This document shows, in pieces, positions 1-64,000 of a stretch of DNA of 64,000 nt (within the stretch, counting starts at the first letter, position 1; each line of letters starts with the position of its first letter). The stretch is from NCBI RefSeq assembly GCF_003851125.1, contig NZ_BGOW01000017.1:1-64000 (forward strand). The letters run 5' to 3'. Source of the DNA: Sulfuriferula multivorans. Its GTDB lineage: Bacteria > Pseudomonadota > Gammaproteobacteria > Burkholderiales > Sulfuriferulaceae. The translations under genes were made by a program, and so were the position numbers. The notes beneath the pieces were generated by a model. It saw only the letters and a program-made list of their open reading frames with translations, ran no database searches and had not been told where the DNA came from.

Positions 1-82
1 CCTTGCCGTTCAGCTAACTCTTCCCCTTGCCGGGCGAGTAGAGGTCTTTCACCTCCAAGTAAGTGCGCCCTGCCGGGCGCAC
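1..82 (-). mobile_element. 5' end of a class C-like group II intron (partial)
   Basis: Read on the minus strand from position 82, the sequence opens with GTGCG, the usual group II intron 5' boundary. It forms a perfect 8-bp hairpin (82-75 with 70-63) and continues with a GGAGGTGAAAGACCTC stem-loop, as in domain I of bacterial class C introns. It sits directly behind the T-tract of the rplI terminator, and class C introns are known to insert behind Rho-independent terminators. The rest of the ribozyme and any reverse transcriptase gene would lie left of the window. The call rests on recalled 5'-end consensus and location, not on an alignment. Confidence 0.6.
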
Positions 83-83
83 C

Positions 84-115
84 AATAAAAAAAGGGGCTG
101 TACTCAGCCCCTTTT
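84..115 (-). terminator. Rho-independent terminator of the rpsF-priB-rpsR-rplI operon
   Basis: An 11-bp stem (90-100 paired with 105-115, loop 101-104) is followed on the minus strand by a run of T. It lies 21 nt past the rplI stop codon. Confidence 0.85.
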
Positions 116-135
116 CATGCGGTTATGAAACCGGC

Positions 136-585
136 TTAGTGTTCGCCCAGCACCGAAACGGTAATCTCAGCCACCACGTCGGCATGCATCGCGACGCTGA
201 TGGGAAAATCACCGATGGCCTTGAGCGGGCCGGTCGGCATGCGCACTTCAGCCTTGGCCACTTCGAAGCCCTGCGCATTGAGCGCGTCAGCAATGTCCGC
301 ATTGGTTACGGAGCCGAACAAGCGGCCATCCATACCGGCCTTCTGCGAAATCTGCAGCAAGAAACCAGCCAGTTTCTCGGCACGGGCCTGAGCCGCAGCC
401 AATGTGGCCGCATGAGCTTTTTCCAGCTCGGCGCGTTTTTCTTCGAAGTGCTTGAGATTGGCGCTGGTGGCGCGCTTGGCTTTGCCTTGCGGGATCAGAA
501 AATTACGCGCGTAACCATCCTTGACCTTGACCACATCGCCCAGGGTACCCAGGTTGACCACTTTTTCCATCAGAATAATTTGCAT
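136..585 (-). CDS. rplI: 50S ribosomal protein L9
   Basis: Structural protein of the large ribosomal subunit that binds 23S rRNA near the L1 stalk. The 149-residue product has the usual L9 length and begins [13 protein letters not shown], with the conserved [14 protein letters not shown] stretch of the N-terminal RNA-binding domain. A long helix and a C-terminal domain follow. It is the last gene of the operon rpsF-priB-rpsR-rplI, 10 nt after rpsR, and a strong terminator follows. A GGAG-type ribosome binding site precedes the start. Confidence 0.97.
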
Positions 586-595
586 GGCGGTCTCC

Positions 596-865
596 TTAAT
601 GCAGGTCGGTGTAAGGCATCAGCGCAAGGAAGCGGGCGCGCTTGATGGCAGTGGATAGCTGACGCTGATACCGGGTCTTGGTCCCGGTAATACGGGCCGG
701 GATGATCTTGCCGTTTTCAGCGACAAAATCTTTCAGGATTTCCACGTCTTTGTAGTCAACCCACTTGATACCTTCAACGGTAAAGCGGCAGAACTTGCGA
801 CGTTTGAACAGCTGGCGGGAACCTTCCCGGCGCTTGGTGTTTTTGCTATTGGTTGGACGAGGCAT
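596..865 (-). CDS. rpsR: 30S ribosomal protein S18
   Basis: Small-subunit protein that forms a heterodimer with S6 on 16S rRNA. The 89-residue product carries the family signature around [20 protein letters not shown] and ends with the typical basic stretch [19 protein letters not shown]. It lies between priB and rplI, the standard order in beta- and gammaproteobacteria. Nothing unusual is seen. Confidence 0.97.
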
Positions 866-878
866 GATGCACTCCTAT

Positions 879-1175
879 CTAAACTGTTTTTAAGCTGCAA
901 ATATGCAGCACGATCTGATTACTCTGCGGACTCTTTCGGGCCAGGAAACCTTCCACACTGATGTGGCTGCCGCCGGGTAGAGCACTGATACCTTGCGCTA
1001 TTTCCCCGATTGCCACCGCCGCCATCTCTACATTTACCCGGCGCACTACACCTGCTTCCATCTGCTGCGATTCATGGCGGATATGCAGGCTCACCAAGGG
1101 TACCCCGGCCGGGGTATAACGCAGCGCTTCGGGTTCAGCAACAACGCCGGTCAGCGTCAGCCGGTTGGTTTCCAA
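879..1175 (-). CDS. priB: Primosomal replication protein PriB (protein n)
   Basis: Single-stranded-DNA-binding OB-fold protein that helps PriA restart stalled replication forks. The 98-residue product starts METNRLTLTGVVAEP and contains the VNVEMAAVAIGEIA and GFLARKS segments typical of beta- and gammaproteobacterial PriB. The start chosen is a TTG at 1175-1173, 4 nt after the rpsF stop codon, because homologs begin at this residue. An upstream in-frame ATG at 1226 would lie inside rpsF and add 17 residues unlike the family. Length and position support translational coupling to rpsF. Confidence 0.88.
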   Translation of the reverse strand: METNRLTLTGVVAEPEALRYTPAGVPLVSLHIRHESQQMEAGVVRRVNVEMAAVAIGEIAQGISALPGGSHISVEGFLARKSPQSNQIVLHICSLKTV

Positions 1176-1179
1176 GCAC

Positions 1180-1572
1180 TCAGGCAGCCGATGCTTCCGG
1201 AGCGGCTTGCTCTGGCTTGGCTTCAACCGGCGGCTGGGTCAGGGAGCGCGATTTCTCTTCCTTCATCATTGGCGATGGCGCTGTGACTGCCTCATCCATC
1301 CGCACTGTCAATTGACGCAACACCGCGTCATTGAACTTGAAGCCATGCTCAAGCTCGTCCAGGGTTTCCTGGTCGCACTCGATGTTCATCAACACATAGT
1401 GGGCTTTGTGGACTTTCTGAATCGGATAAGCCATCTGACGACGGCCCCAGTCTTCCAGACGATGAACCAGACCATTGCGCGCTGCAATCTGGCCACGATA
1501 GCGCTCGATCATTGCAGGCACTTGCTCGCTCTGATCCGGGTGCACGATAAATACGATTTCATAATGACGCAT
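1180..1572 (-). CDS. rpsF: 30S ribosomal protein S6
   Basis: Small-subunit protein that binds 16S rRNA together with S18. The 130-residue product starts [17 protein letters not shown], the conserved N-terminal strand, and carries the family segment [31 protein letters not shown]. The last 25 or so residues are charged and Ala/Pro-rich, a variable tail common in S6. The start at 1572 has an AGAAGGAG ribosome binding site; the frame extends 26 codons upstream but those residues do not match the family. It is the first gene of the operon. Confidence 0.96.
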
Positions 1573-1737
1573 GCAAACTCCTTCTGGGTTAAAGCCCCCC
1601 GTGCGTTGGCGGTGGGGCAAGGGAAACCGCGCATTGTACTGGTTATTCATGCACTTTTCAATGGCATTCGGTGCATCAACCCCATACTGGCGTTAATAGT
1701 TACCAGCGCAAGTACGCAAGTAACTTGGAGGCAAACT

Positions 1738-2082
1738 TTATTCTGCCAGCCAGTTCTCCGCCCCCTCCAAATCCTCGAAAACCTGAATCTGCGCCTCCAC
1801 GAACAGGCGCGTGACCCACGCGCTCCAGATCATCCACTGGCTTTGGGCCACGACCGCAACACGGGCAAAATCAGCCGCATGTGCGCGACCAAAACTAATT
1901 TCTTCCCACGCCACATCCACAGTGAATTTGAGCATATCGCGCAAATCCAGCAATAGATTTACTCGCCCTTCGAGCTTCACGCCATACAGGATGGTCTGTT
2001 CAAATTCGCGGTAATCCGCCAAGGTGAATTCGCCCATTACGGCCGCGCGAACAGTATTGCCGCTGATAGAGATATTGATCAT
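1738..2082 (-). CDS. SpoIIAA-like / STAS-fold protein
   Basis: A 114-residue soluble protein starting MINISISGNTVRAAVMGEF. The pattern VNLLLDLRDM, then FTVDVAWEEISFGRAHAADFARVAVV, is that of the SpoIIAA-like family (DUF3478), which adopts a STAS-like fold and is thought to bind lipophilic or acidic ligands or partner proteins. The function in this organism is unknown. The start at 2082 is preferred over one 12 codons upstream because it opens the first beta strand of the domain. The gene stands alone, about 165 nt upstream of rpsF on the same strand. Confidence 0.75.
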   Translation of the reverse strand: MINISISGNTVRAAVMGEFTLADYREFEQTILYGVKLEGRVNLLLDLRDMLKFTVDVAWEEISFGRAHAADFARVAVVAQSQWMIWSAWVTRLFVEAQIQVFEDLEGAENWLAE

Positions 2083-2144
2083 GGAATTCCCGGTATTGTT
2101 GTGGGTAGCTGAGAACAACTATAAGGGAGTTGTGTGTGACAGGC

Positions 2145-2172
2145 AAAAAAAGCGGGCGTCCGAAGACGCCCG
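2145..2172 (-). terminator. Rho-independent terminator downstream of the DMT transporter gene
   Basis: An 8-bp GC-rich perfect stem (2172-2165 with 2160-2153) has a TTCG tetraloop on the minus strand and is followed by seven T residues. It lies about 160 nt past the stop of the minus-strand EamA gene, which it probably serves. Confidence 0.75.
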
Positions 2173-2194
2173 AAATACCGCATGGAGGATGAAG

Positions 2195-2260
2195 ATGAAA
2201 CATGCATTAACTCGTAAACACATGCTCCGATTAGTATTAAGCAAATCCGATGCCAAGTAA
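2195..2260 (+). CDS. Possible 21-residue peptide ORF
   Basis: A short frame reading MKHALTRKHMLRLVLSKSDAK is preceded by GGAGG six nucleotides upstream of the ATG. That is a better ribosome binding site than most genes here have. It is strongly basic. No homology is recognised and the spacing could be chance. It lies in the gap between two minus-strand genes, just past the hairpin at 2153-2172. Confidence 0.2.
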   Translation: MKHALTRKHMLRLVLSKSDAK

Positions 2261-2333
2261 TTTATTGTTAAATAACCTGGTGTTAGTGAAATTTCATTAT
2301 GACTGTTACGCATCAAAACTGTGCACTCCGGAT

Positions 2334-3185
2334 TTATTTCGCCCCAACTGTACGCACACTCACCAGCCCGCTGATCACAATAAGCCCCATACCAAGCCAT
2401 GCCTGCAGCGGTAAAATTTCATGCCATATCAGCATGCCAAACAAGCTGGCAAAAATTACTGTGCTATAGGCGAGACTGCCCACTACCAAGGCATTGCCCA
2501 GACGATATGCGCGCGTCAAAGCAAGTTGCGCCAGCGTGGCGGACATTCCCAGGCCGAGCAACAACAAAGCTGCGTGTGCATTGACCGCGTGCCAGCCATT
2601 CCAGGCCGCCCATGCGCCAGCGCCCAGCGTGGACACCAGCGTAAAATAAAATACCGTACGCCAGTCCGGTTCACCCATACGGCTCAAAACACGCAGATTC
2701 AAATATGCCACGCCCGCAAGGAAACCCGACGCCAATCCCATCAGGCCGGCGCTCAATTGCGCACTCTCAAGACTTGGGCGCAACAGCAACACCACCCCGC
2801 AAAACCCCAGCGTCACGCCCGCCACCAGGGGCCAGTGCGGTTTTTCACCCTGCCACAGGGTGAGCAATAGCGCCAGAAACAGGGGTGATGTGTAGTTGAG
2901 CGTTACAGCCGTTGCCAACGGCAACACATCTATCGCGTGGAAAAACAGGAGTAGTGCGACAAAGCCTGAAATACTGCGCACCAGGTGAGCTCGCAAATGT
3001 TGGGTGGAGAATGGCCGCGCGAGATGTGGATGACGGCGGCGGATCACCCAGTAAATCATCACCAGGCCAAACAGGGACCGGTAAAACACCAGTTCGGCAC
3101 TGGAAAACTGGTCCGAAGCAAGTTTGACCAGCACGCCCATGATGGCGAACAGCAAACCCGCCACCAGCATCCAGGCGGATTTCAC
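2334..3185 (-). CDS. DMT-family (EamA/RhaT) membrane transporter
   Basis: An inner-membrane protein of 283 residues with about ten hydrophobic segments in two EamA repeats. The first holds SSAELVFYRSLFGLVMI and the second ATLAQLALTRAYRLGNALVVGSLAYSTVIFA. Such proteins usually export or take up small metabolites; the substrate cannot be told. The start is a GTG overlapping the stop of the Rieske oxygenase gene by four bases (GTGA), so the two genes are probably translationally coupled and could share a substrate pathway, though this is only inference. Confidence 0.85.
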   Translation of the reverse strand: MKSAWMLVAGLLFAIMGVLVKLASDQFSSAELVFYRSLFGLVMIYWVIRRRHPHLARPFSTQHLRAHLVRSISGFVALLLFFHAIDVLPLATAVTLNYTSPLFLALLLTLWQGEKPHWPLVAGVTLGFCGVVLLLRPSLESAQLSAGLMGLASGFLAGVAYLNLRVLSRMGEPDWRTVFYFTLVSTLGAGAWAAWNGWHAVNAHAALLLLGLGMSATLAQLALTRAYRLGNALVVGSLAYSTVIFASLFGMLIWHEILPLQAWLGMGLIVISGLVSVRTVGAK

Positions 3186-4330
3186 TCGCTCAGATGCGGT
3201 GCAATCTCGCGCCGAATGAATTCATGAAAATGCACCATGCCGTCTTCCATGGGAGATTGATATGGTCCCGCCTCTTCGCGCCCCTGGCGGTAAAGTTCAC
3301 GGCGTCCCTGGTGCATACGGCGGCAAATTTCATCGTCTTCGAGTGCGGTTTCGTTATAAGCGGCCTGTTCGGCCTCCACGAATTCACGTTCGAACAGGAC
3401 AATATCTTCAGGATAATAAAACTCCACCACATTGCGGCAGGATTCGATACCGGTAGGGATAATCGTGCTGATAACCAGCACATGCGGGTACCACTCCACC
3501 ATGATGTTGGGATAGTAGGTCAACCAGATCGCCCCCTGGCGAGGGGTCTGGCCAGCATTGTATTGCAGCACCTGCTCCTGCCATTTTTGATACACGGGTG
3601 TGCCCGGCTTGCCCAGACCGCGTGCTACGCCAACAGTCTGTACGCTATACCAGTCGCCATATTCCCATTTGAGATCGGCGCAAGTGACGAAATTGCCCAG
3701 GCCTGGGTGGAAAGGCTCGACGTGGTAATCCTCAAGATAAACTTCGATGAAAGTCTTCCAGTTAAAGTCGTACTCCTCGACCATCACGCGGTCGAGCATA
3801 TAGCCGTCAAAATCCAGGTCCTGCAGCACGCCCAGCCTGGCCAAATCGCGCGCCACATCACGCTGGCCATTGAACAGCAGGCCGTTCCAGTTTTGCAGGG
3901 GCGTCTTGCCCAGATTAAGACAGGGATTGCCAGGGAAATGCGGCGCGCCGAGCAGACGGCCTTCCATGTCATAGGTCCAGCGGTGCAGCGGGCAAACGAT
4001 GTTTTTGCTGTGGCCCCGTCCCTCATACATCATGGCCTGGCGGTGACGGCAAATATTGGAAACCATTTCCACACCGTTTGCGTTATGCACCAGCATGGAG
4101 GCATTGTGCCTCGTTTCCAGTACCTGATAGTCACCCACATTGGGCACCATCAGTGCATGGCCGACATAACCCGGCGCGCAGGCGAACAGGTACTTTTGCT
4201 CAAGTGCGTAAACCTGGGCATCGAAATACCAGCTGATTGGTAGCTGGGGAGAGGTGTTGGTCAACGCAGCGCTGACAGCCAAATCGGTCATATTTAAATT
4301 CGGAATACCCTGGACGAAGTCCATGGACAC
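3182..4330 (-). CDS. Rieske-type aromatic ring-hydroxylating oxygenase, large subunit-like
   Basis: A 382-residue oxygenase alpha-subunit-like protein. The Rieske [2Fe-2S] ligands are visible as C94-x-H96 and C113-x-x-H116. The mononuclear iron site is suggested by H203 and H208 in EDYHVEPFHPGLGNF. No beta subunit or reductase gene is adjacent, so it may be a homo-oligomeric enzyme of the choline-monooxygenase or dicamba-demethylase type. The substrate is unknown. The first codon is a GTG at 4330; an ATG two codons later (4324) is equally possible. It is transcribed away from xseB and coupled to the downstream DMT transporter. Confidence 0.85.
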   Translation of the reverse strand: MSMDFVQGIPNLNMTDLAVSAALTNTSPQLPISWYFDAQVYALEQKYLFACAPGYVGHALMVPNVGDYQVLETRHNASMLVHNANGVEMVSNICRHRQAMMYEGRGHSKNIVCPLHRWTYDMEGRLLGAPHFPGNPCLNLGKTPLQNWNGLLFNGQRDVARDLARLGVLQDLDFDGYMLDRVMVEEYDFNWKTFIEVYLEDYHVEPFHPGLGNFVTCADLKWEYGDWYSVQTVGVARGLGKPGTPVYQKWQEQVLQYNAGQTPRQGAIWLTYYPNIMVEWYPHVLVISTIIPTGIESCRNVVEFYYPEDIVLFEREFVEAEQAAYNETALEDDEICRRMHQGRRELYRQGREEAGPYQSPMEDGMVHFHEFIRREIAPHLSE

Positions 4331-4463
4331 GGATAATCAAGCTGACTGAGCGCCGCTTAAGCCCCTGTAACGCAAATGAAAACAAAGAGCGGAATTATCG
4401 CCAAAAATAGCTTTGAGCGCAATAATTCGGTAAGATTTCCGCCTTTGCCTATTCTCCACTGCA

Positions 4464-4709
4464 ATGACACGCAAGCCCCCAGCCCAGCCTCAGAGCTTTG
4501 AAACCGCGATGGCGGAGTTAGAGCGCATCGTCGCCGACATGGAATCCGGCCAGTTGCCTTTGCAGCAATCACTGGCCGCCTATCAACGCGGTGCCGAATT
4601 GCTGCAATTCTGCCAGCAGGCGCTCGCTGCCGCGCAACAACAGGTGCAGGTACTGGAAAACGGCGTGTTGAAACCATTCACCACCCCGGACAGCAATGAT
4701 GAATCCTGA
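4464..4709 (+). CDS. xseB: Exodeoxyribonuclease VII small subunit
   Basis: The small subunit of exonuclease VII, which degrades single-stranded DNA together with XseA. The 81-residue product carries the family core FETAMAELERIVADMESGQLPL and SLAAYQRGAELLQFCQQAL, forming a helical hairpin. It overlaps the start of ispA by 14 bases, the arrangement xseB-ispA-dxs common in proteobacteria. Confidence 0.95.
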   Translation: MTRKPPAQPQSFETAMAELERIVADMESGQLPLQQSLAAYQRGAELLQFCQQALAAAQQQVQVLENGVLKPFTTPDSNDES

Positions 4710-5589
4710 TTTTCTTGCCTGGTCTGGTAACCTGCAGGCGCGCATCGAGACCGTGCTGGAACGCCTGCTGCCTGACCCTCAACACACCCCGCAAACTCTG
4801 CACGCAGCGATGCGCTATGCTGCGCTGGAAGGCGGCAAGCGTGTGCGTCCACTACTGGCGTTTGCTGCTGGCGAAGTGGTGGGTGCCGATCCAGCGAGAG
4901 TGGAAATCGCAGCGAGTGCAGTCGAACTGATCCACGCCTATTCACTGGTACACGACGACTTGCCGTGCATGGACAACGACATGTTGCGCCGCGGCAAGCC
5001 TACCTGCCATGTCGAATACGGTGAAGCCACGGCGCTGCTGGTAGGTGATAGCCTGCACAGCCTGGCGTTCGAGCTGATCTCTGCACACACATTGTCGGAT
5101 ACCCCTGAACGCCAACTGGAAATGGTGAAACTGCTGGCCCTTGCGGCCGGATCGCGTGGCATGGCCGGCGGCCAGGCAATCGATCTGGTCAGCGTGGGGC
5201 AGACGCTCACACTTCCCGAGCTGGAATTCATGCATATCCACAAGACCGGCGCCCTGATTCGCGCGTCTGTACTGCTGGGCACCTACTGCGGCAGCGCATT
5301 GGACGACACTGCATTGGCCAAACTTGATCATTACGCCAAATGCGTCGGCCTTGCGTTCCAGGTTGTGGACGATATCCTCGACGCGGAAGCGCCCACTGCC
5401 ACGCTGGGCAAAACTGCCGGCAAGGATGCCGAAAACAACAAACCCACTTATGTAACGCTGATGGGCAGTGCGCGCGCCAAGGCGTTCGCCGCCGAATTGC
5501 ACAGCGATGCCCTGGACGCGCTGGCTGGGTTCGATTCGGCACAACGCCTGCGCGAGTTGGCCGATTTCATTGTGCAGAGACAATTTTGA
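4696..5589 (+). CDS. ispA: Farnesyl diphosphate synthase (geranyltranstransferase)
   Basis: Condenses DMAPP and IPP units to geranyl and farnesyl diphosphate. The 297-residue protein has the first aspartate-rich motif at D87-D88 through D93 ([10 protein letters not shown]), the second as VVDDILD near residue 225, and GGKRVRPLL near 46-54 for IPP binding. Two adjacent ATG codons (4696 and 4699) are possible starts. The stop TGA overlaps the dxs TTG start, so isoprenoid precursor synthesis and elongation are coupled in one operon. Confidence 0.95.
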
Positions 5590-7439
5590 CTTCCACTTAT
5601 CCGCTGCTGGACAGCGTTGCTTTACCTGCCGACCTGCGCAAGCTGAACCGGGAACAACTGGAAACTCTGGCCGCAGAACTGCGCGCCTTCATTCTGCACA
5701 GCGTCGCGCAAACCGGTGGTCATCTCGCCTCCAACCTGGGCGCGGTGGAACTCACCATCGCCCTGCACTATGTGTTCAATACGCCGGATGACCGGCTGGT
5801 GTGGGACGTCGGCCACCAGAGCTACCCGCACAAGATAATCACAGGCCGCCGCGAAGCCATGGCCGGGCTGCGCAAAGCCGGTGGCATTGCCGGCTTCCCC
5901 AAACGTGACGAGAGCCCATATGATACCTTTGGCACCGGTCACTCCAGCACCTCGATTTCTGCGGCGCTGGGGATGGCGGTAGCGGCCAAACTGGCTGGAC
6001 TGGAACACCGTTCGGTAGCCATTATCGGCGACGGCGCAATGACTGCCGGCATGGCATTCGAGGCACTCAACAATGCGGGCGATATCGACGCCAATCTGTT
6101 AGTCATATTGAACGACAATGACATGTCGATCTCGCCCAACGTCGGCGCGCTCAACAATTATCTGGCCAGGCTCATGTCCGGGCGCTTTTACGCCGCGGCG
6201 CGCCGCGCCGGGGAAAAAGTGCTGGGCAAGGTTCCGCCCATGCTGGAACTGGCACGCCGCACCGAGGAACACGTCAAGGGTATGGTCACCCCGGGTACCC
6301 TGTTCGAGGAATTCGGCTTCAACTACATTGGTCCGATAGACGGTCACGACCTCGACGTATTGGTGGATACGCTCACCAACATCCGTCGCCTGCGTGGCCC
6401 GCAATTTCTGCACATTGTCACCCGCAAGGGTAAAGGCTATGCGCCGGCCGAGGATAATCCCTGCCTGTACCACGGTGTGAGCCGGTTTGAACCTGACACC
6501 GGCATAGTGGAAAAAATCGCTGCAAAACCAACCTACACCCAGGTATTCGGCGACTGGTTATGCGACATGGCAGCGACCGAACCGCGCCTGATCGGCATTA
6601 CCCCTGCCATGCGCGAGGGATCCGGGCTGGTACGCTTCTCCGAGGAATACCCTGATCGTTACTTTGACGTCGGCATTGCCGAGCAACACGCACTGACTTT
6701 CGCCGCTGGCCTGGCCTGCGACGGCTACAAGCCGGTCGTGGCGATCTACTCCACCTTTTTGCAGCGCGCCTATGACCAGTTGATCCACGACATCGCTCTG
6801 CAGAAACTGCCGGTGGTACTGGCGATAGACCGCGCCGGGCTGGTGGGCGCGGATGGCCCCACCCACGCCGGCAGTTTCGACTTGAGCTACCTGCGCTGCA
6901 TCCCCAATCTGACGCTGATGACGCCCTCTGATGAAAATGAGTGCCGCCAGATGCTCTACACTGCAATGACACTGGATGGTCCCGCTGCCGTACGTTACCC
7001 GCGCGGCACCGGGCCGGGTGCCGCAATCGAGGCTACCATGCATGCATTACCGGTCGGCAAGGGCATCTTGCGTCGCACAGGCCGGCGCGTTGCTTTGCTG
7101 GCGTTCGGCAGCATGGTCGCCCCCGCACTGGCTGCCGCGACCAGGCTCGACGCCAGCGTCGCCGATATGCGCTTTGTTAAACCGCTGGACGAAGAACTGC
7201 TGCATCAATTGGCACAAACTCACGAACTGCTGGTCACACTGGAAGAAAATGCGGTGATGGGCGGCGCCGGTAGCGCAGTGATCGAATGCTTGCTGCGCCT
7301 GGGGTTGCCCACACGAGTAGTACAGATGGGCTTGCCCGACATCTTCATCGATCATGGCGACCATGCCACCATGCTGAAAAACTGCGGGCTGGATGCAGAC
7401 GGTATTGAAGCTATGGTGCACCAGCACTTACCCGAGTAG
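5586..7439 (+). CDS. dxs: 1-deoxy-D-xylulose-5-phosphate synthase
   Basis: Thiamine-diphosphate enzyme that makes DXP from pyruvate and glyceraldehyde-3-phosphate, the first step of the MEP pathway. The 617-residue product shows the [18 protein letters not shown] cofactor-binding motif, [15 protein letters not shown], and the transketolase-type PYR domain with [18 protein letters not shown]. The start is taken as the TTG at 5586, which overlaps the ispA stop (TTGA). This gives the normal DXS length, and no ATG lies near the expected N-terminus. The frame is open further upstream inside ispA, but that part is an out-of-frame shadow. Confidence 0.93.
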
Positions 7440-7501
7440 TTTACTCAACTATTAGGCTGGTTTATACTTTGTCTAAATCAGCTCACGAAGGAAAAAACAT
7501 C

Positions 7502-8335
7502 ATGAACGACTGCTGTGGAGTCGCCGCCATGCCCGATGTGCAGAACTATGCGGATACGCGCCAGCTTGCCATCAATAAAGTCGGCATCAAATCCATCCGC
7601 CACCCGGTCAGGGTCGCCGATAAAAGCGGCGGCGTGCAGCACACCGTGGCCAGCTTCAATATGTACGTCTATCTGCCGCACAATTTCAAAGGCACGCACA
7701 TGTCGCGCTTTGTCGAAATACTGAACACACGCGAACGCGAAATCTCGGTGGAAAATTTCGAGTCCATGATGCGCCAGATGGTCGAACGCCTGGAAGCAGA
7801 ATCCGGCTACATCGAGATGAATTTCCCCTACTTCATCAACAAGGCCGCGCCGGTATCCGGCGTGCAAAGCCTGATGGACTACGATGTCACCTTCATCGGC
7901 GCCATCGAAAATGGGCGCTATACCCACACCACCAAGATCGTGGTGCCGGTTACCAGCCTGTGCCCCTGCTCGAAAAAAATCTCCGACTACGGTGCGCACA
8001 ATCAGCGCTCTCACGTCACCGTCAGCGCGCGCACCAACGGCTTCCTGTGGATCGAGGACATCGTGCGCATGGTGGAAGATCAGGCGTCATGCGAGCTATA
8101 CGGCCTGCTCAAGCGTCCCGATGAAAAATACGTCACCGAACGTGCTTATGACAATCCCAAGTTTGTCGAAGACATGGTGCGCGACGTTGCGGCTGCATTG
8201 GAAAAAGAAACTAAAATAGACGCTTATGTGGTGGAATCGGAAAATTTCGAGTCCATCCATAACCATTCGGCCTACGCCCTGATCGAAAATGACAAGACGC
8301 ACCCGACCCAAATCAGTTCAGAAGGAACCGCATAG
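7502..8335 (+). CDS. folE2: GTP cyclohydrolase FolE2 (type IB)
   Basis: Opens GTP to dihydroneopterin triphosphate at the start of folate synthesis, using a metal other than or in addition to zinc. The 277-residue protein has [19 protein letters not shown] near its start and the family's [22 protein letters not shown], whose cysteine binds metal. The start at 7502 has an AAGGAA ribosome binding site. A second ATG at 7529 with GGAG 8 nt upstream matches homologs about as well. FolE2 often substitutes for FolE1 under zinc limitation, but no Zur site was identified here. Confidence 0.93.
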
Positions 8336-8406
8336 ATTTTGTTCTGCCAATTTGGCTCGGCCAGGTCAAGAACGGTTGTACAGCCGAGGTCCGGCAGGTA
8401 CACCCA

Positions 8407-9300
8407 TCATGGTTGCGCGGATTGCGCACGATTTGCCCAATATTCCGCTATGCGCGGGTCGGCAACAACCCCGTCGAGCCCCTTGGCATAAATATGCGCG
8501 AGGCTTTTCATCGCCATGACATGGCCATTGTCGGCGGCTTTTTTAAACCAGTACAGCGCCTTGGCACTATCCTGAGGTTCGCCATGACCGCTTTCATAGC
8601 GTGTCGCCAACCGGTATTGACTCTCTGCATCGCCGTCTTGCGCCAGTTTGTGAATGTCCGCAGGGTGTTGGTGAAATAATTCCGATACCTTGTAACGGGC
8701 GTTTTCCATAAATTGCAGAAACTCGGCAGCGGACCCAAAACCCTGGGACGCAGATTTGGCCAGCATATTGCCCGACAATGCCTGTTCGCGCGTATTGGAA
8801 TCGCGCAGTTTGTACATTTTCCCCAATAGAAACTGCGCTTCGCTGTTACCTTCTATCGCTGCGCGCTGTAGCCAATATTCAGCTTTTTCCGGGCTCTTCT
8901 CCACACCGGCGCCGGCCAGATACATTTTGCCCAGGCTCACCTGCGCGTCGGTGTTACCACGCAGCGCCGCCTTGGTGCGCCAGTCCGCGCTGACCTTGAG
9001 ATTTTCCGGCACGCCGCGCCCCTGCTCATACAGATCGCCCAGCATTTTCTGCGCGGCCACGTTGCCCTGTATCGCAGCACGTTCAAACCAGTACGCAGCC
9101 TGCTTTTCATCCTTTGCACGCGCCGCATCACCGTGCAGGTATTCGAACGCCAATAATAGTTGCGCACCATCGTTGCCGCGTTCGGCCGCATTGGACAGCA
9201 TCACGGTTTCTTCCGGGGTCATCGCCTGGCTAATGGATGGAGACAGCATCCCCAGCGCCAGAACGGCCAATACTGCGATTTTTTTATGCATTCTTTTCAT
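8407..9300 (-). CDS. Exported Sel1-repeat protein
   Basis: A 297-residue protein with a signal peptide (KKIAVLAVLALGMLSPSISQA) followed by at least five Sel1/TPR-like repeats of about 36 residues. Copies include AQKMLGDLYEQGRGV, AQVSLGKMYLAGAGV, AQFLLGKMYKL and YRLATRYESGHGEP. Such solenoids serve as protein-binding scaffolds in the periplasm; the partner is unknown. The start chosen at 9300 opens the signal peptide, while 30 upstream codons look non-coding. It is convergent with folE2 and lies downstream of the aspartic protease gene on the same strand. Confidence 0.82.
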   Translation of the reverse strand: MKRMHKKIAVLAVLALGMLSPSISQAMTPEETVMLSNAAERGNDGAQLLLAFEYLHGDAARAKDEKQAAYWFERAAIQGNVAAQKMLGDLYEQGRGVPENLKVSADWRTKAALRGNTDAQVSLGKMYLAGAGVEKSPEKAEYWLQRAAIEGNSEAQFLLGKMYKLRDSNTREQALSGNMLAKSASQGFGSAAEFLQFMENARYKVSELFHQHPADIHKLAQDGDAESQYRLATRYESGHGEPQDSAKALYWFKKAADNGHVMAMKSLAHIYAKGLDGVVADPRIAEYWANRAQSAQP

Positions 9301-9423
9301 GTTGTGCGTTTCACGGAATTGATTCAAATTAATTGTTGATTTTAAATTGTACCGGCACTCGCGCAAAGGGTTGGCAAGGAATCTGCGCATTCGCCCCTAT
9401 CATGCGACAAGGGATAGTGTGAA

Positions 9424-10065
9424 TTAATAACGCTGGGTGAGCGTCATGATCGTACCTTCACGCTTCATGTCGAGCTGATTGAGAAAACTCATCCCCAGCA
9501 GCGCAACCGACATGCCGTCTCCTTCCAGCACCATCGCCGGCACCATATTGAGACTGATCCCGCCGATGCGCACATTGTTGAGCAACACCCGATACGCTAC
9601 CGCCGTGCCATTGGCTGTGCTCACCAGAGTACGCTGCCCGCTACGGTAATTCACCCCCATTCGATCAGCCTCCCGAGAGCTGAGAGCGACTGAGCTGGCA
9701 CCCGTATCCACCATAAAATCGACACTGTGACCGTTGATGGTACCGGTAGTAAAAAAGTGTCCGCGCCCATCTGCATTCAGGCTGACAATAGGCTTGGCAC
9801 CTCCGCCACTGCCCGCATAAGATTGCCCCATGCTCAAAACGCGGCGTTTCCCATCCACTTCGAACGTAGCGGACTGCGCATCAGCAGACAGCAACTTCAC
9901 CCCCTGCTCCGACTCCCCCGCAGCCAGGACACGCGGTTTGCCGCCATTGACTATCACCATGACCCTGTCCTTGAACAGCCCGCTCACGTTGATCTGGGTT
10001 GCTGTCACATTTGCGCTCAACAAAAGCGCAACAATTGCCATACAATACAATTTCATTCTATTCAT
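9424..10065 (-). CDS. Retropepsin-like clan AA aspartic protease, exported
   Basis: A 213-residue protein with an N-terminal signal or anchor (MKLYCMAIVALLLSANVTA). The C-terminal half is a retropepsin-like domain with the single active-site motif VDFMVDTGASSVALSSREA and the flap-like segment after it. Bacterial members carry one DTG per chain and must dimerise. It fits the periplasmic clan AA family of about 120-200 residues. The start codon lies only 20 nt from the divergent glutamine amidotransferase gene, so the two promoters must overlap. Confidence 0.85.
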   Translation of the reverse strand: MNRMKLYCMAIVALLLSANVTATQINVSGLFKDRVMVIVNGGKPRVLAAGESEQGVKLLSADAQSATFEVDGKRRVLSMGQSYAGSGGGAKPIVSLNADGRGHFFTTGTINGHSVDFMVDTGASSVALSSREADRMGVNYRSGQRTLVSTANGTAVAYRVLLNNVRIGGISLNMVPAMVLEGDGMSVALLGMSFLNQLDMKREGTIMTLTQRY

Positions 10066-10085
10066 CGCCGCCCCTGAGTTGAATC

Positions 10086-10790
10086 ATGAAAACCGTTGCT
10101 ATTTTTCGCCATACCCCGTCTGAGGGTCCCGGCTATTTTGCCACTTTTCTGAATAACCATGACATTCCATGGGAAATCATCAAAGTGGATGAAGGCCAAC
10201 CGATCCCGGACGACCCGACAACCCATGCAGGACTGGTGTTCATGGGCGGGCCGATGAGCGTGAACGATCCGCTGCCCTGGATTCCGCCCATCCTGCAGCT
10301 TATTCGTTCCGCAGTGGCCGCTGACGTACCTGTGTTGGGCCATTGCCTGGGTGGGCAACTGATATCCAAAGCGCTTGGCGGCGTGGTCAAACGCAATCCG
10401 GTCAAGGAAATCGGCTGGGGTCAAATTTGCGCAACCGACAATGATGCTGCCCGTGCCTGGCTGGATGGGCTGACACAGTTCGAAGGGTTTCACTGGCATG
10501 GCGAGACATTCTCTCTGCCTGACACTGCCACCCATATCATGAGCAGTGCACATTGTGAAAACCAGGCTTATGTCATCGGCAAGCATCTGGCCATGCAATG
10601 CCATATCGAGATGACACCGACCATGATCCGCTCCTGGTGCAATAGCTGGGCCGATGAAATCGCAACCAGCGAAAGCCCCGCGGTACAGACCCCGGAAATC
10701 ATGCAAGCCAATATGGAGGACCAACTCAGCGCACTCAACCAGGTAGCTGACCGGCTATATGGGCGCTGGATCAAAGGACTGGCGCAATAA
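10086..10790 (+). CDS. Type 1 glutamine amidotransferase (GATase1) protein
   Basis: A 234-residue class I glutaminase-like protein. The nucleophile elbow is VLGHCLGGQLISKALGG, and the catalytic His-x-Glu is in MQCHIEMTPTMIRSW. It resembles stand-alone GMP-synthase-like amidotransferases (the YfeJ/GuaA-domain family). The acceptor substrate is unknown. Its stop overlaps the start of the next gene (TAATG), so the 87-residue protein that follows is probably made with it and could be a partner. Confidence 0.85.
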   Translation: MKTVAIFRHTPSEGPGYFATFLNNHDIPWEIIKVDEGQPIPDDPTTHAGLVFMGGPMSVNDPLPWIPPILQLIRSAVAADVPVLGHCLGGQLISKALGGVVKRNPVKEIGWGQICATDNDAARAWLDGLTQFEGFHWHGETFSLPDTATHIMSSAHCENQAYVIGKHLAMQCHIEMTPTMIRSWCNSWADEIATSESPAVQTPEIMQANMEDQLSALNQVADRLYGRWIKGLAQ

Positions 10791-11053
10791 TGGAACTACT
10801 TCCGATCAGTCTGACGCAACTGCAGGGCATGATCGGCCTGCGTCTGCGGTGGCGCGACCTGGATTATGAAATAGTGGAAGTGCTGGAGGACGGCCCGTCA
10901 CTGGTTGCGCAAAGCTTTGCAGTCAGTACCGCCATCCAGAGTGACGTGCACGGACGTGCTCGGCGCGAGGTGCAACAGGTAGTGGTCATTCCCGTACTCA
11001 ACTCCGACAAAACCCTGCTGCATCCCGAATTTCTGGAAATAGAACTACTTTGA
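10790..11053 (+). CDS. Small conserved-looking protein of unknown function
   Basis: An 87-residue soluble protein (MELLPISLTQLQGMIGLRLRW at the start) with alternating beta-type segments, such as DYEIVEVLEDGPSLVAQ and QQVVVIPVLNSD. No family is recognised with certainty. It is translationally coupled to the glutamine amidotransferase upstream by a one-base overlap, which is the best clue to its role. No signal peptide or membrane segment is visible. Confidence 0.7.
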   Translation: MELLPISLTQLQGMIGLRLRWRDLDYEIVEVLEDGPSLVAQSFAVSTAIQSDVHGRARREVQQVVVIPVLNSDKTLLHPEFLEIELL

Positions 11054-11132
11054 CAAAGACTACAAACAGGCACACGATTACACCATAAAAACACCTTACA
11101 AAGGTTGCACTTTATTTAACGGAGAATGAAAA

Positions 11133-11546
11133 ATGGAAACGGTGAATTACAGCCAGTTCAATTTCGGCAAACGCCTGCGTGAGTATATGCATGAAGTATT
11201 CAATCACAGCGGCGTAACCCGTACTGAAGCCGAGCTGACTGATGGCCAGAAAGTGTTCCTGAAAGCGCTCAAGCGCGAACTGTTGAAATATGTCGACACT
11301 GGCCGTACCGGTTATCCGCATAACCAGCTGGAACAGATGGAGTCCTTTACACGCACCATCGGCGATCTGCATAACTCCTACTTCGACAACGGCATGCACA
11401 AGATAAGCGACTGCCTGTTCAACCGCTGGCGCATGCTATTCGAAGAAACCAAAAAACTTGCTGCCGCCGGCGGAGCCAGCCAGCCTTGCTGGATAGAAAA
11501 GATCGAAGTCGAGCAATCCGACATGCCGATGTTTTTTGACGCCTGA
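11133..11546 (+). CDS. Hypothetical protein upstream of sat
   Basis: A 137-residue soluble, mostly helical protein of unrecognised family (METVNYSQFNFGKRLREYMHEVF). It has a good ribosome binding site (GGAG, 9 nt before the ATG). It has a single Cys near the C-terminus (SQPCWIEKIEVEQ). It is followed by its own strong terminator, so it is a separate unit from sat although they lie in the same direction. No function is suggested. Confidence 0.65.
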   Translation: METVNYSQFNFGKRLREYMHEVFNHSGVTRTEAELTDGQKVFLKALKRELLKYVDTGRTGYPHNQLEQMESFTRTIGDLHNSYFDNGMHKISDCLFNRWRMLFEETKKLAAAGGASQPCWIEKIEVEQSDMPMFFDA

Positions 11547-11567
11547 ACGAAAAGAAAATTTTTGAAT

Positions 11568-11600
11568 AAAAAAGCCCGGCTAAGCATGCCGGGCTTTTTT
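11568..11600. terminator. Strong bidirectional-type terminator before sat
   Basis: A 13-bp stem (11568-11580 with 11588-11600, 7-nt loop) has an A-run on the left and a T-run on the right. It closes the 137-residue protein gene on the plus strand. Confidence 0.88.
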
Positions 11601-11669
11601 ATTCAGTATTGCCAAGAATCGAAAAATCTTATTTTGGAATAAGAAACTTGGATTAGGGCAGCCTAGCCT

Positions 11670-11692
11670 TAGTGCTATGCTAGCCAGCACTA
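11670..11692. promoter_or_regulatory. Inverted repeat in the sat leader or promoter
   Basis: A perfect 7-bp inverted repeat, TAGTGCT (11670-11676) and AGCACTA (11686-11692) with a 9-nt spacer, lies 30 nt before the sat start codon. It could be an operator or a leader hairpin. No convincing -35/-10 pair could be assigned around it. Confidence 0.35.
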
Positions 11693-11721
11693 ATAATACT
11701 ACCCGGATGAGGAAACAAAAC

Positions 11722-12939
11722 ATGTCCAAACTCGTGAAACCCCACGGTGGTGGTGAACTCAAGCCATTACTGCTTACCGGCGCTGCACATGACGCCGAAC
11801 TCGCACGCGCACAAAGTCTGCCCAAGGTACGCATGTCGTCGCGTGAAACCGGTGATCTGATTATGCTGGGTATTGGTGGCTTTACCCCACTGGACGGTTT
11901 CATGACCCATGCCGACTGGCAGGGTGTATGTGATGGCTACAAAATGGCCAATGGTCTGTTCTGGCCGATACCCGTTACGCTTTCTACCGATGAAATCAGT
12001 GCACAAGGCGTCAAGGAAGGTTCGGAGATAGCGCTGGTGGATGGTGTGAGCGGCGAAATCATGGGCACCATGAAGATCACCGAAAAATACACCATCGACA
12101 AGGCACACGAGTGCATGATGGTGTACAAAACCACCGATCTCGAGCACCCCGGCGTCAAAATGGTCATGGAGCAAGGGCCGGTTAACCTCGCCGGACCGGT
12201 TAAAGTATTGTCCACAGGCGGTTTCAAGGAGGAATACGGCGACCAGTTCATGACGCCTGCCGAAACCCGCGCTGCGTTCGAGAAGGCTGGCTGGAGCCGG
12301 GTGGCTGCATTCCAGACGCGCAACCCGATGCATCGCTCGCACGAATATCTGGCCAAGATTGCCATAGAAACCATGGACGGCGTACTGATCCACTCACTGC
12401 TGGGCGCGCTCAAACCTGGCGACATCCCTGCCGAGGTACGTTCCGAAGCCATCAGCACCCTGGTTGAAAATTATTTTGCACCCAACACCGTCATTCAGGC
12501 CGGCTACCCGCTCGACATGCGTTATGCCGGTCCGCGCGAGGCGCTGCTGCACGCTCTGTTCCGCCAGAATTACGGCTGCTCGCATTTGATCGTCGGTCGC
12601 GACCACGCCGGTGTGGGCGACTACTATGGTCCGTTCGATGCACAGAAAATTTTCGACGAAATCCCTGCCGGCTCGCTCGAAACCACCAACATGAACATCG
12701 ACTGGACCTTCTGGTGCAAAAAATGCGGTGGCATGGCGTCGCAGCGCACCTGTCCGCATGGTAAAGATGATCGCATCCTGCTGTCCGGCACCAAAGTGCG
12801 TTCGATGCTGTCCGAAGGCCAGGATTTGCCGGTGGAATTCAGCCGCCCGGAAGTGGCGAAGGTGTTACAAAAATACTACGCCGGCCTGAGCAAGGAGCAA
12901 AACGTCAAAGTTGAATTGAAAGGCCACTCGGCAGCTTGA
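11722..12939 (+). CDS. sat: Dissimilatory sulfate adenylyltransferase (ATP sulfurylase)
   Basis: In sulfur oxidisers this enzyme runs in reverse, making ATP and sulfate from APS and pyrophosphate. The 405-residue homo-oligomeric type shows the nucleotide-binding motif [12 protein letters not shown] at about 198-209, [16 protein letters not shown] from 292, and a metal site C332-x2-C335, C344, H346. The start at 11722 has GAGGAA upstream; 15 codons upstream in frame look non-coding. It precedes aprB by 171 nt, with which it forms the APS pathway of sulfite oxidation. Confidence 0.95.
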
Positions 12940-13110
12940 TGCTACGAAGTCGCATTCATTGATTGCGGCTGGATTTACAGAATTTGAAGCTCTGAGCCTC
13001 CCGGAAGCGGAAGAAGCTGGACAGCCCAGCATTCGCCCCGGCCAAGGCTGGTTCAGCGTCTCAAAGGGCCGCGACTTACGCGGTGTTTTTAACGTAATGG
13101 AGACTAAGAC

Positions 13111-13578
13111 ATGCCTACCTATGTTCGTACTGACAAGTGCGATGGCTGCAAGGGTCAAGATAAAACCGCTTGTATGTACATCTGCCCGCACGACCTGATG
13201 AAGCTGGACAAAGACGGTTCCGAAACCGGTCACGCCATGAAGGCGTTCAACCAGGAACCTGAGCAGTGCTGGGAATGCTATTCCTGCGTGAAAATCTGCC
13301 CACAAAACGCAATTGAAGTGCGCCACTATGCCGACATTGTCCCGCTGGGCGGTTCGGTGCAGCCATTGCGCGGCTCCGATTCCATCATGTGGACCATCAA
13401 ATTCCGCAATGGCACGCTCAAACGCTTCAAATTCCCGATCCGCACGACTCCGGAAGGCTCGATTGACTGCTACGGCGGCAAAGAAACAGCCAAGCTGGAA
13501 AACATTACCAAATCAGGATTCTTCACCGCTTCGGGTGGCTATCGCGCCGGTAATCCTGCCGAGTTGATCCGCAAGTAA
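13111..13578 (+). CDS. aprB: Adenylylsulfate reductase beta subunit
   Basis: The electron-transfer subunit of APS reductase, carrying two [4Fe-4S] clusters. In this 155-residue protein the ligands are seen as C10, C13, C21, C25 and C53, C56, C59, C63 (CWECYSCVKICP), followed by the C-terminal tail that wraps round AprA. The start is MPTYVRTDKCDGCKG, as in the family, with an RBS-like GGAG about 10 nt upstream. It lies between sat and aprA. Confidence 0.96.
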   Translation: MPTYVRTDKCDGCKGQDKTACMYICPHDLMKLDKDGSETGHAMKAFNQEPEQCWECYSCVKICPQNAIEVRHYADIVPLGGSVQPLRGSDSIMWTIKFRNGTLKRFKFPIRTTPEGSIDCYGGKETAKLENITKSGFFTASGGYRAGNPAELIRK

Positions 13579-13659
13579 GCTGAGAAGTTAACCCAACACA
13601 TATTGCAGGAGGGAGCGGGCCTGTGCGCCACGCTGAACTGCAAGCTAGGAGATTAGATA

Positions 13660-15681
13660 ATGGCTGGAGAATTTGGTAATCCCGAAGTAGTTCAAGAGGA
13701 AGTAGACATCCTCTTCATTGGTGGTGGTATGGCCTGTTGCGGTGCCGCTTACGAAGTCATGCGTTGGGCAGACGCCGCCAAGGCTGAAACCGGCATCGAC
13801 CTGAAAATCAAACTGGTGGACAAAGCCGCCATGGATCGTTCCGGTGCCGTGGCACAGGGACTGTCCGCAATCAATACTTATATCGGCACCGAGCAGGATC
13901 CGGCCGATTACGCCCGCATGGTATCCAACGACCTGATGGGTATCACCCGCGACGACCTGTCCTATGACCTGGGTCGTCACGTCGATGAATCCGTGCACCT
14001 GTTCGAAGAATGGGGCCTGCCAATCTGGAAAACCGACGAAAACGGCGAACGCCATGACGGCTCCAAAGGCATGCCTGCATTGAAAGATGGCGGCAAGCCA
14101 GTGCGCTCCGGCAAATGGCAGATCATGATCAACGGCGAATCCTACAAGTGGATTGTTGCCGAAGCCGCTAAAAAAGCGCTCGGCATGGACCGTATCGAAG
14201 AGCGTATTTTCATCGTCAAGCTGGTCAACGACAAGAACGATCCTTCGCGCATCGCCGGTGCTGTCGGCTTCTCCACGCGCGATCACAAGGTGGTCGTATA
14301 CAAGGCCAAGGCCATCCTGCTGGCGGCTGGTGGCTGCGTTAACCTGTTCCGTCCGCGCTCCGTAGGCGAAGGTCAGGGCCGTGCCTGGTACCCGGTATGG
14401 AACGCCGGTTCGACCTACTCGATGGCTGCAGAAGCAGGCGCCGAGTTGACCATGATGGAAAACCGCTTCGTGCCCGCCCGCTTCAAGGACGGCTACGGCC
14501 CGGTGGGCGCCTGGTTCCTGCTGTTCAAAGCCCAGGCCACCAACGCCATTGGCGAAGTGTACATGGTGAAAAACAAGGAACTGCTGAACGACTACCCTCC
14601 CTACGGACAAGCAGCCGTGCCCGCTTCTTGCCTGCGTAACCACCTGATGCTGAAGGAAATGCGCGAAGGCCGCGGTCCGATTTACATGGATACGGTAACA
14701 GCTCTGGCCAAACTGCGTGAGACCCTGTCTCCACGTGAAGTGAAGCACCTGGAGGCCGAAGCCTGGGAAGACTTCCTCGATATGTGCGTGGGGCAATGCG
14801 GCGTATGGGTCGGTGAAAACATCGAACCGGAGAAGAAGAACTCCGAACTGATGCCTACCGAGCCCTACCTGTTGGGTTCACACTCAGGTTGCTGCGGTAT
14901 CTGGGTATCCGGTCCCGAGGATCTCGGCGCCCCCACCTCGGAAGAACACGCCGAAGCAGACAAAATCCCGGGCTACCTGCCAAAAGGGTGGAACTGGGGC
15001 TATCGCTCCATGACCACGGTCAAGGGTCTGTTCACCGCTGGCGACGGCGTGGGCGCATCCGGCCACAAGTTCTCCTCCGGTTCGCATGCCGAAGGCCGCA
15101 TGTGCGCCAAGGCCATGGTCAAGTACTGCATTGACAACAAGGACTGGAAACCCGAGCTGGACACCTCGCCCGAGCAACTGGTCGCGGACATCTATCAGCC
15201 GGTCAAGACCTACCTTGAGTTCAAGGACTACACCACCGCAATCGACATCAACCCGCACTACATCACGCCCAAGATGCTGCAGTTCCGTCTGCAAAAAATC
15301 ATGGACGAGTACGTAGCCGGTGTTGCGACCTACTACCAGACCAACGCTCACATGCTGGCCGTGGCGGAAGAGAAACTGGAAATGCTGAAAGAAGACGCCA
15401 TGAAGATGCGTGCAAAAGACCTGCACGAACTGCTGCGCGCCTGGGAAAACTACCACCGTATCCTGACGGCGGAAGCCCACATGAAGCATATCCAGTTCCG
15501 TGAAGAGTCCCGTTATCCGGGCTTCTACTACCGTATGGACAAAAACTTTGTGGACGAAGAAAACTGGCATTGTTTCGTCAACTCCGTGTATGACAAGAAC
15601 TCCAAGAAATGGACGGTGTTCAAGCGTGCCCACGTGGATCTGGTGGACAAATCCAAGCTGTTCAAACCTGCCGCGCATTAA
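13660..15681 (+). CDS. aprA: Adenylylsulfate reductase alpha subunit
   Basis: FAD-containing catalytic subunit that, in a sulfur oxidiser, joins sulfite and AMP to APS. The 673-residue protein shows the FAD-binding VDILFIGGGMACCGAAYE at about residues 11-28, DRSGAVAQGLSAINTYIG, the substrate-region ENRFVPARFKDGYGPVGAW, and the late SGHKFSSGSHAEGR flavin contact. An AGGAG site is near its start. Electrons are passed to AprB. Neither aprM nor qmoABC membrane partners are found next to it; instead a terminator, a second inverted repeat, then a YkgJ-type protein follow. Confidence 0.96.
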   Translation: MAGEFGNPEVVQEEVDILFIGGGMACCGAAYEVMRWADAAKAETGIDLKIKLVDKAAMDRSGAVAQGLSAINTYIGTEQDPADYARMVSNDLMGITRDDLSYDLGRHVDESVHLFEEWGLPIWKTDENGERHDGSKGMPALKDGGKPVRSGKWQIMINGESYKWIVAEAAKKALGMDRIEERIFIVKLVNDKNDPSRIAGAVGFSTRDHKVVVYKAKAILLAAGGCVNLFRPRSVGEGQGRAWYPVWNAGSTYSMAAEAGAELTMMENRFVPARFKDGYGPVGAWFLLFKAQATNAIGEVYMVKNKELLNDYPPYGQAAVPASCLRNHLMLKEMREGRGPIYMDTVTALAKLRETLSPREVKHLEAEAWEDFLDMCVGQCGVWVGENIEPEKKNSELMPTEPYLLGSHSGCCGIWVSGPEDLGAPTSEEHAEADKIPGYLPKGWNWGYRSMTTVKGLFTAGDGVGASGHKFSSGSHAEGRMCAKAMVKYCIDNKDWKPELDTSPEQLVADIYQPVKTYLEFKDYTTAIDINPHYITPKMLQFRLQKIMDEYVAGVATYYQTNAHMLAVAEEKLEMLKEDAMKMRAKDLHELLRAWENYHRILTAEAHMKHIQFREESRYPGFYYRMDKNFVDEENWHCFVNSVYDKNSKKWTVFKRAHVDLVDKSKLFKPAAH

Positions 15682-15703
15682 TGCCGGTATCGCAGTAAAA
15701 TTG

Positions 15704-15731
15704 AACCGGGCACCACGGTGCCCGGTTTTTT
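15704..15731 (+). terminator. Terminator of the apr operon
   Basis: An 11-bp GC-rich stem (15704-15714 with 15717-15727) with a T-run lies 22 nt behind the aprA stop codon. Confidence 0.88.
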
Positions 15732-15769
15732 GTTTCCAAAGCAGTTGGAATACCGACTGCTTTGGAAAC
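15732..15769. repeat. Perfect 14-bp inverted repeat behind the apr terminator
   Basis: GTTTCCAAAGCAGT (15732-15745) and its exact complement (15756-15769) are separated by 10 nt. No T-run follows, so it is not a standard terminator. It begins immediately after the terminator T-run. It may be an mRNA-protecting hairpin, an operator for the next unit, or a small repeat element. Confidence 0.75.
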
Positions 15770-15909
15770 CTGATGCACACTTAAAAGCTTTTTGGCCATG
15801 GAGTTCACTGAGGGCAGACCATACGGGAATCACCATTCCTTCGTATTCTTCTCCGTAAACGCCGTGTCTCCGTAGCTACTGAATCACCGTTTATGCAACG
15901 AGGCCCATC

Positions 15910-16824
15910 ATGCAACAACCTGACATCAATGATTTCCCCTTCCCGCAAAGCCCGGTTGTGCCACAACTGGTAGAAGGCGACAAAACCATCCAGTTCCAGT
16001 GTCGCAAAGGCATCAAGTGCTGGAATGCATGCTGCAGCAACATCGACATCAGCCTCACGCCATACGACGTACTGCGCTTGAAAAACCACCTCAACATGAG
16101 TTCCGGTGATTTCCTGGTCAAATATACCGTTCCATACGAACTCGAGCCCGGCGGCATTGCCGGCATCAAGCTGAAACCGGTCGATGAAGGCACCGCCTGC
16201 CAGTTCATGCGTCCGGAAGGTTGCAGCGTCTACGAAGATCGTCCTACCTCATGCCGCTACTACCCGGTCGCGCTGCTGTCCATGCGCCGCCAGGACGAAA
16301 CCACCGACCGTACCTCCTACGCCATGGTGCAGGAGACGCACTGCCTCGGCCACAACGAACCGCGCAGCATCACCGTCAACGACTATCGCAAGGAACAGGG
16401 CGTCGAGATATACGACGAACTCGGGCGCGGCTGGCGCCAGCTCATCCTGAAGAAAAAATCCGCCGGACCCACCATCGGCAAACCCACGGACCGCAGCCTG
16501 CAACTGTTCTTCATGGCCTGCTACGACCTGGACCGTTTCCGCCAGTTCGTCGAGCACCCTTCGTTCCGCGAAGTTTACGACCTCAGCGACACTGAAATGA
16601 GCCAGATACTCGGTTCCGAACCGGAACTGATGCAATTCGGTTTCCGCCTGCTGCGCCAGGTCATGTTCAACGAGCCCAGCATTGCGCTGAAAGCAGACGC
16701 CTACGACAAGCGCCTGTCACGCAAGACCGAGCGTGAAGCGATCATGGATGAAATCACCGCCAAAATTCCGGCCGAAGCGATCCGGCACGGCGATCCCAAC
16801 GACAAATACGAAATCAAAGACTGA
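15910..16824 (+). CDS. YkgJ-family cysteine-cluster protein
   Basis: A 304-residue cytoplasmic protein with the CxxxCxxCC-type cluster of the YkgJ (zinc/iron-chelating) family. The first group is C31, C37, C41, C42 ([20 protein letters not shown]); the second is around 97-116 ([18 protein letters not shown]) with a further Cys in ETHCLGH. Family members bind a metal or Fe-S cluster but their function is not settled. The C-terminal 130 residues are not recognised. It stands 8 nt before a CbbQ-type ATPase gene, so the three genes probably form one operon downstream of apr. Confidence 0.8.
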
Positions 16825-16831
16825 GACCGCC

Positions 16832-17644
16832 GTGAACGCCCGCACCCTCAACCCGGAATCCAACTTCATCGAGCGCGAGCCGTATTACGAAGCGGTCGGC
16901 AGCGAAATCAGCATTTTCGAAGCCGCCTACGCCAACCGCCTGCCGGTGTTGCTGAAAGGCCCAACCGGCTGCGGCAAGACGCGCTTTATGGAGTATATGG
17001 CGTGGCGCCTGAAGCGTCCGCTGATTACCGTCTCCTGCCATGACGACCTCACCGCGTCCGACCTGGTCGGGCGCTACCTGGTCAAGGGCGGCGAGACGGT
17101 GTGGATGGACGGGCCACTGGCGCGGGCAGTGCGCGCCGGCGCGATCTGCTACCTGGACGAAATCGTCGAAGCGCGCAAGGACACGATGGTGGTGATCCAT
17201 CCGCTGGCCGACGACCGCCGCGCGCTGCCGATGGAAAAGCTCGGCGTCATTATCGAAGCCAACGCGGATTTCTGTCTGGCCATTTCCTACAACCCCGGTT
17301 ACCAGAGCGTGCTCAAGGACTTGAAGCAGAGCACCCGCCAGCGCTTCGTGGCGCTGGAATTCGACTACCCCAGCGCCAGCCTGGAAGCCAAGATCGTCGC
17401 CGCCGAGAGCGGCGTGGATGCGGCGCTGGCCGAGCGTCTGGTCAAATTCGCCCAGATGACGCGCAACCTCAAAGGCAGCGGCCTGGAAGAAGGTGCCAGC
17501 ACGCGGCTGCTGATCCATGCCGGCAAGCTCATCGCCAAAGGTGTCCCGCCAGTCACCGCCTGCCAATGTGCAATTGCCCAGGCGATTACCGATGACGCGG
17601 AAATGCTGGCGGCGGTACAGGAACTGTCCTCGTCGCTGTTCTGA
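16832..17644 (+). CDS. cbbQ: CbbQ/NirQ/NorQ-type MoxR AAA+ ATPase
   Basis: A 270-residue AAA+ ATPase of the CbbQ/NorQ group, which remodels target enzymes with a VWA partner (Rubisco activation for CbbQ/CbbO, NO reductase insertion for NorQ/NorD). The Walker A is GPTGCGKT at 43-50, Walker B is ICYLDE ending at D109-E110, and SYNPGYQS forms sensor 1. The start is the GTG at 16832, 7 nt after the upstream stop, giving the family length; there is no ATG nearby. No Rubisco or nor genes are seen in the window, so the target is open. The symbol is by similarity only. Confidence 0.82.
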
Positions 17645-17653
17645 TCCCCTTTG

Positions 17654-19780
17654 ATGGTTCAGCACCCGCCGTTAACCGCCGAAGCAATTGAAACTTTCCT
17701 CGAACAAACGCTTGAGGCTGAGTTCTCCTTCCTGCGTCTGGATGAACTGATCGCCGCCATTCATCCCTTACCGCGGGCTCAGCAGGACTATCTGCTGGAC
17801 TGGGTCAAGCGCATCAGCACCACCAATATCGAAATCGCCTACCAGTTCGCCGGACGCGCCGTGCCGCTGCTCGACCAGCTCGACCAGCGCGTCCTGGAAA
17901 CCTGGGCGCTCACCGCGATGGACACCTACGACCGCACCGGCCTGCGCGATGCGCTGCTGGTTATCCGCAACGTCGAACAATTCGTCCATACCAGTGAAAT
18001 CCGCACCTCCGGTACCGTGTTCGAAGATATCAGCGGCATCCTGTTCACTTTTATACGCGGCCTGTCCGGTCGCAAACTGAAGCTGGAACAGGCGGACGCG
18101 CCTTTCACCGACAGCGAAACCCTGTACCTGCCCACCGTCATCGCGTGGATGGAAACGGTGGAGGACAACTTCCGCCTGGCCAAAGCCATGGTCGCATTCC
18201 AGTGGGCACAAACGCGCTATGGCAGCTTTCGCGTCAACCTGCACGACGCACTGGCCGATTATCCCGACCAGGCGCATGCGCTCAATTGTTTTTTTGCACT
18301 GGAAACCCTGCGCCTTGACGCCTGCCTGGCGCGTGAACTGCCCGGGCTCTACCGCGACATGCTGGCGCTGCGGCAGGCACTCGGCCAAACCGCCCTGCCC
18401 GCCGGCTGGGACAGTTTTGCGCATGAACTGGCGTCGCCCGATGCTGGCGTCTCCGACACCCTGAGCTGCCTGCAATCCGCCTACCCGCACCCGGCACCCA
18501 CACCAGTGTGCTACCAGGGCGAGCTGCGCCCGGATGCCGTAGCCAGCACACTAGCCGCACGGCTGGAACGCGAAAAAATGCTGCTGCGCGTCAAACTGGC
18601 GGAACTCGTCGACGACCTGCACCCGCCTCGGCAAGGCGAGGAAGAGAAGAAACCACCCGTGTTCAGCCTCAAGGAACCCGAAGAAGGCAACACCCCCAAC
18701 ATCGACCAGTTTGAAATCACCCTCAACGACATGCCTGTCGTACCGCCCGAAGACGTGCGCCAGCTGATCACCTCGATCAAGCTCGACCTCGGCGACATCC
18801 CGCCCGAATACCTCACCCCGGCGGGCGACGGCGAATACGACCCCAAGCTCTACCAGGACGAGGAACGCGATCCCGATGCCGTCTGGCAGGGCACCTACCA
18901 CGAAGAAGGCGCACACCTCTATCCGGAATGGGATTGCGGCCGCAAGCACTACCGCAAGAACTGGTGCGTACTGCGCGAAAAGGACGTGCGTCCCGGTGAG
19001 CCCGGCTATGTGGCGGAAGTCCTCGCCCGCTACGGCGGCCTGGTCAAGCACCTGCGCAAGACCTTCGAAGCCATGCGCGACGAAAACCGCGTGGAGAAAC
19101 GCCAGGTGCAAGGCGACGAGGTGGACATCGACGCGCTGGTGGAAGCCTTGGCCGACGCCCGCGACGGCAGCGAAATGAGCGACCGCCTGTTCACCCGCAT
19201 GCACCGCTCCGAGCGCAATATCGCCGTCATGTTCATGGTGGACATGAGCGGCTCGACCAAAGGCTGGATCAACGACGCCGAGCGCGAAGCCCTGGTATTG
19301 CTGGCCGAGGCGCTGGAAGTGCTGGGCGACCGCTACGCGATTTACGGGTTTTCCGGCATCACCCGCAAGCGCTGCGAAATCTTCCGCGTCAAAAGCTTCG
19401 ACGAACCCTACACGCCGGCAGTCAAGGCGCGCATCGCCGGCATCGCCCCCCAGGAATACACGCGCATGGGCGTCGCCATCCGCCATCTATCCAAACTGCT
19501 GATCGAGGTCGAAGCCCGCACCAAGCTGCTGATTACCCTTTCCGACGGCAAGCCCGACGATTATTTCGACGTCTACCGCGGCCAGTACGGCATCGAAGAC
19601 ACGCGCCAGGCGCTGATCGAAGCGCGCCGCGCTGGCATCCACCCGTTCTGCATCACCATCGACCGCGAAGCCAAAGCCTATCTGCCGCACATGTATGGTG
19701 CGGCCAATTACATCGAAATCGACGATGTAAAAAAATTACCGCTCAAAGCAGCCGACATCTACCGCAAACTCACGACCTGA
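17654..19780 (+). CDS. cbbO: CbbO/NorD-type VWA-domain protein
   Basis: A 708-residue partner of the preceding AAA+ ATPase. The N-terminal two-thirds is a long helical region found in CbbO-type adaptors. The C-terminal von Willebrand factor A domain has a MIDAS motif D530-x-S532-x-S534 (FMVDMSGSTKGW) and a later acidic LSDGKPDDY at about 629-637. A middle acidic, Pro-rich linker runs from about 310 to 420. The start is ATG at 17654; a TTG one codon earlier is unlikely. It ends 42 nt before the tRNA-Lys gene and has no clear terminator of its own. Confidence 0.82.
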   Translation: MVQHPPLTAEAIETFLEQTLEAEFSFLRLDELIAAIHPLPRAQQDYLLDWVKRISTTNIEIAYQFAGRAVPLLDQLDQRVLETWALTAMDTYDRTGLRDALLVIRNVEQFVHTSEIRTSGTVFEDISGILFTFIRGLSGRKLKLEQADAPFTDSETLYLPTVIAWMETVEDNFRLAKAMVAFQWAQTRYGSFRVNLHDALADYPDQAHALNCFFALETLRLDACLARELPGLYRDMLALRQALGQTALPAGWDSFAHELASPDAGVSDTLSCLQSAYPHPAPTPVCYQGELRPDAVASTLAARLEREKMLLRVKLAELVDDLHPPRQGEEEKKPPVFSLKEPEEGNTPNIDQFEITLNDMPVVPPEDVRQLITSIKLDLGDIPPEYLTPAGDGEYDPKLYQDEERDPDAVWQGTYHEEGAHLYPEWDCGRKHYRKNWCVLREKDVRPGEPGYVAEVLARYGGLVKHLRKTFEAMRDENRVEKRQVQGDEVDIDALVEALADARDGSEMSDRLFTRMHRSERNIAVMFMVDMSGSTKGWINDAEREALVLLAEALEVLGDRYAIYGFSGITRKRCEIFRVKSFDEPYTPAVKARIAGIAPQEYTRMGVAIRHLSKLLIEVEARTKLLITLSDGKPDDYFDVYRGQYGIEDTRQALIEARRAGIHPFCITIDREAKAYLPHMYGAANYIEIDDVKKLPLKAADIYRKLTT

Positions 19781-19782
19781 TG

Positions 19783-19810
19783 TTGACGGAGCAGCCTAAT
19801 ACCGTATAAT
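19783..19810 (+). promoter_or_regulatory. Sigma-70 promoter of tRNA-Lys
   Basis: A -35 TTGACG (19783-19788) and a perfect -10 TATAAT (19805-19810) with a 16-nt spacer end 12 nt before the tRNA 5' end. The -35 starts two bases after the cbbO stop codon. A GC-rich discriminator follows, as in stringently controlled genes. Confidence 0.85.
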
Positions 19811-19822
19811 GGCGGGCTTGCC

Positions 19823-19898
19823 GGGTCGGTAGCTCAGCCGGTAGAGCAGCGGACTTTTAATCCGTTTGTCGCGGGTTCGACCCCCGCCCGACCCACCA
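19823..19898 (+). tRNA. tRNA-Lys (anticodon TTT)
   Basis: A 76-nt cloverleaf. The acceptor stem is GGGTCGG paired with CCGACCC, the D-arm has AGCTCAGCCGGTAGAGC, and the anticodon loop CTTTTAA holds TTT. The T-arm has GGTTCGACCCCC, and the CCA end is encoded (19896-19898). The identity follows from the anticodon. It has its own strong promoter and terminator, so it is a monocistronic tRNA gene. Confidence 0.97.
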
Positions 19899-19905
19899 AA
19901 ACAGC

Positions 19906-19938
19906 AAAAAGGCCACGTGAAAACGTGGCCTTTTTGCT
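19906..19938 (+). terminator. Terminator of tRNA-Lys
   Basis: A stem of 13 bp (19906-19918 with 19923-19935) is closed by a GAAA tetraloop and followed by a T-rich tail, 8 nt past the CCA end. Confidence 0.88.
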
Positions 19939-19998
19939 TTATGTCAGTAGGTGTCTCTGCGGATTGAACCAAATCTCGCGACTGCCGTTTTTATCTCA

Positions 19999-20316
19999 TC
20001 AAAACCCCTGAAACAGGAAATCCAGTGCTGCCGTGATTTCAAACTGGCTGGCCGCCAACGTGGTGACGCGTGTTTTCAGCAAGCACAGCGGCACAGCCGC
20101 GAGCTTGGGTATTTCCAGGATACATTCGATCCCCTCTATCTCGAACGTCGGCGTAAGATTGGTCGGCAAGCTAACATCAGGAAAACGATCGCGTCTGCGC
20201 AGCGGCACGACAATTCGCGTCTGCAGCCCTTGCAACAAATCGCTTTGCACATCCAACAGATACGGCGTTACATCAGCATGCGCGCCCGTGTTGCGGTACA
20301 CATCAAAACGCGCCAT
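19999..20316 (-). CDS. ccdB: CcdB-family toxin
   Basis: A gyrase-targeting toxin of the CcdB family. The 105-residue protein starts MARFDVYRNTGAHADVTPYLLDVQSDLL and ends with a conserved C-terminal tail, here ITAALDFLFQGF, which in CcdB carries the residues that poison GyrA. The start at 20316 matches family length; a GTG-type or upstream Met 7 codons earlier would overlap ccdA. It lies 5 nt behind ccdA, as in all ccd loci. Chromosomal ccd copies are often remnants of mobile DNA. Confidence 0.88.
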   Translation of the reverse strand: MARFDVYRNTGAHADVTPYLLDVQSDLLQGLQTRIVVPLRRRDRFPDVSLPTNLTPTFEIEGIECILEIPKLAAVPLCLLKTRVTTLAASQFEITAALDFLFQGF

Positions 20317-20321
20317 ACAGG

Positions 20322-20561
20322 CTAAAACGTCCGCCACTGATCCAGCGGCAAACCTTCAGCATCTACCGTCTGATTATAAGCAGTAACAAAATCGGCATGA
20401 TCATGCTGCCAGCGGCGTTCGCGTTCAGCGCGCACCAACTCGCGCAAATATTGGTCGCACGCCTGCGAAATATTGATCTTCAAAGCCTTGGCTTCAGACA
20501 ACACATCGGCGGAAAGCGTGATGTTGGTCGCTTTTTTGGCGGAATGAACCGTGGACAACAT
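20322..20561 (-). CDS. ccdA: CcdA-family antitoxin
   Basis: A 79-residue antitoxin. The N-terminal ribbon-helix-helix region (KKATNITLSADVLSEAKALKINIS) binds the operator, and the C-terminal WQHDHADFVTAYNQTVDAEGLPLDQWRTF binds and neutralises CcdB. The complex is expected to repress its own promoter, in the AT-rich stretch 20585-20620. It is the first gene of the pair. Confidence 0.88.
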   Translation of the reverse strand: MLSTVHSAKKATNITLSADVLSEAKALKINISQACDQYLRELVRAERERRWQHDHADFVTAYNQTVDAEGLPLDQWRTF

Positions 20562-20844
20562 GACATGGACTCCTTTTACACTGGATAATCATGCGCATAA
20601 TATAATAATACATTACATGGTGACATACGTCTTCGCCATCACCCTACCGCCACCTGCCGCAAAACGTCACTTTCCGCCTTGGATCATCACTGCGCCGATC
20701 ACAATCCATGACCATGCGCACGCCTGAAATAAAAAATTAATGCGCCATCAAAATAGATTAAGCACTTAATAAACAAAACTATTTTTGTGCATTTAGCAGC
20801 CTGCCAGCAACGCCCACAGAAAACTGCCCAGCGCAAAATCAAGC
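20562..20844. other. Intergenic stretch between ccdA and the pilin gene
   Basis: This holds the divergent control region of ccdAB (AT-rich, TATAATAATA-like near 20600). The rest has no frame or repeat that I can support. The pilin promoter lies just past its right end. Confidence 0.5.
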
Positions 20845-20860
20845 TGGCACAGCCGTTGCA
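20845..20860 (+). promoter_or_regulatory. Sigma-54 (RpoN) promoter of the type IV pilin gene
   Basis: TGGCAC, five bases, TTGCA: an exact match to the -24/-12 consensus. It predicts a start near 20872 and a leader of about 47 nt before the pilin start codon. Pilin genes of type IV pili are typically RpoN- and PilR-dependent, which fits. Confidence 0.88.
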
Positions 20861-20918
20861 ACTACCCAGCCAAACACTACGGTGTTTTGTTTTTCTTAAC
20901 CAACAGGAGATATTCAAA

Positions 20919-21362
20919 ATGAAAAGCATGCAAAAGGGTTTTACCCTGATTGAATTGATGATCGTCGTGGCGATTATCGGTATTCTGGCCGCCATCGCGA
21001 TTCCCAGCTATCAGAACTACATCAAAAAGGCCAAGTTTACGGAAGTTGTGTCAGCTACTGCCCCTGTTAAACTTGCCGTCGAAGAGTGTGTCACTGACGG
21101 ATCTTGTGTATCGGCTGGCGCCATCGTTGGCATTGCTGCAGGCGCTGCCGGCTTCCCAACCTTGCCTACCGCCTCTGGTAACCTGTCCAGCATGACCATC
21201 GCTGCAGATGGTACAATCACTGCTACGGGTGTAGCTGCCGTTGACAGCAAGACCATAGTGCTGAAGCCAACTGTGGCTGCTACGGGTGCAGGTGGCTCGG
21301 ATCATGTCACATGGGGGACCGACGCAGCCTCTACATGTCTTGCAGCGGGTTTGTGCAAGTAA
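20919..21362 (+). CDS. pilA: Type IV major pilin (PilA-like)
   Basis: A 147-residue prepilin with a short leader cut by PilD at G7/F8, followed by the hydrophobic helix [20 protein letters not shown] with the essential Glu5. The globular part has Cys pairs at EECVTDGSC and at the end (STCLAAGLC) which would form disulfide loops. The start at 20919 has AGGAG 8 nt upstream. The leader and Glu5 are canonical. It is the first gene after the sigma-54 promoter and precedes a candidate pilin glycosyltransferase gene. Confidence 0.94.
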
Positions 21363-21414
21363 AGCCTGAGTCCGCACAGGGTGCATTAGCTAAAGATATA
21401 ATGCACTCTACGCA

Positions 21415-21443
21415 AAAAAACGCCTCCTTCGGGAGGCTTTTTT
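21415..21443 (+). terminator. Pilin terminator hairpin that also holds the next gene's Shine-Dalgarno
   Basis: The stem GCCTCC (21422-21427) pairs with GGAGGC (21432-21437) over a TTCG loop, with A-run and T-run flanks. The right arm GGGAGG (21431-21436) lies 8 nt before the ATG of the next gene at 21445, ideal ribosome binding site spacing. So the same hairpin can stop pilin transcripts and hide the downstream ribosome binding site. Confidence 0.8.
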
Positions 21444-21444
21444 A

Positions 21445-23490
21445 ATGTCATTACTCGGTAGCATCTCCATGCATTTTCATCATCGACCTTTTACAATTAG
21501 CCTGCTAATAATTGCCAGTGTGATTTCCAGTTTTGCCACTACCGGGGCGGTGACAGCAGGCTTGTTAGTGCTATGGATAGGCTGGGCAACCTGGTTTGCA
21601 TTAGGCAAACCCCTTTGGCCCAAGGGCAAGCTACCCCTCCTGATGCTGGGTTTTTTACTGTGGATTGCCACGTCAATCTGGTGGAGCCATTCCCCCTACA
21701 ATAGCTGGAACACAGCCCTGATATTAGGTGCGCTCCCCCTCAGCTTTATTGCCTGGCAACTCGCGTCCAACCCGGACGAGATATGGGCGCAATTAAAAAA
21801 ACCATTTATTGCAGGCGCATGGCTCGTTTCATTATGGGGTATCTATCAGGTTGTTTTTCCTGGTCTGCCCCGCGCGTTGGGCCCACTCGCAGATCCGAAT
21901 GTATACGCATGCCTCCTGAATCTTGCATGGTTTCCCTTACTTGCGGCTTTTTTTAAACCTGATTCAACATTTGGAGAAAAGACGCGTTTTGCTCAATTGG
22001 TATTGGGTACGAGCCTATTGCTTGTAAGCCTGGCTTTTTTTGCAGCCTCGTCACGCGGCGCCATGTTGGCGTGGCTACTGCTCATGCCTCTCGCATTTTG
22101 GGCATTCAGACAGCTGCCAGGGTTCCGTAAAAACGTCTTCATATCATTGTCACTTGCGCTGGCAAGCTACTTGATCATTTCGGCCGTTACCCATATCAAC
22201 CTGGCCGCACGCGCTAACCTTCATTATCTCGAAAGTGACGCGTCTGTTTCCTTAAGGCTGCTGATTTGGCGCAGCACGCTGGATATGTTTTCTGCACACC
22301 CATGGCTGGGAACGGGACTGGGAACCTGGGGCGATTTTTACCCAGCTTATCGTCAGGCAGCGGATAACAACACAGCCGGTTATTACGCCCACAATGATTA
22401 TCTGCAAATTGCACAGGAGGGCGGGCTGGTTACTTTCGTACTGTTCATGTGCATTTTTGCCTTTCTCGCCTTGCTTGCCTTCCGTACAATTTCTCCTGCA
22501 AAACGACGGCCGGTTCAAATTGAGAATGTCGGGCTAATGCTTGGCATCATGGCGGCTTACCTGCATGCCGCTGTCAATTTCATTTTTTATCTCAACTACA
22601 TCAATATCATTGTCGGTCTTTATGCGGCTCGCGTTTGGCAATCAAGCCAGGTGTCCCAGCGCGTCATGTTCGGCCTGCCAAAAACAGTTAGCCCGTCACT
22701 GCAACGTACCCTGCTGTTAATCGTGCTCGCCATACCGATTTCCCAAATCGCATTGCATGAAGCCAGTGAAATATTGCTGAACGGAAAGAGTCGGTCACTC
22801 TCATTGCTGCGGAAACAATTTCCGCAATTAACGCCCTACGACATCGCACGCTTCATAGCAGCCATCAGACCCAATGAATACATCGCACAACGTTATGTGG
22901 TGGACAGCGCGGCACAAGCGCTAGATGAAATCGACCCGCGCAATACATTGCTTCAAAAAGAAGTTTTTTTAGAGACCATCGAGAAATACGATGAGTTACG
23001 CCGGAATTCCGCAAACTCCCCCGAACTTGGAGCAGCGGAAGCAGATTTAATATTAAAGCACCGTCATCTCATGCCGGGTAACAGTGCGATTCAGCAGGCG
23101 CGTTCTATTGCCAAAAGCGCTTTAGAGTCTGACCCAAGACATGTAGCAAGCATCATTGCTCTGGCCGATAGCTATTTTCTGGAAGGAAACCCATCCTTTG
23201 GCTATGAAGTGCTGTCTACTGGAATATCAAAAATGATTTTTTTGAGAGACAGACTTGTCTTGCAAGCCGAAGTATTGAAACATCAAATCCCACAAAAAGA
23301 AGCGCTTGATCAAATTCAGGACAAATTAAGGAATATGCGATCTGCCTGCAAAGTTGGCGACTGCCTGGGAAATCAAGCAATAGAAGATGAGCAACAGACT
23401 CGGCTACGCAGATTCGCTGCTTTAATCGCGCCCATTTCTGATCCAGCAATCAATAATTCACTTTACTCACTCTTGGAAACAAAGCAATAA
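21445..23490 (+). CDS. O-antigen ligase/PglL-type O-oligosaccharyltransferase (probable pilin glycosylation)
   Basis: A 681-residue inner-membrane protein with about 12 membrane segments in the first 430 residues and a large soluble C-terminal domain. It fits the Wzy/WaaL superfamily: the loop motif LADPNVYACLLN, the catalytic-loop segment ending YYAHNDYLQIAQEGG, and a TPR-like tail. Position right behind the pilin gene suggests it transfers glycan from undecaprenyl diphosphate to pilin, as TfpO and PglL do; that target is inferred. The ATG at 21445 has its ribosome binding site inside the upstream terminator hairpin. Confidence 0.8.
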   Translation: MSLLGSISMHFHHRPFTISLLIIASVISSFATTGAVTAGLLVLWIGWATWFALGKPLWPKGKLPLLMLGFLLWIATSIWWSHSPYNSWNTALILGALPLSFIAWQLASNPDEIWAQLKKPFIAGAWLVSLWGIYQVVFPGLPRALGPLADPNVYACLLNLAWFPLLAAFFKPDSTFGEKTRFAQLVLGTSLLLVSLAFFAASSRGAMLAWLLLMPLAFWAFRQLPGFRKNVFISLSLALASYLIISAVTHINLAARANLHYLESDASVSLRLLIWRSTLDMFSAHPWLGTGLGTWGDFYPAYRQAADNNTAGYYAHNDYLQIAQEGGLVTFVLFMCIFAFLALLAFRTISPAKRRPVQIENVGLMLGIMAAYLHAAVNFIFYLNYINIIVGLYAARVWQSSQVSQRVMFGLPKTVSPSLQRTLLLIVLAIPISQIALHEASEILLNGKSRSLSLLRKQFPQLTPYDIARFIAAIRPNEYIAQRYVVDSAAQALDEIDPRNTLLQKEVFLETIEKYDELRRNSANSPELGAAEADLILKHRHLMPGNSAIQQARSIAKSALESDPRHVASIIALADSYFLEGNPSFGYEVLSTGISKMIFLRDRLVLQAEVLKHQIPQKEALDQIQDKLRNMRSACKVGDCLGNQAIEDEQQTRLRRFAALIAPISDPAINNSLYSLLETKQ

Positions 23491-23554
23491 ACCCAACCAC
23501 CTCCGTTGTTCTCAATGACCATATTCAGGATTAAAGCCGATCCCGGCGCATGCC

Positions 23555-24241
23555 CTACTCCACATCAATCGCCACTTTCACGTCCTGCACCGACGCCACC
23601 GGTTTGCCGGCCTGGATTGCCGGGAAGAAGCGCCAGGTTTTGAGGGTGTTCAAAATCAGCTGATTGACGCGCGGGTTGGGGGCGGCCTGGGTCAGCTCGA
23701 CCGTCGCGCTGCCGTCGGGCTTGATGTGGAAGCGTGCCATCACCACGGTGTGGATGGTTTCATCGCGCAGGTCCTCCGGCAGCGTCGGTTTGGGTTGGTA
23801 CAGGGCGCGCGCGCCCATTTGCTGGGTGCCGCCCTGGCCGGTGCTGGGGCTGGGTTCCGGCTTGGGCGGCGGCGGAACAGGGGCAGGCTCGGCATGGGTT
23901 GGCGCTGGTACAGGTGCTGGTGGCGTGGGCAATGCCACTTTCGGCGCGGGCGGCGGCGTTTGCACAGCTTGCGGGGTAGGCCGCACCACCGGTACAGGGC
24001 GTGCCACTTTCTCCGCTTTAACCACCGGCTTGGGCTGGAGCTTGGGTGGGGCTGGAGGCGGCGGCAGCTCGATGATGCGTGCGTCTATCGGGGCGGGAGG
24101 AATGCTTGCTACCTTGGCAGGCGCTGCGAAAAAAAAGCCGAACCCCCACAGCATCAGCGCCCACAGCACTAGCGCCAGGGGCAACGGCCACCACGGGTTG
24201 ATTGGTTGGACCGGCGGGTCAATAGCAACGGCGCTATTCAT
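23555..24241 (-). CDS. tonB: TonB energy-transducing protein
   Basis: A 228-residue periplasm-spanning protein that couples the proton-motive force to outer-membrane receptors. One N-terminal membrane segment (PLPLALVLWALMLWGFGFFFA) is followed by a long Pro/Ala-rich linker (about 45-130) with repeated PAPPAP and KPxP runs. The C-terminal TonB domain contains ARFHIKPDGSATVELTQAAPNPRVNQLILNTLKTWRF. The start at 24241 overlaps the exbD stop by 8 nt. It is the last gene of the exbB-exbD-tonB unit. Confidence 0.93.
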   Translation of the reverse strand: MNSAVAIDPPVQPINPWWPLPLALVLWALMLWGFGFFFAAPAKVASIPPAPIDARIIELPPPPAPPKLQPKPVVKAEKVARPVPVVRPTPQAVQTPPPAPKVALPTPPAPVPAPTHAEPAPVPPPPKPEPSPSTGQGGTQQMGARALYQPKPTLPEDLRDETIHTVVMARFHIKPDGSATVELTQAAPNPRVNQLILNTLKTWRFFPAIQAGKPVASVQDVKVAIDVE

Positions 24242-24635
24242 GTGCCACGGCAATCAGGAAATGCTGCGCGCCGGCTGCGCGCGCCTGCAGCATGGCCTGC
24301 ACCACCACGCCTTGCGGGGCTTTGCTGTCTGCCGAAACCACGATGTTTTCCTCGCTGCTGCGCATCAGTGGCTTTAGCGTGGCGGCAAGGGTGGACAGGC
24401 TGACCGGCGCGCGGTTGATGAAGAGTTTGCCGTCGGCGGTGACCGATAGCGTCACCGGCGTTTCGGTACTCAGGCGCTCGGCCTTGCCCTGCGGCAGGTT
24501 GACCTTGAGCGAGTTGAGGCTCTGCATGGACAGGGACGCCAGCATGAACGTCGCCAGCAGAAAAAACATCACGTCGATCATCGGGATGATTTCGATGCGC
24601 CCCTTGCGCTGCACCCTGGCTTTGCGCAGCTTCAT
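24234..24635 (-). CDS. exbD: ExbD/TolR-family biopolymer transport protein
   Basis: A 133-residue protein with one N-terminal membrane segment holding the proton-path aspartate (IIPMIDVMFFLLATFMLASL), then a periplasmic domain. It works with ExbB in the inner membrane to energise TonB. It overlaps exbB by 4 nt and tonB by 8 nt, so all three are translationally coupled. Confidence 0.93.
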   Translation of the reverse strand: MKLRKARVQRKGRIEIIPMIDVMFFLLATFMLASLSMQSLNSLKVNLPQGKAERLSTETPVTLSVTADGKLFINRAPVSLSTLAATLKPLMRSSEENIVVSADSKAPQGVVVQAMLQARAAGAQHFLIAVAHE

Positions 24636-25285
24636 GGCCGTGCTCCTGCCGGCCCGTGTTCCTGCTCGTCAAGACGGATATGGTCGATCAGGCGCGTGCC
24701 GAGGCGTTCCATTTCATCCATAGTTTGCGCCTGCAGGCGCGAGAAATAGTTGAAGCCGAACAGCGAAATCAGCGCAATGAGCAGGCCCACTGCGGTGGCA
24801 ATCAGTGCCTGCGCCACGCCGCCGGTCACGCCGGTGGGGTTGACCAGGCCAGCGCCGCCGATCAGCTGGAAAGCGTGCATCATGCCGCCGATGGTGCCCA
24901 TCAGGCCGAGCAGCGGCGCCGCGGTGACGATGGTTTCCAGCACCCACAGGCGCCGCGACAGCGCGGTTTCGATGAGTTGCGCCTCGTCGGCGGCACGCGA
25001 TTCCGTCCACCACGCCGGACGGCTGCGGTTGGCCAGCACCACGCTGAAAAAGCGCCGGAAATAATTGCGCTGGTTGAGCGCAGTCAGCTTGTGTTCCAGT
25101 GTCTCCCAGGCGAATCCATAGGTTTCCACCAGGTCGAGCAGCTCGCCGGAGAGGCGCGCGTAGCGCCAGTACAGCACCGCTTTTTCGAGCATGATGGCGA
25201 GTGCCAGCACGGCCAGCAGTGACAACGGAAAAATCATGACGCCACCGAGTTTGATGGCGATCCAGCTTTCGTGTAAATCTTGCAT
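24632..25285 (-). CDS. exbB: ExbB/MotA/TolQ proton-channel protein
   Basis: A 217-residue inner-membrane protein with three membrane segments. The conserved C-terminal part (TVTAAPLLGLMGTIGGMMHAF and TGVTGGVAQALIATAVGLLIALISL) is the MotA/TolQ/ExbB channel domain. The start at 25285 has AGGAG 8 nt upstream; the frame is open 12 codons further. It heads the exbB-exbD-tonB unit, which follows a TonB-dependent receptor on the same strand across a palindromic repeat. Confidence 0.93.
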   Translation of the reverse strand: MQDLHESWIAIKLGGVMIFPLSLLAVLALAIMLEKAVLYWRYARLSGELLDLVETYGFAWETLEHKLTALNQRNYFRRFFSVVLANRSRPAWWTESRAADEAQLIETALSRRLWVLETIVTAAPLLGLMGTIGGMMHAFQLIGGAGLVNPTGVTGGVAQALIATAVGLLIALISLFGFNYFSRLQAQTMDEMERLGTRLIDHIRLDEQEHGPAGARP

Positions 25286-25374
25286 GAAGGTATCTCCTGA
25301 GTTATTCCAAGCCGTATTCAAGCAAATACGGCGTTACCGCTGCTTGTTGGTACCAATCGAGAAAAGCAGTTGAA

Positions 25375-25504
25375 GCCACAGAGAGCACAGAGGCCACAGA
25401 GTGTGTCGCAGGCTTTGAGGAAAATCGTTTTTTCCCCTTGACGGACAAATCTGGAAAACCACCAATGCATTGTTTTTCTCGGTGGCCTCTGTGTTCTCTG
25501 TGGC
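25375..25504. repeat. Large imperfect palindromic repeat between exbB and the receptor gene
   Basis: A 23-nt arm at 25375-25397 is the reverse complement of 25482-25504 with one mismatch. Six more bases (GCAGTT) pair beyond it after a 3-nt bulge. The arms contain internal CACAGAG units. Sequences of this type are dispersed in many proteobacterial genomes and give rise to spurious His/Arg-rich peptides. It separates the receptor from exbB. Confidence 0.8.
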
Positions 25505-25519
25505 AACTGCCATGATTAA

Positions 25520-27871
25520 TCAAAAAAACTTGTCGAGGCTGAAGTAAACCGCACGGCGCGGGCCGTATTGCGGGGCACCCACGCCGATGCCGCTGCCGTC
25601 GCGGATCTGGTAGCTTTGGTCGAACAGGTTGAGGATGCTCACGCGGCCTTCGAATTTGCCCAGTTGCGCCACGTTGAAGGTATGCGCGGCAGCAACGTTG
25701 ACCTGGACATACGCGGGCAAATGCCCGGTGTTGGCAAAGCCGTTGCGCAGGCCGCTGCCATAGATCGCATCGGCGCTGTAGGTGGTGTCGCGCCAGCGAT
25801 ACGCGGTGCCGAGCGAGGCGGTGATGCGCTGGTCGTGATCCAGATGCACCCAGTTGTTGGCGATGTAGGCCAGTTCAGCCGCATCGAAATTGTACTGCGC
25901 CGAGTTGATACCGCGCCCCATTGCAGTGGAGTGGGCGAGATTGAGGTAAGCCGAGAAATTATCCTTGCGGTAATTGGCAGTCAGCTCCGCGCCGTATATC
26001 TTGCCCTGGCTGTAATTGAACGGCGTATACAGCAGCGCCGAGCCGAACTGGCCTTCGTCCAGCATGTTTTTCACCGTTTTGTAATAGCTGTCCAGCCCCA
26101 GCGTGAGGTGCGGCGTGAGCTGGTGGCTGAGGCCGATGTCGAAGTAGTCGGATGATTCCGATTTGACCGGGTCATTCTGCGTGCCTGGCGGCGCATTGGT
26201 GGTGCCCTGGAAGCTCGCCACGGTCTGCCCGCTGATCAGCTCGTTGGGCGGCGGCGTGAAGTAGCGCGCATAGCCTGCATGCAAGGTGGTCTGCGGGTCG
26301 ATCTGATACACCGCGCCGAGACGCGGGCTCAACTGGTGGCCGGTGACGTAAGCGTCCACCTGATCAAAACGCGCGCCGTAGTTGATGGTGAGCTTGTTGG
26401 TAGCCTTCCATTCGTCCTGAGCATAGACGCCGTACAGATTGGCGGTTTTGCTGTTGTTGGCGGTAAAGCCGATCGGCGTGGTGCTGGTCTGGTTACCCGC
26501 ACTGTCGGCCGGAAAGGTGAGCACATCATTGTTGTTATTGAGATGTTCCTGGCTGATGAATACACCGGTGCGCAAGGTGTGCCGGGGGTTCAGATGATAG
26601 CTGCCGTCGGCTTGCAGCCCGTTGGCCTGGCTGGTGCGCAGCACGCGCGAGGCAACCCCGGTATAGAGGAGATCGCCCGTGGCATCCGGCTCGAACAATA
26701 CCTTGGAATAACGGCTGAACGCCGCAAGCTGGTAATCGAATTGATCGCCCAGCGTGCCTTGCAGCGCAAGAATGCCGTAGCGCGTGGTTTCGCGCTGGCG
26801 CTCGTCGAGGTTGGCGGACTGGTAACTGGTGACGCCATTCAGCGTGTAATTCGGCGTCTGGCCGGGCACGTTGGGAATCTGGAACTTGTTGTCGGAACTG
26901 CCCAGAATCAGGCTCAGTTTTGCGCTGTCGCTGAGCAGGTAGGAAAAGTAGCCGAAGCCCTTGTTCTGGTGCGTGGTGTCGTGGATGGCGCTGGTCGAGG
27001 CGGTGGGGTTTTCAATGCCGAGATCGTTTTTTAGGGCGGAGGCATTGAGGTAGTAATTCAGCTTGCCATTGTGTCCGCTCACTTCGCCCGACAGCTCGCG
27101 CGTGTTGTGGCTGCCCACGGTCACGCCGATGCGTCCGTCGTTATCAAACTCGCCGCTTTTGGTATGGATATCCACCACGCCCGCAGTGCGGTCGCCATAT
27201 TGCGCCGGCAGCGCACCGGTGAGCAGATTGATGCTCTCGGCAAAGCGCGTATCCAGCGACTGGCCAAAGCCGGTGATGGCCTCCGGCACGATGATGTCGT
27301 TGATGCGGTACTGCACGTTGCCGTGGTCGCCGCGGATATGCAGCTGGCCGTAGGAATCCTGCGCCACGCCGGGCGCCTGCAACAGCACCTGGTTGAGCGG
27401 CGTGCTGGCGCCTTGCGGCAGCGCGGCCACATCCTTGGCGCTGATGCGGTAATTGCTGCTGCCGGTATCCACTGCGATGCCGTTGCGCGGACGCTCCCGT
27501 TTGCGCGCCGTCACCTTGACTTCCAGCGCCTGCGTGCTGGCCAGGGTAATGGTGCTGGCTTTGCCCGCATCGGCGTTCAGCGTGACGATGTCGGTGCCGG
27601 TCTGGAAATTGGCCTTGTCCACCACCACCGCATAAATGCCGGGTGCCAGCCGGGAGAAACTGAAATGGCCTTGCGCGTCGCTTTGCGTGACGCCCTGGGT
27701 TTTGCCGTCGGGTGATTGCAGCTTGATCGAGGCTGCAGCGACGGCATGCCCCAGCGTGTCGTTGACCCGGCCTTCGATCTGTCCGGGTTGAATGGCAGCC
27801 GCGCGCGCCGGTGCGATGACCGCAAATGCGAGCGCAAACGCCGCGCCCATGCGGGATAAACGAATATTCAT
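25520..27871 (-). CDS. TonB-dependent outer-membrane receptor
   Basis: A 783-residue receptor with a signal peptide (ALAFAVIAPARAAA), an N-terminal carboxypeptidase-regulatory-like domain (about 30-120), and a plug with the STPLNQVLLQAPGVAQD and IRGDHGNVQYRIND boxes. A 22-stranded barrel ends in a terminal aromatic (FSLDKFF). It imports an unknown ligand; no heme, siderophore or cobalamin gene is adjacent. The start at 27871 opens the signal peptide. With the tonB-exbD-exbB set downstream, it looks like a dedicated uptake system. Confidence 0.9.
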   Translation of the reverse strand: MNIRLSRMGAAFALAFAVIAPARAAAIQPGQIEGRVNDTLGHAVAAASIKLQSPDGKTQGVTQSDAQGHFSFSRLAPGIYAVVVDKANFQTGTDIVTLNADAGKASTITLASTQALEVKVTARKRERPRNGIAVDTGSSNYRISAKDVAALPQGASTPLNQVLLQAPGVAQDSYGQLHIRGDHGNVQYRINDIIVPEAITGFGQSLDTRFAESINLLTGALPAQYGDRTAGVVDIHTKSGEFDNDGRIGVTVGSHNTRELSGEVSGHNGKLNYYLNASALKNDLGIENPTASTSAIHDTTHQNKGFGYFSYLLSDSAKLSLILGSSDNKFQIPNVPGQTPNYTLNGVTSYQSANLDERQRETTRYGILALQGTLGDQFDYQLAAFSRYSKVLFEPDATGDLLYTGVASRVLRTSQANGLQADGSYHLNPRHTLRTGVFISQEHLNNNNDVLTFPADSAGNQTSTTPIGFTANNSKTANLYGVYAQDEWKATNKLTINYGARFDQVDAYVTGHQLSPRLGAVYQIDPQTTLHAGYARYFTPPPNELISGQTVASFQGTTNAPPGTQNDPVKSESSDYFDIGLSHQLTPHLTLGLDSYYKTVKNMLDEGQFGSALLYTPFNYSQGKIYGAELTANYRKDNFSAYLNLAHSTAMGRGINSAQYNFDAAELAYIANNWVHLDHDQRITASLGTAYRWRDTTYSADAIYGSGLRNGFANTGHLPAYVQVNVAAAHTFNVAQLGKFEGRVSILNLFDQSYQIRDGSGIGVGAPQYGPRRAVYFSLDKFF

Positions 27872-27944
27872 AAGCCAGACTCCAGTAAGCAAAATGCCAC
27901 ACGCGCACGCTGCCAGGCGCGCGCGTTACATAAAAAACAGTGGA

Positions 27945-28259
27945 TCAGGCTAATGGAGGGGCGTGAGAAGGGGGACGGACGTGGCGACGCAGAACAGGAT
28001 AAACAACACGTACTGGATGCGCCGCAATCCAGTAGGCAAGGATAAGCGCCACCATCGGCAGCACAGCCGCAATCGCGGGTGTACCACCCGAGAAATGGGT
28101 AGCAAGATTACATGCAGGGCAGTTATCCTGCTGGGTGCTCAGGTCATGATGATGCTGAGTCAGCGCGACAAGCTGCAGGCTGAGTAGCACAGCCAGAAAA
28201 AAATTCAGTACGCTGCGCAGGCGTAACCTGGTGGGTTTTAGCTTGCTAGTGGATTGCAT
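27945..28259 (-). CDS. Small membrane protein with His and CxxC motifs (possibly DUF2946-like)
   Basis: A 104-residue protein with a first hydrophobic segment (VLNFFLAVLLSLQLVAL), then a short periplasmic stretch TQHHHDLSTQQDNCPACNLATHF, a second membrane segment and a basic C-terminus rich in Pro and His. The His triplet and CPAC pair suggest metal binding, and the pattern resembles DUF2946, which often sits near TonB-dependent copper receptors. The family assignment is tentative. It is the first gene of the receptor/tonB cluster, 73 nt upstream of the receptor. Confidence 0.55.
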   Translation of the reverse strand: MQSTSKLKPTRLRLRSVLNFFLAVLLSLQLVALTQHHHDLSTQQDNCPACNLATHFSGGTPAIAAVLPMVALILAYWIAAHPVRVVYPVLRRHVRPPSHAPPLA

Positions 28260-28470
28260 GGGCTAACTATAAAGGGGCGCCGGGTCCGGATCAAATACAA
28301 TTTTTACTGAAGGTGCAATGCACTCAACAGACCGGATGCGTTTCGACAAGTTCAGCACTCGCCAAAAAATTTCGGCGTTGCATAAAACAGATGGTCATGG
28401 ATAAACGGCTACAATACTGACAGAAACAGCGTCCAGAAATCGAATCTTTCAGCAGAAATCGGAGTTGACC

Positions 28471-29841
28471 ATGCAGGCATCCTTTGCACTTCTGGAAAAG
28501 TACAGCAAGCCCGGCCCACGCTATACCTCCTATCCTACCGCGCCCTACTTCAGCACCACCTTCAGCGAGGCCGACTGGCGCGCCGAGTTGGCGCGCTCCC
28601 AGGCCAGCGGACGCGATCTCTCGCTTTACGTGCATATCCCGTTCTGCGACAGCCTGTGCTACTACTGCGGCTGCAACATGGTGGCGACGCAGGATTACAC
28701 CAAAGCGACGACCTATCTTGACGTGCTGTTCGACGAAATCGAACGCAGCGCCAAGGCAGCCGGCGGCGGACGCGTGGTACGCCAGATCCACTGGGGCGGC
28801 GGCACGCCCACCTACCTCAAGCCCGCCGATATCCTGCGCCTGTCGCAGCATCTGCGCAGCCATTTCCAGGTGGACGATGACGCAGAGGCCGGGTGTGAAG
28901 TCGATCCGCGCGAGCTCTCCCGCGAGCACGTACAGGCGCTCAAGCAGGCGGGCTTCAATCGCATCAGCCTCGGGGTGCAGGACCTCGACGAGCGCGTGCA
29001 GCGCGCGGTGAACCGGCTGCAACCGCTGGCGCTGATCCAGCAGGTGTATGGCTGGATGCGCAGCGAGGGTTTTAACAGCATCAACATGGATTTGATGGTG
29101 GGATTGCCGCACCAGACCGTGGCCAGCTTCAACGCCACGCTGGATGAAATCCTCGCGCTGTCCCCCGACCGGCTGGCGGTATTCGGTTATGCGCATGTGC
29201 CCTGGCTCAAAAAACACCAGAAGCTCATTCAGGAGCCGGATCTGCCTGATTTCGCCACCCGTATCAGCCTGCAGGAGTTGATCCAGTGCCGTCTGTCCGA
29301 GGCGGGTTATGTTTATATCGGCATGGATCATTTTGCCAGGCACGACGATGAACTGGTGCGCGCCCAACAGCAGAAAACGCTATGGCGCAACTTTCAGGGC
29401 TACACCACGCACCGCGACTGCGACATCCTGGCCTTCGGCGCCTCGGCCATCAGCCAGACCGACGAAGTTTACGCGCAAAATTTCAAGCGGCTGGCGGACT
29501 ATCACGCCAGCGTGGCGCAAGGCAGCCTGCCCATCGAGCGCGGCCTGCGCATCAGCCAGGACGACAAAATCCGCCGCGATGCCATCACCCGCATCATGTG
29601 CGACCTGGAGCTGGACAAGGCGGCATTCGCCCACGCATGGGGGCTGGATTTCGACACCTACTTTGCGCAGAGCCTGACAGAACTGGAGGCATTGTGCGCC
29701 GACGGGCTGGTCGAGCTCACCCCGGAAAAGGTACGCGTGACCGAAGCCGGGCGAATTTTTCTGCGCAATATCGCCATGACGTTCGACGCTTACCTGCAAC
29801 AGACCGAAGGTGCCGCACCGCGCTATTCACGTACCGTGTAG
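28471..29841 (+). CDS. hemN: Oxygen-independent coproporphyrinogen III dehydrogenase
   Basis: Radical SAM enzyme that converts coproporphyrinogen III to protoporphyrinogen IX without oxygen. The 456-residue protein has the cluster motif C59-x3-C63-x2-C66 with an extra Cys at 68 (HIPFCDSLCYYCGC), the GGGTPTYL loop, and the N-terminal GPRYTSYPTAP that marks true HemN. The ATG at 28471 has GGAG 7 nt upstream. It is divergent from the receptor operon. No FNR box was recognised upstream. Confidence 0.93.
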   Translation: MQASFALLEKYSKPGPRYTSYPTAPYFSTTFSEADWRAELARSQASGRDLSLYVHIPFCDSLCYYCGCNMVATQDYTKATTYLDVLFDEIERSAKAAGGGRVVRQIHWGGGTPTYLKPADILRLSQHLRSHFQVDDDAEAGCEVDPRELSREHVQALKQAGFNRISLGVQDLDERVQRAVNRLQPLALIQQVYGWMRSEGFNSINMDLMVGLPHQTVASFNATLDEILALSPDRLAVFGYAHVPWLKKHQKLIQEPDLPDFATRISLQELIQCRLSEAGYVYIGMDHFARHDDELVRAQQQKTLWRNFQGYTTHRDCDILAFGASAISQTDEVYAQNFKRLADYHASVAQGSLPIERGLRISQDDKIRRDAITRIMCDLELDKAAFAHAWGLDFDTYFAQSLTELEALCADGLVELTPEKVRVTEAGRIFLRNIAMTFDAYLQQTEGAAPRYSRTV

Positions 29842-30017
29842 GCGCCAGCTTGGCGTATCAACTTCGAAAAAACCGCTGCGAACGCAGAAGGCCGGCGTTA
29901 GCGCGGGTTTTCAGGCGAAAGTTTTCTCGTGGATAAGTCTGGATAAACCACCGCTACGTACACAGGGTCAGCAGACGAATTCTTCGTCCGTCTGGCACAG
30001 GCAAGGAAAAACTGAAC

Positions 30018-30845
30018 ATGCTATCCATGAATGTAGGTCCGTTCGCATTATCGGGCAATGTACTGCTGTTGCTGGCAGCCGGGCTGGTGGCGGCTGGCGT
30101 AGGCCACCTGGTTGGGCGGCGCCAGCAAACAGGGATCGTCAATACCTTGAGCGACATGCTGATCGCCGGGGTGATCGTGGCGCGCATCGCCTTTGTCGCC
30201 CTCTGGTTCGACACTTATCGCAGCAGCCCCTGGTCGATGCTCGATATCCGCGACGGCGGGTTCACACCCTGGGCCGGGATGGCGGCGGCGCTGCTGGTGG
30301 CGATCTGGCGCGGCTGGCGTCAGCCGGCACTGCGCAAACCGCTGCTGCTGGGGCTGACGGCAGGCGCGCTGGTGTGGGGCGCGCTGTTCGGTGCACTCCG
30401 CACGACTGAACGGCCGGCTCTGCCCAAGCTGGCGTTGACGACGCTTGCCGGTGCGCCGACCAGCCTTGCTGCGCTGGCCGACGGCAAACCCATGGTCGTC
30501 AACCTGTGGGCGAGCTGGTGCCCGCCATGCCGACGTGAAATGCCGGTGCTCGCCGCTACGCAACAACGCGAAACCGGGGTCCGTTTCGTGTTCGTCAATC
30601 AGGGCGAGGATGGGGCGACGGCGCAGCGCTACCTCAGCGCGGGTCAACTCAATCTCGCCAATGTGCTGCTCGATCCGGGCGCGGCGCTCGGTCGCGAAGT
30701 CGGCTCGGGCGCGTTGCCAACCACCCTGTTCTATGACGCCAATGGACGGCTGGTCGATAACCACCTGGGTGAGCTGTCCGCTGCTTCGCTGGCAAGCAAA
30801 TTGGAACCGTTGCGCACGTCCGCCAGTGCTTCGGGCAAAGATTGA
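30018..30845 (+). CDS. TlpA-type thiol-disulfide protein with multi-pass membrane N-terminus
   Basis: A 275-residue protein. Residues 1-125 have about four hydrophobic segments resembling part of a prolipoprotein diacylglyceryl transferase fold. Residues 135-270 are a periplasmic thioredoxin domain with WASWCPPC (C168, C171) and the cis-proline in GSGALPTT. TlpA/ResA-type proteins reduce periplasmic disulfides, for example in cytochrome c or copper-protein maturation. Its thioredoxin part is a close paralog of the next gene, 6 nt downstream. Confidence 0.82.
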   Translation: MLSMNVGPFALSGNVLLLLAAGLVAAGVGHLVGRRQQTGIVNTLSDMLIAGVIVARIAFVALWFDTYRSSPWSMLDIRDGGFTPWAGMAAALLVAIWRGWRQPALRKPLLLGLTAGALVWGALFGALRTTERPALPKLALTTLAGAPTSLAALADGKPMVVNLWASWCPPCRREMPVLAATQQRETGVRFVFVNQGEDGATAQRYLSAGQLNLANVLLDPGAALGREVGSGALPTTLFYDANGRLVDNHLGELSAASLASKLEPLRTSASASGKD

Positions 30846-30851
30846 GACCTG

Positions 30852-31418
30852 ATGATCAAAAATCCCCTGGCGTCTATTGCGGCAATACCGGGCGCGATGC
30901 GCCGAGTCTGGCACGGTTTGTCGACACGTAAACGGACCATTCTGGCGTTGGTGTTATTGGTGCTGGCATGGCAAGGGATACTGGGCGCTCTGCGCCTGAT
31001 GGATAACTCGGCGCTGTCTGAAATGCAGGCGACGATGCTGTCTGGCGAATCGACAAACCTTGCCGCGCTGGCCGACGGCAAACCCATGGTCGTCAATCTT
31101 TGGGCAAGCTGGTGCCCGCCGTGCCGGCACGAAATGCCGATGCTCGCCGCCGCGCAACAACGCGAAACCGGGGTGCGCTTTGTCTTTGCCAATCAGGGCG
31201 AAAACGCGACAACCGTCCAGCGTTATCTGTCCGCCGGCCAGCTTGATCTGACTAATGTCATGCTTGATCGAGACACCCGGCTGGGTACTGTGGCCGGCTC
31301 GATGGTGTTACCCATCACACTGTTCTACGACGCTAGCGGACGGCTGATCGATACCCATCTGGGTGAGCTATCGGCGGCTGCACTGGCGAGCAAATTAAAC
31401 CTGTTGCGTGCGCACTGA
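30852..31418 (+). CDS. TlpA-type thiol-disulfide protein (tandem paralog)
   Basis: A 188-residue protein with a single membrane anchor at about 27-47 and a thioredoxin domain with WASWCPPC (C88, C91) and cis-proline in GSMVLPIT. From LAALADGKPMVVNLWASWCPPC onward it matches the preceding protein at most positions, and at DNA level long stretches are near-identical. So one gene arose from the other, or both keep converting. The N-termini are unrelated. Confidence 0.85.
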   Translation: MIKNPLASIAAIPGAMRRVWHGLSTRKRTILALVLLVLAWQGILGALRLMDNSALSEMQATMLSGESTNLAALADGKPMVVNLWASWCPPCRHEMPMLAAAQQRETGVRFVFANQGENATTVQRYLSAGQLDLTNVMLDRDTRLGTVAGSMVLPITLFYDASGRLIDTHLGELSAAALASKLNLLRAH

Positions 31419-31527
31419 ATTTCACCAGCAATGGCGTGCTCGATGGACTGTTTTGGCGGAATTCAATAACCCCGCTTTGCGTCGCACCTTGCGCACGATG
31501 ATCTCCTGATTATGGATGGCGCTTAAC

Positions 31528-31632
31528 TTTTGCCTTTTGCCTTTTGCCTTTTGCCTTTTGCCTTTTGCCTTTTGCCTTTTGCCTTTTGCCTTTTACCTTT
31601 TGCCTTTTGCCTTTTGCCTTTTGCCTTTTGCC
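31528..31632. repeat. Heptanucleotide tandem repeat (TTTTGCC)15
   Basis: Fifteen uninterrupted 7-bp units; unit 10 (31591-31597) reads TTTTACC. A partial unit follows. It lies between the second TlpA gene and the convergent TRAP solute-binding protein gene. The copy number is likely variable. The surrounding 31419-31667 holds no gene I can support. Confidence 0.97.
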
Positions 31633-31667
31633 TTCAGCGCCCTTAGGTCGGCAGCGGCGTAATTGCC

Positions 31668-32756
31668 TTACTTCATGTAATAGAGAAAATTCTCATACGG
31701 CGCTTCGGCCACCTTGAACCACTGGATTTCGCTGTCGCGGAATTTTTTCCATTCGCTGTAGATGGTCCTGAACGCCGGGTTCCTGGCTGATTCCTCGTCG
31801 TAGAGTGCAAACGCCGCAGCACGCGCGGCGAGCATGACATCCTTGGGGAAAGCGTGCAGCTTGACGCCGTTCTGCACCAGACGCATCAGGGCGGGAGCGT
31901 TGACGGTATCGTAGCGCGCCAGCATGGCCATGTTGGCTTCCACCGCAGCGACTTCAAACGCTTGCCGATACTGTTCGGGCAGCGCATTCCATTTTTGCAG
32001 GTTGACCATGAACGACAGTTGCGGACCGCCTTCCCACCAGCCCGGATAGTAGTAATTTTTCGCGATTTTGTAGAAGCCAAGTTTTTCGTCGTCGTAAGGC
32101 CCCACCCACTCGGCGGCGTCGAGCGCGCCGCGTTCCAGCGCCGGGTAGATGTCGGCGCCGGCCAGCGTCTGCGGCACGGCGCCGAGCCGCGCCATGATCT
32201 TGCCGCCGAGCCCGGGGATACGCATTTTCAGCCCCTTGAGGTCAGCCAGCGACCTGATCTCGTGGCGGAACCAGCCGCCCATCTGGGTGCCGGTATTGCC
32301 GCCGGGAAACTGGATGATATTGTAGCCTTTGAAGAAATCGCGCATCAGCGCAATACCGCCGCCGGAATACATCCAGGCGTTTTGCTGGCGCGCGGTGAGG
32401 CCGAACGGCAACGCGCAGTCGAAAGCGAACGCCATGTTTTTGCCCACATAGTAGTAGCTCGCCGAATGGCCGCATTCCACCGTGCCGTTCTGCACCGCAT
32501 CCAGCACTTGCAGGCCGGGCACCAGTTCACCGCCGGCGAATACGCGAATCTCGAATTTGCCGTTGGTGAGTGCGGATACGCGCCTGGACAACAGTTCTGC
32601 TGCGCCGTAAATGGTATCCAGGCTCTTGGGAAAACTGGACGCCATGCGCCATTTTATGACGGGCGAATCGGCCGCCTGTGCCGGTAGCGCAGCAAGCGCC
32701 GCACCGCTAGCCAGACCCATTCCCCCTGCACCCTTCAGAAAATCGCGTCGTTTCAT
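31668..32756 (-). CDS. TRAP transporter solute-binding protein (DctP/TakP-type)
   Basis: A 362-residue periplasmic binding protein with a twin-arginine signal ([20 protein letters not shown]) and the DctP-family fold ([23 protein letters not shown] and [36 protein letters not shown]). The stretch [18 protein letters not shown] resembles TakP-type proteins for 2-oxo acids. No DctQ or DctM membrane genes are adjacent, so it is an orphan that must work with a distant permease or act otherwise. The start at 32756 has GGGAGG upstream. Confidence 0.9.
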
Positions 32757-32816
32757 TGTTATCCTCCCGTGTTTAGCGGGTAAAATTATAAAGACCAAAC
32801 TCCCGACCCTTCGAAC

Positions 32817-34502
32817 ATGTCCGAACCAGCCGAAAAAATCCCCGCGACCAATTTCATCCGCAACATTATTGCCGACGACATCGCCAGCGACAAATGGGGC
32901 GGCCGCGTTGCCACGCGTTTTCCGCCGGAGCCGAACGGCTATCTGCATTATGGCCACGCCAAATCCATCTGCCTGAATTTCGGCCTGGCACGCGATTACA
33001 ACGGCGTGTGCCACCTGCGCTTCGACGACACCAATCCGGAAAAAGAAGAGCAGGAGTATGTGGACTCCATTCTCGATGCAGTGCGCTGGCTGGGTTTCGA
33101 CTGGGGCGAGCATCAATATTTCGCCTCGGATTATTTCGCCAAACTCTACACTTTTGCCGAATACCTGATCGAGCAGGGTCTGGCCTATGTGGACAGCCTG
33201 AGCGCCGAAGAAATGCGCGCGCTACGCGGCAGCCACGTCGAGCCGGGCGAGAACAGCCCCTACCGCGACCGTAGCGTGGCAGAAAACCTCGACCTGTTCC
33301 GGCGCATGAAAGCAGGCGAATTCGCCGACGGCGCGCATGTGCTGCGTGCAAAAATCGACATGGCCTCGCCCAATTTCAATTTACGCGATCCGGTGATCTA
33401 CCGCATCCGCCACGCCGAGCATCACCGCACCGGCAACGAATGGTGCATCTATCCGCTGTACGATTACACCCACTGCGTATCCGACGCGCTCGAGCATATC
33501 ACCCACTCCATCTGCACACTGGAATTCGAGGACCATCGCCCGCTGTACGACTGGGTGCTCGACCAGTTGCAGCCGCTGATCGGCTGGCACCCGCAGCAGA
33601 TCGAATTCTCGCGTCTCAACCTCACTTATGTGGTGCTGTCCAAGCGCAAGCTGATCGACCTGGTGGAAGGCGGTTATGTCGATGGCTGGGACGACCCGCG
33701 CATGCCAACGCTGGTGGGTGCGCGCCGACGCGGCTTTACCGCTGCGGGTTTCCGCCTGTTCACCGACCGCATCGGCGTGTCCAAGGCGGATTCGTGGATC
33801 GACATGAGCGTGCTGGAAGACTGCATGCGCGAGGATTTGAATATCGCCGCCGAACGCCGCATCGCGGTGCTCAATCCACTCAAGCTGGTGATCGATAATT
33901 ACCCGGAAGGACAGAGCGAAGACTGCTTCGCGCCCAACCACCCGCTCAAACCCGAGCTCGGCAAGCGGGCCGTGCCGCTGTCGCGCGAACTGTGGATCGA
34001 GCGCGAGGACTTCATGGAGACGCCGTCCAAGGGCTATTTCCGCCTGTTCCCCGGTAACCGGGTGCGGCTGCGCTACGGCTACGTGGTCGAATGTACCGGC
34101 TGCGACAAGGACGCCGACGGCCACATCACCGCAGTGCACTGCACCTATCTGCCCGATACCAAATCCGGCACGCCGGGCTCGGACAGCGTCAAGGTCAAGG
34201 GCAATATCCACTGGGTCTCCGTCGCCCACGCCTACCAGGCCGAAGTGCGTCTGTACGACCGCCTGTTCGCCGCCGCCAATCCCGGTGCCGGGGACCGGGA
34301 TTACCGGCTCGACCTCAATCCGGATTCCAAGACGGTGATCAGCGCCTGCCTGGAACCGTCACTCAGGGACGCGTCAGCAGAGGACAGCTTTCAGTTCGAG
34401 CGCCACGGTTATTTCGTCGCCGACCGCGTGGACAGCCAGCCGGGTAAACCGGTGTTCAACCGCACGGTGACGCTGAAGGATTCGTGGGGGAAACAGGGGT
34501 AG
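32817..34502 (+). CDS. glnS: Glutaminyl-tRNA synthetase
   Basis: Charges tRNA-Gln. The 561-residue class I synthetase has the HIGH-type motif [17 protein letters not shown] near residue 38 and the KMSKS-equivalent VVLSKRKL near 270. The two C-terminal beta-barrels for anticodon recognition end the protein. The presence of GlnRS is typical of gamma- and betaproteobacteria. It is divergent from the TRAP gene with 60 nt between the starts. Confidence 0.96.
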
Positions 34503-34585
34503 GTGGCATTGTTCTGGGTTTGACCCGATCACACCTTAGCGCGTCTTCCATATACGTAGAGTTAGACCCCTGCGGGTGCAGAAGA

Positions 34586-35035
34586 CTATGACTGCACTTC
34601 ATTTGGACTTTCATTGAGCGACCAATTGTTCTCGAATACGGACAACGGGAGTTTGTTTAGTTTCGACCAAGATATATCTCGAAACCATGCATCCTTTCGA
34701 TTTGGGCCTGGTACATTTGCGCAAGCTTTGGCTACCGCATAAGGCACAACCCATGAACGGACAACGCCAGTTTTTGGTTTGAAGATAAGGACGATCCAAT
34801 CGCAGTTTTTTCGGTCGTCAAAGCTAAACCATCGACTTGTTTTCCAGCCCTCGCTTTCACTTCTGGTCTTCACACTTACTCGCACAAGGCCACCGGTTTC
34901 GACTGCAAGGTCGTAAGCCTCCCAGTTATCTGGCATTTTTGCAGCGTACTTGCCGGCGAAGCTGAATTGACTGAGAGCGTAGTGCTCACCTGCATCGCCG
35001 AGGAGCTTGGAGGACGGGCGTACTTTTGGCGTCAT
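34586..35035 (-). CDS. PD-(D/E)xK nuclease-like protein
   Basis: A 149-residue protein with the pattern KLLGDAGEHYALSQF, then AYDLAVETGGLVRVSVKTRS, then DWIVLIFKP. Glu17, Asp41 and the VSVK lysine fit the E...D-x(n)-xVK core of group-I-intron-associated and DUF4365-like nuclease folds. It may be a restriction-type or solitary nuclease; no partner methylase is seen. Its promoter region is only 23 nt from the edge of an IS/MITE remnant. It is in an accessory stretch. Confidence 0.6.
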   Translation of the reverse strand: MTPKVRPSSKLLGDAGEHYALSQFSFAGKYAAKMPDNWEAYDLAVETGGLVRVSVKTRSESEGWKTSRWFSFDDRKNCDWIVLIFKPKTGVVRSWVVPYAVAKACANVPGPNRKDAWFRDISWSKLNKLPLSVFENNWSLNESPNEVQS

Positions 35036-35057
35036 AGAGAAAAGAGTTCTAACGAGG

Positions 35058-35209
35058 CTGTAGAAAAACTACTTGAGGGGTCAGGCAAACCGGTTTTCGG
35101 GGGTCACTTGATCCTTCCCCAGTCCACGATCGTTGAATACAGCGCATTTTGAGAGGTCGATTTTTATTCATTGTTGGTCCGATTTTTCGTCAGAGGGTTT
35201 TTCTACAGC
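35058..35209. mobile_element. IS remnant or MITE with 13-bp terminal inverted repeats
   Basis: GCTGTAGAAAAAC at 35058-35070 recurs as its exact reverse complement at 35197-35209, enclosing 126 nt without a transposase. No target duplication is seen next to it. The ends look like those of an insertion sequence, but I cannot name the family. Confidence 0.6.
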
Positions 35210-35288
35210 GTCAACGTATAGCTAATCGGCGCTGCGCCAGCTTTATCGTGCAGCGCCCAGTAAATGAAGCGAGCCATGTTAGGAGTGT

Positions 35289-35723
35289 TCAATTCGCCAT
35301 CCATGTGTGAGGTCCAGAAGGACACGGAGACTGCGGAGGGTCTTTTGGTTTTCGTGCTGGGTCTGTGCGAAAAGTGCCACACGCTACACAACGCCAACCT
35401 GTTTTTTCGTTTTTTAGCGGGACGATAGTTTTCTTGGCACGGCAAGTGCCGCAGTACCGAAGGCCCGTGAAATGACTAACCCATGTGCCAGTTGGTTCGT
35501 CCCATTTGAGCCAAGGGCGCTGGAGAACAATAAATACCAATAGAAGCATACATAACCATAGTAGTAGAGTTCCTATGTTTAGGAGCGTTACTGGGTCCTG
35601 TGCTGCTATGTGAGGCGATAGGGTGTTTTGGAACCACAGGGCAAGTGCTGACGGTGACGTGGCCAATAGGAACATTATGGCTGGGAACCACCATTTCTTT
35701 AAAAATTCACCAAGTGGAGTCAT
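35289..35723 (-). CDS. Two-helix membrane protein with a zinc ribbon
   Basis: A 144-residue protein of unrecognised family. Two membrane segments (FPAIMFLLATSPSALALWF; TLLLWLCMLLLVFIVL) are followed by a cytoplasmic part with CGTC and CVAC knuckles about 22 residues apart, which fits a zinc ribbon, and a Pro-rich tail. It stands alone between the MITE and dispersed repeat copy A. Codon use appears less GC-rich than the core genes, consistent with acquisition. Confidence 0.6.
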   Translation of the reverse strand: MTPLGEFLKKWWFPAIMFLLATSPSALALWFQNTLSPHIAAQDPVTLLNIGTLLLWLCMLLLVFIVLQRPWLKWDEPTGTWVSHFTGLRYCGTCRAKKTIVPLKNEKTGWRCVACGTFRTDPARKPKDPPQSPCPSGPHTWMAN

Positions 35724-35870
35724 TGGATTGCCTCAACGTAATATAGACCGCACTGACTTTAGACCGCCATACCGTCTAAATCAATCATTCTGTACCATCC
35801 TTTTAATTTTGTTACCAATTATGGCTGTCGCTCATTTTGGTCTGACCTAAAATTCTGACAGTCAGGCCGT

Positions 35871-36071
35871 GGTTGCCCGGCGGCAAGTTCTTTCTTTGCT
35901 CGTGCAAAGAAATGAACCAAAGAAAGCACGCCCCACCTTGCAGGCCTTCGGCTTCCCCCTGGCATCAGGCCAAAAACCGGCCGGGACGGGAACTCGCCTG
36001 CGGCTCAAACAGCCGCCCCGCCTGATCGGTTTTTGGCCTGATGCCAGGGGCTGCTGCAGAGGGGAAATGCG
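35871..36071 (-). repeat. Dispersed structured repeat, copy A
   Basis: About 200 bp shared with copies at 50551-50753 and 51641-51842 (both in the opposite orientation) and in part with 52500-52565. It has a perfect 24-bp inverted repeat (35956-35979 with 36027-36050) and a hairpin TTTCTTTGC/GCAAAGAAA near 35888-35910. The strand given is the one in which stem substitutions among copies stay paired. No protein is likely. The rest of 35724-36238 contains only a 7-bp inverted repeat (35758-35780) and the Xre-RES promoter. Confidence 0.9.
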
Positions 36072-36180
36072 TCCCATAATTTGTGTGTGCCGGGAAAGGC
36101 TGACTGTAGCTGTTGGCGCTTATCTGTGTCCTTTGTCATTGGAGTTAGTTAAATCCGTCGTTTTGTGCAAATTAAACAAA

Positions 36181-36199
36181 TAACACATAAAATGTGCTA
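36181..36199. promoter_or_regulatory. Palindromic operator upstream of the Xre-RES pair
   Basis: TAACACAT, AAA, ATGTGCTA: an inverted repeat with one mismatched pair, centred 49 nt before the antitoxin start and overlapping a TAAAAT -10-like hexamer (36188-36193). It is a plausible autoregulation site for the Xre antitoxin. Confidence 0.45.
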
Positions 36200-36238
36200 A
36201 ATTGACAATAATTCTTGCGCTGAATCAGGAGGCACCCC

Positions 36239-36598
36239 ATGAACTTGGCACTCGTACCCAATACTGATCAATCCAGTGTGCTGTCGGAAGCCTTGGCCAA
36301 TGCCGGCAAGCACTTGGGGATGAGTCAGGCTGACCTGGGCGAGATCATTGGCAAGAACCGCACCGCCATCAGCCGGGGTGGTATCGACCCGGGCAGCAAG
36401 GCGGGTGAGTTGGCGCTGCTGTTCATCCGTTGTTACCGCGCGCTGTATGTGCTGGTTGGCGGCAACCCCGAGCAGATGCGGCACTGGATGCAGACCGAAA
36501 ACCTGCATACGGGCGGGGTTCCGGGCGAGCAGGTCAAAACCGTGCAAGGGCTTACCACCGTGCTGGAATATCTGGATGCCATGCGGGGCAAGTTGTAA
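36239..36598 (+). CDS. Xre/MbcA/ParS-type antitoxin
   Basis: A 119-residue antitoxin with an N-terminal helix-turn-helix (LGMSQADLGEIIGKNRTAISRGG) and a C-terminal DUF2384-like toxin-binding domain (LFIRCYRALYVLVGGNPEQMRHWMQTENLHTGGVPGEQV). It pairs with the RES toxin that starts immediately after its stop codon. It probably represses its own promoter through the palindrome at 36181. Confidence 0.88.
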   Translation: MNLALVPNTDQSSVLSEALANAGKHLGMSQADLGEIIGKNRTAISRGGIDPGSKAGELALLFIRCYRALYVLVGGNPEQMRHWMQTENLHTGGVPGEQVKTVQGLTTVLEYLDAMRGKL

Positions 36599-37348
36599 GT
36601 GATTGACTGGGATGCATGTCTGGCGGAAACCAGACCGCTGCGGCTTTCAGGCGAGTTACTGCGCCTGGTGGAAAGCCAGGAGCAGGTGGCGACCAATCAA
36701 CTGGTCAGTTCGCTCGACCGCCAGGCGGTGCTGGAAGACCTGCTGGAGTCAACCAAGCCGCGTTTGCGCCCGGGAACCGAACGCCTGGATTATCTGCTGG
36801 CAACACCGTTTCGCTATCCGCCGCTGAAGCATGGCTCGCGCTTTGGTACACGCAGCGCACCCAGCCTGTTTTATGGGGCGTTGAAAACCGGCACAGTGCT
36901 GGCAGAAGCCGCCTATTACCGGCTCCTGTTCTGGTACGGCATGGTCACGCCTCCTGCGGGCAAGCTGGATACCCAACACACTTTGTTTGGCGCGGAATAC
37001 CGGACCGACAAGGGGCTGCAACTCCAGGCAGCACCGTTTGCAGCGCATCGGGATGTGTTGAGCAGCCCGTCGGACTATGGCGCAAGCCAGGCGCTCGGTG
37101 CCAGCATGCGCGCGGCGGGGATTGAGGCATTCGAGTATGTTTCTGCACGCGACCCGGATGGCGGCATCAATGTCGCTCTGTATACACCGCAGGCCCTGAA
37201 GGGGAGTAAACCCGTGTTCCAGGAAGCCTGGTTATGCGAACTGACCGGCGAGCGCGTCAGCTTTCATGCCGCTCACAACCGCGCCCTGCATACATTTCCC
37301 ATCGATATGTTCCTGATAGCGGGCAAGTTGCCACAGGCGGCGAATTAA
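36599..37348 (+). CDS. RES-family toxin (NAD-degrading type)
   Basis: A 249-residue RES-domain protein. The active region shows HGSRFGTRSAPSLFYGALKTGTVLAEAAYYR with R81, Y92 and E103, and later ALGASMRAAGIEAFEYVSARDPDGGINVAL with the conserved Ser near the end of the motif set. Known RES toxins (MbcT, ParT, the Pseudomonas putida RES toxin) consume NAD or modify targets by ADP-ribosylation. The GTG start directly follows the antitoxin stop. It is longer than many RES toxins because of an N-terminal 70-residue helical part. Confidence 0.86.
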   Translation: MIDWDACLAETRPLRLSGELLRLVESQEQVATNQLVSSLDRQAVLEDLLESTKPRLRPGTERLDYLLATPFRYPPLKHGSRFGTRSAPSLFYGALKTGTVLAEAAYYRLLFWYGMVTPPAGKLDTQHTLFGAEYRTDKGLQLQAAPFAAHRDVLSSPSDYGASQALGASMRAAGIEAFEYVSARDPDGGINVALYTPQALKGSKPVFQEAWLCELTGERVSFHAAHNRALHTFPIDMFLIAGKLPQAAN

Positions 37349-37361
37349 GGTTTAGCCAATT

Positions 37362-38561
37362 TCATTCGCTGCGTGCCAGCCGCCACCAAGCCAGCAATCC
37401 TATCCCTACCAGTACCAGCGCGCCGAATCCGGTAGCCGCTGCGACAACTGAAATGCCGGATTTAATCAGCAGCACGTACACGCCGATCATCAGCAGCATG
37501 GTCAGGTTCTCGAAAAAATTCTGCACGGCAATGGCGTGACCGGCACCGACGGTTTCGTGGCCGCGTTCCTGCAACAAAGCATTGAGCGGCACCACGTAAA
37601 ACCCGCCACAGGCACCGATCAGGACAAGCATGGCTATGGTGGTTGGCATGCTGGTGACATGTGCAAACACCATGATCAGCAGACCGATGGCGATACCGGC
37701 GGGCAGCGCGCGGTTGACATTGCTCAGGTTGACGAAGCGCGCAGCAGCGGCAGCTCCGAAGGCGATACCAATGGCGACGACACCGCTCAGGGTGGCGGGC
37801 ACCGTATTGTCAGTGATGAGCAGGGCGACCGGTACCCACGCCACCAGCAAAAAGCGCAAGGTGCTGCCCGCACCCCAGAATATGCTGGTCCCGAGCAGCG
37901 AAAAACGTGCGTCGCGGTTGCGTATCAGGGTACGCAATGCACGGGCGAAATCCTTTACCAGCACGACAGGCGAGAGCTGCGTCAGCGGATGCTCTGCCGG
38001 AAGGCGCGGAATCAGCAGGTTGGACAGCGCCGCCAACAGGTAGACGCCGACCACGCTGGTCAGCGCGCCCAGCACCGACCAGTCCGCCAGCATGCCGCCC
38101 AGCACTGCACCGAGCAGAATAGCGACGATGGTCGAGCCTTCGATCAGGCTGTTGGCCTTGACCAGTTTGTCGGCGCTCACCAGGTCGCGCAGGATGCCGT
38201 ACTTGGCCGGCGAATAGGCCGCCGCGCCGATTCCGACCAGGCTGTATGCCAGCAGCGGGTGTGCGCCGGACAGCATCATGGCAGCGCCGATCAGTTTCAT
38301 GGCATTGGCCAGCAGCATGGCGCGGCCCTTGGGAATGTAATCGGCAAACGGCCCGACAAATGGAGCGAGCAGGATGAAGGCAAGCACGAAGGCTTCCTGC
38401 AGCAGCGGGGTTTGCCACGCTGCCGCCTGTTGCGATTTAAGCAGCGCGATGGCGGCAAACAGCAGCGCATTATCCGCCAGTGCAGAAAGAAATTGCGCAG
38501 CCAGCACCGCAATCATGCCGCGCGAAAACAGGCTTCCAGCCTTGAAGTTCGGAATGGTCAT
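37362..38561 (-). CDS. lplT: Lysophospholipid transporter LplT
   Basis: A 399-residue, 12-segment MFS carrier that flips lysophospholipids inward for re-acylation by Aas. Family features include MIAVLAAQFLSALADNALLFAAIALL at the start, LAYSLVGIGAAAYSPAKYGIL and LLQERGHETVGAGHAIAVQNFFEN. It is the last gene in the unit aas, amidohydrolase, lplT. Its ATG overlaps the amidohydrolase stop by 4 nt. In Escherichia coli lplT and aas are adjacent; here one gene is inserted. Confidence 0.92.
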   Translation of the reverse strand: MTIPNFKAGSLFSRGMIAVLAAQFLSALADNALLFAAIALLKSQQAAAWQTPLLQEAFVLAFILLAPFVGPFADYIPKGRAMLLANAMKLIGAAMMLSGAHPLLAYSLVGIGAAAYSPAKYGILRDLVSADKLVKANSLIEGSTIVAILLGAVLGGMLADWSVLGALTSVVGVYLLAALSNLLIPRLPAEHPLTQLSPVVLVKDFARALRTLIRNRDARFSLLGTSIFWGAGSTLRFLLVAWVPVALLITDNTVPATLSGVVAIGIAFGAAAAARFVNLSNVNRALPAGIAIGLLIMVFAHVTSMPTTIAMLVLIGACGGFYVVPLNALLQERGHETVGAGHAIAVQNFFENLTMLLMIGVYVLLIKSGISVVAAATGFGALVLVGIGLLAWWRLARSE

Positions 38562-39793
38562 GCGGACTTCCTTTCAAAAAAACGACGTGTCTCGAATACG
38601 CTGGACGGAAATTGGTGTTGGTCAAAACGCAGCAAACGTTTCAGCGCAAAATCGAACAACAGCGGATTGTGCACCCTGATCTCCTGCAACAATGGCACTG
38701 CGGCAGGATCAAGCAAGCCCCTATTCGCCATGTCGATAGCCGAGAACAACGGCATGACGCCGGGCAAGGGATAATCGGAACCATTGAGCAGGCGCGGATG
38801 CCAGTCGTCGCGCTGCAATACGGCCTTGAGCGCCCAGGCCCGATTGAGCTGGGTCAGCGCAGAAATATCGGCATGCAGTTTATCCGCGTAGCGCGGCTCG
38901 TCCATCATGCGGGCGAACAGTTCGTAACTGCGCACGCGCGGACCATTCGGGCCTTGATCGATATCCTGGTCGCTGCCATCGGAGGCACAGTGGGCGACGA
39001 CTACCCGTACGCCGTGATCCATTGCCCGGCGCAAGCGCAATGGATTGCCGAAATCCTGATTGCCGCCCTGCACTGCCAGCTCGCGCCCGGCATGGCTGAT
39101 GATGGGCATATCCACCCCTGCCAGTGCTTCGTAAAATCGGTCGCAGCGTGATGAAAGCGGATCAATCCCCATAGCCGAGGGCAGCCATTTAACGGCCCGC
39201 GCGCCTTCACGCATTGCCGATTGCAGAGCCTCTACACAATCAGCCCGGTACGGGTGGATGGATGCCGCCCACTCGAAAGCCGCGGGATGGGCGTGCGCAA
39301 CCTGCGCCGCATAGTGGTTGGAAATGTAGAAAATGGAGCGTTGCTTGTCGGCCTTGCCGGCTTCGTCATGAAACAGATCGAAAGCGAACAACAGGGCTTT
39401 GAATCCTGCCGGCAGGCTTTCAATCTGCTGGAGCATTCTGGCAACATAGCTGGTGTCGAGTTTGCCGGGAACTTCATTGACGCAGGCCGCGTTCATATAA
39501 AACGATTTCTGCAAGCGCAGCAACGGATGCCCCAAGCTGTTCATGTCCGGGCTGAACCATGCGCCATTGCCTGCATCTCCTTCACCTACCAGGTGAACAT
39601 GGCTATCCCATACTTGCGCCGGATCCAGCCCTGCCCATACCGAGCGCATCAGCGGATGGTGCGCGACAGCTTCCGGCAGGCCGGCGAGACATGGGTTGGT
39701 GAATCCCTGTTCCGGCCAGTATTTCCATGCGCCCACGCCCGCAGCGCCCAACCCTAACGCGCCCAAAGCACCCAAAAATTCACGGCGCTTCAT
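38558..39793 (-). CDS. Amidohydrolase-type TIM-barrel metal hydrolase, exported
   Basis: A 411-residue protein with a Tat-like signal (MKRREFLGALGALGLGAAGVG). The hydrolase domain has the metal motif WDSHVHL, a Lys in GARAVKWLP, His in IISHAG and VVAHCAS, and the Asp in LNGSDYPLP, the pattern of the COG2159/amidohydrolase-2 family (decarboxylase- or lactonase-like). The substrate is unknown. Coupling to both aas and lplT suggests a link to lysophospholipid repair, but this is inference. Confidence 0.82.
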   Translation of the reverse strand: MKRREFLGALGALGLGAAGVGAWKYWPEQGFTNPCLAGLPEAVAHHPLMRSVWAGLDPAQVWDSHVHLVGEGDAGNGAWFSPDMNSLGHPLLRLQKSFYMNAACVNEVPGKLDTSYVARMLQQIESLPAGFKALLFAFDLFHDEAGKADKQRSIFYISNHYAAQVAHAHPAAFEWAASIHPYRADCVEALQSAMREGARAVKWLPSAMGIDPLSSRCDRFYEALAGVDMPIISHAGRELAVQGGNQDFGNPLRLRRAMDHGVRVVVAHCASDGSDQDIDQGPNGPRVRSYELFARMMDEPRYADKLHADISALTQLNRAWALKAVLQRDDWHPRLLNGSDYPLPGVMPLFSAIDMANRGLLDPAAVPLLQEIRVHNPLLFDFALKRLLRFDQHQFPSSVFETRRFFERKSA

Positions 39794-41910
39794 TACGCGG
39801 CTTCCGCCATCTGTTTCAGCGTGACGTAATCAATCTTGCCGGTACCCAACAGCGGCAATCCAGCCACCTGCATGATCTTGCGGGCTACAGCCAGTTCCGG
39901 GCTGCCCAGTTGCCGCGCGGCGCTGAGCAAAGCTTCGCGGCCAAGTCCTGCATCCGTGGTAAACAGCAGGATATTTTCGCCGCGCTGCGGATCAACTTGC
40001 GTGGTCGCGGCGTGTTGACAGTCCGGCGATGCAAGATTGGCAATCTGCTCCACCACTTCCAGCGACACCATTTCTCCGGCAATCTTGGCGAAGCGCTTGA
40101 CGCGGCCCAGGATGCGCACGAAGCCATCCGCGTCGATCTCCACTACATCACCGGTGCTGTACCAGCCGTCTGCCGGCGGCTTCAGCACCCCGGGGTTATC
40201 GAACAGGTAATAGCCTTGCATCACATTGGGGCCGCGCACGCTGAGCAGGCCGCCCTGTGCAATGCCGGGTACGCTCTCCAGCCTTGATTCCAGACCAGGC
40301 AGCAGCGGACCAACCGTGCCGGCGCGGCAGGCCATCGGCGTATTGACCGCCAGCACCGGCGCGCATTCGGTGGCGCCATAGCCTTCCAGGATGCGGATGC
40401 CGAATTTTTCCATCCAGGTCTTGCGCACTTCTTCGTTGAGCTTTTCCGCCCCGGCCACGACGTAACGCAGCTTGTAGAAATCGTAAGGATGGGCGAATCG
40501 GGCATAGTTGCCGAGAAAGGTGCTGGTGCCAAACAGCACCGTGCAGCCACGGTCGTAAATAATCTCGGGAATGATGCGATAGTGCAATGGCGATGGATAA
40601 AGGAACATTCTGGAACCCGTCACCAATGGCATGATGCCCCCACACGTGAATCCAAAGGCATGAAACAGCGGTAGCGAGATCATGAATTTGTCGGAAGGCG
40701 AGAAGTCGATCACCGCTCGAATCTGAGCGATATTGGACAGGATGCCGCGATGCGTATGCACCACGCCTTTGGGTTTGCCTTCCGAGCCGGAAGTGAACAG
40801 CACGACCGCAGGATCGTCCGCTTGCCCTTGCTGCACAGCCAGGGCAGGCATCCAGCGGGCAAAGCCCATCAGCCATATCTTGTCCCACAGACTGAACTGC
40901 GTACGCAGGTCTTCCAGATAAACGATATTGAGATTTTCCAGACCTGCCAGGGCCGGTGCCAGTTTGGCGGCCGCCACGAATTGACGTGAGGTAACGATGG
41001 TACGCACCCCGGCTGCGATGCAGGCGTTCTGCATCCCGGCACTACCGGCCGTATAGTTCAGCATGGCGGGTATACGCCGCATGGCGCTCATGCCAAAAAT
41101 CAGACAAATGGTATTGGTGACGTTTGGCAGCAGCACCCCTACGTTCTCACCGACAGCGCTGACCTTGCCGACCAGACGCCCCAATGCCAGGCTTTTTTTC
41201 AGTAGCTGGCCGTAGGTCTCCTCCCTCTGTTGCATGTCTTCCAGCAAGCGCGTGCCGCGTCCATGAATCTTGATTGCGTCGAGCAAGGCACTGAACAGTG
41301 TTTGCACCGGCTGCGAGGCGAACAGCATTTCCTGCATCACGCGGCGCATCGCTTCTCCCGCCATACGGCGACGCAATTTTGCGCTGGGCGCATCGGGCAT
41401 GGTGATGGAGGTTGTGGGCAGAATGGACAGGGTGATTTTTGGAAAAATGCTGCGCGGGTGGTTGCCCGACAGGCGGCTGAAGTAGGAGCGTGCCGCCCCG
41501 TCCAGCCGTACCGGAAGTATGGTGGCGCCGGTCTTGGCGGCAACAAATCCCGGACCGTCATAGACTTTCATCAGACTGCCGGTCATGGTGATTCGGCCTT
41601 CCGGGAAAATCACCACCGGCTTACCTGCCTCCAGTAGCCGGATAACCTTCTTCATCGCCAGCGGGCTGGTTGGATCCACCGCCAGATGCGGCACACGCGA
41701 TAATAGCAAGCGGAAAACCGGATTGTTCAGCACCGTGGTGTGCACCACAAAGGTTGCACGTATCGGCAGAAAAAGCCCCAGCAACAAACCATCCAGAAAT
41801 GATTCATGATTGGCGATGATCAGCAGTTTTCCGGTTTCGGGCAGATTGACGCCACCGTGAATTTCAACCCGAAACAGTATCCTGCACAACAGGCGCAATA
41901 ACGTTTTCAA
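39793..41910 (-). CDS. aas: Bifunctional 2-acylglycerophosphoethanolamine acyltransferase / acyl-ACP synthetase
   Basis: A 705-residue two-domain protein that re-acylates lysophospholipids. The N-terminal acyltransferase has the catalytic motif NHESFLDG (H35, D40) and FPEGRIT. The C-terminal AMP-binding domain has VVLFTSGSEGKPKGVVHTHRGI and YGATECAPVL. The domain order matches E. coli Aas. Start ATG at 41910. It is the first gene of the aas-amidohydrolase-lplT operon, downstream of arsR. Confidence 0.93.
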   Translation of the reverse strand: MKTLLRLLCRILFRVEIHGGVNLPETGKLLIIANHESFLDGLLLGLFLPIRATFVVHTTVLNNPVFRLLLSRVPHLAVDPTSPLAMKKVIRLLEAGKPVVIFPEGRITMTGSLMKVYDGPGFVAAKTGATILPVRLDGAARSYFSRLSGNHPRSIFPKITLSILPTTSITMPDAPSAKLRRRMAGEAMRRVMQEMLFASQPVQTLFSALLDAIKIHGRGTRLLEDMQQREETYGQLLKKSLALGRLVGKVSAVGENVGVLLPNVTNTICLIFGMSAMRRIPAMLNYTAGSAGMQNACIAAGVRTIVTSRQFVAAAKLAPALAGLENLNIVYLEDLRTQFSLWDKIWLMGFARWMPALAVQQGQADDPAVVLFTSGSEGKPKGVVHTHRGILSNIAQIRAVIDFSPSDKFMISLPLFHAFGFTCGGIMPLVTGSRMFLYPSPLHYRIIPEIIYDRGCTVLFGTSTFLGNYARFAHPYDFYKLRYVVAGAEKLNEEVRKTWMEKFGIRILEGYGATECAPVLAVNTPMACRAGTVGPLLPGLESRLESVPGIAQGGLLSVRGPNVMQGYYLFDNPGVLKPPADGWYSTGDVVEIDADGFVRILGRVKRFAKIAGEMVSLEVVEQIANLASPDCQHAATTQVDPQRGENILLFTTDAGLGREALLSAARQLGSPELAVARKIMQVAGLPLLGTGKIDYVTLKQMAEAA

Positions 41911-41934
41911 AATCTCTCCCCTTTTTGTCGCTGT

Positions 41935-42264
41935 TCAACTATTGTTTTTGACGTAATCCAGTACACGCTGCAAGGTGGCGGCGATATTTTTTTTGTCGAC
42001 CCAGAAGTACACTTCCTTGCCTATCTTTTCGCTTTGCAATGCCCCGGCCTGGCGCAGTATCTTGAGGTGGTGCGACACAGCCGTGCGACTAAGCGTAGAT
42101 GCAGTCACAATTTGCGTAACGTTTAGCCGCTCCCCGGGCTGGAATGTGAGCAGGATGCGTTGACGTTGTTCATCGCCCAAGGCGACGAACATCCCGGAAA
42201 CATCTTTCCACTCGTCTGGTAATGCCTGAATGAGATCGGTATACATGACTACATGTTTACTCAT
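41935..42264 (-). CDS. ArsR-family winged-helix regulator
   Basis: A 109-residue repressor. The wHTH region is GDEQRQRILLTFQPGERLNVTQIVTASTLSRTAVSHHLKILRQAGAL with wing SEKIGKEVYFWVD. No metal-binding CxC is visible, so the signal is unknown. Start choice is open: the first ATG (42264) lies inside a palindrome that probably is the operator, and the next (42246) lies just past it. It ends 25 nt before aas on the same strand and may control that operon. Confidence 0.82.
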   Translation of the reverse strand: MSKHVVMYTDLIQALPDEWKDVSGMFVALGDEQRQRILLTFQPGERLNVTQIVTASTLSRTAVSHHLKILRQAGALQSEKIGKEVYFWVDKKNIAATLQRVLDYVKNNS

Positions 42265-42268
42265 GTAG
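42249..42268. promoter_or_regulatory. Operator palindrome at the arsR start
   Basis: CTACATG, 6 nt, CATGTAG: a perfect 7-bp inverted repeat that includes the first possible arsR start codon. A perfect -35 hexamer TTGACA (minus strand, 42281-42276) sits 7 nt upstream; only a weak -10 falls inside the palindrome. It fits self-repression. Confidence 0.6.
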
Positions 42269-42342
42269 TTATATGTGTCAACAATTATTTCTACACAAGA
42301 TAATCACTACCCATGCACAGTCATACTTCGGATACTCAAACC

Positions 42343-42373
42343 AAAACGGCCATCCCACAGGATGGCCGTTTTT
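42343..42373 (-). terminator. Terminator of the peroxiredoxin gene
   Basis: A 13-bp perfect stem (42343-42355 with 42360-42372) closes with a 4-nt loop, ending in a T-run on both strands. It lies 20 nt behind the peroxiredoxin stop on the minus strand. Confidence 0.88.
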
Positions 42374-42392
42374 AATTTAATACCGTGCTTGT

Positions 42393-42992
42393 TTACAGCG
42401 ATTCAGCGTGCTCGGCCAGATACTTGGCCACGCCTTCCGGCGAGGCACCCATGCCGGCGTTGCCTTTTTGCCAGCCTGCCGGGCACACTTCGCCGTGCTC
42501 TTCGGTGAATTGCAGCGCGTCTATCATGCGCAGCATTTCGTCGACGTCACGCCCCAGCGGCAAGTCGTTTACCACCTGGTGGCGCACGATGCCGGAGCGG
42601 TCGATCAGGAACGAGCCGCGCAGCGCCACGCCGCCGTTCAGTTCCACATCGTAGGCGCGACAAATGTCGTGTTTGATGTCGGCCAGCAATGGATATTTAA
42701 CTTGGCCGATGCCGCCTTTATTGACCGGGGTGTTTTTCCACGCCAGGTGGGTATATTCGGAATCGATCGAGGCGCCGATGACTTGCACGCCGCGCTGGTT
42801 GAATTCTTCCAGGCGATTATCGAAAGCGATCAGTTCGGACGGGCACACAAAGGTGAAGTCGAGCGGATAGAAAAACAGCACGACATATTTGCCCTGGGTG
42901 AATTCGGAAAAGGTGATGTCCTTGATTTCATTGTCGCCCAATACGGCGGTTGCGGTGAAATCGGGTGCGGCTTTGCCGACGAGAACTGCCAT
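42393..42992 (-). CDS. Typical 2-Cys peroxiredoxin (AhpC/Prx1 type)
   Basis: Reduces hydrogen peroxide and organic peroxides. The 199-residue protein starts MAVLVGKAAPDFTA. The peroxidatic Cys is C50 in FYPLDFTFVCPSEL, and the resolving Cys is C170 in HGEVCPAGWQKG. The GGIG loop and a C-terminal helix typical of the robust-to-sensitive range are seen. The start at 42992 has AGGAG upstream; 26 upstream codons look non-coding. It is monocistronic with its own terminator. Confidence 0.93.
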   Translation of the reverse strand: MAVLVGKAAPDFTATAVLGDNEIKDITFSEFTQGKYVVLFFYPLDFTFVCPSELIAFDNRLEEFNQRGVQVIGASIDSEYTHLAWKNTPVNKGGIGQVKYPLLADIKHDICRAYDVELNGGVALRGSFLIDRSGIVRHQVVNDLPLGRDVDEMLRMIDALQFTEEHGEVCPAGWQKGNAGMGASPEGVAKYLAEHAESL

Positions 42993-43139
42993 GAAAAACT
43001 CCTGTTGTGATAAAAATTCTGCCTCTGCTTGAGGCTTTTTCAATCTAGCCAGCGCAGGGCCATCTGTCAATTTTACTTAAGAATTAACTCCAGCAAACCG
43101 GTTAAACTGTACCCATCATAAAAAACAAACTGCCTAGCT

Positions 43140-44159
43140 ATGGATGATGCCCGAACTTCACGTCCCACTGCTTGTGAAATAGCCGCATGGTTGGCGACAG
43201 CGGTCGTGCTGCTGTTTGTATTGGTGTTTCACTTGCTGCCTGCGCTGCTCGCCGGGTTGCTGGTGTTCGAATTGGTGCACCTGATCTCGCCCTGGATTGC
43301 GCGCCACTTGCCCGGCCAGCGTGCCAAGATTATTGCGGTGGCTCTTCTGTCATTTGCCGTGATCAGCGTGTTGACGCTGGCGTGCGTGGGACTCATCGCC
43401 TTTTTCCGTTCAGATGCCGGCAGTCTGCCCATGCTGTTTTCAAAAATGGCGCAAATTATTGAGGATTCACGCAAGATCCTGCCCGACTGGGTGCTTGAAC
43501 GGTTGCCGGCGGATGCCGAAACATTCAAGCTCGTCGCCTCGGAGTGGTTGCGTACCCATGCCGCCACATTGCAGTTGGCAGGAAAAGAGGCCGGTCGTTT
43601 GATCGCGCACATTCTGATAGGGATGATCATAGGAGGCCTGGTGGCGCTGCGCGAAGTGGTGGCCGTGGAAGATTACAAACCGTTGGCGCGCGCGCTCACG
43701 GAACGTATCAGCCGGCTCGGCCTGGCATTCCGCCGCATCGTGTTCGCCCAGGTGCGCATTGCCGCAATCAATGCAACGTTCACGGCCATCTATCTGGTGC
43801 TGATTCTGCCGTTGGCAGGGATCCACCTGCCGCTGACCAAAACCATGATCGCAGTCACTTTCATCGCCGGCCTGCTGCCAGTCATCGGCAATCTGATTTC
43901 CAACACCATCATCGTGGTGGTGAGCCTGAGCCAGTCGCTGGCTGTGGCAATCGGCTCTCTGGTTTTCCTGATCCTCATCCACAAGCTGGAATATTTCCTC
44001 AACGCGCGCATTGTCGGCAGCCAGATCAGCGCCCGCGCCTGGGAACTGCTGGCGGCCATGTTATTGATGGAAGCAGCATTCGGTCTGCCGGGTCTGGTAG
44101 CGGGACCGATTTATTATGCTTATCTTAAAAACGAATTGTCGGCGCGTGGCCTGGTGTAA
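43140..44159 (+). CDS. AI-2E family permease (PerM/YdiK-like)
   Basis: A 339-residue inner-membrane protein with about seven to eight hydrophobic segments and a soluble insert between the third and fourth. The C-terminal part has the family block IAGLLPVIGNLISNTIIVVVSLSQS and FLILIHKLEYFLNARIVGSQI. Members include exporters of quorum signals and Na+/H+ antiporters; the substrate here cannot be told. It has no operon partner. Confidence 0.85.
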   Translation: MDDARTSRPTACEIAAWLATAVVLLFVLVFHLLPALLAGLLVFELVHLISPWIARHLPGQRAKIIAVALLSFAVISVLTLACVGLIAFFRSDAGSLPMLFSKMAQIIEDSRKILPDWVLERLPADAETFKLVASEWLRTHAATLQLAGKEAGRLIAHILIGMIIGGLVALREVVAVEDYKPLARALTERISRLGLAFRRIVFAQVRIAAINATFTAIYLVLILPLAGIHLPLTKTMIAVTFIAGLLPVIGNLISNTIIVVVSLSQSLAVAIGSLVFLILIHKLEYFLNARIVGSQISARAWELLAAMLLMEAAFGLPGLVAGPIYYAYLKNELSARGLV

Positions 44160-44271
44160 TCGGTTCCGACAAAATTACCCCGGGTCCCGGATACTGAATA
44201 AACGCTTAAGCAGCCCGTAAGTCGGGTTTGATATAATCCGGTTCGCCCACCAACCAACTACACATCCCTAC

Positions 44272-45930
44272 TTGAACTCTGCCCATCCCCCTTTGTCACG
44301 CGCCTGGCTTTTGCTGCTGCTGATTGTTGCAGCGTTTACCTGGTTCGCTCCCCTCGATTACAACGCGCTGATTCGACCCGACGAGGGCCGCTATGCGGAA
44401 ATTCCGCGCGAGATGGTGGCCACCGGAGACTGGAACACGCCGCGCCTGAACGGAATCAAGTATTTCGAAAAACCGGCGCTGCAATACTGGGCCACGGCCA
44501 CCGCTTTCACCCTGTTCGGGGAGCATAACTGGACCGCCCGGCTGTGGTCGGCACTGACCGGTTTCCTCGGCATTGTGCTGGTGTATTACACCGGCATGCG
44601 CCTGTTCGGGCGCGAGGCGGGGCTGATGGGTGCGCTGGTACTGGGTAGCAGCTTTCTCTATGTGATGCTGGGCCATATCAACATCCTCGACATGGGCGTC
44701 ACTTTCTTCATGGAACTGACGCTGGCCACCATGCTGCTGGCGCAACGCGACGGGGCGAGCACTCGGGAAAATCGCAACTGGATGTACGTTTGCTGGGCCG
44801 CAATGGGCTTGTCCATGCTCAGCAAAGGCCTGATGGGCATCGCGTTGCCGGGCACGGTGCTGTTGTTGTACAGCCTGATCCAGCGCGACTGGGCGTTATG
44901 GAAACGCCTGCATCTGGGTGTGGGGCTGCTGATTTTTGTGGCCGTCGCAGCGCCCTGGCTCATTACCGTATCCATCGACAACCCGGAGTTTCCGTGGTTC
45001 TTTTTCGTGCACGAGCAGATCCTGCGCTTTCTGACCACGATTCACGGCCGCGTCCACCCCTGGTACACCTTTATTCCGGTGGTGATGCTGGGCATCCTGC
45101 CCTGGCTGTTCCCGATGTTCGACAGCCTCTGGCGTGCCTGGCGCAGCGAGGCGCCCGCACGCGGCCAGTTTGCGCCGCGCCGCATGCTGCTGATCTGGGT
45201 GGTGTTCATCTTCCTGTTTTTTTCCAAATCCGATTCCAAGCTGGTTCCGTACATCCTGCCGATCTTTCCGGCGCTGGCGCTGCTGATGGGCGATCGGCTC
45301 AGCCGCATATCCGGCAAGACGCTGTTCCGGCAACTCCTCATCATGTTGCCGATTGCACTGGCTGCCCTGGTATTCGCGCCCATGTCTGTGCGTGCCGGCA
45401 GCACCGAGGTGCCGGCTGCTTTGTATGCCCACTTCGTCCCCTGGATTCAGGCGGCAGCGGCCAGCTGGCTGATCGGCACACTGCTGGCATTATGGTTCTC
45501 ACATCGCGAGCGGGTACGTCCGGCGGTGATTTCGCTGGCGCTGGCCGGCATGCTCACGGCGCAACTGACATTCATGGGTTATAACGAACTCTCACCGGCC
45601 AGTTCGGCCTACAATATCGCCCAGCAAATCAAACCCTACCTCAAACCGGGCGTACCGTTTTATAGTGTGGGGATGTACGAGCAAACGCTGCCGCCATACA
45701 TTGATCGCACCGTCACATTGGTGGCGCACACCGATGAAATGGCATTCGGGCTGGAACAGGAACCCAACAAATGGATACCGACCGTGGAAGCATGGAAAAA
45801 AATCTGGCTGCAACAACCTTATGCGCTGGCGGTGATGTCGCCGTCAACTTATGACCAGTTCGTGCAGCAAAAACTGCCGATGCGTTTGATAGCCCGCGAC
45901 ACACGTCGTGCGGTGGTGACCACACCATGA
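44272..45930 (+). CDS. arnT: ArnT-like lipid A 4-amino-4-deoxy-L-arabinose transferase
   Basis: A 552-residue GT-C (family 39) inner-membrane transferase with about 12 membrane segments. The first periplasmic loop holds the catalytic acidic residues in LIRPDEGRYAEIPREMVATGDWNTPRLNGIKYFEKP, as in ArnT. It moves L-Ara4N from undecaprenyl phosphate to lipid A. The start is a TTG at 44272, preceded by a TATAAT at 44232-44237 that may be the operon promoter; the -35 is weak. It overlaps the next gene by 4 nt. It heads the arn operon here, whereas in E. coli arnT lies late. Confidence 0.85.
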   Translation: MNSAHPPLSRAWLLLLLIVAAFTWFAPLDYNALIRPDEGRYAEIPREMVATGDWNTPRLNGIKYFEKPALQYWATATAFTLFGEHNWTARLWSALTGFLGIVLVYYTGMRLFGREAGLMGALVLGSSFLYVMLGHINILDMGVTFFMELTLATMLLAQRDGASTRENRNWMYVCWAAMGLSMLSKGLMGIALPGTVLLLYSLIQRDWALWKRLHLGVGLLIFVAVAAPWLITVSIDNPEFPWFFFVHEQILRFLTTIHGRVHPWYTFIPVVMLGILPWLFPMFDSLWRAWRSEAPARGQFAPRRMLLIWVVFIFLFFSKSDSKLVPYILPIFPALALLMGDRLSRISGKTLFRQLLIMLPIALAALVFAPMSVRAGSTEVPAALYAHFVPWIQAAAASWLIGTLLALWFSHRERVRPAVISLALAGMLTAQLTFMGYNELSPASSAYNIAQQIKPYLKPGVPFYSVGMYEQTLPPYIDRTVTLVAHTDEMAFGLEQEPNKWIPTVEAWKKIWLQQPYALAVMSPSTYDQFVQQKLPMRLIARDTRRAVVTTP

Positions 45931-46298
45931 GCGCGGTCAGTTGGATGTTGATTCTGACCGGCGTGCTGCTCAACGCCTGTGCGCAATTGCTGCTGAAAGC
46001 CGGCACCAACAGCGTTGGCGCATTTTCTTTCAGCGCCAATAATCTGCTGCCGGTCGGGATCAAGCTCGCCACCGAGCCGCATATCCTGGGCGGCCTGACC
46101 TGTTATGTGATCAGCGTGGTGGTGTGGATCATGGCGCTGTCGCGCGTCGAAGTCAGCCTGGCCTACCCGATGCTGTCGATCGGTTATGTGGTCAACGCGC
46201 TGGCGGCGTGGTGGCTGTTTGGCGAGGCACTGACTGTGGAACGTCTGGTCGGCATCGGCGTGATTATTTTTGGCGTATTTTTGCTGGCTAGAACCTGA
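45927..46298 (+). CDS. ArnE/ArnF-like EamA flippase subunit
   Basis: A 123-residue protein with four membrane segments and the EmrE/EamA motif, for example VSLAYPMLSIGYVVNALAAWWLFGE. In E. coli ArnE and ArnF form the flippase for undecaprenyl-phosphate-L-Ara4N. Only one such gene is present here, so it would have to act as a homodimer. It overlaps arnT by 4 nt and precedes arnB by 2 nt. Confidence 0.8.
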   Translation: MSAVSWMLILTGVLLNACAQLLLKAGTNSVGAFSFSANNLLPVGIKLATEPHILGGLTCYVISVVVWIMALSRVEVSLAYPMLSIGYVVNALAAWWLFGEALTVERLVGIGVIIFGVFLLART

Positions 46299-46300
46299 AC

Positions 46301-47425
46301 ATGGATTTCTTACCCTTTACCCGCCCGTCACTGGACGAGCAAACCATCGCCGAGGTCGGCGACGTACTGCGCTCCGGCTGGCTTACCAGCGGACCCAAGG
46401 TGCAGGCGTTCGAGGCACAACTCTCCGCGCTGATGAACGGGCGCGTGGTGCGCAGCCTCAATTCCGGTACCGCCGCGCTGGAGATTGCCCTGCGTCTGAT
46501 CGACATCCAGCCCGGCGACGAGGTCATCACCACGCCGCTGTCGTGGGTGGCGACCGCCAATGTGGTGGTGCTGGCGGGCGCGAAACCGGTATTTGTCGAC
46601 ATCGACCCGGTCACCCGCAATATCGACCTGGACCGGATCGAAGCTGCGATCACGCCGCGCACCCGCGCCGTCATCGCGGTGGATCTGGCCGGGCTGCCGG
46701 TGGATCGCGACCGTCTCTACACCATTGCCAAACAGTACAACTTGCGCATCATTGAAGACGCCGCGCAGTCGTTCGGGGCGACCTGGAAGGGGCGTGCGAT
46801 CGGCAGTTTCGGCGATCTGGTGGCCTTCAGCTTTCATGCCAACAAGAACATCACCACCGGCGAAGGCGGCTGCCTGGTACTCCCCGACGCCAGCCTTACC
46901 GGCTTGTGTGAAAAACTGCGCCTGCAAGGTGTGGTGCGCCAGCCCGACGGCAGCATGGAGGTGGACGTGGCCGGCGGAAAATTCAACCTCACTGATATCG
47001 CCGCCGCCATCGGCCTCGGTCAGCTGCGCCACCTGGATGCATTCACTGCGCGCCGGCGCGAGCTGGCACGGCATTATTTCGATCATTTTGACCGCAACTT
47101 CGGCTGCGAGCTGCCGCCGGCAAACTTCACCGATTCCAACTGGCACATGTTCCAGATCGTGCTGCCGCTGGAGCGCATGAGCATCGCGCGCGGCGAATTC
47201 ATCGCGCGCATGAAGGCCCGTGATATTGGTATCGGCGTGCACTACCCGCCCATTCACTTGTTCCAGCTCTACCGCGAGCTTGGTTTTAGCGCTGGTCAGT
47301 TCCCGCATGCCGAGCGCGTGGGCGCCGGCATTGCCACGCTGCCATTGTTCCCCGCCATGACCGAGGCCGACGTCGAACGCGTATGCGCTGCCTGTGCCGA
47401 AGTGTTGAACGAGGTGATGCAATGA
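46301..47425 (+). CDS. arnB: UDP-4-amino-4-deoxy-L-arabinose aminotransferase
   Basis: PLP-dependent aminotransferase (DegT/DnrJ/EryC1/StrS family) that makes UDP-L-Ara4N from the 4-keto sugar and glutamate. The 374-residue protein has the lysine K182 in FSFHANKNITTGEGG and the NSGTAALEIALR phosphate loop. IEDAAQSFGA supplies the PLP-contacting Asp. It overlaps arnC by 4 nt (ATGA). Specificity follows from the arn neighbours. Confidence 0.88.
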   Translation: MDFLPFTRPSLDEQTIAEVGDVLRSGWLTSGPKVQAFEAQLSALMNGRVVRSLNSGTAALEIALRLIDIQPGDEVITTPLSWVATANVVVLAGAKPVFVDIDPVTRNIDLDRIEAAITPRTRAVIAVDLAGLPVDRDRLYTIAKQYNLRIIEDAAQSFGATWKGRAIGSFGDLVAFSFHANKNITTGEGGCLVLPDASLTGLCEKLRLQGVVRQPDGSMEVDVAGGKFNLTDIAAAIGLGQLRHLDAFTARRRELARHYFDHFDRNFGCELPPANFTDSNWHMFQIVLPLERMSIARGEFIARMKARDIGIGVHYPPIHLFQLYRELGFSAGQFPHAERVGAGIATLPLFPAMTEADVERVCAACAEVLNEVMQ

Positions 47426-48372
47426 GCGCGCTGCAGTTATCCGTGGTCATCCCGGTATACAACGAAGAGGCCGGCCTCGACGTGCTGTTCGCGCGCCTGT
47501 ACCCGGCGCTGGACGCGCTGAATCTGAGTTACGAAATCATCTTCATCAACGACGGCAGTCGCGACCGTTCCGCTGCCATGCTGCGCGAGCAGTTCGAGCG
47601 CCGCCCGGACGTGACGCGCGTCGTGCTGCTGGCCGGCAATTTCGGCCAGCACATGGCGATCATGGCCGGGTTCTCGCGTTGCCGCGGCGAGCGTGTGGTG
47701 ACTTTGGACGCCGACCTGCAAAATCCGCCGGAGGAAATCGGCAAGCTGCTGGCGCGCATGGACGAAGGCTACGACTACGTTGGCGGCGTGCGTCAGCAAC
47801 GCCAGGATTCATCCTGGCGGCGCCATGCCTCGTGGGCGATGAACCGCCTGCGCGAGCGCATCACCCACGTGGTGATGTCGGATCAGGGCTGCATGCTGCG
47901 CGCCTACAGTCGCGAGGTGATTGCCGCCATCAACAATAGTCACGAGGTCAACACCTTCATTCCGGCGCTGGCCTATACCTACGCGCGCAATCCCGGCGAG
48001 GTGCAGGTCGCGCATGAGGAACGCGCGGCAGGCGAATCGAAATACTCGCTGTACAACCTGATCCGCCTCAATTTCGATCTGGTGACCGGCTTTTCGCTGG
48101 TGCCGCTGCAAATATTCTCGATGGTCGGGCTGGTGTTGTCGCTGCTGTCCGGACTGCTGGTGGTGTATCTGGGCCTGCGCCGCATCTTTCTGGGGCCGGA
48201 AGTGGACGGCGTGTTCACCCTGTTTGCGATTGTATTTTTCCTGCTCGGCGTGGTGCTGTTCGGCATCGGCCTGCTGGGGGAATACACCGGGCGCATTTAC
48301 CAGCAGGTGCGCCAGCGTCCGCGCTATCTGATCGAAGCCGTGCTGGAGCAGACCGGGGCAGACCAACCGTGA
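47422..48372 (+). CDS. arnC: Undecaprenyl-phosphate 4-deoxy-4-formamido-L-arabinose transferase
   Basis: A 316-residue GT2 enzyme with a soluble catalytic part (VVIPVYNEEAGLDVLF, DADLQNPPEEI) and two C-terminal membrane segments (about 235-300), like E. coli ArnC. It transfers L-Ara4N-formyl to undecaprenyl phosphate. The ATG at 47422 sits in the arnB stop, and its own stop overlaps the following GTG start. The frame extends 13 codons upstream, which is not used. Confidence 0.88.
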   Translation: MSALQLSVVIPVYNEEAGLDVLFARLYPALDALNLSYEIIFINDGSRDRSAAMLREQFERRPDVTRVVLLAGNFGQHMAIMAGFSRCRGERVVTLDADLQNPPEEIGKLLARMDEGYDYVGGVRQQRQDSSWRRHASWAMNRLRERITHVVMSDQGCMLRAYSREVIAAINNSHEVNTFIPALAYTYARNPGEVQVAHEERAAGESKYSLYNLIRLNFDLVTGFSLVPLQIFSMVGLVLSLLSGLLVVYLGLRRIFLGPEVDGVFTLFAIVFFLLGVVLFGIGLLGEYTGRIYQQVRQRPRYLIEAVLEQTGADQP

Positions 48373-49289
48373 CCCGCGCCGTGGTGTTTGCCTACCATGA
48401 TGTCGGCGTGCGCTGCCTGTCGGTGCTGCTCGACGCGGGTGTGGACGTGGCGCTGGTGGTGACTCACACCGACGCGCCGGGCGACACCATCTGGTTCGAC
48501 AGCGTGGCGCAACTCGCCGCGCGTTACGACATCCCCACCGTCACCCCCGACGACCCCAATACGCCGGAATTCGTGGAAAAAATCCGCGCACTGACACCGG
48601 ATTTCCTGTTCTCGTTCTACTACAAGCTGATGCTCAAGGCACCTTTGCTGGCGCTGCCAAAACGTGGCGCGCTGAACATGCACGGCTCGCTGCTGCCGCA
48701 ATACCGGGGCCGCGTGCCGGTAAACTGGGCAATCATTCATGGCGAACGCGAAACCGGCGCGACCCTGCATTACATGACCGAAAAGCCCGACGCCGGTGCT
48801 ATCGTGGATCAGCAGGCGGTGCCCATCCTGCGCGACGACACCGCCGCCGAAGTGATGCGCAAGCTTACTTGCGCAGCGGAAGCAACCCTGCACCGCGCCT
48901 TGCCTGACCTGATTTCCGGTACAGCTACCGCCACGGCTCAGGATTTGACCCAGGGTGGGTATTTTGGCGGACGCCGTCCCGAACACGGGCGTATAGACTG
49001 GTCACAGCCGGCACAAAGCATCCACAATCTGATCCGGGCCGTTGCACCCCCCTATCCTGGCGCCCATACCACGCTGGCTGGGAAACCGGCGCGCTTGTTA
49101 CGCAGCCGGGTAGTTGGTACGCAAGCTGCGGTCACCTCCCCCGCTTTGCTTTGTGACGGTAAAACCTTCCATGCTGTATGCGGCGATGGCGGCATGCTGC
49201 GCATTCTTGAACTGGAACTGGACGGACAAATCATTGCGCCAGCCGATTTTGTCCAGCAATATGGTCGCCATTCAATCCCCCTGATATAA
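48369..49289 (+). CDS. UDP-L-Ara4N formyltransferase (ArnA N-terminal domain as a separate protein)
   Basis: A 306-residue N10-formyl-THF-dependent formyltransferase. The catalytic triad N103, H105 and D141 (NMHGSLLPQYRGRVP; EKPDAG) is one residue off E. coli ArnA N102, H104, D140. In most enterobacteria this is fused to the decarboxylase; here it ends at its own TAA, and two in-frame stops lie before the decarboxylase start. The GTG start overlaps arnC. It formylates UDP-L-Ara4N. Confidence 0.9.
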   Translation: MTRAVVFAYHDVGVRCLSVLLDAGVDVALVVTHTDAPGDTIWFDSVAQLAARYDIPTVTPDDPNTPEFVEKIRALTPDFLFSFYYKLMLKAPLLALPKRGALNMHGSLLPQYRGRVPVNWAIIHGERETGATLHYMTEKPDAGAIVDQQAVPILRDDTAAEVMRKLTCAAEATLHRALPDLISGTATATAQDLTQGGYFGGRRPEHGRIDWSQPAQSIHNLIRAVAPPYPGAHTTLAGKPARLLRSRVVGTQAAVTSPALLCDGKTFHAVCGDGGMLRILELELDGQIIAPADFVQQYGRHSIPLI

Positions 49290-49316
49290 ATTTTCAACTT
49301 TTAAACGGGCCTATTC

Positions 49317-50360
49317 ATGAAAAAAATCCTTATCCTCGGCGTCAACGGTTTCATCGGTCATCACCTGTCCAAGCGCATCCTGGAGACCACCGACTGGGAA
49401 GTCTACGGCATGGACATGAACCGCGACCGCGTCGCCGAGTTTGCCGGCAACGAGCGCTTCCATTTCTTCGAGGGCGACATCACCATCAACAAGGAATGGA
49501 TCGAATACCACGTCAGGAAATGCGACGTGGTGCTGCCGCTGGTCGCCATCGCCACCCCGGCCACCTACGTGACCGACCCGCTGAAAGTGTTCGAGCTGGA
49601 TTTCGAAGCCAACCTGCCCATCGTGCGCCAGTGCGTCAAATACGGCACGCGCGTGTTGTTCCCGTCCACCTCCGAAGTCTACGGCATGTGCCATGACACC
49701 GAATTCGACCCGGAAAATTCCGAGCTGATACTCGGCCCGATCAACAAGCCGCGCTGGATTTACTCCTGCTCCAAGCAGCTCATGGACCGCATCATCTGGG
49801 CCTACGGCATGCAGGGTGCGCTCGAATTCACCCTGTTCCGTCCGTTCAACTGGATCGGCGCCGGGCTGGACAGCATCCACACTCCCAAGGAAGGCAGCTC
49901 GCGCGTCATCACCCAGTTCCTCGGCCACATCGTGCGCGGCGAAGACATCAAGCTGGTCGACGGTGGCAACCAGAAACGTGCGTTCACCTACGTCGCCGAC
50001 GGCATTTCCGCGCTGATGAAAATCATCGACAATAAAGACGGCGTCGCCAACGGCCAGATCTACAACATCGGCAACCCGGTCAATAATTTCTCGGTCAAGG
50101 AACTGGCGACCATGATGCTGGAACTGGCCAAATCCTATCCCGAATACCGCGACAACGCCGCCAAGGTGAAGATGGTGGAAACCACCTCCGCCGCCTACTA
50201 CGGCAAAGGCTATCAGGACGTGCAGAACCGCGTGCCGAAAATCGAAAACACCATGAAAGACCTGGACTGGAAGCCTGAATACAGCATGGAACAAGCGTTG
50301 AAACACGTATTCGATGCGTACAAGGATCAGGTGGCTGCGGCGCGGGATCTGGTAAATTAA
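49317..50360 (+). CDS. UDP-glucuronate oxidative decarboxylase (ArnA C-terminal domain as a separate protein)
   Basis: A 347-residue SDR-type enzyme that converts UDP-glucuronate to the 4-keto pentose that ArnB aminates. The Rossmann motif is GVNGFIG at 8-14, and the catalytic set is S119-E120 (STSEVYG) with Y149 and K153 (YSCSK). It is in the same frame as the formyltransferase 27 nt upstream but separated by two stops. No arnD gene follows; the operon ends here. Confidence 0.9.
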   Translation: MKKILILGVNGFIGHHLSKRILETTDWEVYGMDMNRDRVAEFAGNERFHFFEGDITINKEWIEYHVRKCDVVLPLVAIATPATYVTDPLKVFELDFEANLPIVRQCVKYGTRVLFPSTSEVYGMCHDTEFDPENSELILGPINKPRWIYSCSKQLMDRIIWAYGMQGALEFTLFRPFNWIGAGLDSIHTPKEGSSRVITQFLGHIVRGEDIKLVDGGNQKRAFTYVADGISALMKIIDNKDGVANGQIYNIGNPVNNFSVKELATMMLELAKSYPEYRDNAAKVKMVETTSAAYYGKGYQDVQNRVPKIENTMKDLDWKPEYSMEQALKHVFDAYKDQVAAARDLVN

Positions 50361-50406
50361 AGCAGAGGTTTCGTGGGCGGGTTTGCCCGGTTTGCGTAAG
50401 GCCTAA

Positions 50407-50479
50407 GTAGGGTGCCAATAAGCGAAGCGCATTGCACCGGATGCGGCGTCCATTCGGCGCAATAACGATTGCGCCCTAC
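50407..50479. repeat. Palindromic intergenic repeat
   Basis: A 73-nt element with ends GTAGGG and CCCTAC and inner ATTGC/GCAAT pairs. Similar GTAGGGTGC...GCGCCCTAC units are widespread between genes in proteobacteria. It follows the arn operon. Between it and repeat copy B nothing else is recognised. Confidence 0.6.
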
Positions 50480-50550
50480 GCGGGCTAAAGCGGGGTTCGT
50501 CTGCAGGTTGGGTCATGCCTGGAAATTTACCGGGCCGATAAATCGTGCGG

Positions 50551-50753
50551 CGCATTTCCCCCTCTGCAGCAGCCCCTGGTGTCGGGTCAAAAACCGATCA
50601 GGCGGGGCGGCTGTTTGAGCCGCAGGCGAGTTACCGTCCCGACCGGTTTTTGGCCTGATACCAGGGGGAAGCCGAAGGCCTGCAAGGTGGGGCGTGCTTT
50701 CTTTGGTTCATTTCTTTGCACGAGCAAAGAAAGAACTTGCCGCCGGGCAACCC
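50551..50753 (+). repeat. Dispersed structured repeat, copy B
   Basis: Same family as copy A, opposite orientation. Relative to A, its 24-bp stem has one double compensatory change (stem position 8, C-G to T-A) and three single changes that give G-T pairs when read on the plus strand. The terminal hairpin TTTCTTTGC/GCAAAGAAA is intact. The gap 50361-50938 otherwise holds only the 73-nt repeat and the DUF433 promoter region. Confidence 0.88.
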
Positions 50754-50938
50754 CGGCCAATCACGCGCTGAATTGGTATCACATTTGCGAAATACATCAT
50801 TACAATGATGTGACCATTATGACGGCGCTTATGACGGCGTGTGTGTAAAACAAACGACTTGATTGCGTCCCGCAGAGGTGTGTTTTAGACTCGCAAAATC
50901 AGTTCTGGTTGATGAAATTCAGAGTGGAGAAAATGCCA

Positions 50939-51154
50939 ATGGAAAGAATTACCGTCAACCCCGATCAATGCGGAGGTCGCCCCTGCATTCGTGGCATGCG
51001 CATACGCGTCAGCGACATACTTGAATTGCTTGCTGCAGGTGAAAGCCGCGAACAGATACTGGTGGATTATCCCTACCTCGAAGCGGATGACATTACCGCG
51101 GTGCTGCTGTACGCCGCGCGCCAATTCGACCACCCCGTCCTGATAGCTGCCTGA
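50939..51154 (+). CDS. DUF433-family antitoxin
   Basis: A 71-residue protein starting MERITVNPDQCGGRPCIRGMRI, the DUF433 signature, with a helix-turn-helix-like DILELLAAGESREQILVDYP. It is the antitoxin partner of the adjacent DUF5615 protein. The ATG at 50939 has GGAG 9 nt upstream; ATG codons at 50912 and 50933 are less well placed. The two genes are separated by one base. Confidence 0.85.
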   Translation: MERITVNPDQCGGRPCIRGMRIRVSDILELLAAGESREQILVDYPYLEADDITAVLLYAARQFDHPVLIAA

Positions 51155-51155
51155 C

Positions 51156-51491
51156 GTGCTGCGCTTCCTGGTCGATGCGCAGCTGCCGCCCGCCCTGGCC
51201 AGAAAGTTGACCGCGCTGGGGCATAAGGCAATACATGTACTCGATGTTGATCTGCTCGAAGCGAGTGACAGTAAAATATGGGATTACGCCCTTGCAGACG
51301 GCGCAGTGATCATCACCAAAGATGAAGACTTTGCCATCCGGGCATCCGTCAGCAAAAATGCACCTGCCATCGCCTGGGTCAGGATAGGCAATTGCCCCAA
51401 TGAAAAATTGCTTGCTTGGTTCGAGCGTGAGCTGCCTGCTGTCATCGCGGCATTTGAAGCTGGAAACCGATTAGTCGAGATTAGCGGCTGA
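51156..51491 (+). CDS. DUF5615-family PIN-like toxin
   Basis: A 111-residue protein starting MLRFLVDAQLPPALARKL with the first PIN-type Asp (D7), then VIITKDEDFA with the second acidic pair. DUF5615 proteins have a PIN-like nuclease fold and pair with DUF433. The GTG start follows the antitoxin stop by one base. The target RNA is unknown. Confidence 0.83.
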   Translation: MLRFLVDAQLPPALARKLTALGHKAIHVLDVDLLEASDSKIWDYALADGAVIITKDEDFAIRASVSKNAPAIAWVRIGNCPNEKLLAWFERELPAVIAAFEAGNRLVEISG

Positions 51492-51640
51492 TGTGTTTAT
51501 TGAAGACATTGAAATTGAAGCAACCTGAGTTGTTAAAGAATTAACATGCATTTTTATCTTTCGGAATTAAATTCGATAGGCAAAAGGCAAGACCCGGTTC
51601 TTGGCTCGTACTTGGCTCACGTTGGAAAGTGAACTCTGAG

Positions 51641-51842
51641 GCGCACTTCCCCTCTGCAACAGCCCCTGGCGTCAGGCCAAAAACCGATCAGGCGGGATGG
51701 CTGTTTGAGCCGCAAGCGAGTTCCCGCCCCGGCCGGTTTTTGGTCTGATGCCAGGGGGAAGCCGAAGGCCTGCAAGGTGGGGCGTGTTTTCTTTGGTTCA
51801 TTTCTTTGCACGAGCAAAGAAAGAACTTGCCGCCGGGCAACC
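51641..51842 (+). repeat. Dispersed structured repeat, copy C
   Basis: Same orientation as copy B. Its 24-bp stem differs from the perfect stem of copy A at two positions, each giving a G-T pair on the plus strand. It flanks the toxin-antitoxin pair on the right as copy B does on the left. The rest of 51492-51962 shows no gene. Confidence 0.88.
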
Positions 51843-51962
51843 TCGGCTTGGTGTGACTGGCGAAATGCTACATGGCTAGACCCGACCCCGCGTTTTTACG
51901 AAGGTGCCTTCGCTGGCGCCCCTTCGGGGTGTCGCTCAACTCGAACACATTAGGGGCACTTA

Positions 51963-52397
51963 ATGCGCGCATTGCAGCAAACGTTGTTATTACTGTGGCT
52001 TGTTTCTATACCTATACATACCTTTGCTTCTGATCCATGCGAAAAAGACGAAGTGACGCCTGATGCAACTGCAGCATGTTCTGTACAGAGACTAAACGAA
52101 GATAAACAGGCCGTAATGATTGAATACAAAAAGCTTTTGTCATTGCTTCCGCAAAAACCTGATGAAACATCGGAGATTGCTCCAAGTGCTACCAAGTCTT
52201 GGTTAAGAAACGCGCAAACTGCATGGACAAAATCTGTTGATATTAATTGTGAATTTGGCCCAGCCATTTCAGGAGGTGAATTCCATTATGTTATGGCGAG
52301 GGCGAACTCTTGCCGACAAAAAGAATATAAACGTAGGACCACACAATTACGCAACTGGCGGTCGTGTATTCAAGGAGATGCATCACAATGCCCCTAA
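51963..52397 (+). CDS. LprI-like (DUF1311) exported protein
   Basis: A 144-residue protein with a signal peptide (LQQTLLLLWLVSIPIHTFAS) and a mature part with Cys at CEKDEV, AACSVQRL, DINCEFGP and SCRQKE. The WLRNAQTAWTKSVDINC core is that of the LprI/DUF1311 family, some members of which inhibit lysozyme. The gene is AT-richer than the core genes and stands between two dispersed repeats, consistent with acquisition. It could be cargo of the nearby prophage, but there is no proof. Confidence 0.7.
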   Translation: MRALQQTLLLLWLVSIPIHTFASDPCEKDEVTPDATAACSVQRLNEDKQAVMIEYKKLLSLLPQKPDETSEIAPSATKSWLRNAQTAWTKSVDINCEFGPAISGGEFHYVMARANSCRQKEYKRRTTQLRNWRSCIQGDASQCP

Positions 52398-52499
52398 CCA
52401 ATCTCTACGCGCCGAGTGATGGGGGTCGGGTCTTGCCGTCATCACATTTCTGGGTGACTAAAACAGGTTCGTACATTCTGTAAGCCGCGTCAGGCCGGG

Positions 52500-52565
52500 G
52501 GTTGCCCGGCGGCAAGTCACTTTCTCTTGCTTGCCCAAGAGAAAGTAACCAAAGAGAATGGCACT
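52500..52565 (-). repeat. Dispersed structured repeat, copy D (partial)
   Basis: Only the terminal module of the family: GTTGCCCGGCGGCAAGT, then a hairpin TTTCTCTTG/CAAGAGAAA, then the ACCAAAGAGA part. Compared with copies A to C, the hairpin arms have changed on both sides together. The rest of 52398-52661 holds a 7-bp AT-rich inverted repeat (52639-52657) just past the phage operon stop, possibly a weak terminator. Confidence 0.75.
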
Positions 52566-52661
52566 AACGCCGCGCGATATATTTTTCGCTCAGAAGTGAG
52601 ATATTTGATGATTTAATATTTTGCATCAGTAACAAATAAATTGCATGTATTGCAATTGATC

Positions 52662-54806
52662 TTACCTTGAAAAGCTGACGTTGTGTTTCGTCCAGCTCAC
52701 ATATCCTGCTCTAACCGCCTCCAGTTCAATCCTCAAACTGGTATTAACAATACCGCCATTATCAGTCTGCTCGTCTGTGGTCAGATAGGTGTAGGTCGTG
52801 CCTGCCAATGCAGTGACTGTACGTTTCAGGGTACCGCCATCACCGTAGATACGCAGCGTGTAGGTCGTGCCAGCTTCAGGGCCAATGCTGACTTCGGACT
52901 GCTCGACCAGGTAGGCGGTTTGTTGCAGGCGGTCGCGGTGCGCCCAGTCTACGGTGAGCTGGCCTACGATGGTGGCGGGATAGGCCACGCCATTAATCAG
53001 CAGTTTACCTGGCGGATAGGGGCGGATGTAGCGCGCATTGAGAGTGATGCTGTCTGCTGGTGCGGCGGCTTCGGCCAGGGTGCCAAGGCTGGTAGTGGGC
53101 AGCAGCTTGATATTGACGATCTCGCCGCTGCTCCACTCTGTTTTGTCGATGGCATTGCGGGAATCGGCGAAATAGATGATCTCGCCGGCGCTGTGTGCGA
53201 TCGGGACGGTATCGAGCACGCCGCGCGCGAACGTGACGGTGCTGGTGCCGACGGCTTTGACCTTGAGCATCTCCCCGCCCAGTATCGCCCACTTGTCGAT
53301 TTGGACATCACCCAGCGCGGTTGGGTTGATGATGTTGATAATCGTATCGGTGACACCGATGCTGTTGGCCAGCACGGCGGTCGGGCAGAAACTGCCGTTG
53401 GCCTTTTTGCCGTAAGCGACTGCGCCGGTTCTATCCCACAGCTCATAGTTATAGGCATCACCGCTGGGCCGAGTACCGCTGGCGCCGACCAGTCCGGACA
53501 GCGGGTCGAGATCGGCGAACAGGCTGGGGAACTGGCCGATCACTTCGCGCACCAGGGTCCAGTACGGTACCTCGAACAGGATGCGTTGCGGGCAGGCTGC
53601 CGGGGCGCTGGAAGGTGAGGTCCAGCTGCTCGGCTGCGGTGCGGCGAACACCGCATGCGCGGCACTAAATATATCCTGCACGCACTCGATGCGGATTTGG
53701 CCGTCGGTGAGGTCGCCATAGTCGATCGAGGCGATACGCATCACTATATCGGTAACGCCATACGGCGCCCACTGCAAGCGGAATACGTCGCCCAGGTTAA
53801 GCCCCCATACGGTGCGGTTGCAGATCAGCGAAGCGCGGATCAGCGGCGTGGACAGTGTGGACAGCTCGCGCGCGGCGACAGCGGCTGCCAGCGTGCCGTC
53901 CGGAATGCCCTTGAAATCGCGCGTGACGCTGACTACCTGGCCGCCCTGCATCTGGATCACGGCGATGTCCTGCACGCTGACGCTGGCATCCTTGCCGGCA
54001 TCGCGGTCGTGGTATTTGAGCACTACCTCGCCGGTCAGCTCGCCGGGTAGCGCCTGGCTGAAACGGTCGACGCGGATCACGTTGTTGCCGGACAGGATCG
54101 GCAGGCTGGATACCAGGTAATCGTTACGCGCTAATTTCAGGGTGAACAGGCCGGTGGTGGTTTTGACGTACAGGCTGGCGTCGATGTGCTGGAGGATGTC
54201 GCCGATGAAATCCTCGATGCTTTGCTGGCCTTCCCACAGGATGGACAGCCCGAAGTTTTCAGCGAACAGGGTATCGGCCACGCTGGTAAAGCTGGCCAGA
54301 TCGAGGTCGGCGGCGTTATAGCCCATGCCGTACTGGCTATTGGTGAGTACGTCGTAGATGATGTGCGCCGGGTTGGCATTGCCGCTGATCTCGGCCTTGG
54401 CCGGGTACCACTGGCGCGGCACGCGCTTGGCGAAGATTGCCCAAGGTTTGATGTAGGGGTTCATCGCGGCCAGATACACCTGGCGCAGCACCAGGCTCAG
54501 CACGCCTCGGAATGCCGGTACCGGCGTGCCGGTGAGTTTGCTGGCCAGGTAATCGTTGACCGGTTGTCCCACCGCGCCGAATGCGATATCCACCGCGCCG
54601 GATACGCCACCCTCTTTTTTGGTGCCGCCGAACGCATCCTCCGCAGCGATGGTGATCTGCTGGTTGGCGGTGACGCTGCCGGTCCACACGGTTTTCTCGC
54701 CGACACGGATCTTGCTGACCTCGTCGACCGGGCCGTGGCAATACACCTGGTGCATGCCCAGGTAATATTTATAGCCGACGACTTGTGAGGAACTACTGCT
54801 GCCCAT
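52662..54806 (-). CDS. Phage tail tip/host-specificity protein (gpJ-like)
   Basis: A 714-residue protein starting GSSSSSQVVGYKYYLGMHQVYCHGP, as in the tail-tip family (Phage-tail_3 / gpJ-like) of siphoviruses. It carries a middle region IAVIQMQGGQVVSVTRDFKG and a beta-rich C-terminus ending in a fibronectin-like domain. It forms the baseplate or tip that contacts the host. It is the last gene of the leftward tail operon and overlaps the upstream small gene by 14 nt. Confidence 0.8.
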   Translation of the reverse strand: MGSSSSSQVVGYKYYLGMHQVYCHGPVDEVSKIRVGEKTVWTGSVTANQQITIAAEDAFGGTKKEGGVSGAVDIAFGAVGQPVNDYLASKLTGTPVPAFRGVLSLVLRQVYLAAMNPYIKPWAIFAKRVPRQWYPAKAEISGNANPAHIIYDVLTNSQYGMGYNAADLDLASFTSVADTLFAENFGLSILWEGQQSIEDFIGDILQHIDASLYVKTTTGLFTLKLARNDYLVSSLPILSGNNVIRVDRFSQALPGELTGEVVLKYHDRDAGKDASVSVQDIAVIQMQGGQVVSVTRDFKGIPDGTLAAAVAARELSTLSTPLIRASLICNRTVWGLNLGDVFRLQWAPYGVTDIVMRIASIDYGDLTDGQIRIECVQDIFSAAHAVFAAPQPSSWTSPSSAPAACPQRILFEVPYWTLVREVIGQFPSLFADLDPLSGLVGASGTRPSGDAYNYELWDRTGAVAYGKKANGSFCPTAVLANSIGVTDTIINIINPTALGDVQIDKWAILGGEMLKVKAVGTSTVTFARGVLDTVPIAHSAGEIIYFADSRNAIDKTEWSSGEIVNIKLLPTTSLGTLAEAAAPADSITLNARYIRPYPPGKLLINGVAYPATIVGQLTVDWAHRDRLQQTAYLVEQSEVSIGPEAGTTYTLRIYGDGGTLKRTVTALAGTTYTYLTTDEQTDNGGIVNTSLRIELEAVRAGYVSWTKHNVSFSR

Positions 54807-54990
54807 GTTTTATCCTCGCGTGTTGTGCTGCCTTGATCGCCATCGCGTCGCCGCTGGCATCGAGCAGATCGGCATCGATGCCGTCGCGCAGGAAACCAGG
54901 CCAATCGATGCCCATGCGCGCGCACCAGGCGCGTGCGCCACGCGTGCAGTAGTCCAGTTCGCGCAGGTCGGTGATGGTGACCATAATCAT
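54793..54990 (-). CDS. Small phage tail-tip-associated protein
   Basis: A 65-residue protein (VTITDLRELDYCTRGARAWCARMGIDWPGFLRDGI) always found just before gpJ-like genes in this type of tail operon, to my knowledge; its role is not known. It has two Cys at CTRGARAWC. The ATG at 54990 overlaps the previous stop (ATGA). Confidence 0.65.
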   Translation of the reverse strand: MIMVTITDLRELDYCTRGARAWCARMGIDWPGFLRDGIDADLLDASGDAMAIKAAQHARIKHGQQ

Positions 54991-55208
54991 TTTTTACCGC
55001 CTTCGGCGTGTACTGGCGTGGTCAAAATATCGCCCCACCAGGCTACGGTCGGCGAGGCGATCCAGCGGCTTCCGTAGAGCACGGTGATCGGCCTGCCCTC
55101 CTCGATATTGGGCACCTCGACCTTGCCGGGCTTGGCATTCTGCGGCTTGGGTTGCAGCAGGTAGCTGACCACCAGGGAGACCACGAACAGGATGATTTGC
55201 ACCCACAT
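54987..55208 (-). CDS. Small phage protein with one membrane segment
   Basis: A 73-residue protein with an N-terminal hydrophobic helix (VQIILFVVSLVVSYLLQ), then PNIEEGRPITVLYGSRWIASPTVAWWGDI. The last part resembles the start of tail-tip proteins. It is coupled to the neighbours by ATGA overlaps and probably takes part in tail-tip assembly. Confidence 0.65.
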   Translation of the reverse strand: MWVQIILFVVSLVVSYLLQPKPQNAKPGKVEVPNIEEGRPITVLYGSRWIASPTVAWWGDILTTPVHAEGGKK

Positions 55209-55222
55209 ATATAGTGTCTCCT

Positions 55223-56023
55223 TTAAAAGCTGGAATCGCCCGCGAACGGGTTTTTCTGCGGCATCCAGGGCAGCCCGCCGTAATTGGCGATGTTGGCGAA
55301 TTTAGCGTCGCAGGTGACCGGGGTATGGTCGCAGCCCGGATAGGCGACGATGGATTGACCGGCAGCCAGCCCCGGCAGCGCCGAGGCCAACGTGACTTGC
55401 GCAGCGGTATGCGCCACCACCATCCGGTACGTGTCCACGCCAAACTTGACCTTGCCACCCACCCACCAGCCGTTTGGCTGGGTGGCGAATACCGCCGCAT
55501 CGATCACGGCGCCGTTCACCGACGACAGCGTGCCGCTGGCGGAATTGGCGCTGTCCGATACGCCGCAGCCACCGTCATATAGCGCATGGCGGCATTGGCG
55601 CTGCGCCACGGCGCGCAGGCCGATGCGTTTCAGGCTGGTGAAGATCGGCTCGCAGCTCATCGTTGCTTCGGCGCCCTGCAGCGCGATGCCCATCACCCGG
55701 CCGCGCCACAGCGTGACGAATTCGGTATCGGTGCGGTGCTTGCGCAAAATATCCAGGCGCAGCACGTTCTGCACCGGCGCGGCGATCAGCGTGACGACCA
55801 GCGGATTATCGCGCGGCATTTTCAGGTCCAGCTTGGATTTGGCGATCTCCGGGCTTTGCCCCACCTTGCCGCGCTCGATCTCGCGCGGCTCGAAACTTTG
55901 CGACAGGTATATCTGCGTGGCATCGGCGCTGGTGTAGCGCCAGGCCTGTGTACCGGCAGTGAACTGGTACAGCTCGACCGGCTGGCCGTCATGGATGGAG
56001 GTCTCGAATGTGTTGTAGCTCAT
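55223..56023 (-). CDS. Phage BR0599-family tail protein
   Basis: A 266-residue protein with four Cys in CRHALYDGGCG and GCDHTPVTCDAKF, the BR0599/DUF2163 signature, ending NIANYGGLPWMPQKNPF. These proteins resemble gpL of lambda, which is thought to bind a metal cluster in the tail tip. The start overlaps the upstream stop by 4 nt. Confidence 0.8.
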   Translation of the reverse strand: MSYNTFETSIHDGQPVELYQFTAGTQAWRYTSADATQIYLSQSFEPREIERGKVGQSPEIAKSKLDLKMPRDNPLVVTLIAAPVQNVLRLDILRKHRTDTEFVTLWRGRVMGIALQGAEATMSCEPIFTSLKRIGLRAVAQRQCRHALYDGGCGVSDSANSASGTLSSVNGAVIDAAVFATQPNGWWVGGKVKFGVDTYRMVVAHTAAQVTLASALPGLAAGQSIVAYPGCDHTPVTCDAKFANIANYGGLPWMPQKNPFAGDSSF

Positions 56024-57714
56024 GCCGGCAGCCCCCGTATCATCAGGCTGGCTTCGGCGATGGCGGCCGAGCGCCAGTCGATCTGCACCGAATCGCTATC
56101 CAGCCGGCACAGGCTCATGAAATGCACACCGGTGATTTGGGCGGCAGTGTAGGTGATGCCCAGCGCGGTGTCGATGCCCAGGGTTTCCTCGCTGGCATCG
56201 ATCTCAGTGGCGCCGGTGATGCGCCGGTAATAAACATCGCCATCAACGGTATGGATGGCGATGTCGCGGCGGTGCGCCGCGGCGTTGATCAGCTGCGTAT
56301 AGCCGATGTTGCGTACCACGATCTGCGTGTCGCTGAGCGATACGGTACGCGTCACGGCCAGATCATTGCCCTGCGACTCGCTCCAGAATGGTATTGCCGC
56401 ACCGCGCCGCGCATACAGCCAGCTGCGGAATGCGGCGATGTCGGCGCGGCTGCGCAACAGCCAGCCGAACGACTTGAGCAGGGCGGCCAGGCCGGATTCA
56501 TCGTCCTGCCACGGCTTGCCGGTGGCGTAATCCAGCGTGGCCAGCTTGCGCAGCATTTCCTGGTCGAGATTATCGACCCAGTTGGGGCGGTCGGTCAGCA
56601 CCGGATAGCCCTGGTAGAGCGTGGCGCTGTCGATGGCGCTGAACCCGGGATTATCGTCGATGGCGAAATCGAAGCGCGCAACATTGTTTTGCGCTGTGTA
56701 ACGGGTGAGCTTTTGCGACTTGGGCAAACGCGCCAGGCGGACAGGATAGAAACGCGTGCCGGCTGGCCAGGCAGATAGTGTAGCCAGTTTCAGGGTTACT
56801 GATGAAGCGCCGACGCTCAGCACCTCGACTGCCTCATGCTGGTCGTGCGCGCGCCACAGGATGGCGAGCTGGTCGGGTGCGAACTCATAGCCCGCCGTAT
56901 TGCAGGGGATAATCAATGCACCGGCAGGCAGATCGGATGCCAGCACCTGCACCTCAGTCCATACCGGCAGCGCGAACAGGCGCGCCTGCCATCCGATCAG
57001 CACCGTGTCGAGGCGGTTGGACTGGTGCTGGTCCTGCGTGATCACCGAGTAGCTCAGCCCGCGCCGCGGGAATTCGCGCAGCGCCACGCGCTGCTCGGCG
57101 CCGCCGTAGCTGGCCATGATGTCGGTGAACCAGTCGTGGGTTTCGGTGATCGGCTCGGCCCAGTTCGGCGCATGGCCGAATACCACTACACGGCGGCCGA
57201 TGACCGATAGCACTGGCGATTCGGTGGGGAAGGAAAACGTGTACAGCCCGTCGATGGTGGCCGGGCCGGCGGTATCCACGTTCAGGGTATAGATTTTCGA
57301 TTCCAGCGGCGCAAAAGTCAGCGGCGCGGCGATGCCGGAGTTGGTGATGCCGGCGGTACCGGACTCGGCGATCGACGCCAGCAGCTGGCTGACGAAATGC
57401 GCGTTCCATACCTCGGCAGTGCGCGTCTGTATGCTGAGCAGGTTGCCCAGATCGAGGGTGCGCGGCAGGATATGCACGCGGTGGTACCAGTCGTCGCCAA
57501 AGGTGTTGAATTTGCTGCCGGCATAAGCGCGCGGAATCTCGCTGATCGGCAGGTTATTGGTCTGGCTTCCGGAAATAGCGGGCGTGCCATATGTGGCCTG
57601 AATCGCCGTGGCCCAGTCCAGCGCGGTAAACGCGCTGATATTCGCGCTGCGCTGCCACAGCGTGACATTGTCATAACTGGCGGATGGGAATAGCTGACCG
57701 GCGAAGCTGGGCAT
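56020..57714 (-). CDS. Phage tail structural protein of unknown fold
   Basis: A 564-residue protein starting MPSFAGQLFPSASYDNVTLW. No family is named with certainty. The mid region ITETHDWFTDIMASYGGAEQRVALREFPRRGLSYS is typical of siphovirus tail proteins found just upstream of BR0599-family genes. The start at 57714 is 2 nt from the previous stop; a start 28 codons upstream would overlap it. Confidence 0.65.
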   Translation of the reverse strand: MPSFAGQLFPSASYDNVTLWQRSANISAFTALDWATAIQATYGTPAISGSQTNNLPISEIPRAYAGSKFNTFGDDWYHRVHILPRTLDLGNLLSIQTRTAEVWNAHFVSQLLASIAESGTAGITNSGIAAPLTFAPLESKIYTLNVDTAGPATIDGLYTFSFPTESPVLSVIGRRVVVFGHAPNWAEPITETHDWFTDIMASYGGAEQRVALREFPRRGLSYSVITQDQHQSNRLDTVLIGWQARLFALPVWTEVQVLASDLPAGALIIPCNTAGYEFAPDQLAILWRAHDQHEAVEVLSVGASSVTLKLATLSAWPAGTRFYPVRLARLPKSQKLTRYTAQNNVARFDFAIDDNPGFSAIDSATLYQGYPVLTDRPNWVDNLDQEMLRKLATLDYATGKPWQDDESGLAALLKSFGWLLRSRADIAAFRSWLYARRGAAIPFWSESQGNDLAVTRTVSLSDTQIVVRNIGYTQLINAAAHRRDIAIHTVDGDVYYRRITGATEIDASEETLGIDTALGITYTAAQITGVHFMSLCRLDSDSVQIDWRSAAIAEASLMIRGLPA

Positions 57715-57716
57715 GA

Positions 57717-58694
57717 TCAGGGCTGGTAGCGCACGGCGTAGCCGTAGTTGAATGAATATTGCGTCGGGTCTTTCTGGTAGCCTGGGAATACCATCCACTG
57801 CTCGCTGCCCAGGGTGATGATGTCGCCGATCGAATAGTTTGCAATATTCAGGAATCTCAGATGCGGGGCATAGCCCAGCGGTGACCAGAATCCGCTGGGA
57901 CGCTGGCCGAACACATAGCCTGGCGACATCGGGGAAATTCCGTTGAAAGCATTGGCAACAGGGTTACTTGCCGGACCATTGAAAAACAGGCGCAGCATTG
58001 GTCCAGTCAACCAAGGCGCTCGAGTTCGATCTGCATCATTCGAGATGTAACCGAATCCGGTGTATGTGTCGTAATCCGCATGGACCTGCGTTGCCGGAGC
58101 TTGCTCAAAATTAGACCACAAAAATGGTAATGGTCGCAGGTGATGACCTGCCGACGATCCTGGCGTAATGTAATTTTTATATGAGGCGGTATCATAAATA
58201 GCACCATCGCAAAAATAACTGCCGCTTATCCATTCACCGCCAGGATAGGTGCCTGTTTTAGTCAACATACCGCCGCCGAGGTGGTTGATTATCCCTGGAG
58301 ATACCTCGGCCACGCAAAACAACATGTCCGGCGCCACGCTGGCAAACAGGTGATAGGTGCCCGAGGCGCTGTGGTTGAATGTGCCGCTGTAGCCGTTGCC
58401 GGCGATGCTGCCGGGCTGTGCGTTCCAGGCGGAGGTACTGAGATAGCCGGTGGAAATCGAACAGGCGACGCCGGTGACCGCGATAGGATTAAATCCATAT
58501 GTGGTATTGTTTAGCAGGTCTTCCGCCACGGCCGAGCGGAAATTCAGAAAAATCGTGCCTTTGTTGATATGCAGCCGGTTTCCGGTTCCGTTGGCGGCGT
58601 ATAGGTTCTCGGTCCAGCCATTGAGCGCCGAAAAACTTCGGATCGCCGAGAGCAACTGGTCTGGAGTGCTGAATGATCCGGTCTGGTAAGTCAT
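57717..58694 (-). CDS. Phage virion structural protein (paralog 1)
   Basis: A 325-residue protein. Its start (MTYQTGSFSTPDQLLSAIRSF) and end (IGDIITLGSEQWMVFPG) resemble the neighbouring 399-residue protein, so the two are diverged paralogs, probably tail-tip or receptor-contacting structural proteins. The central, Gly/Ser/Tyr-rich region is not alike. Confidence 0.65.
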   Translation of the reverse strand: MTYQTGSFSTPDQLLSAIRSFSALNGWTENLYAANGTGNRLHINKGTIFLNFRSAVAEDLLNNTTYGFNPIAVTGVACSISTGYLSTSAWNAQPGSIAGNGYSGTFNHSASGTYHLFASVAPDMLFCVAEVSPGIINHLGGGMLTKTGTYPGGEWISGSYFCDGAIYDTASYKNYITPGSSAGHHLRPLPFLWSNFEQAPATQVHADYDTYTGFGYISNDADRTRAPWLTGPMLRLFFNGPASNPVANAFNGISPMSPGYVFGQRPSGFWSPLGYAPHLRFLNIANYSIGDIITLGSEQWMVFPGYQKDPTQYSFNYGYAVRYQP

Positions 58695-58705
58695 TTTATT
58701 TGTCC

Positions 58706-59905
58706 TTATGCGAGCTTGAGCGCCCAGAAATCGGCCACGCCGACCCGGTAGACATTTTGTACTACAAGGTAGTTGTCCGCGCCGATAGTGATCGTGTTTT
58801 CAGCTGCATTGCCAAATCCGCTAATCCAATAACACCCATCGAATTCACCATAAACATTACTAATACCTAAATAGGTTTCTTTCAGAGAGATTGGCAATAA
58901 TGCATATTCTCCGGTTAGCGCTTCGCGCAATGCCGGTAAAGATCCGTCGTAATAAGACGTTGAGCCAGTATCTGTAGTATAAATTTCTGATGTGCCTGAT
59001 CTGTTCATAAAAATTGCCCAGCGCCCACTGGTATCACGCAGCCGCGACATACTGCTTGTAGATGAAGATGTGAAATTACCAGGATCGACAAAATGCCGGT
59101 GATCCGGTCCGGTCAGGCTGGATAGCCAGCCGGCCGAACCGGTAAGCGAGCCGCCGACAAACAGCGGATAGGGATATTGGCCTGGTGTTGCATAGGGGAG
59201 GATGAACCCCAGGTACATCGCCTCATAGACAGTGCCGACCTTGGCTACCAGCACCAGGCGTCGCCCGCTGGCTACCAGCCAGTACGGCATGGCGGTATTC
59301 GCCAGCGTAACGCCGGGAAAATTCTGCCCGGCTGGCAATCTGCCCGGCTGGCTGAAAAAATCATTTCCGCCGACATAGCCGATATTGGCGCCGATTTGCC
59401 AGCGATAATACGGTGCACCGCTATCTTGGCTGGAATAGACGCCGCCATAGATCGCATCCGTCCCCGCCAGCCCCGGCGCATGAGTGAGCCATTCCTGCGT
59501 CGTCGCGCCGTCGATCCAGCGGTCATCTACCCAGCGCTCGCCTGCAATCATTCCGGATGCCACCACCGCCACCACGAACTGGTCGCCGACGATGAAATCC
59601 ACCGTACCATCGGTGATCGTGAAATTGAGTAGTGCGTTGACGTAGGCCACGCCTACCGTGGCAGCGGGCTGTACGCCGGATACAGAGCCGCTGACGCTGA
59701 ACGTGCCGGCGTTGACGGCGGCCGCAGTGCAGGTGAGGGTCCAGGTCTCCGACGGCGCCGCGACGCCGGGTTCGAGCAGCGTCAGCAGCCCGTTGCCGGT
59801 GCCGGTCTGGGCAATGGTGCCGGGCTGGGCGCGGCCGGTGACGAAGCGGCGCACGATGCGCAGCAGATCGCGGTAACTGGTGGCGGTGCCGGTTTTATAG
59901 GCCAT
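58706..59905 (-). CDS. Phage virion structural protein (paralog 2)
   Basis: A 399-residue protein starting MAYKTGTATSYRDLLRIVRRF and ending with NTITIGADNYLVVQNVYRVG. An inserted Ig-like segment (WTLTCTAAAVNAGTFSVSGSVSG, about 55-110) is present here and not in paralog 1. The start overlaps the upstream stop by one base. It lies between the tape measure gene and paralog 1. Confidence 0.65.
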   Translation of the reverse strand: MAYKTGTATSYRDLLRIVRRFVTGRAQPGTIAQTGTGNGLLTLLEPGVAAPSETWTLTCTAAAVNAGTFSVSGSVSGVQPAATVGVAYVNALLNFTITDGTVDFIVGDQFVVAVVASGMIAGERWVDDRWIDGATTQEWLTHAPGLAGTDAIYGGVYSSQDSGAPYYRWQIGANIGYVGGNDFFSQPGRLPAGQNFPGVTLANTAMPYWLVASGRRLVLVAKVGTVYEAMYLGFILPYATPGQYPYPLFVGGSLTGSAGWLSSLTGPDHRHFVDPGNFTSSSTSSMSRLRDTSGRWAIFMNRSGTSEIYTTDTGSTSYYDGSLPALREALTGEYALLPISLKETYLGISNVYGEFDGCYWISGFGNAAENTITIGADNYLVVQNVYRVGVADFWALKLA

Positions 59906-62673
59906 CAGGAAATCACCTGTTTGATCGAGCCGGGATTGCGCTCGATGATGTTGAGGATGGCGCGCTCGCCCGCGCTGGTAGCGAGGAATCCGGACACCAG
60001 CGACGGGTCGATCACGTTGACGATTTTGGTCGAATTGTTGTTATTGATGGTAGGTGACGGGCTGGCCGCGCTGGGCAGGTTGACCATGCCGCCCTCGGCG
60101 TAGGAGAAGCGCGGCCCATGCGGGATCATGCCGCCCTTGGCGAGGCGGTGCAGGTTATCCAGCGCGCCGACGCCGAGGCGCTGCACGCTGGCCTTGCTGA
60201 ACACGTATTCGCCGCCGTGCACGATGCCCTTGGGCTGATAGGTACCGCCGTCGCCGGTATAGCCGCCGGTGGCATAGCTGGCCGCGGCACTTGTCCCGCC
60301 GGAGAAATAGCTGGCCGCGGCATTGAAAATGCTGCCCCAGATGCCGCTACCGCTGCCGCTGCCCGATCCGCTTGAAAAAATACTCGAAAACAGCGAGCCG
60401 ATGCCGTTGAACAAATCGCCGAATCCGCCTTTCAATCCGCTGAAAAACTCGCTGAAAAAGCTGCCGGTGCTGGTTTTGAATTCGTCGAATATGCCGCCGA
60501 CCTTGGTGCCGATGGCATCGAATACGCTGCTGACCGGGCCTTTGGCATCGCCGGTTTTGAGCAGGCCGGCGGCACCGCTCGCCGCGCTGACATCCTGGAC
60601 ATACATCGGCGTCAGCGCGGTCTCGCCGCGCTTGGCGCCGCCCAGGCCGAGCAGACCGCCCAGGCCGACGACCGAATCCTTGGGAAACGCGGACAGGATG
60701 GTATCGGTAATATTGGCCGCCAGCACGTTGCTGAGCGAGGTTTTGATGATGTTGACCAGGCCCAGCACCGCACCGCGCGCGCCGTCTCCGTTAAAACCGT
60801 TCTGCAGCACCTCGGCGATGCTGCGCTGCAGGTTTTCGGTCAGCGCGCTGTAAATATCCTCGGCCTGTTTTTTCGCATCGTCCAATGATTTTTTACGGGC
60901 ATCTGCGGCAGATTTCGAATCCAGCGCGCTGTTCAGCGCAATGCCCAGCTTGGTGTATTGATCGGCGGTGAGTTTGACCTTGAGGTTTTCCAGCTCCAGC
61001 AGCGCCACGGCACGGGCGCGCTCATCGTCGGTCAGGCCCAGCGCGAACGCCTCCTGGTTGAGTGCGTCGACCATGTCCTGCGCCGATTTCACCGCCTCGG
61101 CATTGGCCAGCACGCGCGCCCGCAGCGATGCAGCCTGCTGGTCGGCCAGGTCGCGCTCGGTCAGCGCGATATCGGTATTAATTTTGGCGATCTGCGTGGC
61201 GGCGGCGATCCTGTCGGCCAGCGCCGCCTTGGGGTCGGTCTGGATGGCGACCTGCACGGCGCGCTGCTTTACCAGCAAGGCGATTTCGTTATCCGCCTGC
61301 CGCTGCTGCAGCGCAGCCAGCGCGGCGTAATACTGGTCGGCGCTGATCAGCTTATCATCGTAGGCATGCTGGTTGGCATCGATGGAGCGCTTGATCTCAT
61401 CCTGCTCCAGCCGGGCTGCCTGGATCGCCGCCTCGCGCTGGTAATCCAGCTGCGCCTTGGCAGCGGCCTTGGCGGCGCGGGCGGCATCGGCAGCGGCTTT
61501 TTTGTCGGGTTTGGCGGGCGGGGTTGCTGCTGGCTGTCGCAGCGGTCCGGGTGCGCGCGGGGTGAAACTCAGCGTATCAGCGCTGAGTTTTCCCGCGCTG
61601 TCAATCAATGACTGCTCAGCAAGAGCTTTGTTGGCAGCAAGTTGTTTAGTAAATGCGCCGAAATCACGGGTTTTCAGCAAATCGAAAAACGCCGATGTAT
61701 TCGCTGCGGCGCGTCCGACTGCAATGCCCATTGCACCGGCAAAAAATACCACCGGCTTGAAAAAATTATCGATCAAAAATTGGCCTACAACTACCAATCC
61801 CTTCATTACTGGCACCAAGGTCTGGCCGATCGATGCGCTGAGTTTTTTCGTGCTCGAATCCAGCCTACCCTGTTCACCCTGCAATGTTTTTGCTGCCTCG
61901 GCCGCATTGCCGGCCTGGGCAGCCGTTTCGCGCATGATGCCGCTGACTTCGGCCTGGATTTTTTCCTGCGTGGTTAGGTTGGCAACCGATTTACCGATCG
62001 AGTCGGCATATTCCTTCCAGATCACCGAGACGTTTTTAGTCACGCCGGCATTGTCCACCAGTATGGAGTTCTCGTTTTTCAGGCCTTCGGTGGCAGTCAG
62101 CACCGCCTCGGACATCGACAGGCTGGCCTGGCGGTTGAACGCGGCAGAATCCTTGAGGTGGTTCAGCGTCGATTCAGCCTGGCTGACATCGTAGCCGCGC
62201 GACAACAGGTTTTGCAGTGCCTTGGAGGCATCCGATACCGTAACCAGGCCATCGGCTGTTACCCGGCTGACGACTTTCTGCGCCTCGGCAATGCCCAGGC
62301 CGGTGCTGTTGGCGACCGCCTCGAGGCCGCGATAGGCGGCTTCGGCGCGGCTGAATTCCTGCGTGGTATTACGCACGAAAGTGATCACCGCACCCACCGC
62401 AAACGCGGCGGCGAGGCGGCTTTGCAGCGCCGTGACGGCCTCGCTGGTGCGGCTGATACCGGTACGCATCTCGGCGGTCGGATCGGGCAGCTTGATACGT
62501 GCGGTATTGAGCAGACCGGCTTGCGTGGCGGCGATATCCTTACCCGCGCTGCCCATCTTCTGGCGCAGCTCACCGGTTTGCCGGTCTACCGCCTGGCGGG
62601 TTTCCTCGATCGCCTTTTTGGCGCTACTGGCGTCGCCGGTAATCTTGATGCCGAAGATGATGTTACCGCTCAT
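59905..62673 (-). CDS. Phage tail tape measure protein
   Basis: A 922-residue protein that sets tail length and helps DNA entry. Seen are N-terminal GIKITGDASSAKKAIEETRQAV, long Ala/Lys/Gln-rich coiled coils (about 380-600), and a Gly/Ser-rich C-terminal part with IIKTSLSNVLAANITDTIL and GGYTGDGGTYQPKGIVHGGEYV. That last motif is typical of tape measure C-termini. The ATG at 62673 lies inside the end of the frameshifted chaperone frame. A tail of roughly 140 nm could be expected from its length, by the usual 0.15 nm per residue. Confidence 0.88.
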   Translation of the reverse strand: MSGNIIFGIKITGDASSAKKAIEETRQAVDRQTGELRQKMGSAGKDIAATQAGLLNTARIKLPDPTAEMRTGISRTSEAVTALQSRLAAAFAVGAVITFVRNTTQEFSRAEAAYRGLEAVANSTGLGIAEAQKVVSRVTADGLVTVSDASKALQNLLSRGYDVSQAESTLNHLKDSAAFNRQASLSMSEAVLTATEGLKNENSILVDNAGVTKNVSVIWKEYADSIGKSVANLTTQEKIQAEVSGIMRETAAQAGNAAEAAKTLQGEQGRLDSSTKKLSASIGQTLVPVMKGLVVVGQFLIDNFFKPVVFFAGAMGIAVGRAAANTSAFFDLLKTRDFGAFTKQLAANKALAEQSLIDSAGKLSADTLSFTPRAPGPLRQPAATPPAKPDKKAAADAARAAKAAAKAQLDYQREAAIQAARLEQDEIKRSIDANQHAYDDKLISADQYYAALAALQQRQADNEIALLVKQRAVQVAIQTDPKAALADRIAAATQIAKINTDIALTERDLADQQAASLRARVLANAEAVKSAQDMVDALNQEAFALGLTDDERARAVALLELENLKVKLTADQYTKLGIALNSALDSKSAADARKKSLDDAKKQAEDIYSALTENLQRSIAEVLQNGFNGDGARGAVLGLVNIIKTSLSNVLAANITDTILSAFPKDSVVGLGGLLGLGGAKRGETALTPMYVQDVSAASGAAGLLKTGDAKGPVSSVFDAIGTKVGGIFDEFKTSTGSFFSEFFSGLKGGFGDLFNGIGSLFSSIFSSGSGSGSGSGIWGSIFNAAASYFSGGTSAAASYATGGYTGDGGTYQPKGIVHGGEYVFSKASVQRLGVGALDNLHRLAKGGMIPHGPRFSYAEGGMVNLPSAASPSPTINNNNSTKIVNVIDPSLVSGFLATSAGERAILNIIERNPGSIKQVIS

Positions 62674-63078
62674 TTTTTTTACTCATCTGCTCGGTTGCCG
62701 CGAGAAACAATCTCCACGGATAATCCAGTGCCTGGGCATGGCCGCCGCCGATCACGGCGCAGATCCACTCGTCCAGTTTTTTCAGGGTCAGCTGGCCGCC
62801 GGAAAGATCCGCGCCAGCATGGTAAAAAAATCCGGGTTCAGCTCCCGGGCGGCGGCCTCGATGCGGCGTATCTCCGACGGCCGCAGTTGTTCCGCCTTGT
62901 CCGCGGTCAGGTCGGACATCCAGTACAGATCCGGGATGCGCAGGCCGTCCATCAGCATGTGCGACAGCGCATCGACCTCGCCTTCGGTCTCGACGGCATG
63001 CTGCCAGGCGCGCACCTCACCCACTGTCATTTCGTGCACGGTGATGATCAGTCCATCCAGTTCGACGCGTTTGTTCAT
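62663..63078 (-). CDS. Frameshifted tail assembly chaperone (gpGT-like)
   Basis: Slippage by -1 at the T run (62830-62824; GAT TTT TTT ACC) leads from F85 into a 53-residue extension starting YHAGADLSGGQLTLKKLDEW and ending at a TAA 62665-62663. That overlaps the tape measure start by 11 nt, as in lambda G/GT/H. The extension has no start codon of its own with a ribosome binding site. The product would be 138 residues. Confidence 0.72.
62788..63078 (-). CDS. Phage tail assembly chaperone (gpG-like)
   Basis: A 96-residue protein (MNKRVELDGLIITVHEMTVGEVRAW) in the position of lambda gpG, directly before the tape measure gene. It binds the tape measure protein and recruits tail subunits. Its C-terminus FFTMLARIFPAAS follows a run of seven T on its coding strand, where a -1 frameshift would give the longer GT form. 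It lies 2 nt after the upstream gene. Confidence 0.78.
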   Translation of the reverse strand: MNKRVELDGLIITVHEMTVGEVRAWQHAVETEGEVDALSHMLMDGLRIPDLYWMSDLTADKAEQLRPSEIRRIEAAARELNPDFFTMLARIFPAAS

Positions 63079-63080
63079 GG

Positions 63081-63419
63081 CTACTTTCTATTTTCTATGG
63101 GTTGCAACAGGCGCGCGGCGCGCGCCAGCTCGGCGTTATAGGCATTCAGGCAATGGTCTGTCTGCAAGGCATCCAGCACGCGTACCAGCCGGTGCCAGCG
63201 CGGGTCGGCGCGGTTATACCAGGCGCGCGCGGAGATGGTCTGGAACGGGCTGCCGCGCGACAGCGCATTCCACAGCAGGTCGATGGCGAGCAGGATATTG
63301 GCGCTGCGCGGGCCGGCATGGCGCGACACCAGCAGCAGCGCGGGCACCACGACCAGGCTGGGCAATAGGCACAGCGCGACCATGATCCAGATCACGGCGT
63401 TATCGAGGGTGCGGTTCAT
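63081..63419 (-). CDS. Phage-encoded membrane protein of unknown function
   Basis: A 112-residue protein with one long or two short N-terminal membrane segments (AVIWIMVALCLLPSLVVVPALLLVS), then a soluble part LLWNALSRGSPFQTISARAW. It has no clear family. It lies just before the tail chaperone in the late operon and could be a tail or DNA-injection factor. Confidence 0.6.
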   Translation of the reverse strand: MNRTLDNAVIWIMVALCLLPSLVVVPALLLVSRHAGPRSANILLAIDLLWNALSRGSPFQTISARAWYNRADPRWHRLVRVLDALQTDHCLNAYNAELARAARLLQPIENRK

Positions 63420-63437
63420 ATTTTTTCCATTTTTATT

Positions 63438-63514
63438 TGTCCACGAAAAGCACGAAAATCACGAAATAAAAACTGCTTTTTCCTTGTTCGTGCTTTTCGT
63501 GTCTTTCGTGGACA
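63438..63514. repeat. Imperfect palindromic element inside the phage operon
   Basis: A 28-nt arm (63438-63465) pairs with 63487-63514 at 25 of 28 positions. The arms are made of CACGAAAAG-like units. The family is known from many genomes as a source of spurious His/Glu/Lys peptides. It fills the only long gap between the phage genes. Confidence 0.8.
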
Positions 63515-63533
63515 GATGTTTCGGGTTTGCGCA

Positions 63534-63824
63534 TCAGCGTTTCACCCGCACCGGCAGCAATGCCTCGATGCTCCATTTATCCAGCCCGCTGACGCCATTG
63601 GCCTCGAAAAAATAATTGGTCATATCGACCCCGGCACGGATGCGCTGGTACACCACCGCGCCGACGATCTGCGCGGCGCCGTCCAGCACCGCGGCGGGGC
63701 TGGCATCGACCCCGGCCACGACGGTGATGGCGATGGTGGCGCTATCGATGCTGGTGGTCAGGCGCGAGAAATCGAACTCCAGCGCGAACGCTTCGGACGG
63801 ATGTTTGGGGCGGAATTCGGTCAT
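63534..63824 (-). CDS. Phage fiber-tail adaptor-like protein
   Basis: A 96-residue protein (EFRPKHPSEAFALEFDFSRL, then AQIVGAVVYQRIRAGVDM) resembling the short beta-sandwich proteins called fiber-tail adaptors in Pseudomonas phages. The role is uncertain. The ATG overlaps the upstream stop by 4 nt. Confidence 0.55.
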   Translation of the reverse strand: MTEFRPKHPSEAFALEFDFSRLTTSIDSATIAITVVAGVDASPAAVLDGAAQIVGAVVYQRIRAGVDMTNYFFEANGVSGLDKWSIEALLPVRVKR

Positions 63825-64000
63825 GCGATGGCCCTGTAGCTGCGTGCCGGCGCCACCGCCTGGTAGTTGCGCGATGCGGCGACGGCGATGTAATCGGGAT
63901 GGGGTTTAATCAGGCCGTTACCGGCCAGCAGCCCGGCGGCCTGGGCGCTGGCCAGCGCGGCGCCGTCCAGGTTGACGCGCAGCGTGAGCGTGGCGGATGC
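63821..64000 (-). CDS. Phage protein, C-terminal part (cut by window edge)
   Basis: The last 59 residues of a protein that begins right of the window, ending AASRNYQAVAPARSYRAIA. No family can be named from this part. It is coupled to the adaptor-like gene by an ATGA overlap. Confidence 0.6.
   Translation of the reverse strand, partial: ASATLTLRVNLDGAALASAQAAGLLAGNGLIKPHPDYIAVAASRNYQAVAPARSYRAIA

Follow-up and report, generated by a model that had tools for sequence, protein, structure and literature searches.

The arrangement in which a pyrimidine tract of loop 1 occupies the major groove of stem 2, running parallel to its purine strand in exact register, is that of H-type pseudoknots of the telomerase-RNA type and of MALAT1-type triple helices, and triple helices also occur at the 3' ends of some eukaryotic long RNAs. 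Among bacterial repeats, the PIT, TM-ECO and BoxC elements are dispersed sequences with three successive tracts predicted to form a triplex on one strand, and inverted configurations of them are described (Holder et al., 2015; PMC4666352). In the available text of that paper, the motif is G/C-rich with one hairpin and a third tract, and TM-ECO forms a triplex in vitro, while its formation in cells is not supported. A further class of intergenic repeats, the REPs, lies mostly between unidirectional and convergent genes (PMC3733652).

The repeat compared here with these systems has four copies, A to D, in the window, this being the whole stretch of 64,000 nt that was analysed. It is considered reasonably likely, from the sequence data, that it represents one family of dispersed non-coding and probably non-autonomous mobile repeats, the module of which would fold on one strand as a triple-helix H-type pseudoknot with a second pseudoknot beside it. 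Of the parts of this reading, the single-strand structure is real, directional and strongly constrained, while the triple-helix pseudoknot and the mobile nature of the repeat are each probable. Intrastrand-triplex repeats have already been published; the pseudoknotted A/T-rich variant appears to be new, as such a family was not found in print, although A/T-rich matches may sit unlabelled in the database of the group behind PMC4666352. The sequence strings of the repeat were found in no paper by literature search, and the accessible part of PMC2267715 names no matching family. The TM-ECO/BoxC sequence CCCTCNCCC...GGGNGAGGG...GGGNGAGGG was not encountered in the modules, the tracts of which are of the CTTTCTTTTG/CAAAGAAAAG types. 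At the Rfam gathering score, the window matched tRNA alone, and copy A and 12 loci gave at most matches below gathering score at a loose threshold. A resemblance to Xoo1 was judged to be chance because it reached 15.5 bits compared with a gathering score of 70, and because Xoo1 is placed beside thiC in the available description.

The initial annotation had described a dispersed repeat with copies A, B and C and a partial copy D, all of which were recovered (BLAST and covariance model), with a unit larger than the one given there (see Table 1). The searches placed A at 35862–36060 (plus), B at 50563–50758 (minus), C at 51653–51850 (minus) and D at 52490–52570 (plus), slightly inside the whole units of A, B and C. 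The full unit of approximately 200–240 nt consists of a long hairpin with an 80-nt module at its outer end; no long stem was seen in copy D. The details of the earlier description also held, namely a stem of 24 bp that is perfect in A, three G·T pairs and a C-G to T-A double change in B, two G·T pairs in C, a G·T direction that corresponds to minus in A and to plus in B and C, and a changed terminal hairpin in D. What had been missed is that the downstream tract of D changes along with its hairpin (CAAAGAAAG vs CAAAGAGAA). In the rest of the host genome, BLAST identified four more full or part copies, two each on contigs C1 and C33, and the covariance model added matches on contigs C36, C44, C8 and C15. 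The further full copy on C1 carries another stem double change, A-T to G-C, giving compensatory change at two stem positions among four full copies. Folding of copy A compared with shuffled sequence gave z values of −7.1 and −5.9 on the two strands (0 of 200 shuffles each). The letters of the window copies agree with both proposed pseudoknots, with one G·T in the loop-tail helix of copy C (CGTGT/GCACG).

Table 1. Coordinates of the repeat copies and of their proposed structural elements in the window.
Feature	Position	Proposed folding strand	Basis
Copy A, whole unit	35862..36064	minus (module orientation plus)	BLAST, covariance model, letters
Copy B, whole unit	50559..50762	plus (module orientation minus)	BLAST, covariance model
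Copy C, whole unit	51649..51852	plus (module orientation minus)	BLAST, covariance model, letters
Copy D, pseudoknot module only, TTTCTCTT/AAAGAGAA subtype	52490..52570	minus (module orientation plus)	
Copy A, putative triple-helix pseudoknot core	35891..35930	minus	letters and covariation
Copy A, core duplex	35891-35897/35906-35912	minus	letters and covariation
Copy A, putative third strand	35919-35925	minus	letters and covariation
Copy A, loop-tail helix	35901-35905/35926-35930	minus	letters and covariation
Copy A, base of stem	35887-35890/35914-35917	minus	letters and covariation
Copy A, proposed second pseudoknot	35866..35886 (35873-35877/35882-35886 and 35866-35869/35878-35881)	minus	letters and covariation
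Copy A, long stem, perfect 24 bp	35956..36050 (arms 35956-35979, 36027-36050)	minus	
Copy B, both proposed pseudoknots	50693..50757	plus	letters
Copy B, first pseudoknot	CGTGC 50693-50697; putative third strand TTTCTTT 50698-50704; S2a 50711-50717; GCACG 50718-50722; S2b 50726-50732	plus	
Copy B, second pseudoknot	TTGCC 50737-50741; GCCG 50742-50745; GGCAA 50746-50750; CGGC 50754-50757	plus	

Covariation within the module was measured on 122 distinct modules, in an alignment fitted to the structure of the model, which favours pairing; in it 95.7% of the cells of the hairpin helices were paired. Changes on both sides were seen for 18 of the 19 hairpin pairs, with 190 double-changed cells compared with 27.4 in shuffles, and none of 500 shuffles reached the observed scores, these and the following shuffle statistics being inflated by related copies. 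The long stems were scored without favour to G·T, and 54 of the 203 units with enough context reached the stem score, the other 149 falling below it. On the folding strand, the mismatches of these stems amounted to 42 G·T cells and 18 A·C cells. Pooling of stems sharing a 10-mer left 31 groups, 20 with more G·T and two with more A·C, while pooling at the 8-mer level left eight groups with an asymmetry of 3 to 2. The initial annotation had proposed selection on a single-stranded structure with a defined direction, to be seen as covariation above background in an alignment of many copies, and the hairpin scores beyond all 500 shuffles, together with the predominance of G·T over A·C, bear this out. 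It should also be noted that the strand with the G·T excess is the one on which both pseudoknots make geometric sense. Selection for the folded strand would account for this excess, as would strand-biased cytosine deamination, and strand-biased mutation could add to the asymmetry.

The hairpin is followed by a further tract that is tied to it in an unusual manner. On the module strand, the order is arm P, loop and arm B of the hairpin and then tract Q, with Q being the complement of P in the same direction, and so the mirror image of B, rather than the reverse complement of P. Examples of P with Q are TTTCTCTT with AAAGAGAA, TTTTCTTT with AAAAGAAA, TTTTTCTT with AAAAAGAA, TTTCTTCT with AAAGAAGA and CTTCTTTT with GAAGAAAA. 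This parallel rule fits 270 of 284 pyrimidine cells in 38 distinct P/Q types, which are not independent events, compared with a mean of 233 and a maximum of 249 in 2000 shuffles. A pyrimidine, a purine and a third tract thereby lie on one strand with short loops and triplet-matched, as in an intrastrand triplex. The rule is broken in 14 of 289 interior cells, and shifting the register by one lowers the agreement from 0.973 to 0.55–0.58, the register shifts as a whole giving 0.50–0.58. At positions where P has an unusual letter, the matching change in Q is seen at the parallel position in 30 of 37 cells and at the antiparallel position in 13. Pairing between the tail and the 5' arm in antiparallel orientation, which would constitute a switch, was rejected as it fits 203 cells against the 270 of the parallel reading. 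No mutational process that yields mirror complements is known to us; they would be expected of a third strand.

When read on the opposite, folding strand, the triplets are T·AT, C·GC, G·TA and T·CG, in agreement with the published code. Of these, the C·GC triplet requires protonation. For the remaining two, the available text of PMC10609763 states that in the parallel motif G forms G·T:A and T forms T·C:G triads, each weak with one hydrogen bond, and credits them to Griffin and Dervan (1989) and to a PNAS paper of 1992. At these inversions, arm A was accompanied by tail C in three of three types and arm G by tail A in two of two. A search of 399 genomes with A or G at one arm position and the tail base left open returned seven matches, all of arm A with tail C, from five genomes of four families, two of the seven being in the earlier set already. 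No arm-G match was found in this search, and the open-base pattern at the second inversion position was found in none of the 399 genomes.

The end of Q also pairs with the loop of the hairpin, with at least four Watson-Crick pairs in 41 of 57 loop/tail types and in at most 20 in 1000 shuffles. When this loop-tail helix was assessed by fixed alignment columns, three of five measures exceeded all 500 shuffles and the other two were reached by 413 and 43 of 500 shuffles, many rows being one column out of register. Both this test and that of the third strand concern pairings absent from the covariance model. The opposite strand reads, in order, helix strand, pyrimidine tract, stem strand, helix partner, three bases and purine stem strand, which probably represents an H-type pseudoknot; its first loop would run alongside the purine strand of the second stem, in parallel orientation and within the major groove. 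Its two interleaved helices both covary, and loop 1 runs parallel to the purine strand in register, again with covariation; major-groove triples are suggested by the geometry taken with the triplet code. A second small pseudoknot directly adjoins the first, with the consensus TTGCC, GCCGG, GGCAA and CCGGC. In 90 of 155 types its inner helix reaches 5 bp or more, compared with at most 43 in 500 shuffles, and its outer helix was not found in 40 of the 155. By reasoning, the loop lengths of this second pseudoknot make sense on the opposite strand alone. Placement of both pseudoknots on the module's own strand was rejected by geometric reasoning, as the second would there have a crossing loop of one base or none.

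These helices bear on whether the repeat could be a DNA motif of the PIT/TM kind that forms an intrastrand triplex and is maintained or spread through an effect on DNA such as fork stalling or instability, with no RNA involved. The Y-R-R order on one strand is shared with the published purine-motif class (PMC4666352). However, the loop-tail helix and the second pseudoknot covary by themselves and are absent from that motif as set out in the available text, and the G·T excess favours one single strand over duplex DNA, which makes this explanation possible but rather unlikely. On the reading preferred here, A and D would fold on the minus strand and B and C on the plus strand, with the pyrimidine tract occupying the major groove of the pyrimidine-purine stem as its third strand, in parallel orientation, and pairing as T·AT and C·GC and, at inversions, as G·TA and T·CG. 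The triple helix would form when the strand is single, whether in a transcript or in lagging-strand or displaced DNA, and a trans-acting factor may recognise the folded strand and spread the repeat. A more far-reaching version, put forward only tentatively, is a widespread bacterial RNA or ssDNA family that in its natural variants reproduces the complete pyrimidine-motif triplet code and has two tandem pseudoknots, as the recognition end of a mobile element of a new class that would move via a single-stranded folded intermediate and an undescribed protein.

The arrangement of modules was counted over 156 non-overlapping loci with 222 modules, taking neighbours within 2.5 kb. Inward-facing inverted pairs numbered 46 with spans of 312–674 bp and nine that were wider, compared with three outward and seven direct pairs; at 312–674 bp, the 46 inward pairs stood against three outward and three direct. 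A common form is therefore a two-unit composite with modules at its outer ends. Such pairs have the terminal inverted repeats of a MITE, whereas the window copies form no inward inverted pairs among them and are taken as single or decayed versions of the composite. TM-like G/C-rich motifs were present, as separate stretches, inside 9 of the 46 pairs at approximately 14 times the density of the flanks, and at one Pseudomonas site the copies have differing, apparently rearranged interiors, both of which would suit a DNA motif of the PIT/TM kind. The wider pairs and the direct pairs enclose unrelated genes: the pair at locus L077 encloses an AAA_15/AAA_21 ATPase, DUF433/DUF5615 genes lie between copies B and C, and an addiction-module antidote lies beside a Gp49-like protein at L243. 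Genes of toxin-antitoxin type were observed beside copies, or with direct copies around them, at 50909–51491 and 36239–37348 of the window, at L226:3264–4275 and at L243:6354–7584, the neighbours being DUF433/DUF5615, RES/Xre, an addiction-module antidote with a Gp49-like protein, and DUF433 alone. Three of the four wider direct neighbours read had such genes.

With regard to gene context, ORFs were called on both flanks of 109 copies or pairs, of which 9 lay in divergent gaps, compared with 37 of 132 controls, and 37 lay in convergent gaps, compared with 23 of 132; this count leaves out 46 copies or pairs without called flanks and uses simple ORF calls. Among single copies between tandem genes, the folding strand coincided with the gene strand 23 times and was opposite to it 25 times, and this absence of strand bias speaks against a simple 3'-UTR role. 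Such a role, arising from host read-through, was rejected on the same count. A broader possibility is a structured RNA serving the host, for which the folded strand would be transcribed and the 3'-side triple-helix pseudoknot would block exonucleases or act as a small RNA. The scarcity in divergent gaps and surplus in convergent gaps, as well as the strand-specific G·T excess, agree with such an RNA, but the even strand distribution between tandem genes, the position of copy A between divergent ORFs and the lack of an Rfam family for the repeat at gathering score do not, and it is regarded as unlikely.

The initial annotation had also suggested a mobile element, which is supported indirectly by the dispersal, the inverted pairs and a site with and without the element, while no target duplication could be defined. 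At this Pseudomonas site, several genomes carry differing or rearranged copies, with a remnant in G679 and no element in G681, and neither an exact boundary nor a clean target duplication was seen. Comparison of four Pseudomonas copies placed the composite within a further inverted repeat. In some Pseudomonas copies (L334, L342 and L343), the module's hairpin arm contains a further palindromic insert.

A link to a REP-type Y1 transposase, also proposed earlier, was not upheld. Among 57 Y1 loci (7 own loci and 50 of a longer list, with a flank of approximately 1.5–2 kb where the contig allowed), no module was found above chance, two matches of 15 bits (E 0.11 and 0.14) being at chance level. 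Y1 genes were present in 40 of the 62 genomes searched, and no Y1 match was found in the six carriers G306, G254, G190, G220, G184 and G070. Hairpins arranged as inverted pairs in intergenic gaps, along with the frequency of Y1 genes, would be expected of a REPIN or REP-type element mobilised by a RAYT Y1 transposase; given the empty Y1 loci and the six carriers, this origin is very improbable.

Integron attC-like recombination sites around gene cassettes were weighed in the same manner, as, in the window and at L226 and L243, DUF433 or addiction-module genes lie between wider direct copies, and an integron integrase over cut-off was present in 41 of 69 carriers compared with 10 of 36 non-carriers (hand count). 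In genomes of 2.5 Mb or more, the hand counts were 39 of 63 and 9 of 18, and genome size therefore explains much of the enrichment. No module above 8.7 bits was found at five integron-integrase loci, and the stem reads GTT...AAC, the reverse of the attC core boxes, so that attC-like sites are hardly to be expected here. An integron integrase (487 bits) was observed in the host genome on contig C46:45756–46700, with no module there (L350). Contig C1 of G013 accounts for 34 rows among the matches listed, in which a 256-aa open frame with partial integron-integrase similarity has near-equal scores and is apparently an expanded mobile element.

The covariance model of the 80-nt outer module (R1) was built on 23 copies. 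It found the module in 111 of 300 genomes of the order and in 73 of 398 genomes of the phylum; 29 of these 73 come from a single family beyond the class and have weaker scores. When named genomes were scanned with a degenerate pattern, at least 120 stretches were returned, and Pseudomonas, Dyella, Thiobacillus, Sideroxydans, Methylobacter and Silvimonas titles were among the 80 matches listed, the carriers in named matches being mostly Beta- and Gammaproteobacteria. As at least three genomes of the same genus as the host gave no R1 match, the family may be old and inactive in that genus. BLAST of copy A found none of 50,697 phage records and one of 72,556 plasmid records over 25% of the query, one Pseudomonas copy found none in either set, and the exact degenerate pattern was present in one viral contig. 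Within the window, a Phage-tail_3 phage tail protein gene on the minus strand (52662–54806) ends next to copy D, which suggests a prophage edge. A TTTTGCC-type heptamer forms a tandem array at 31527–31648.

Base-triple covariation is rare evidence for a natural triple helix, and the triplet code appears to have been explored in the evolution of several lineages, down to the inversions that chemists described in vitro. The repeat is a good natural test of the bacterial use of triple helices. If the fold is real, it names the strand, provides biophysics with a ready set of natural compensatory mutants and opens a way to understanding the spread of a common unexplained intergenic repeat of Beta- and Gammaproteobacteria.

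Compared with the telomerase-RNA and MALAT1 types, the layout of loop 1 proposed here is the same; those are RNAs of single loci, whereas the present repeat is a dispersed element of many copies, with a putative RNA form. MITEs are likewise short, non-coding and dispersed with inverted ends, but the ends of the present repeat are folded modules, and no transposase or target duplication was identified. REP and REPIN-RAYT elements (PMC3733652; PMC6006769) are also intergenic palindromes that occur as inverted dimers and are rarer between divergent genes, as described in the available text, while the present repeat is much longer, with no GT[AG]G foot noticed and no Y1 association at the loci examined. 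In contrast to the PIT/TM-ECO repeats, it is A/T-rich and has a loop-tail helix, a second pseudoknot, often a long variable stem, and a third strand with covariation that includes G·TA and T·CG.
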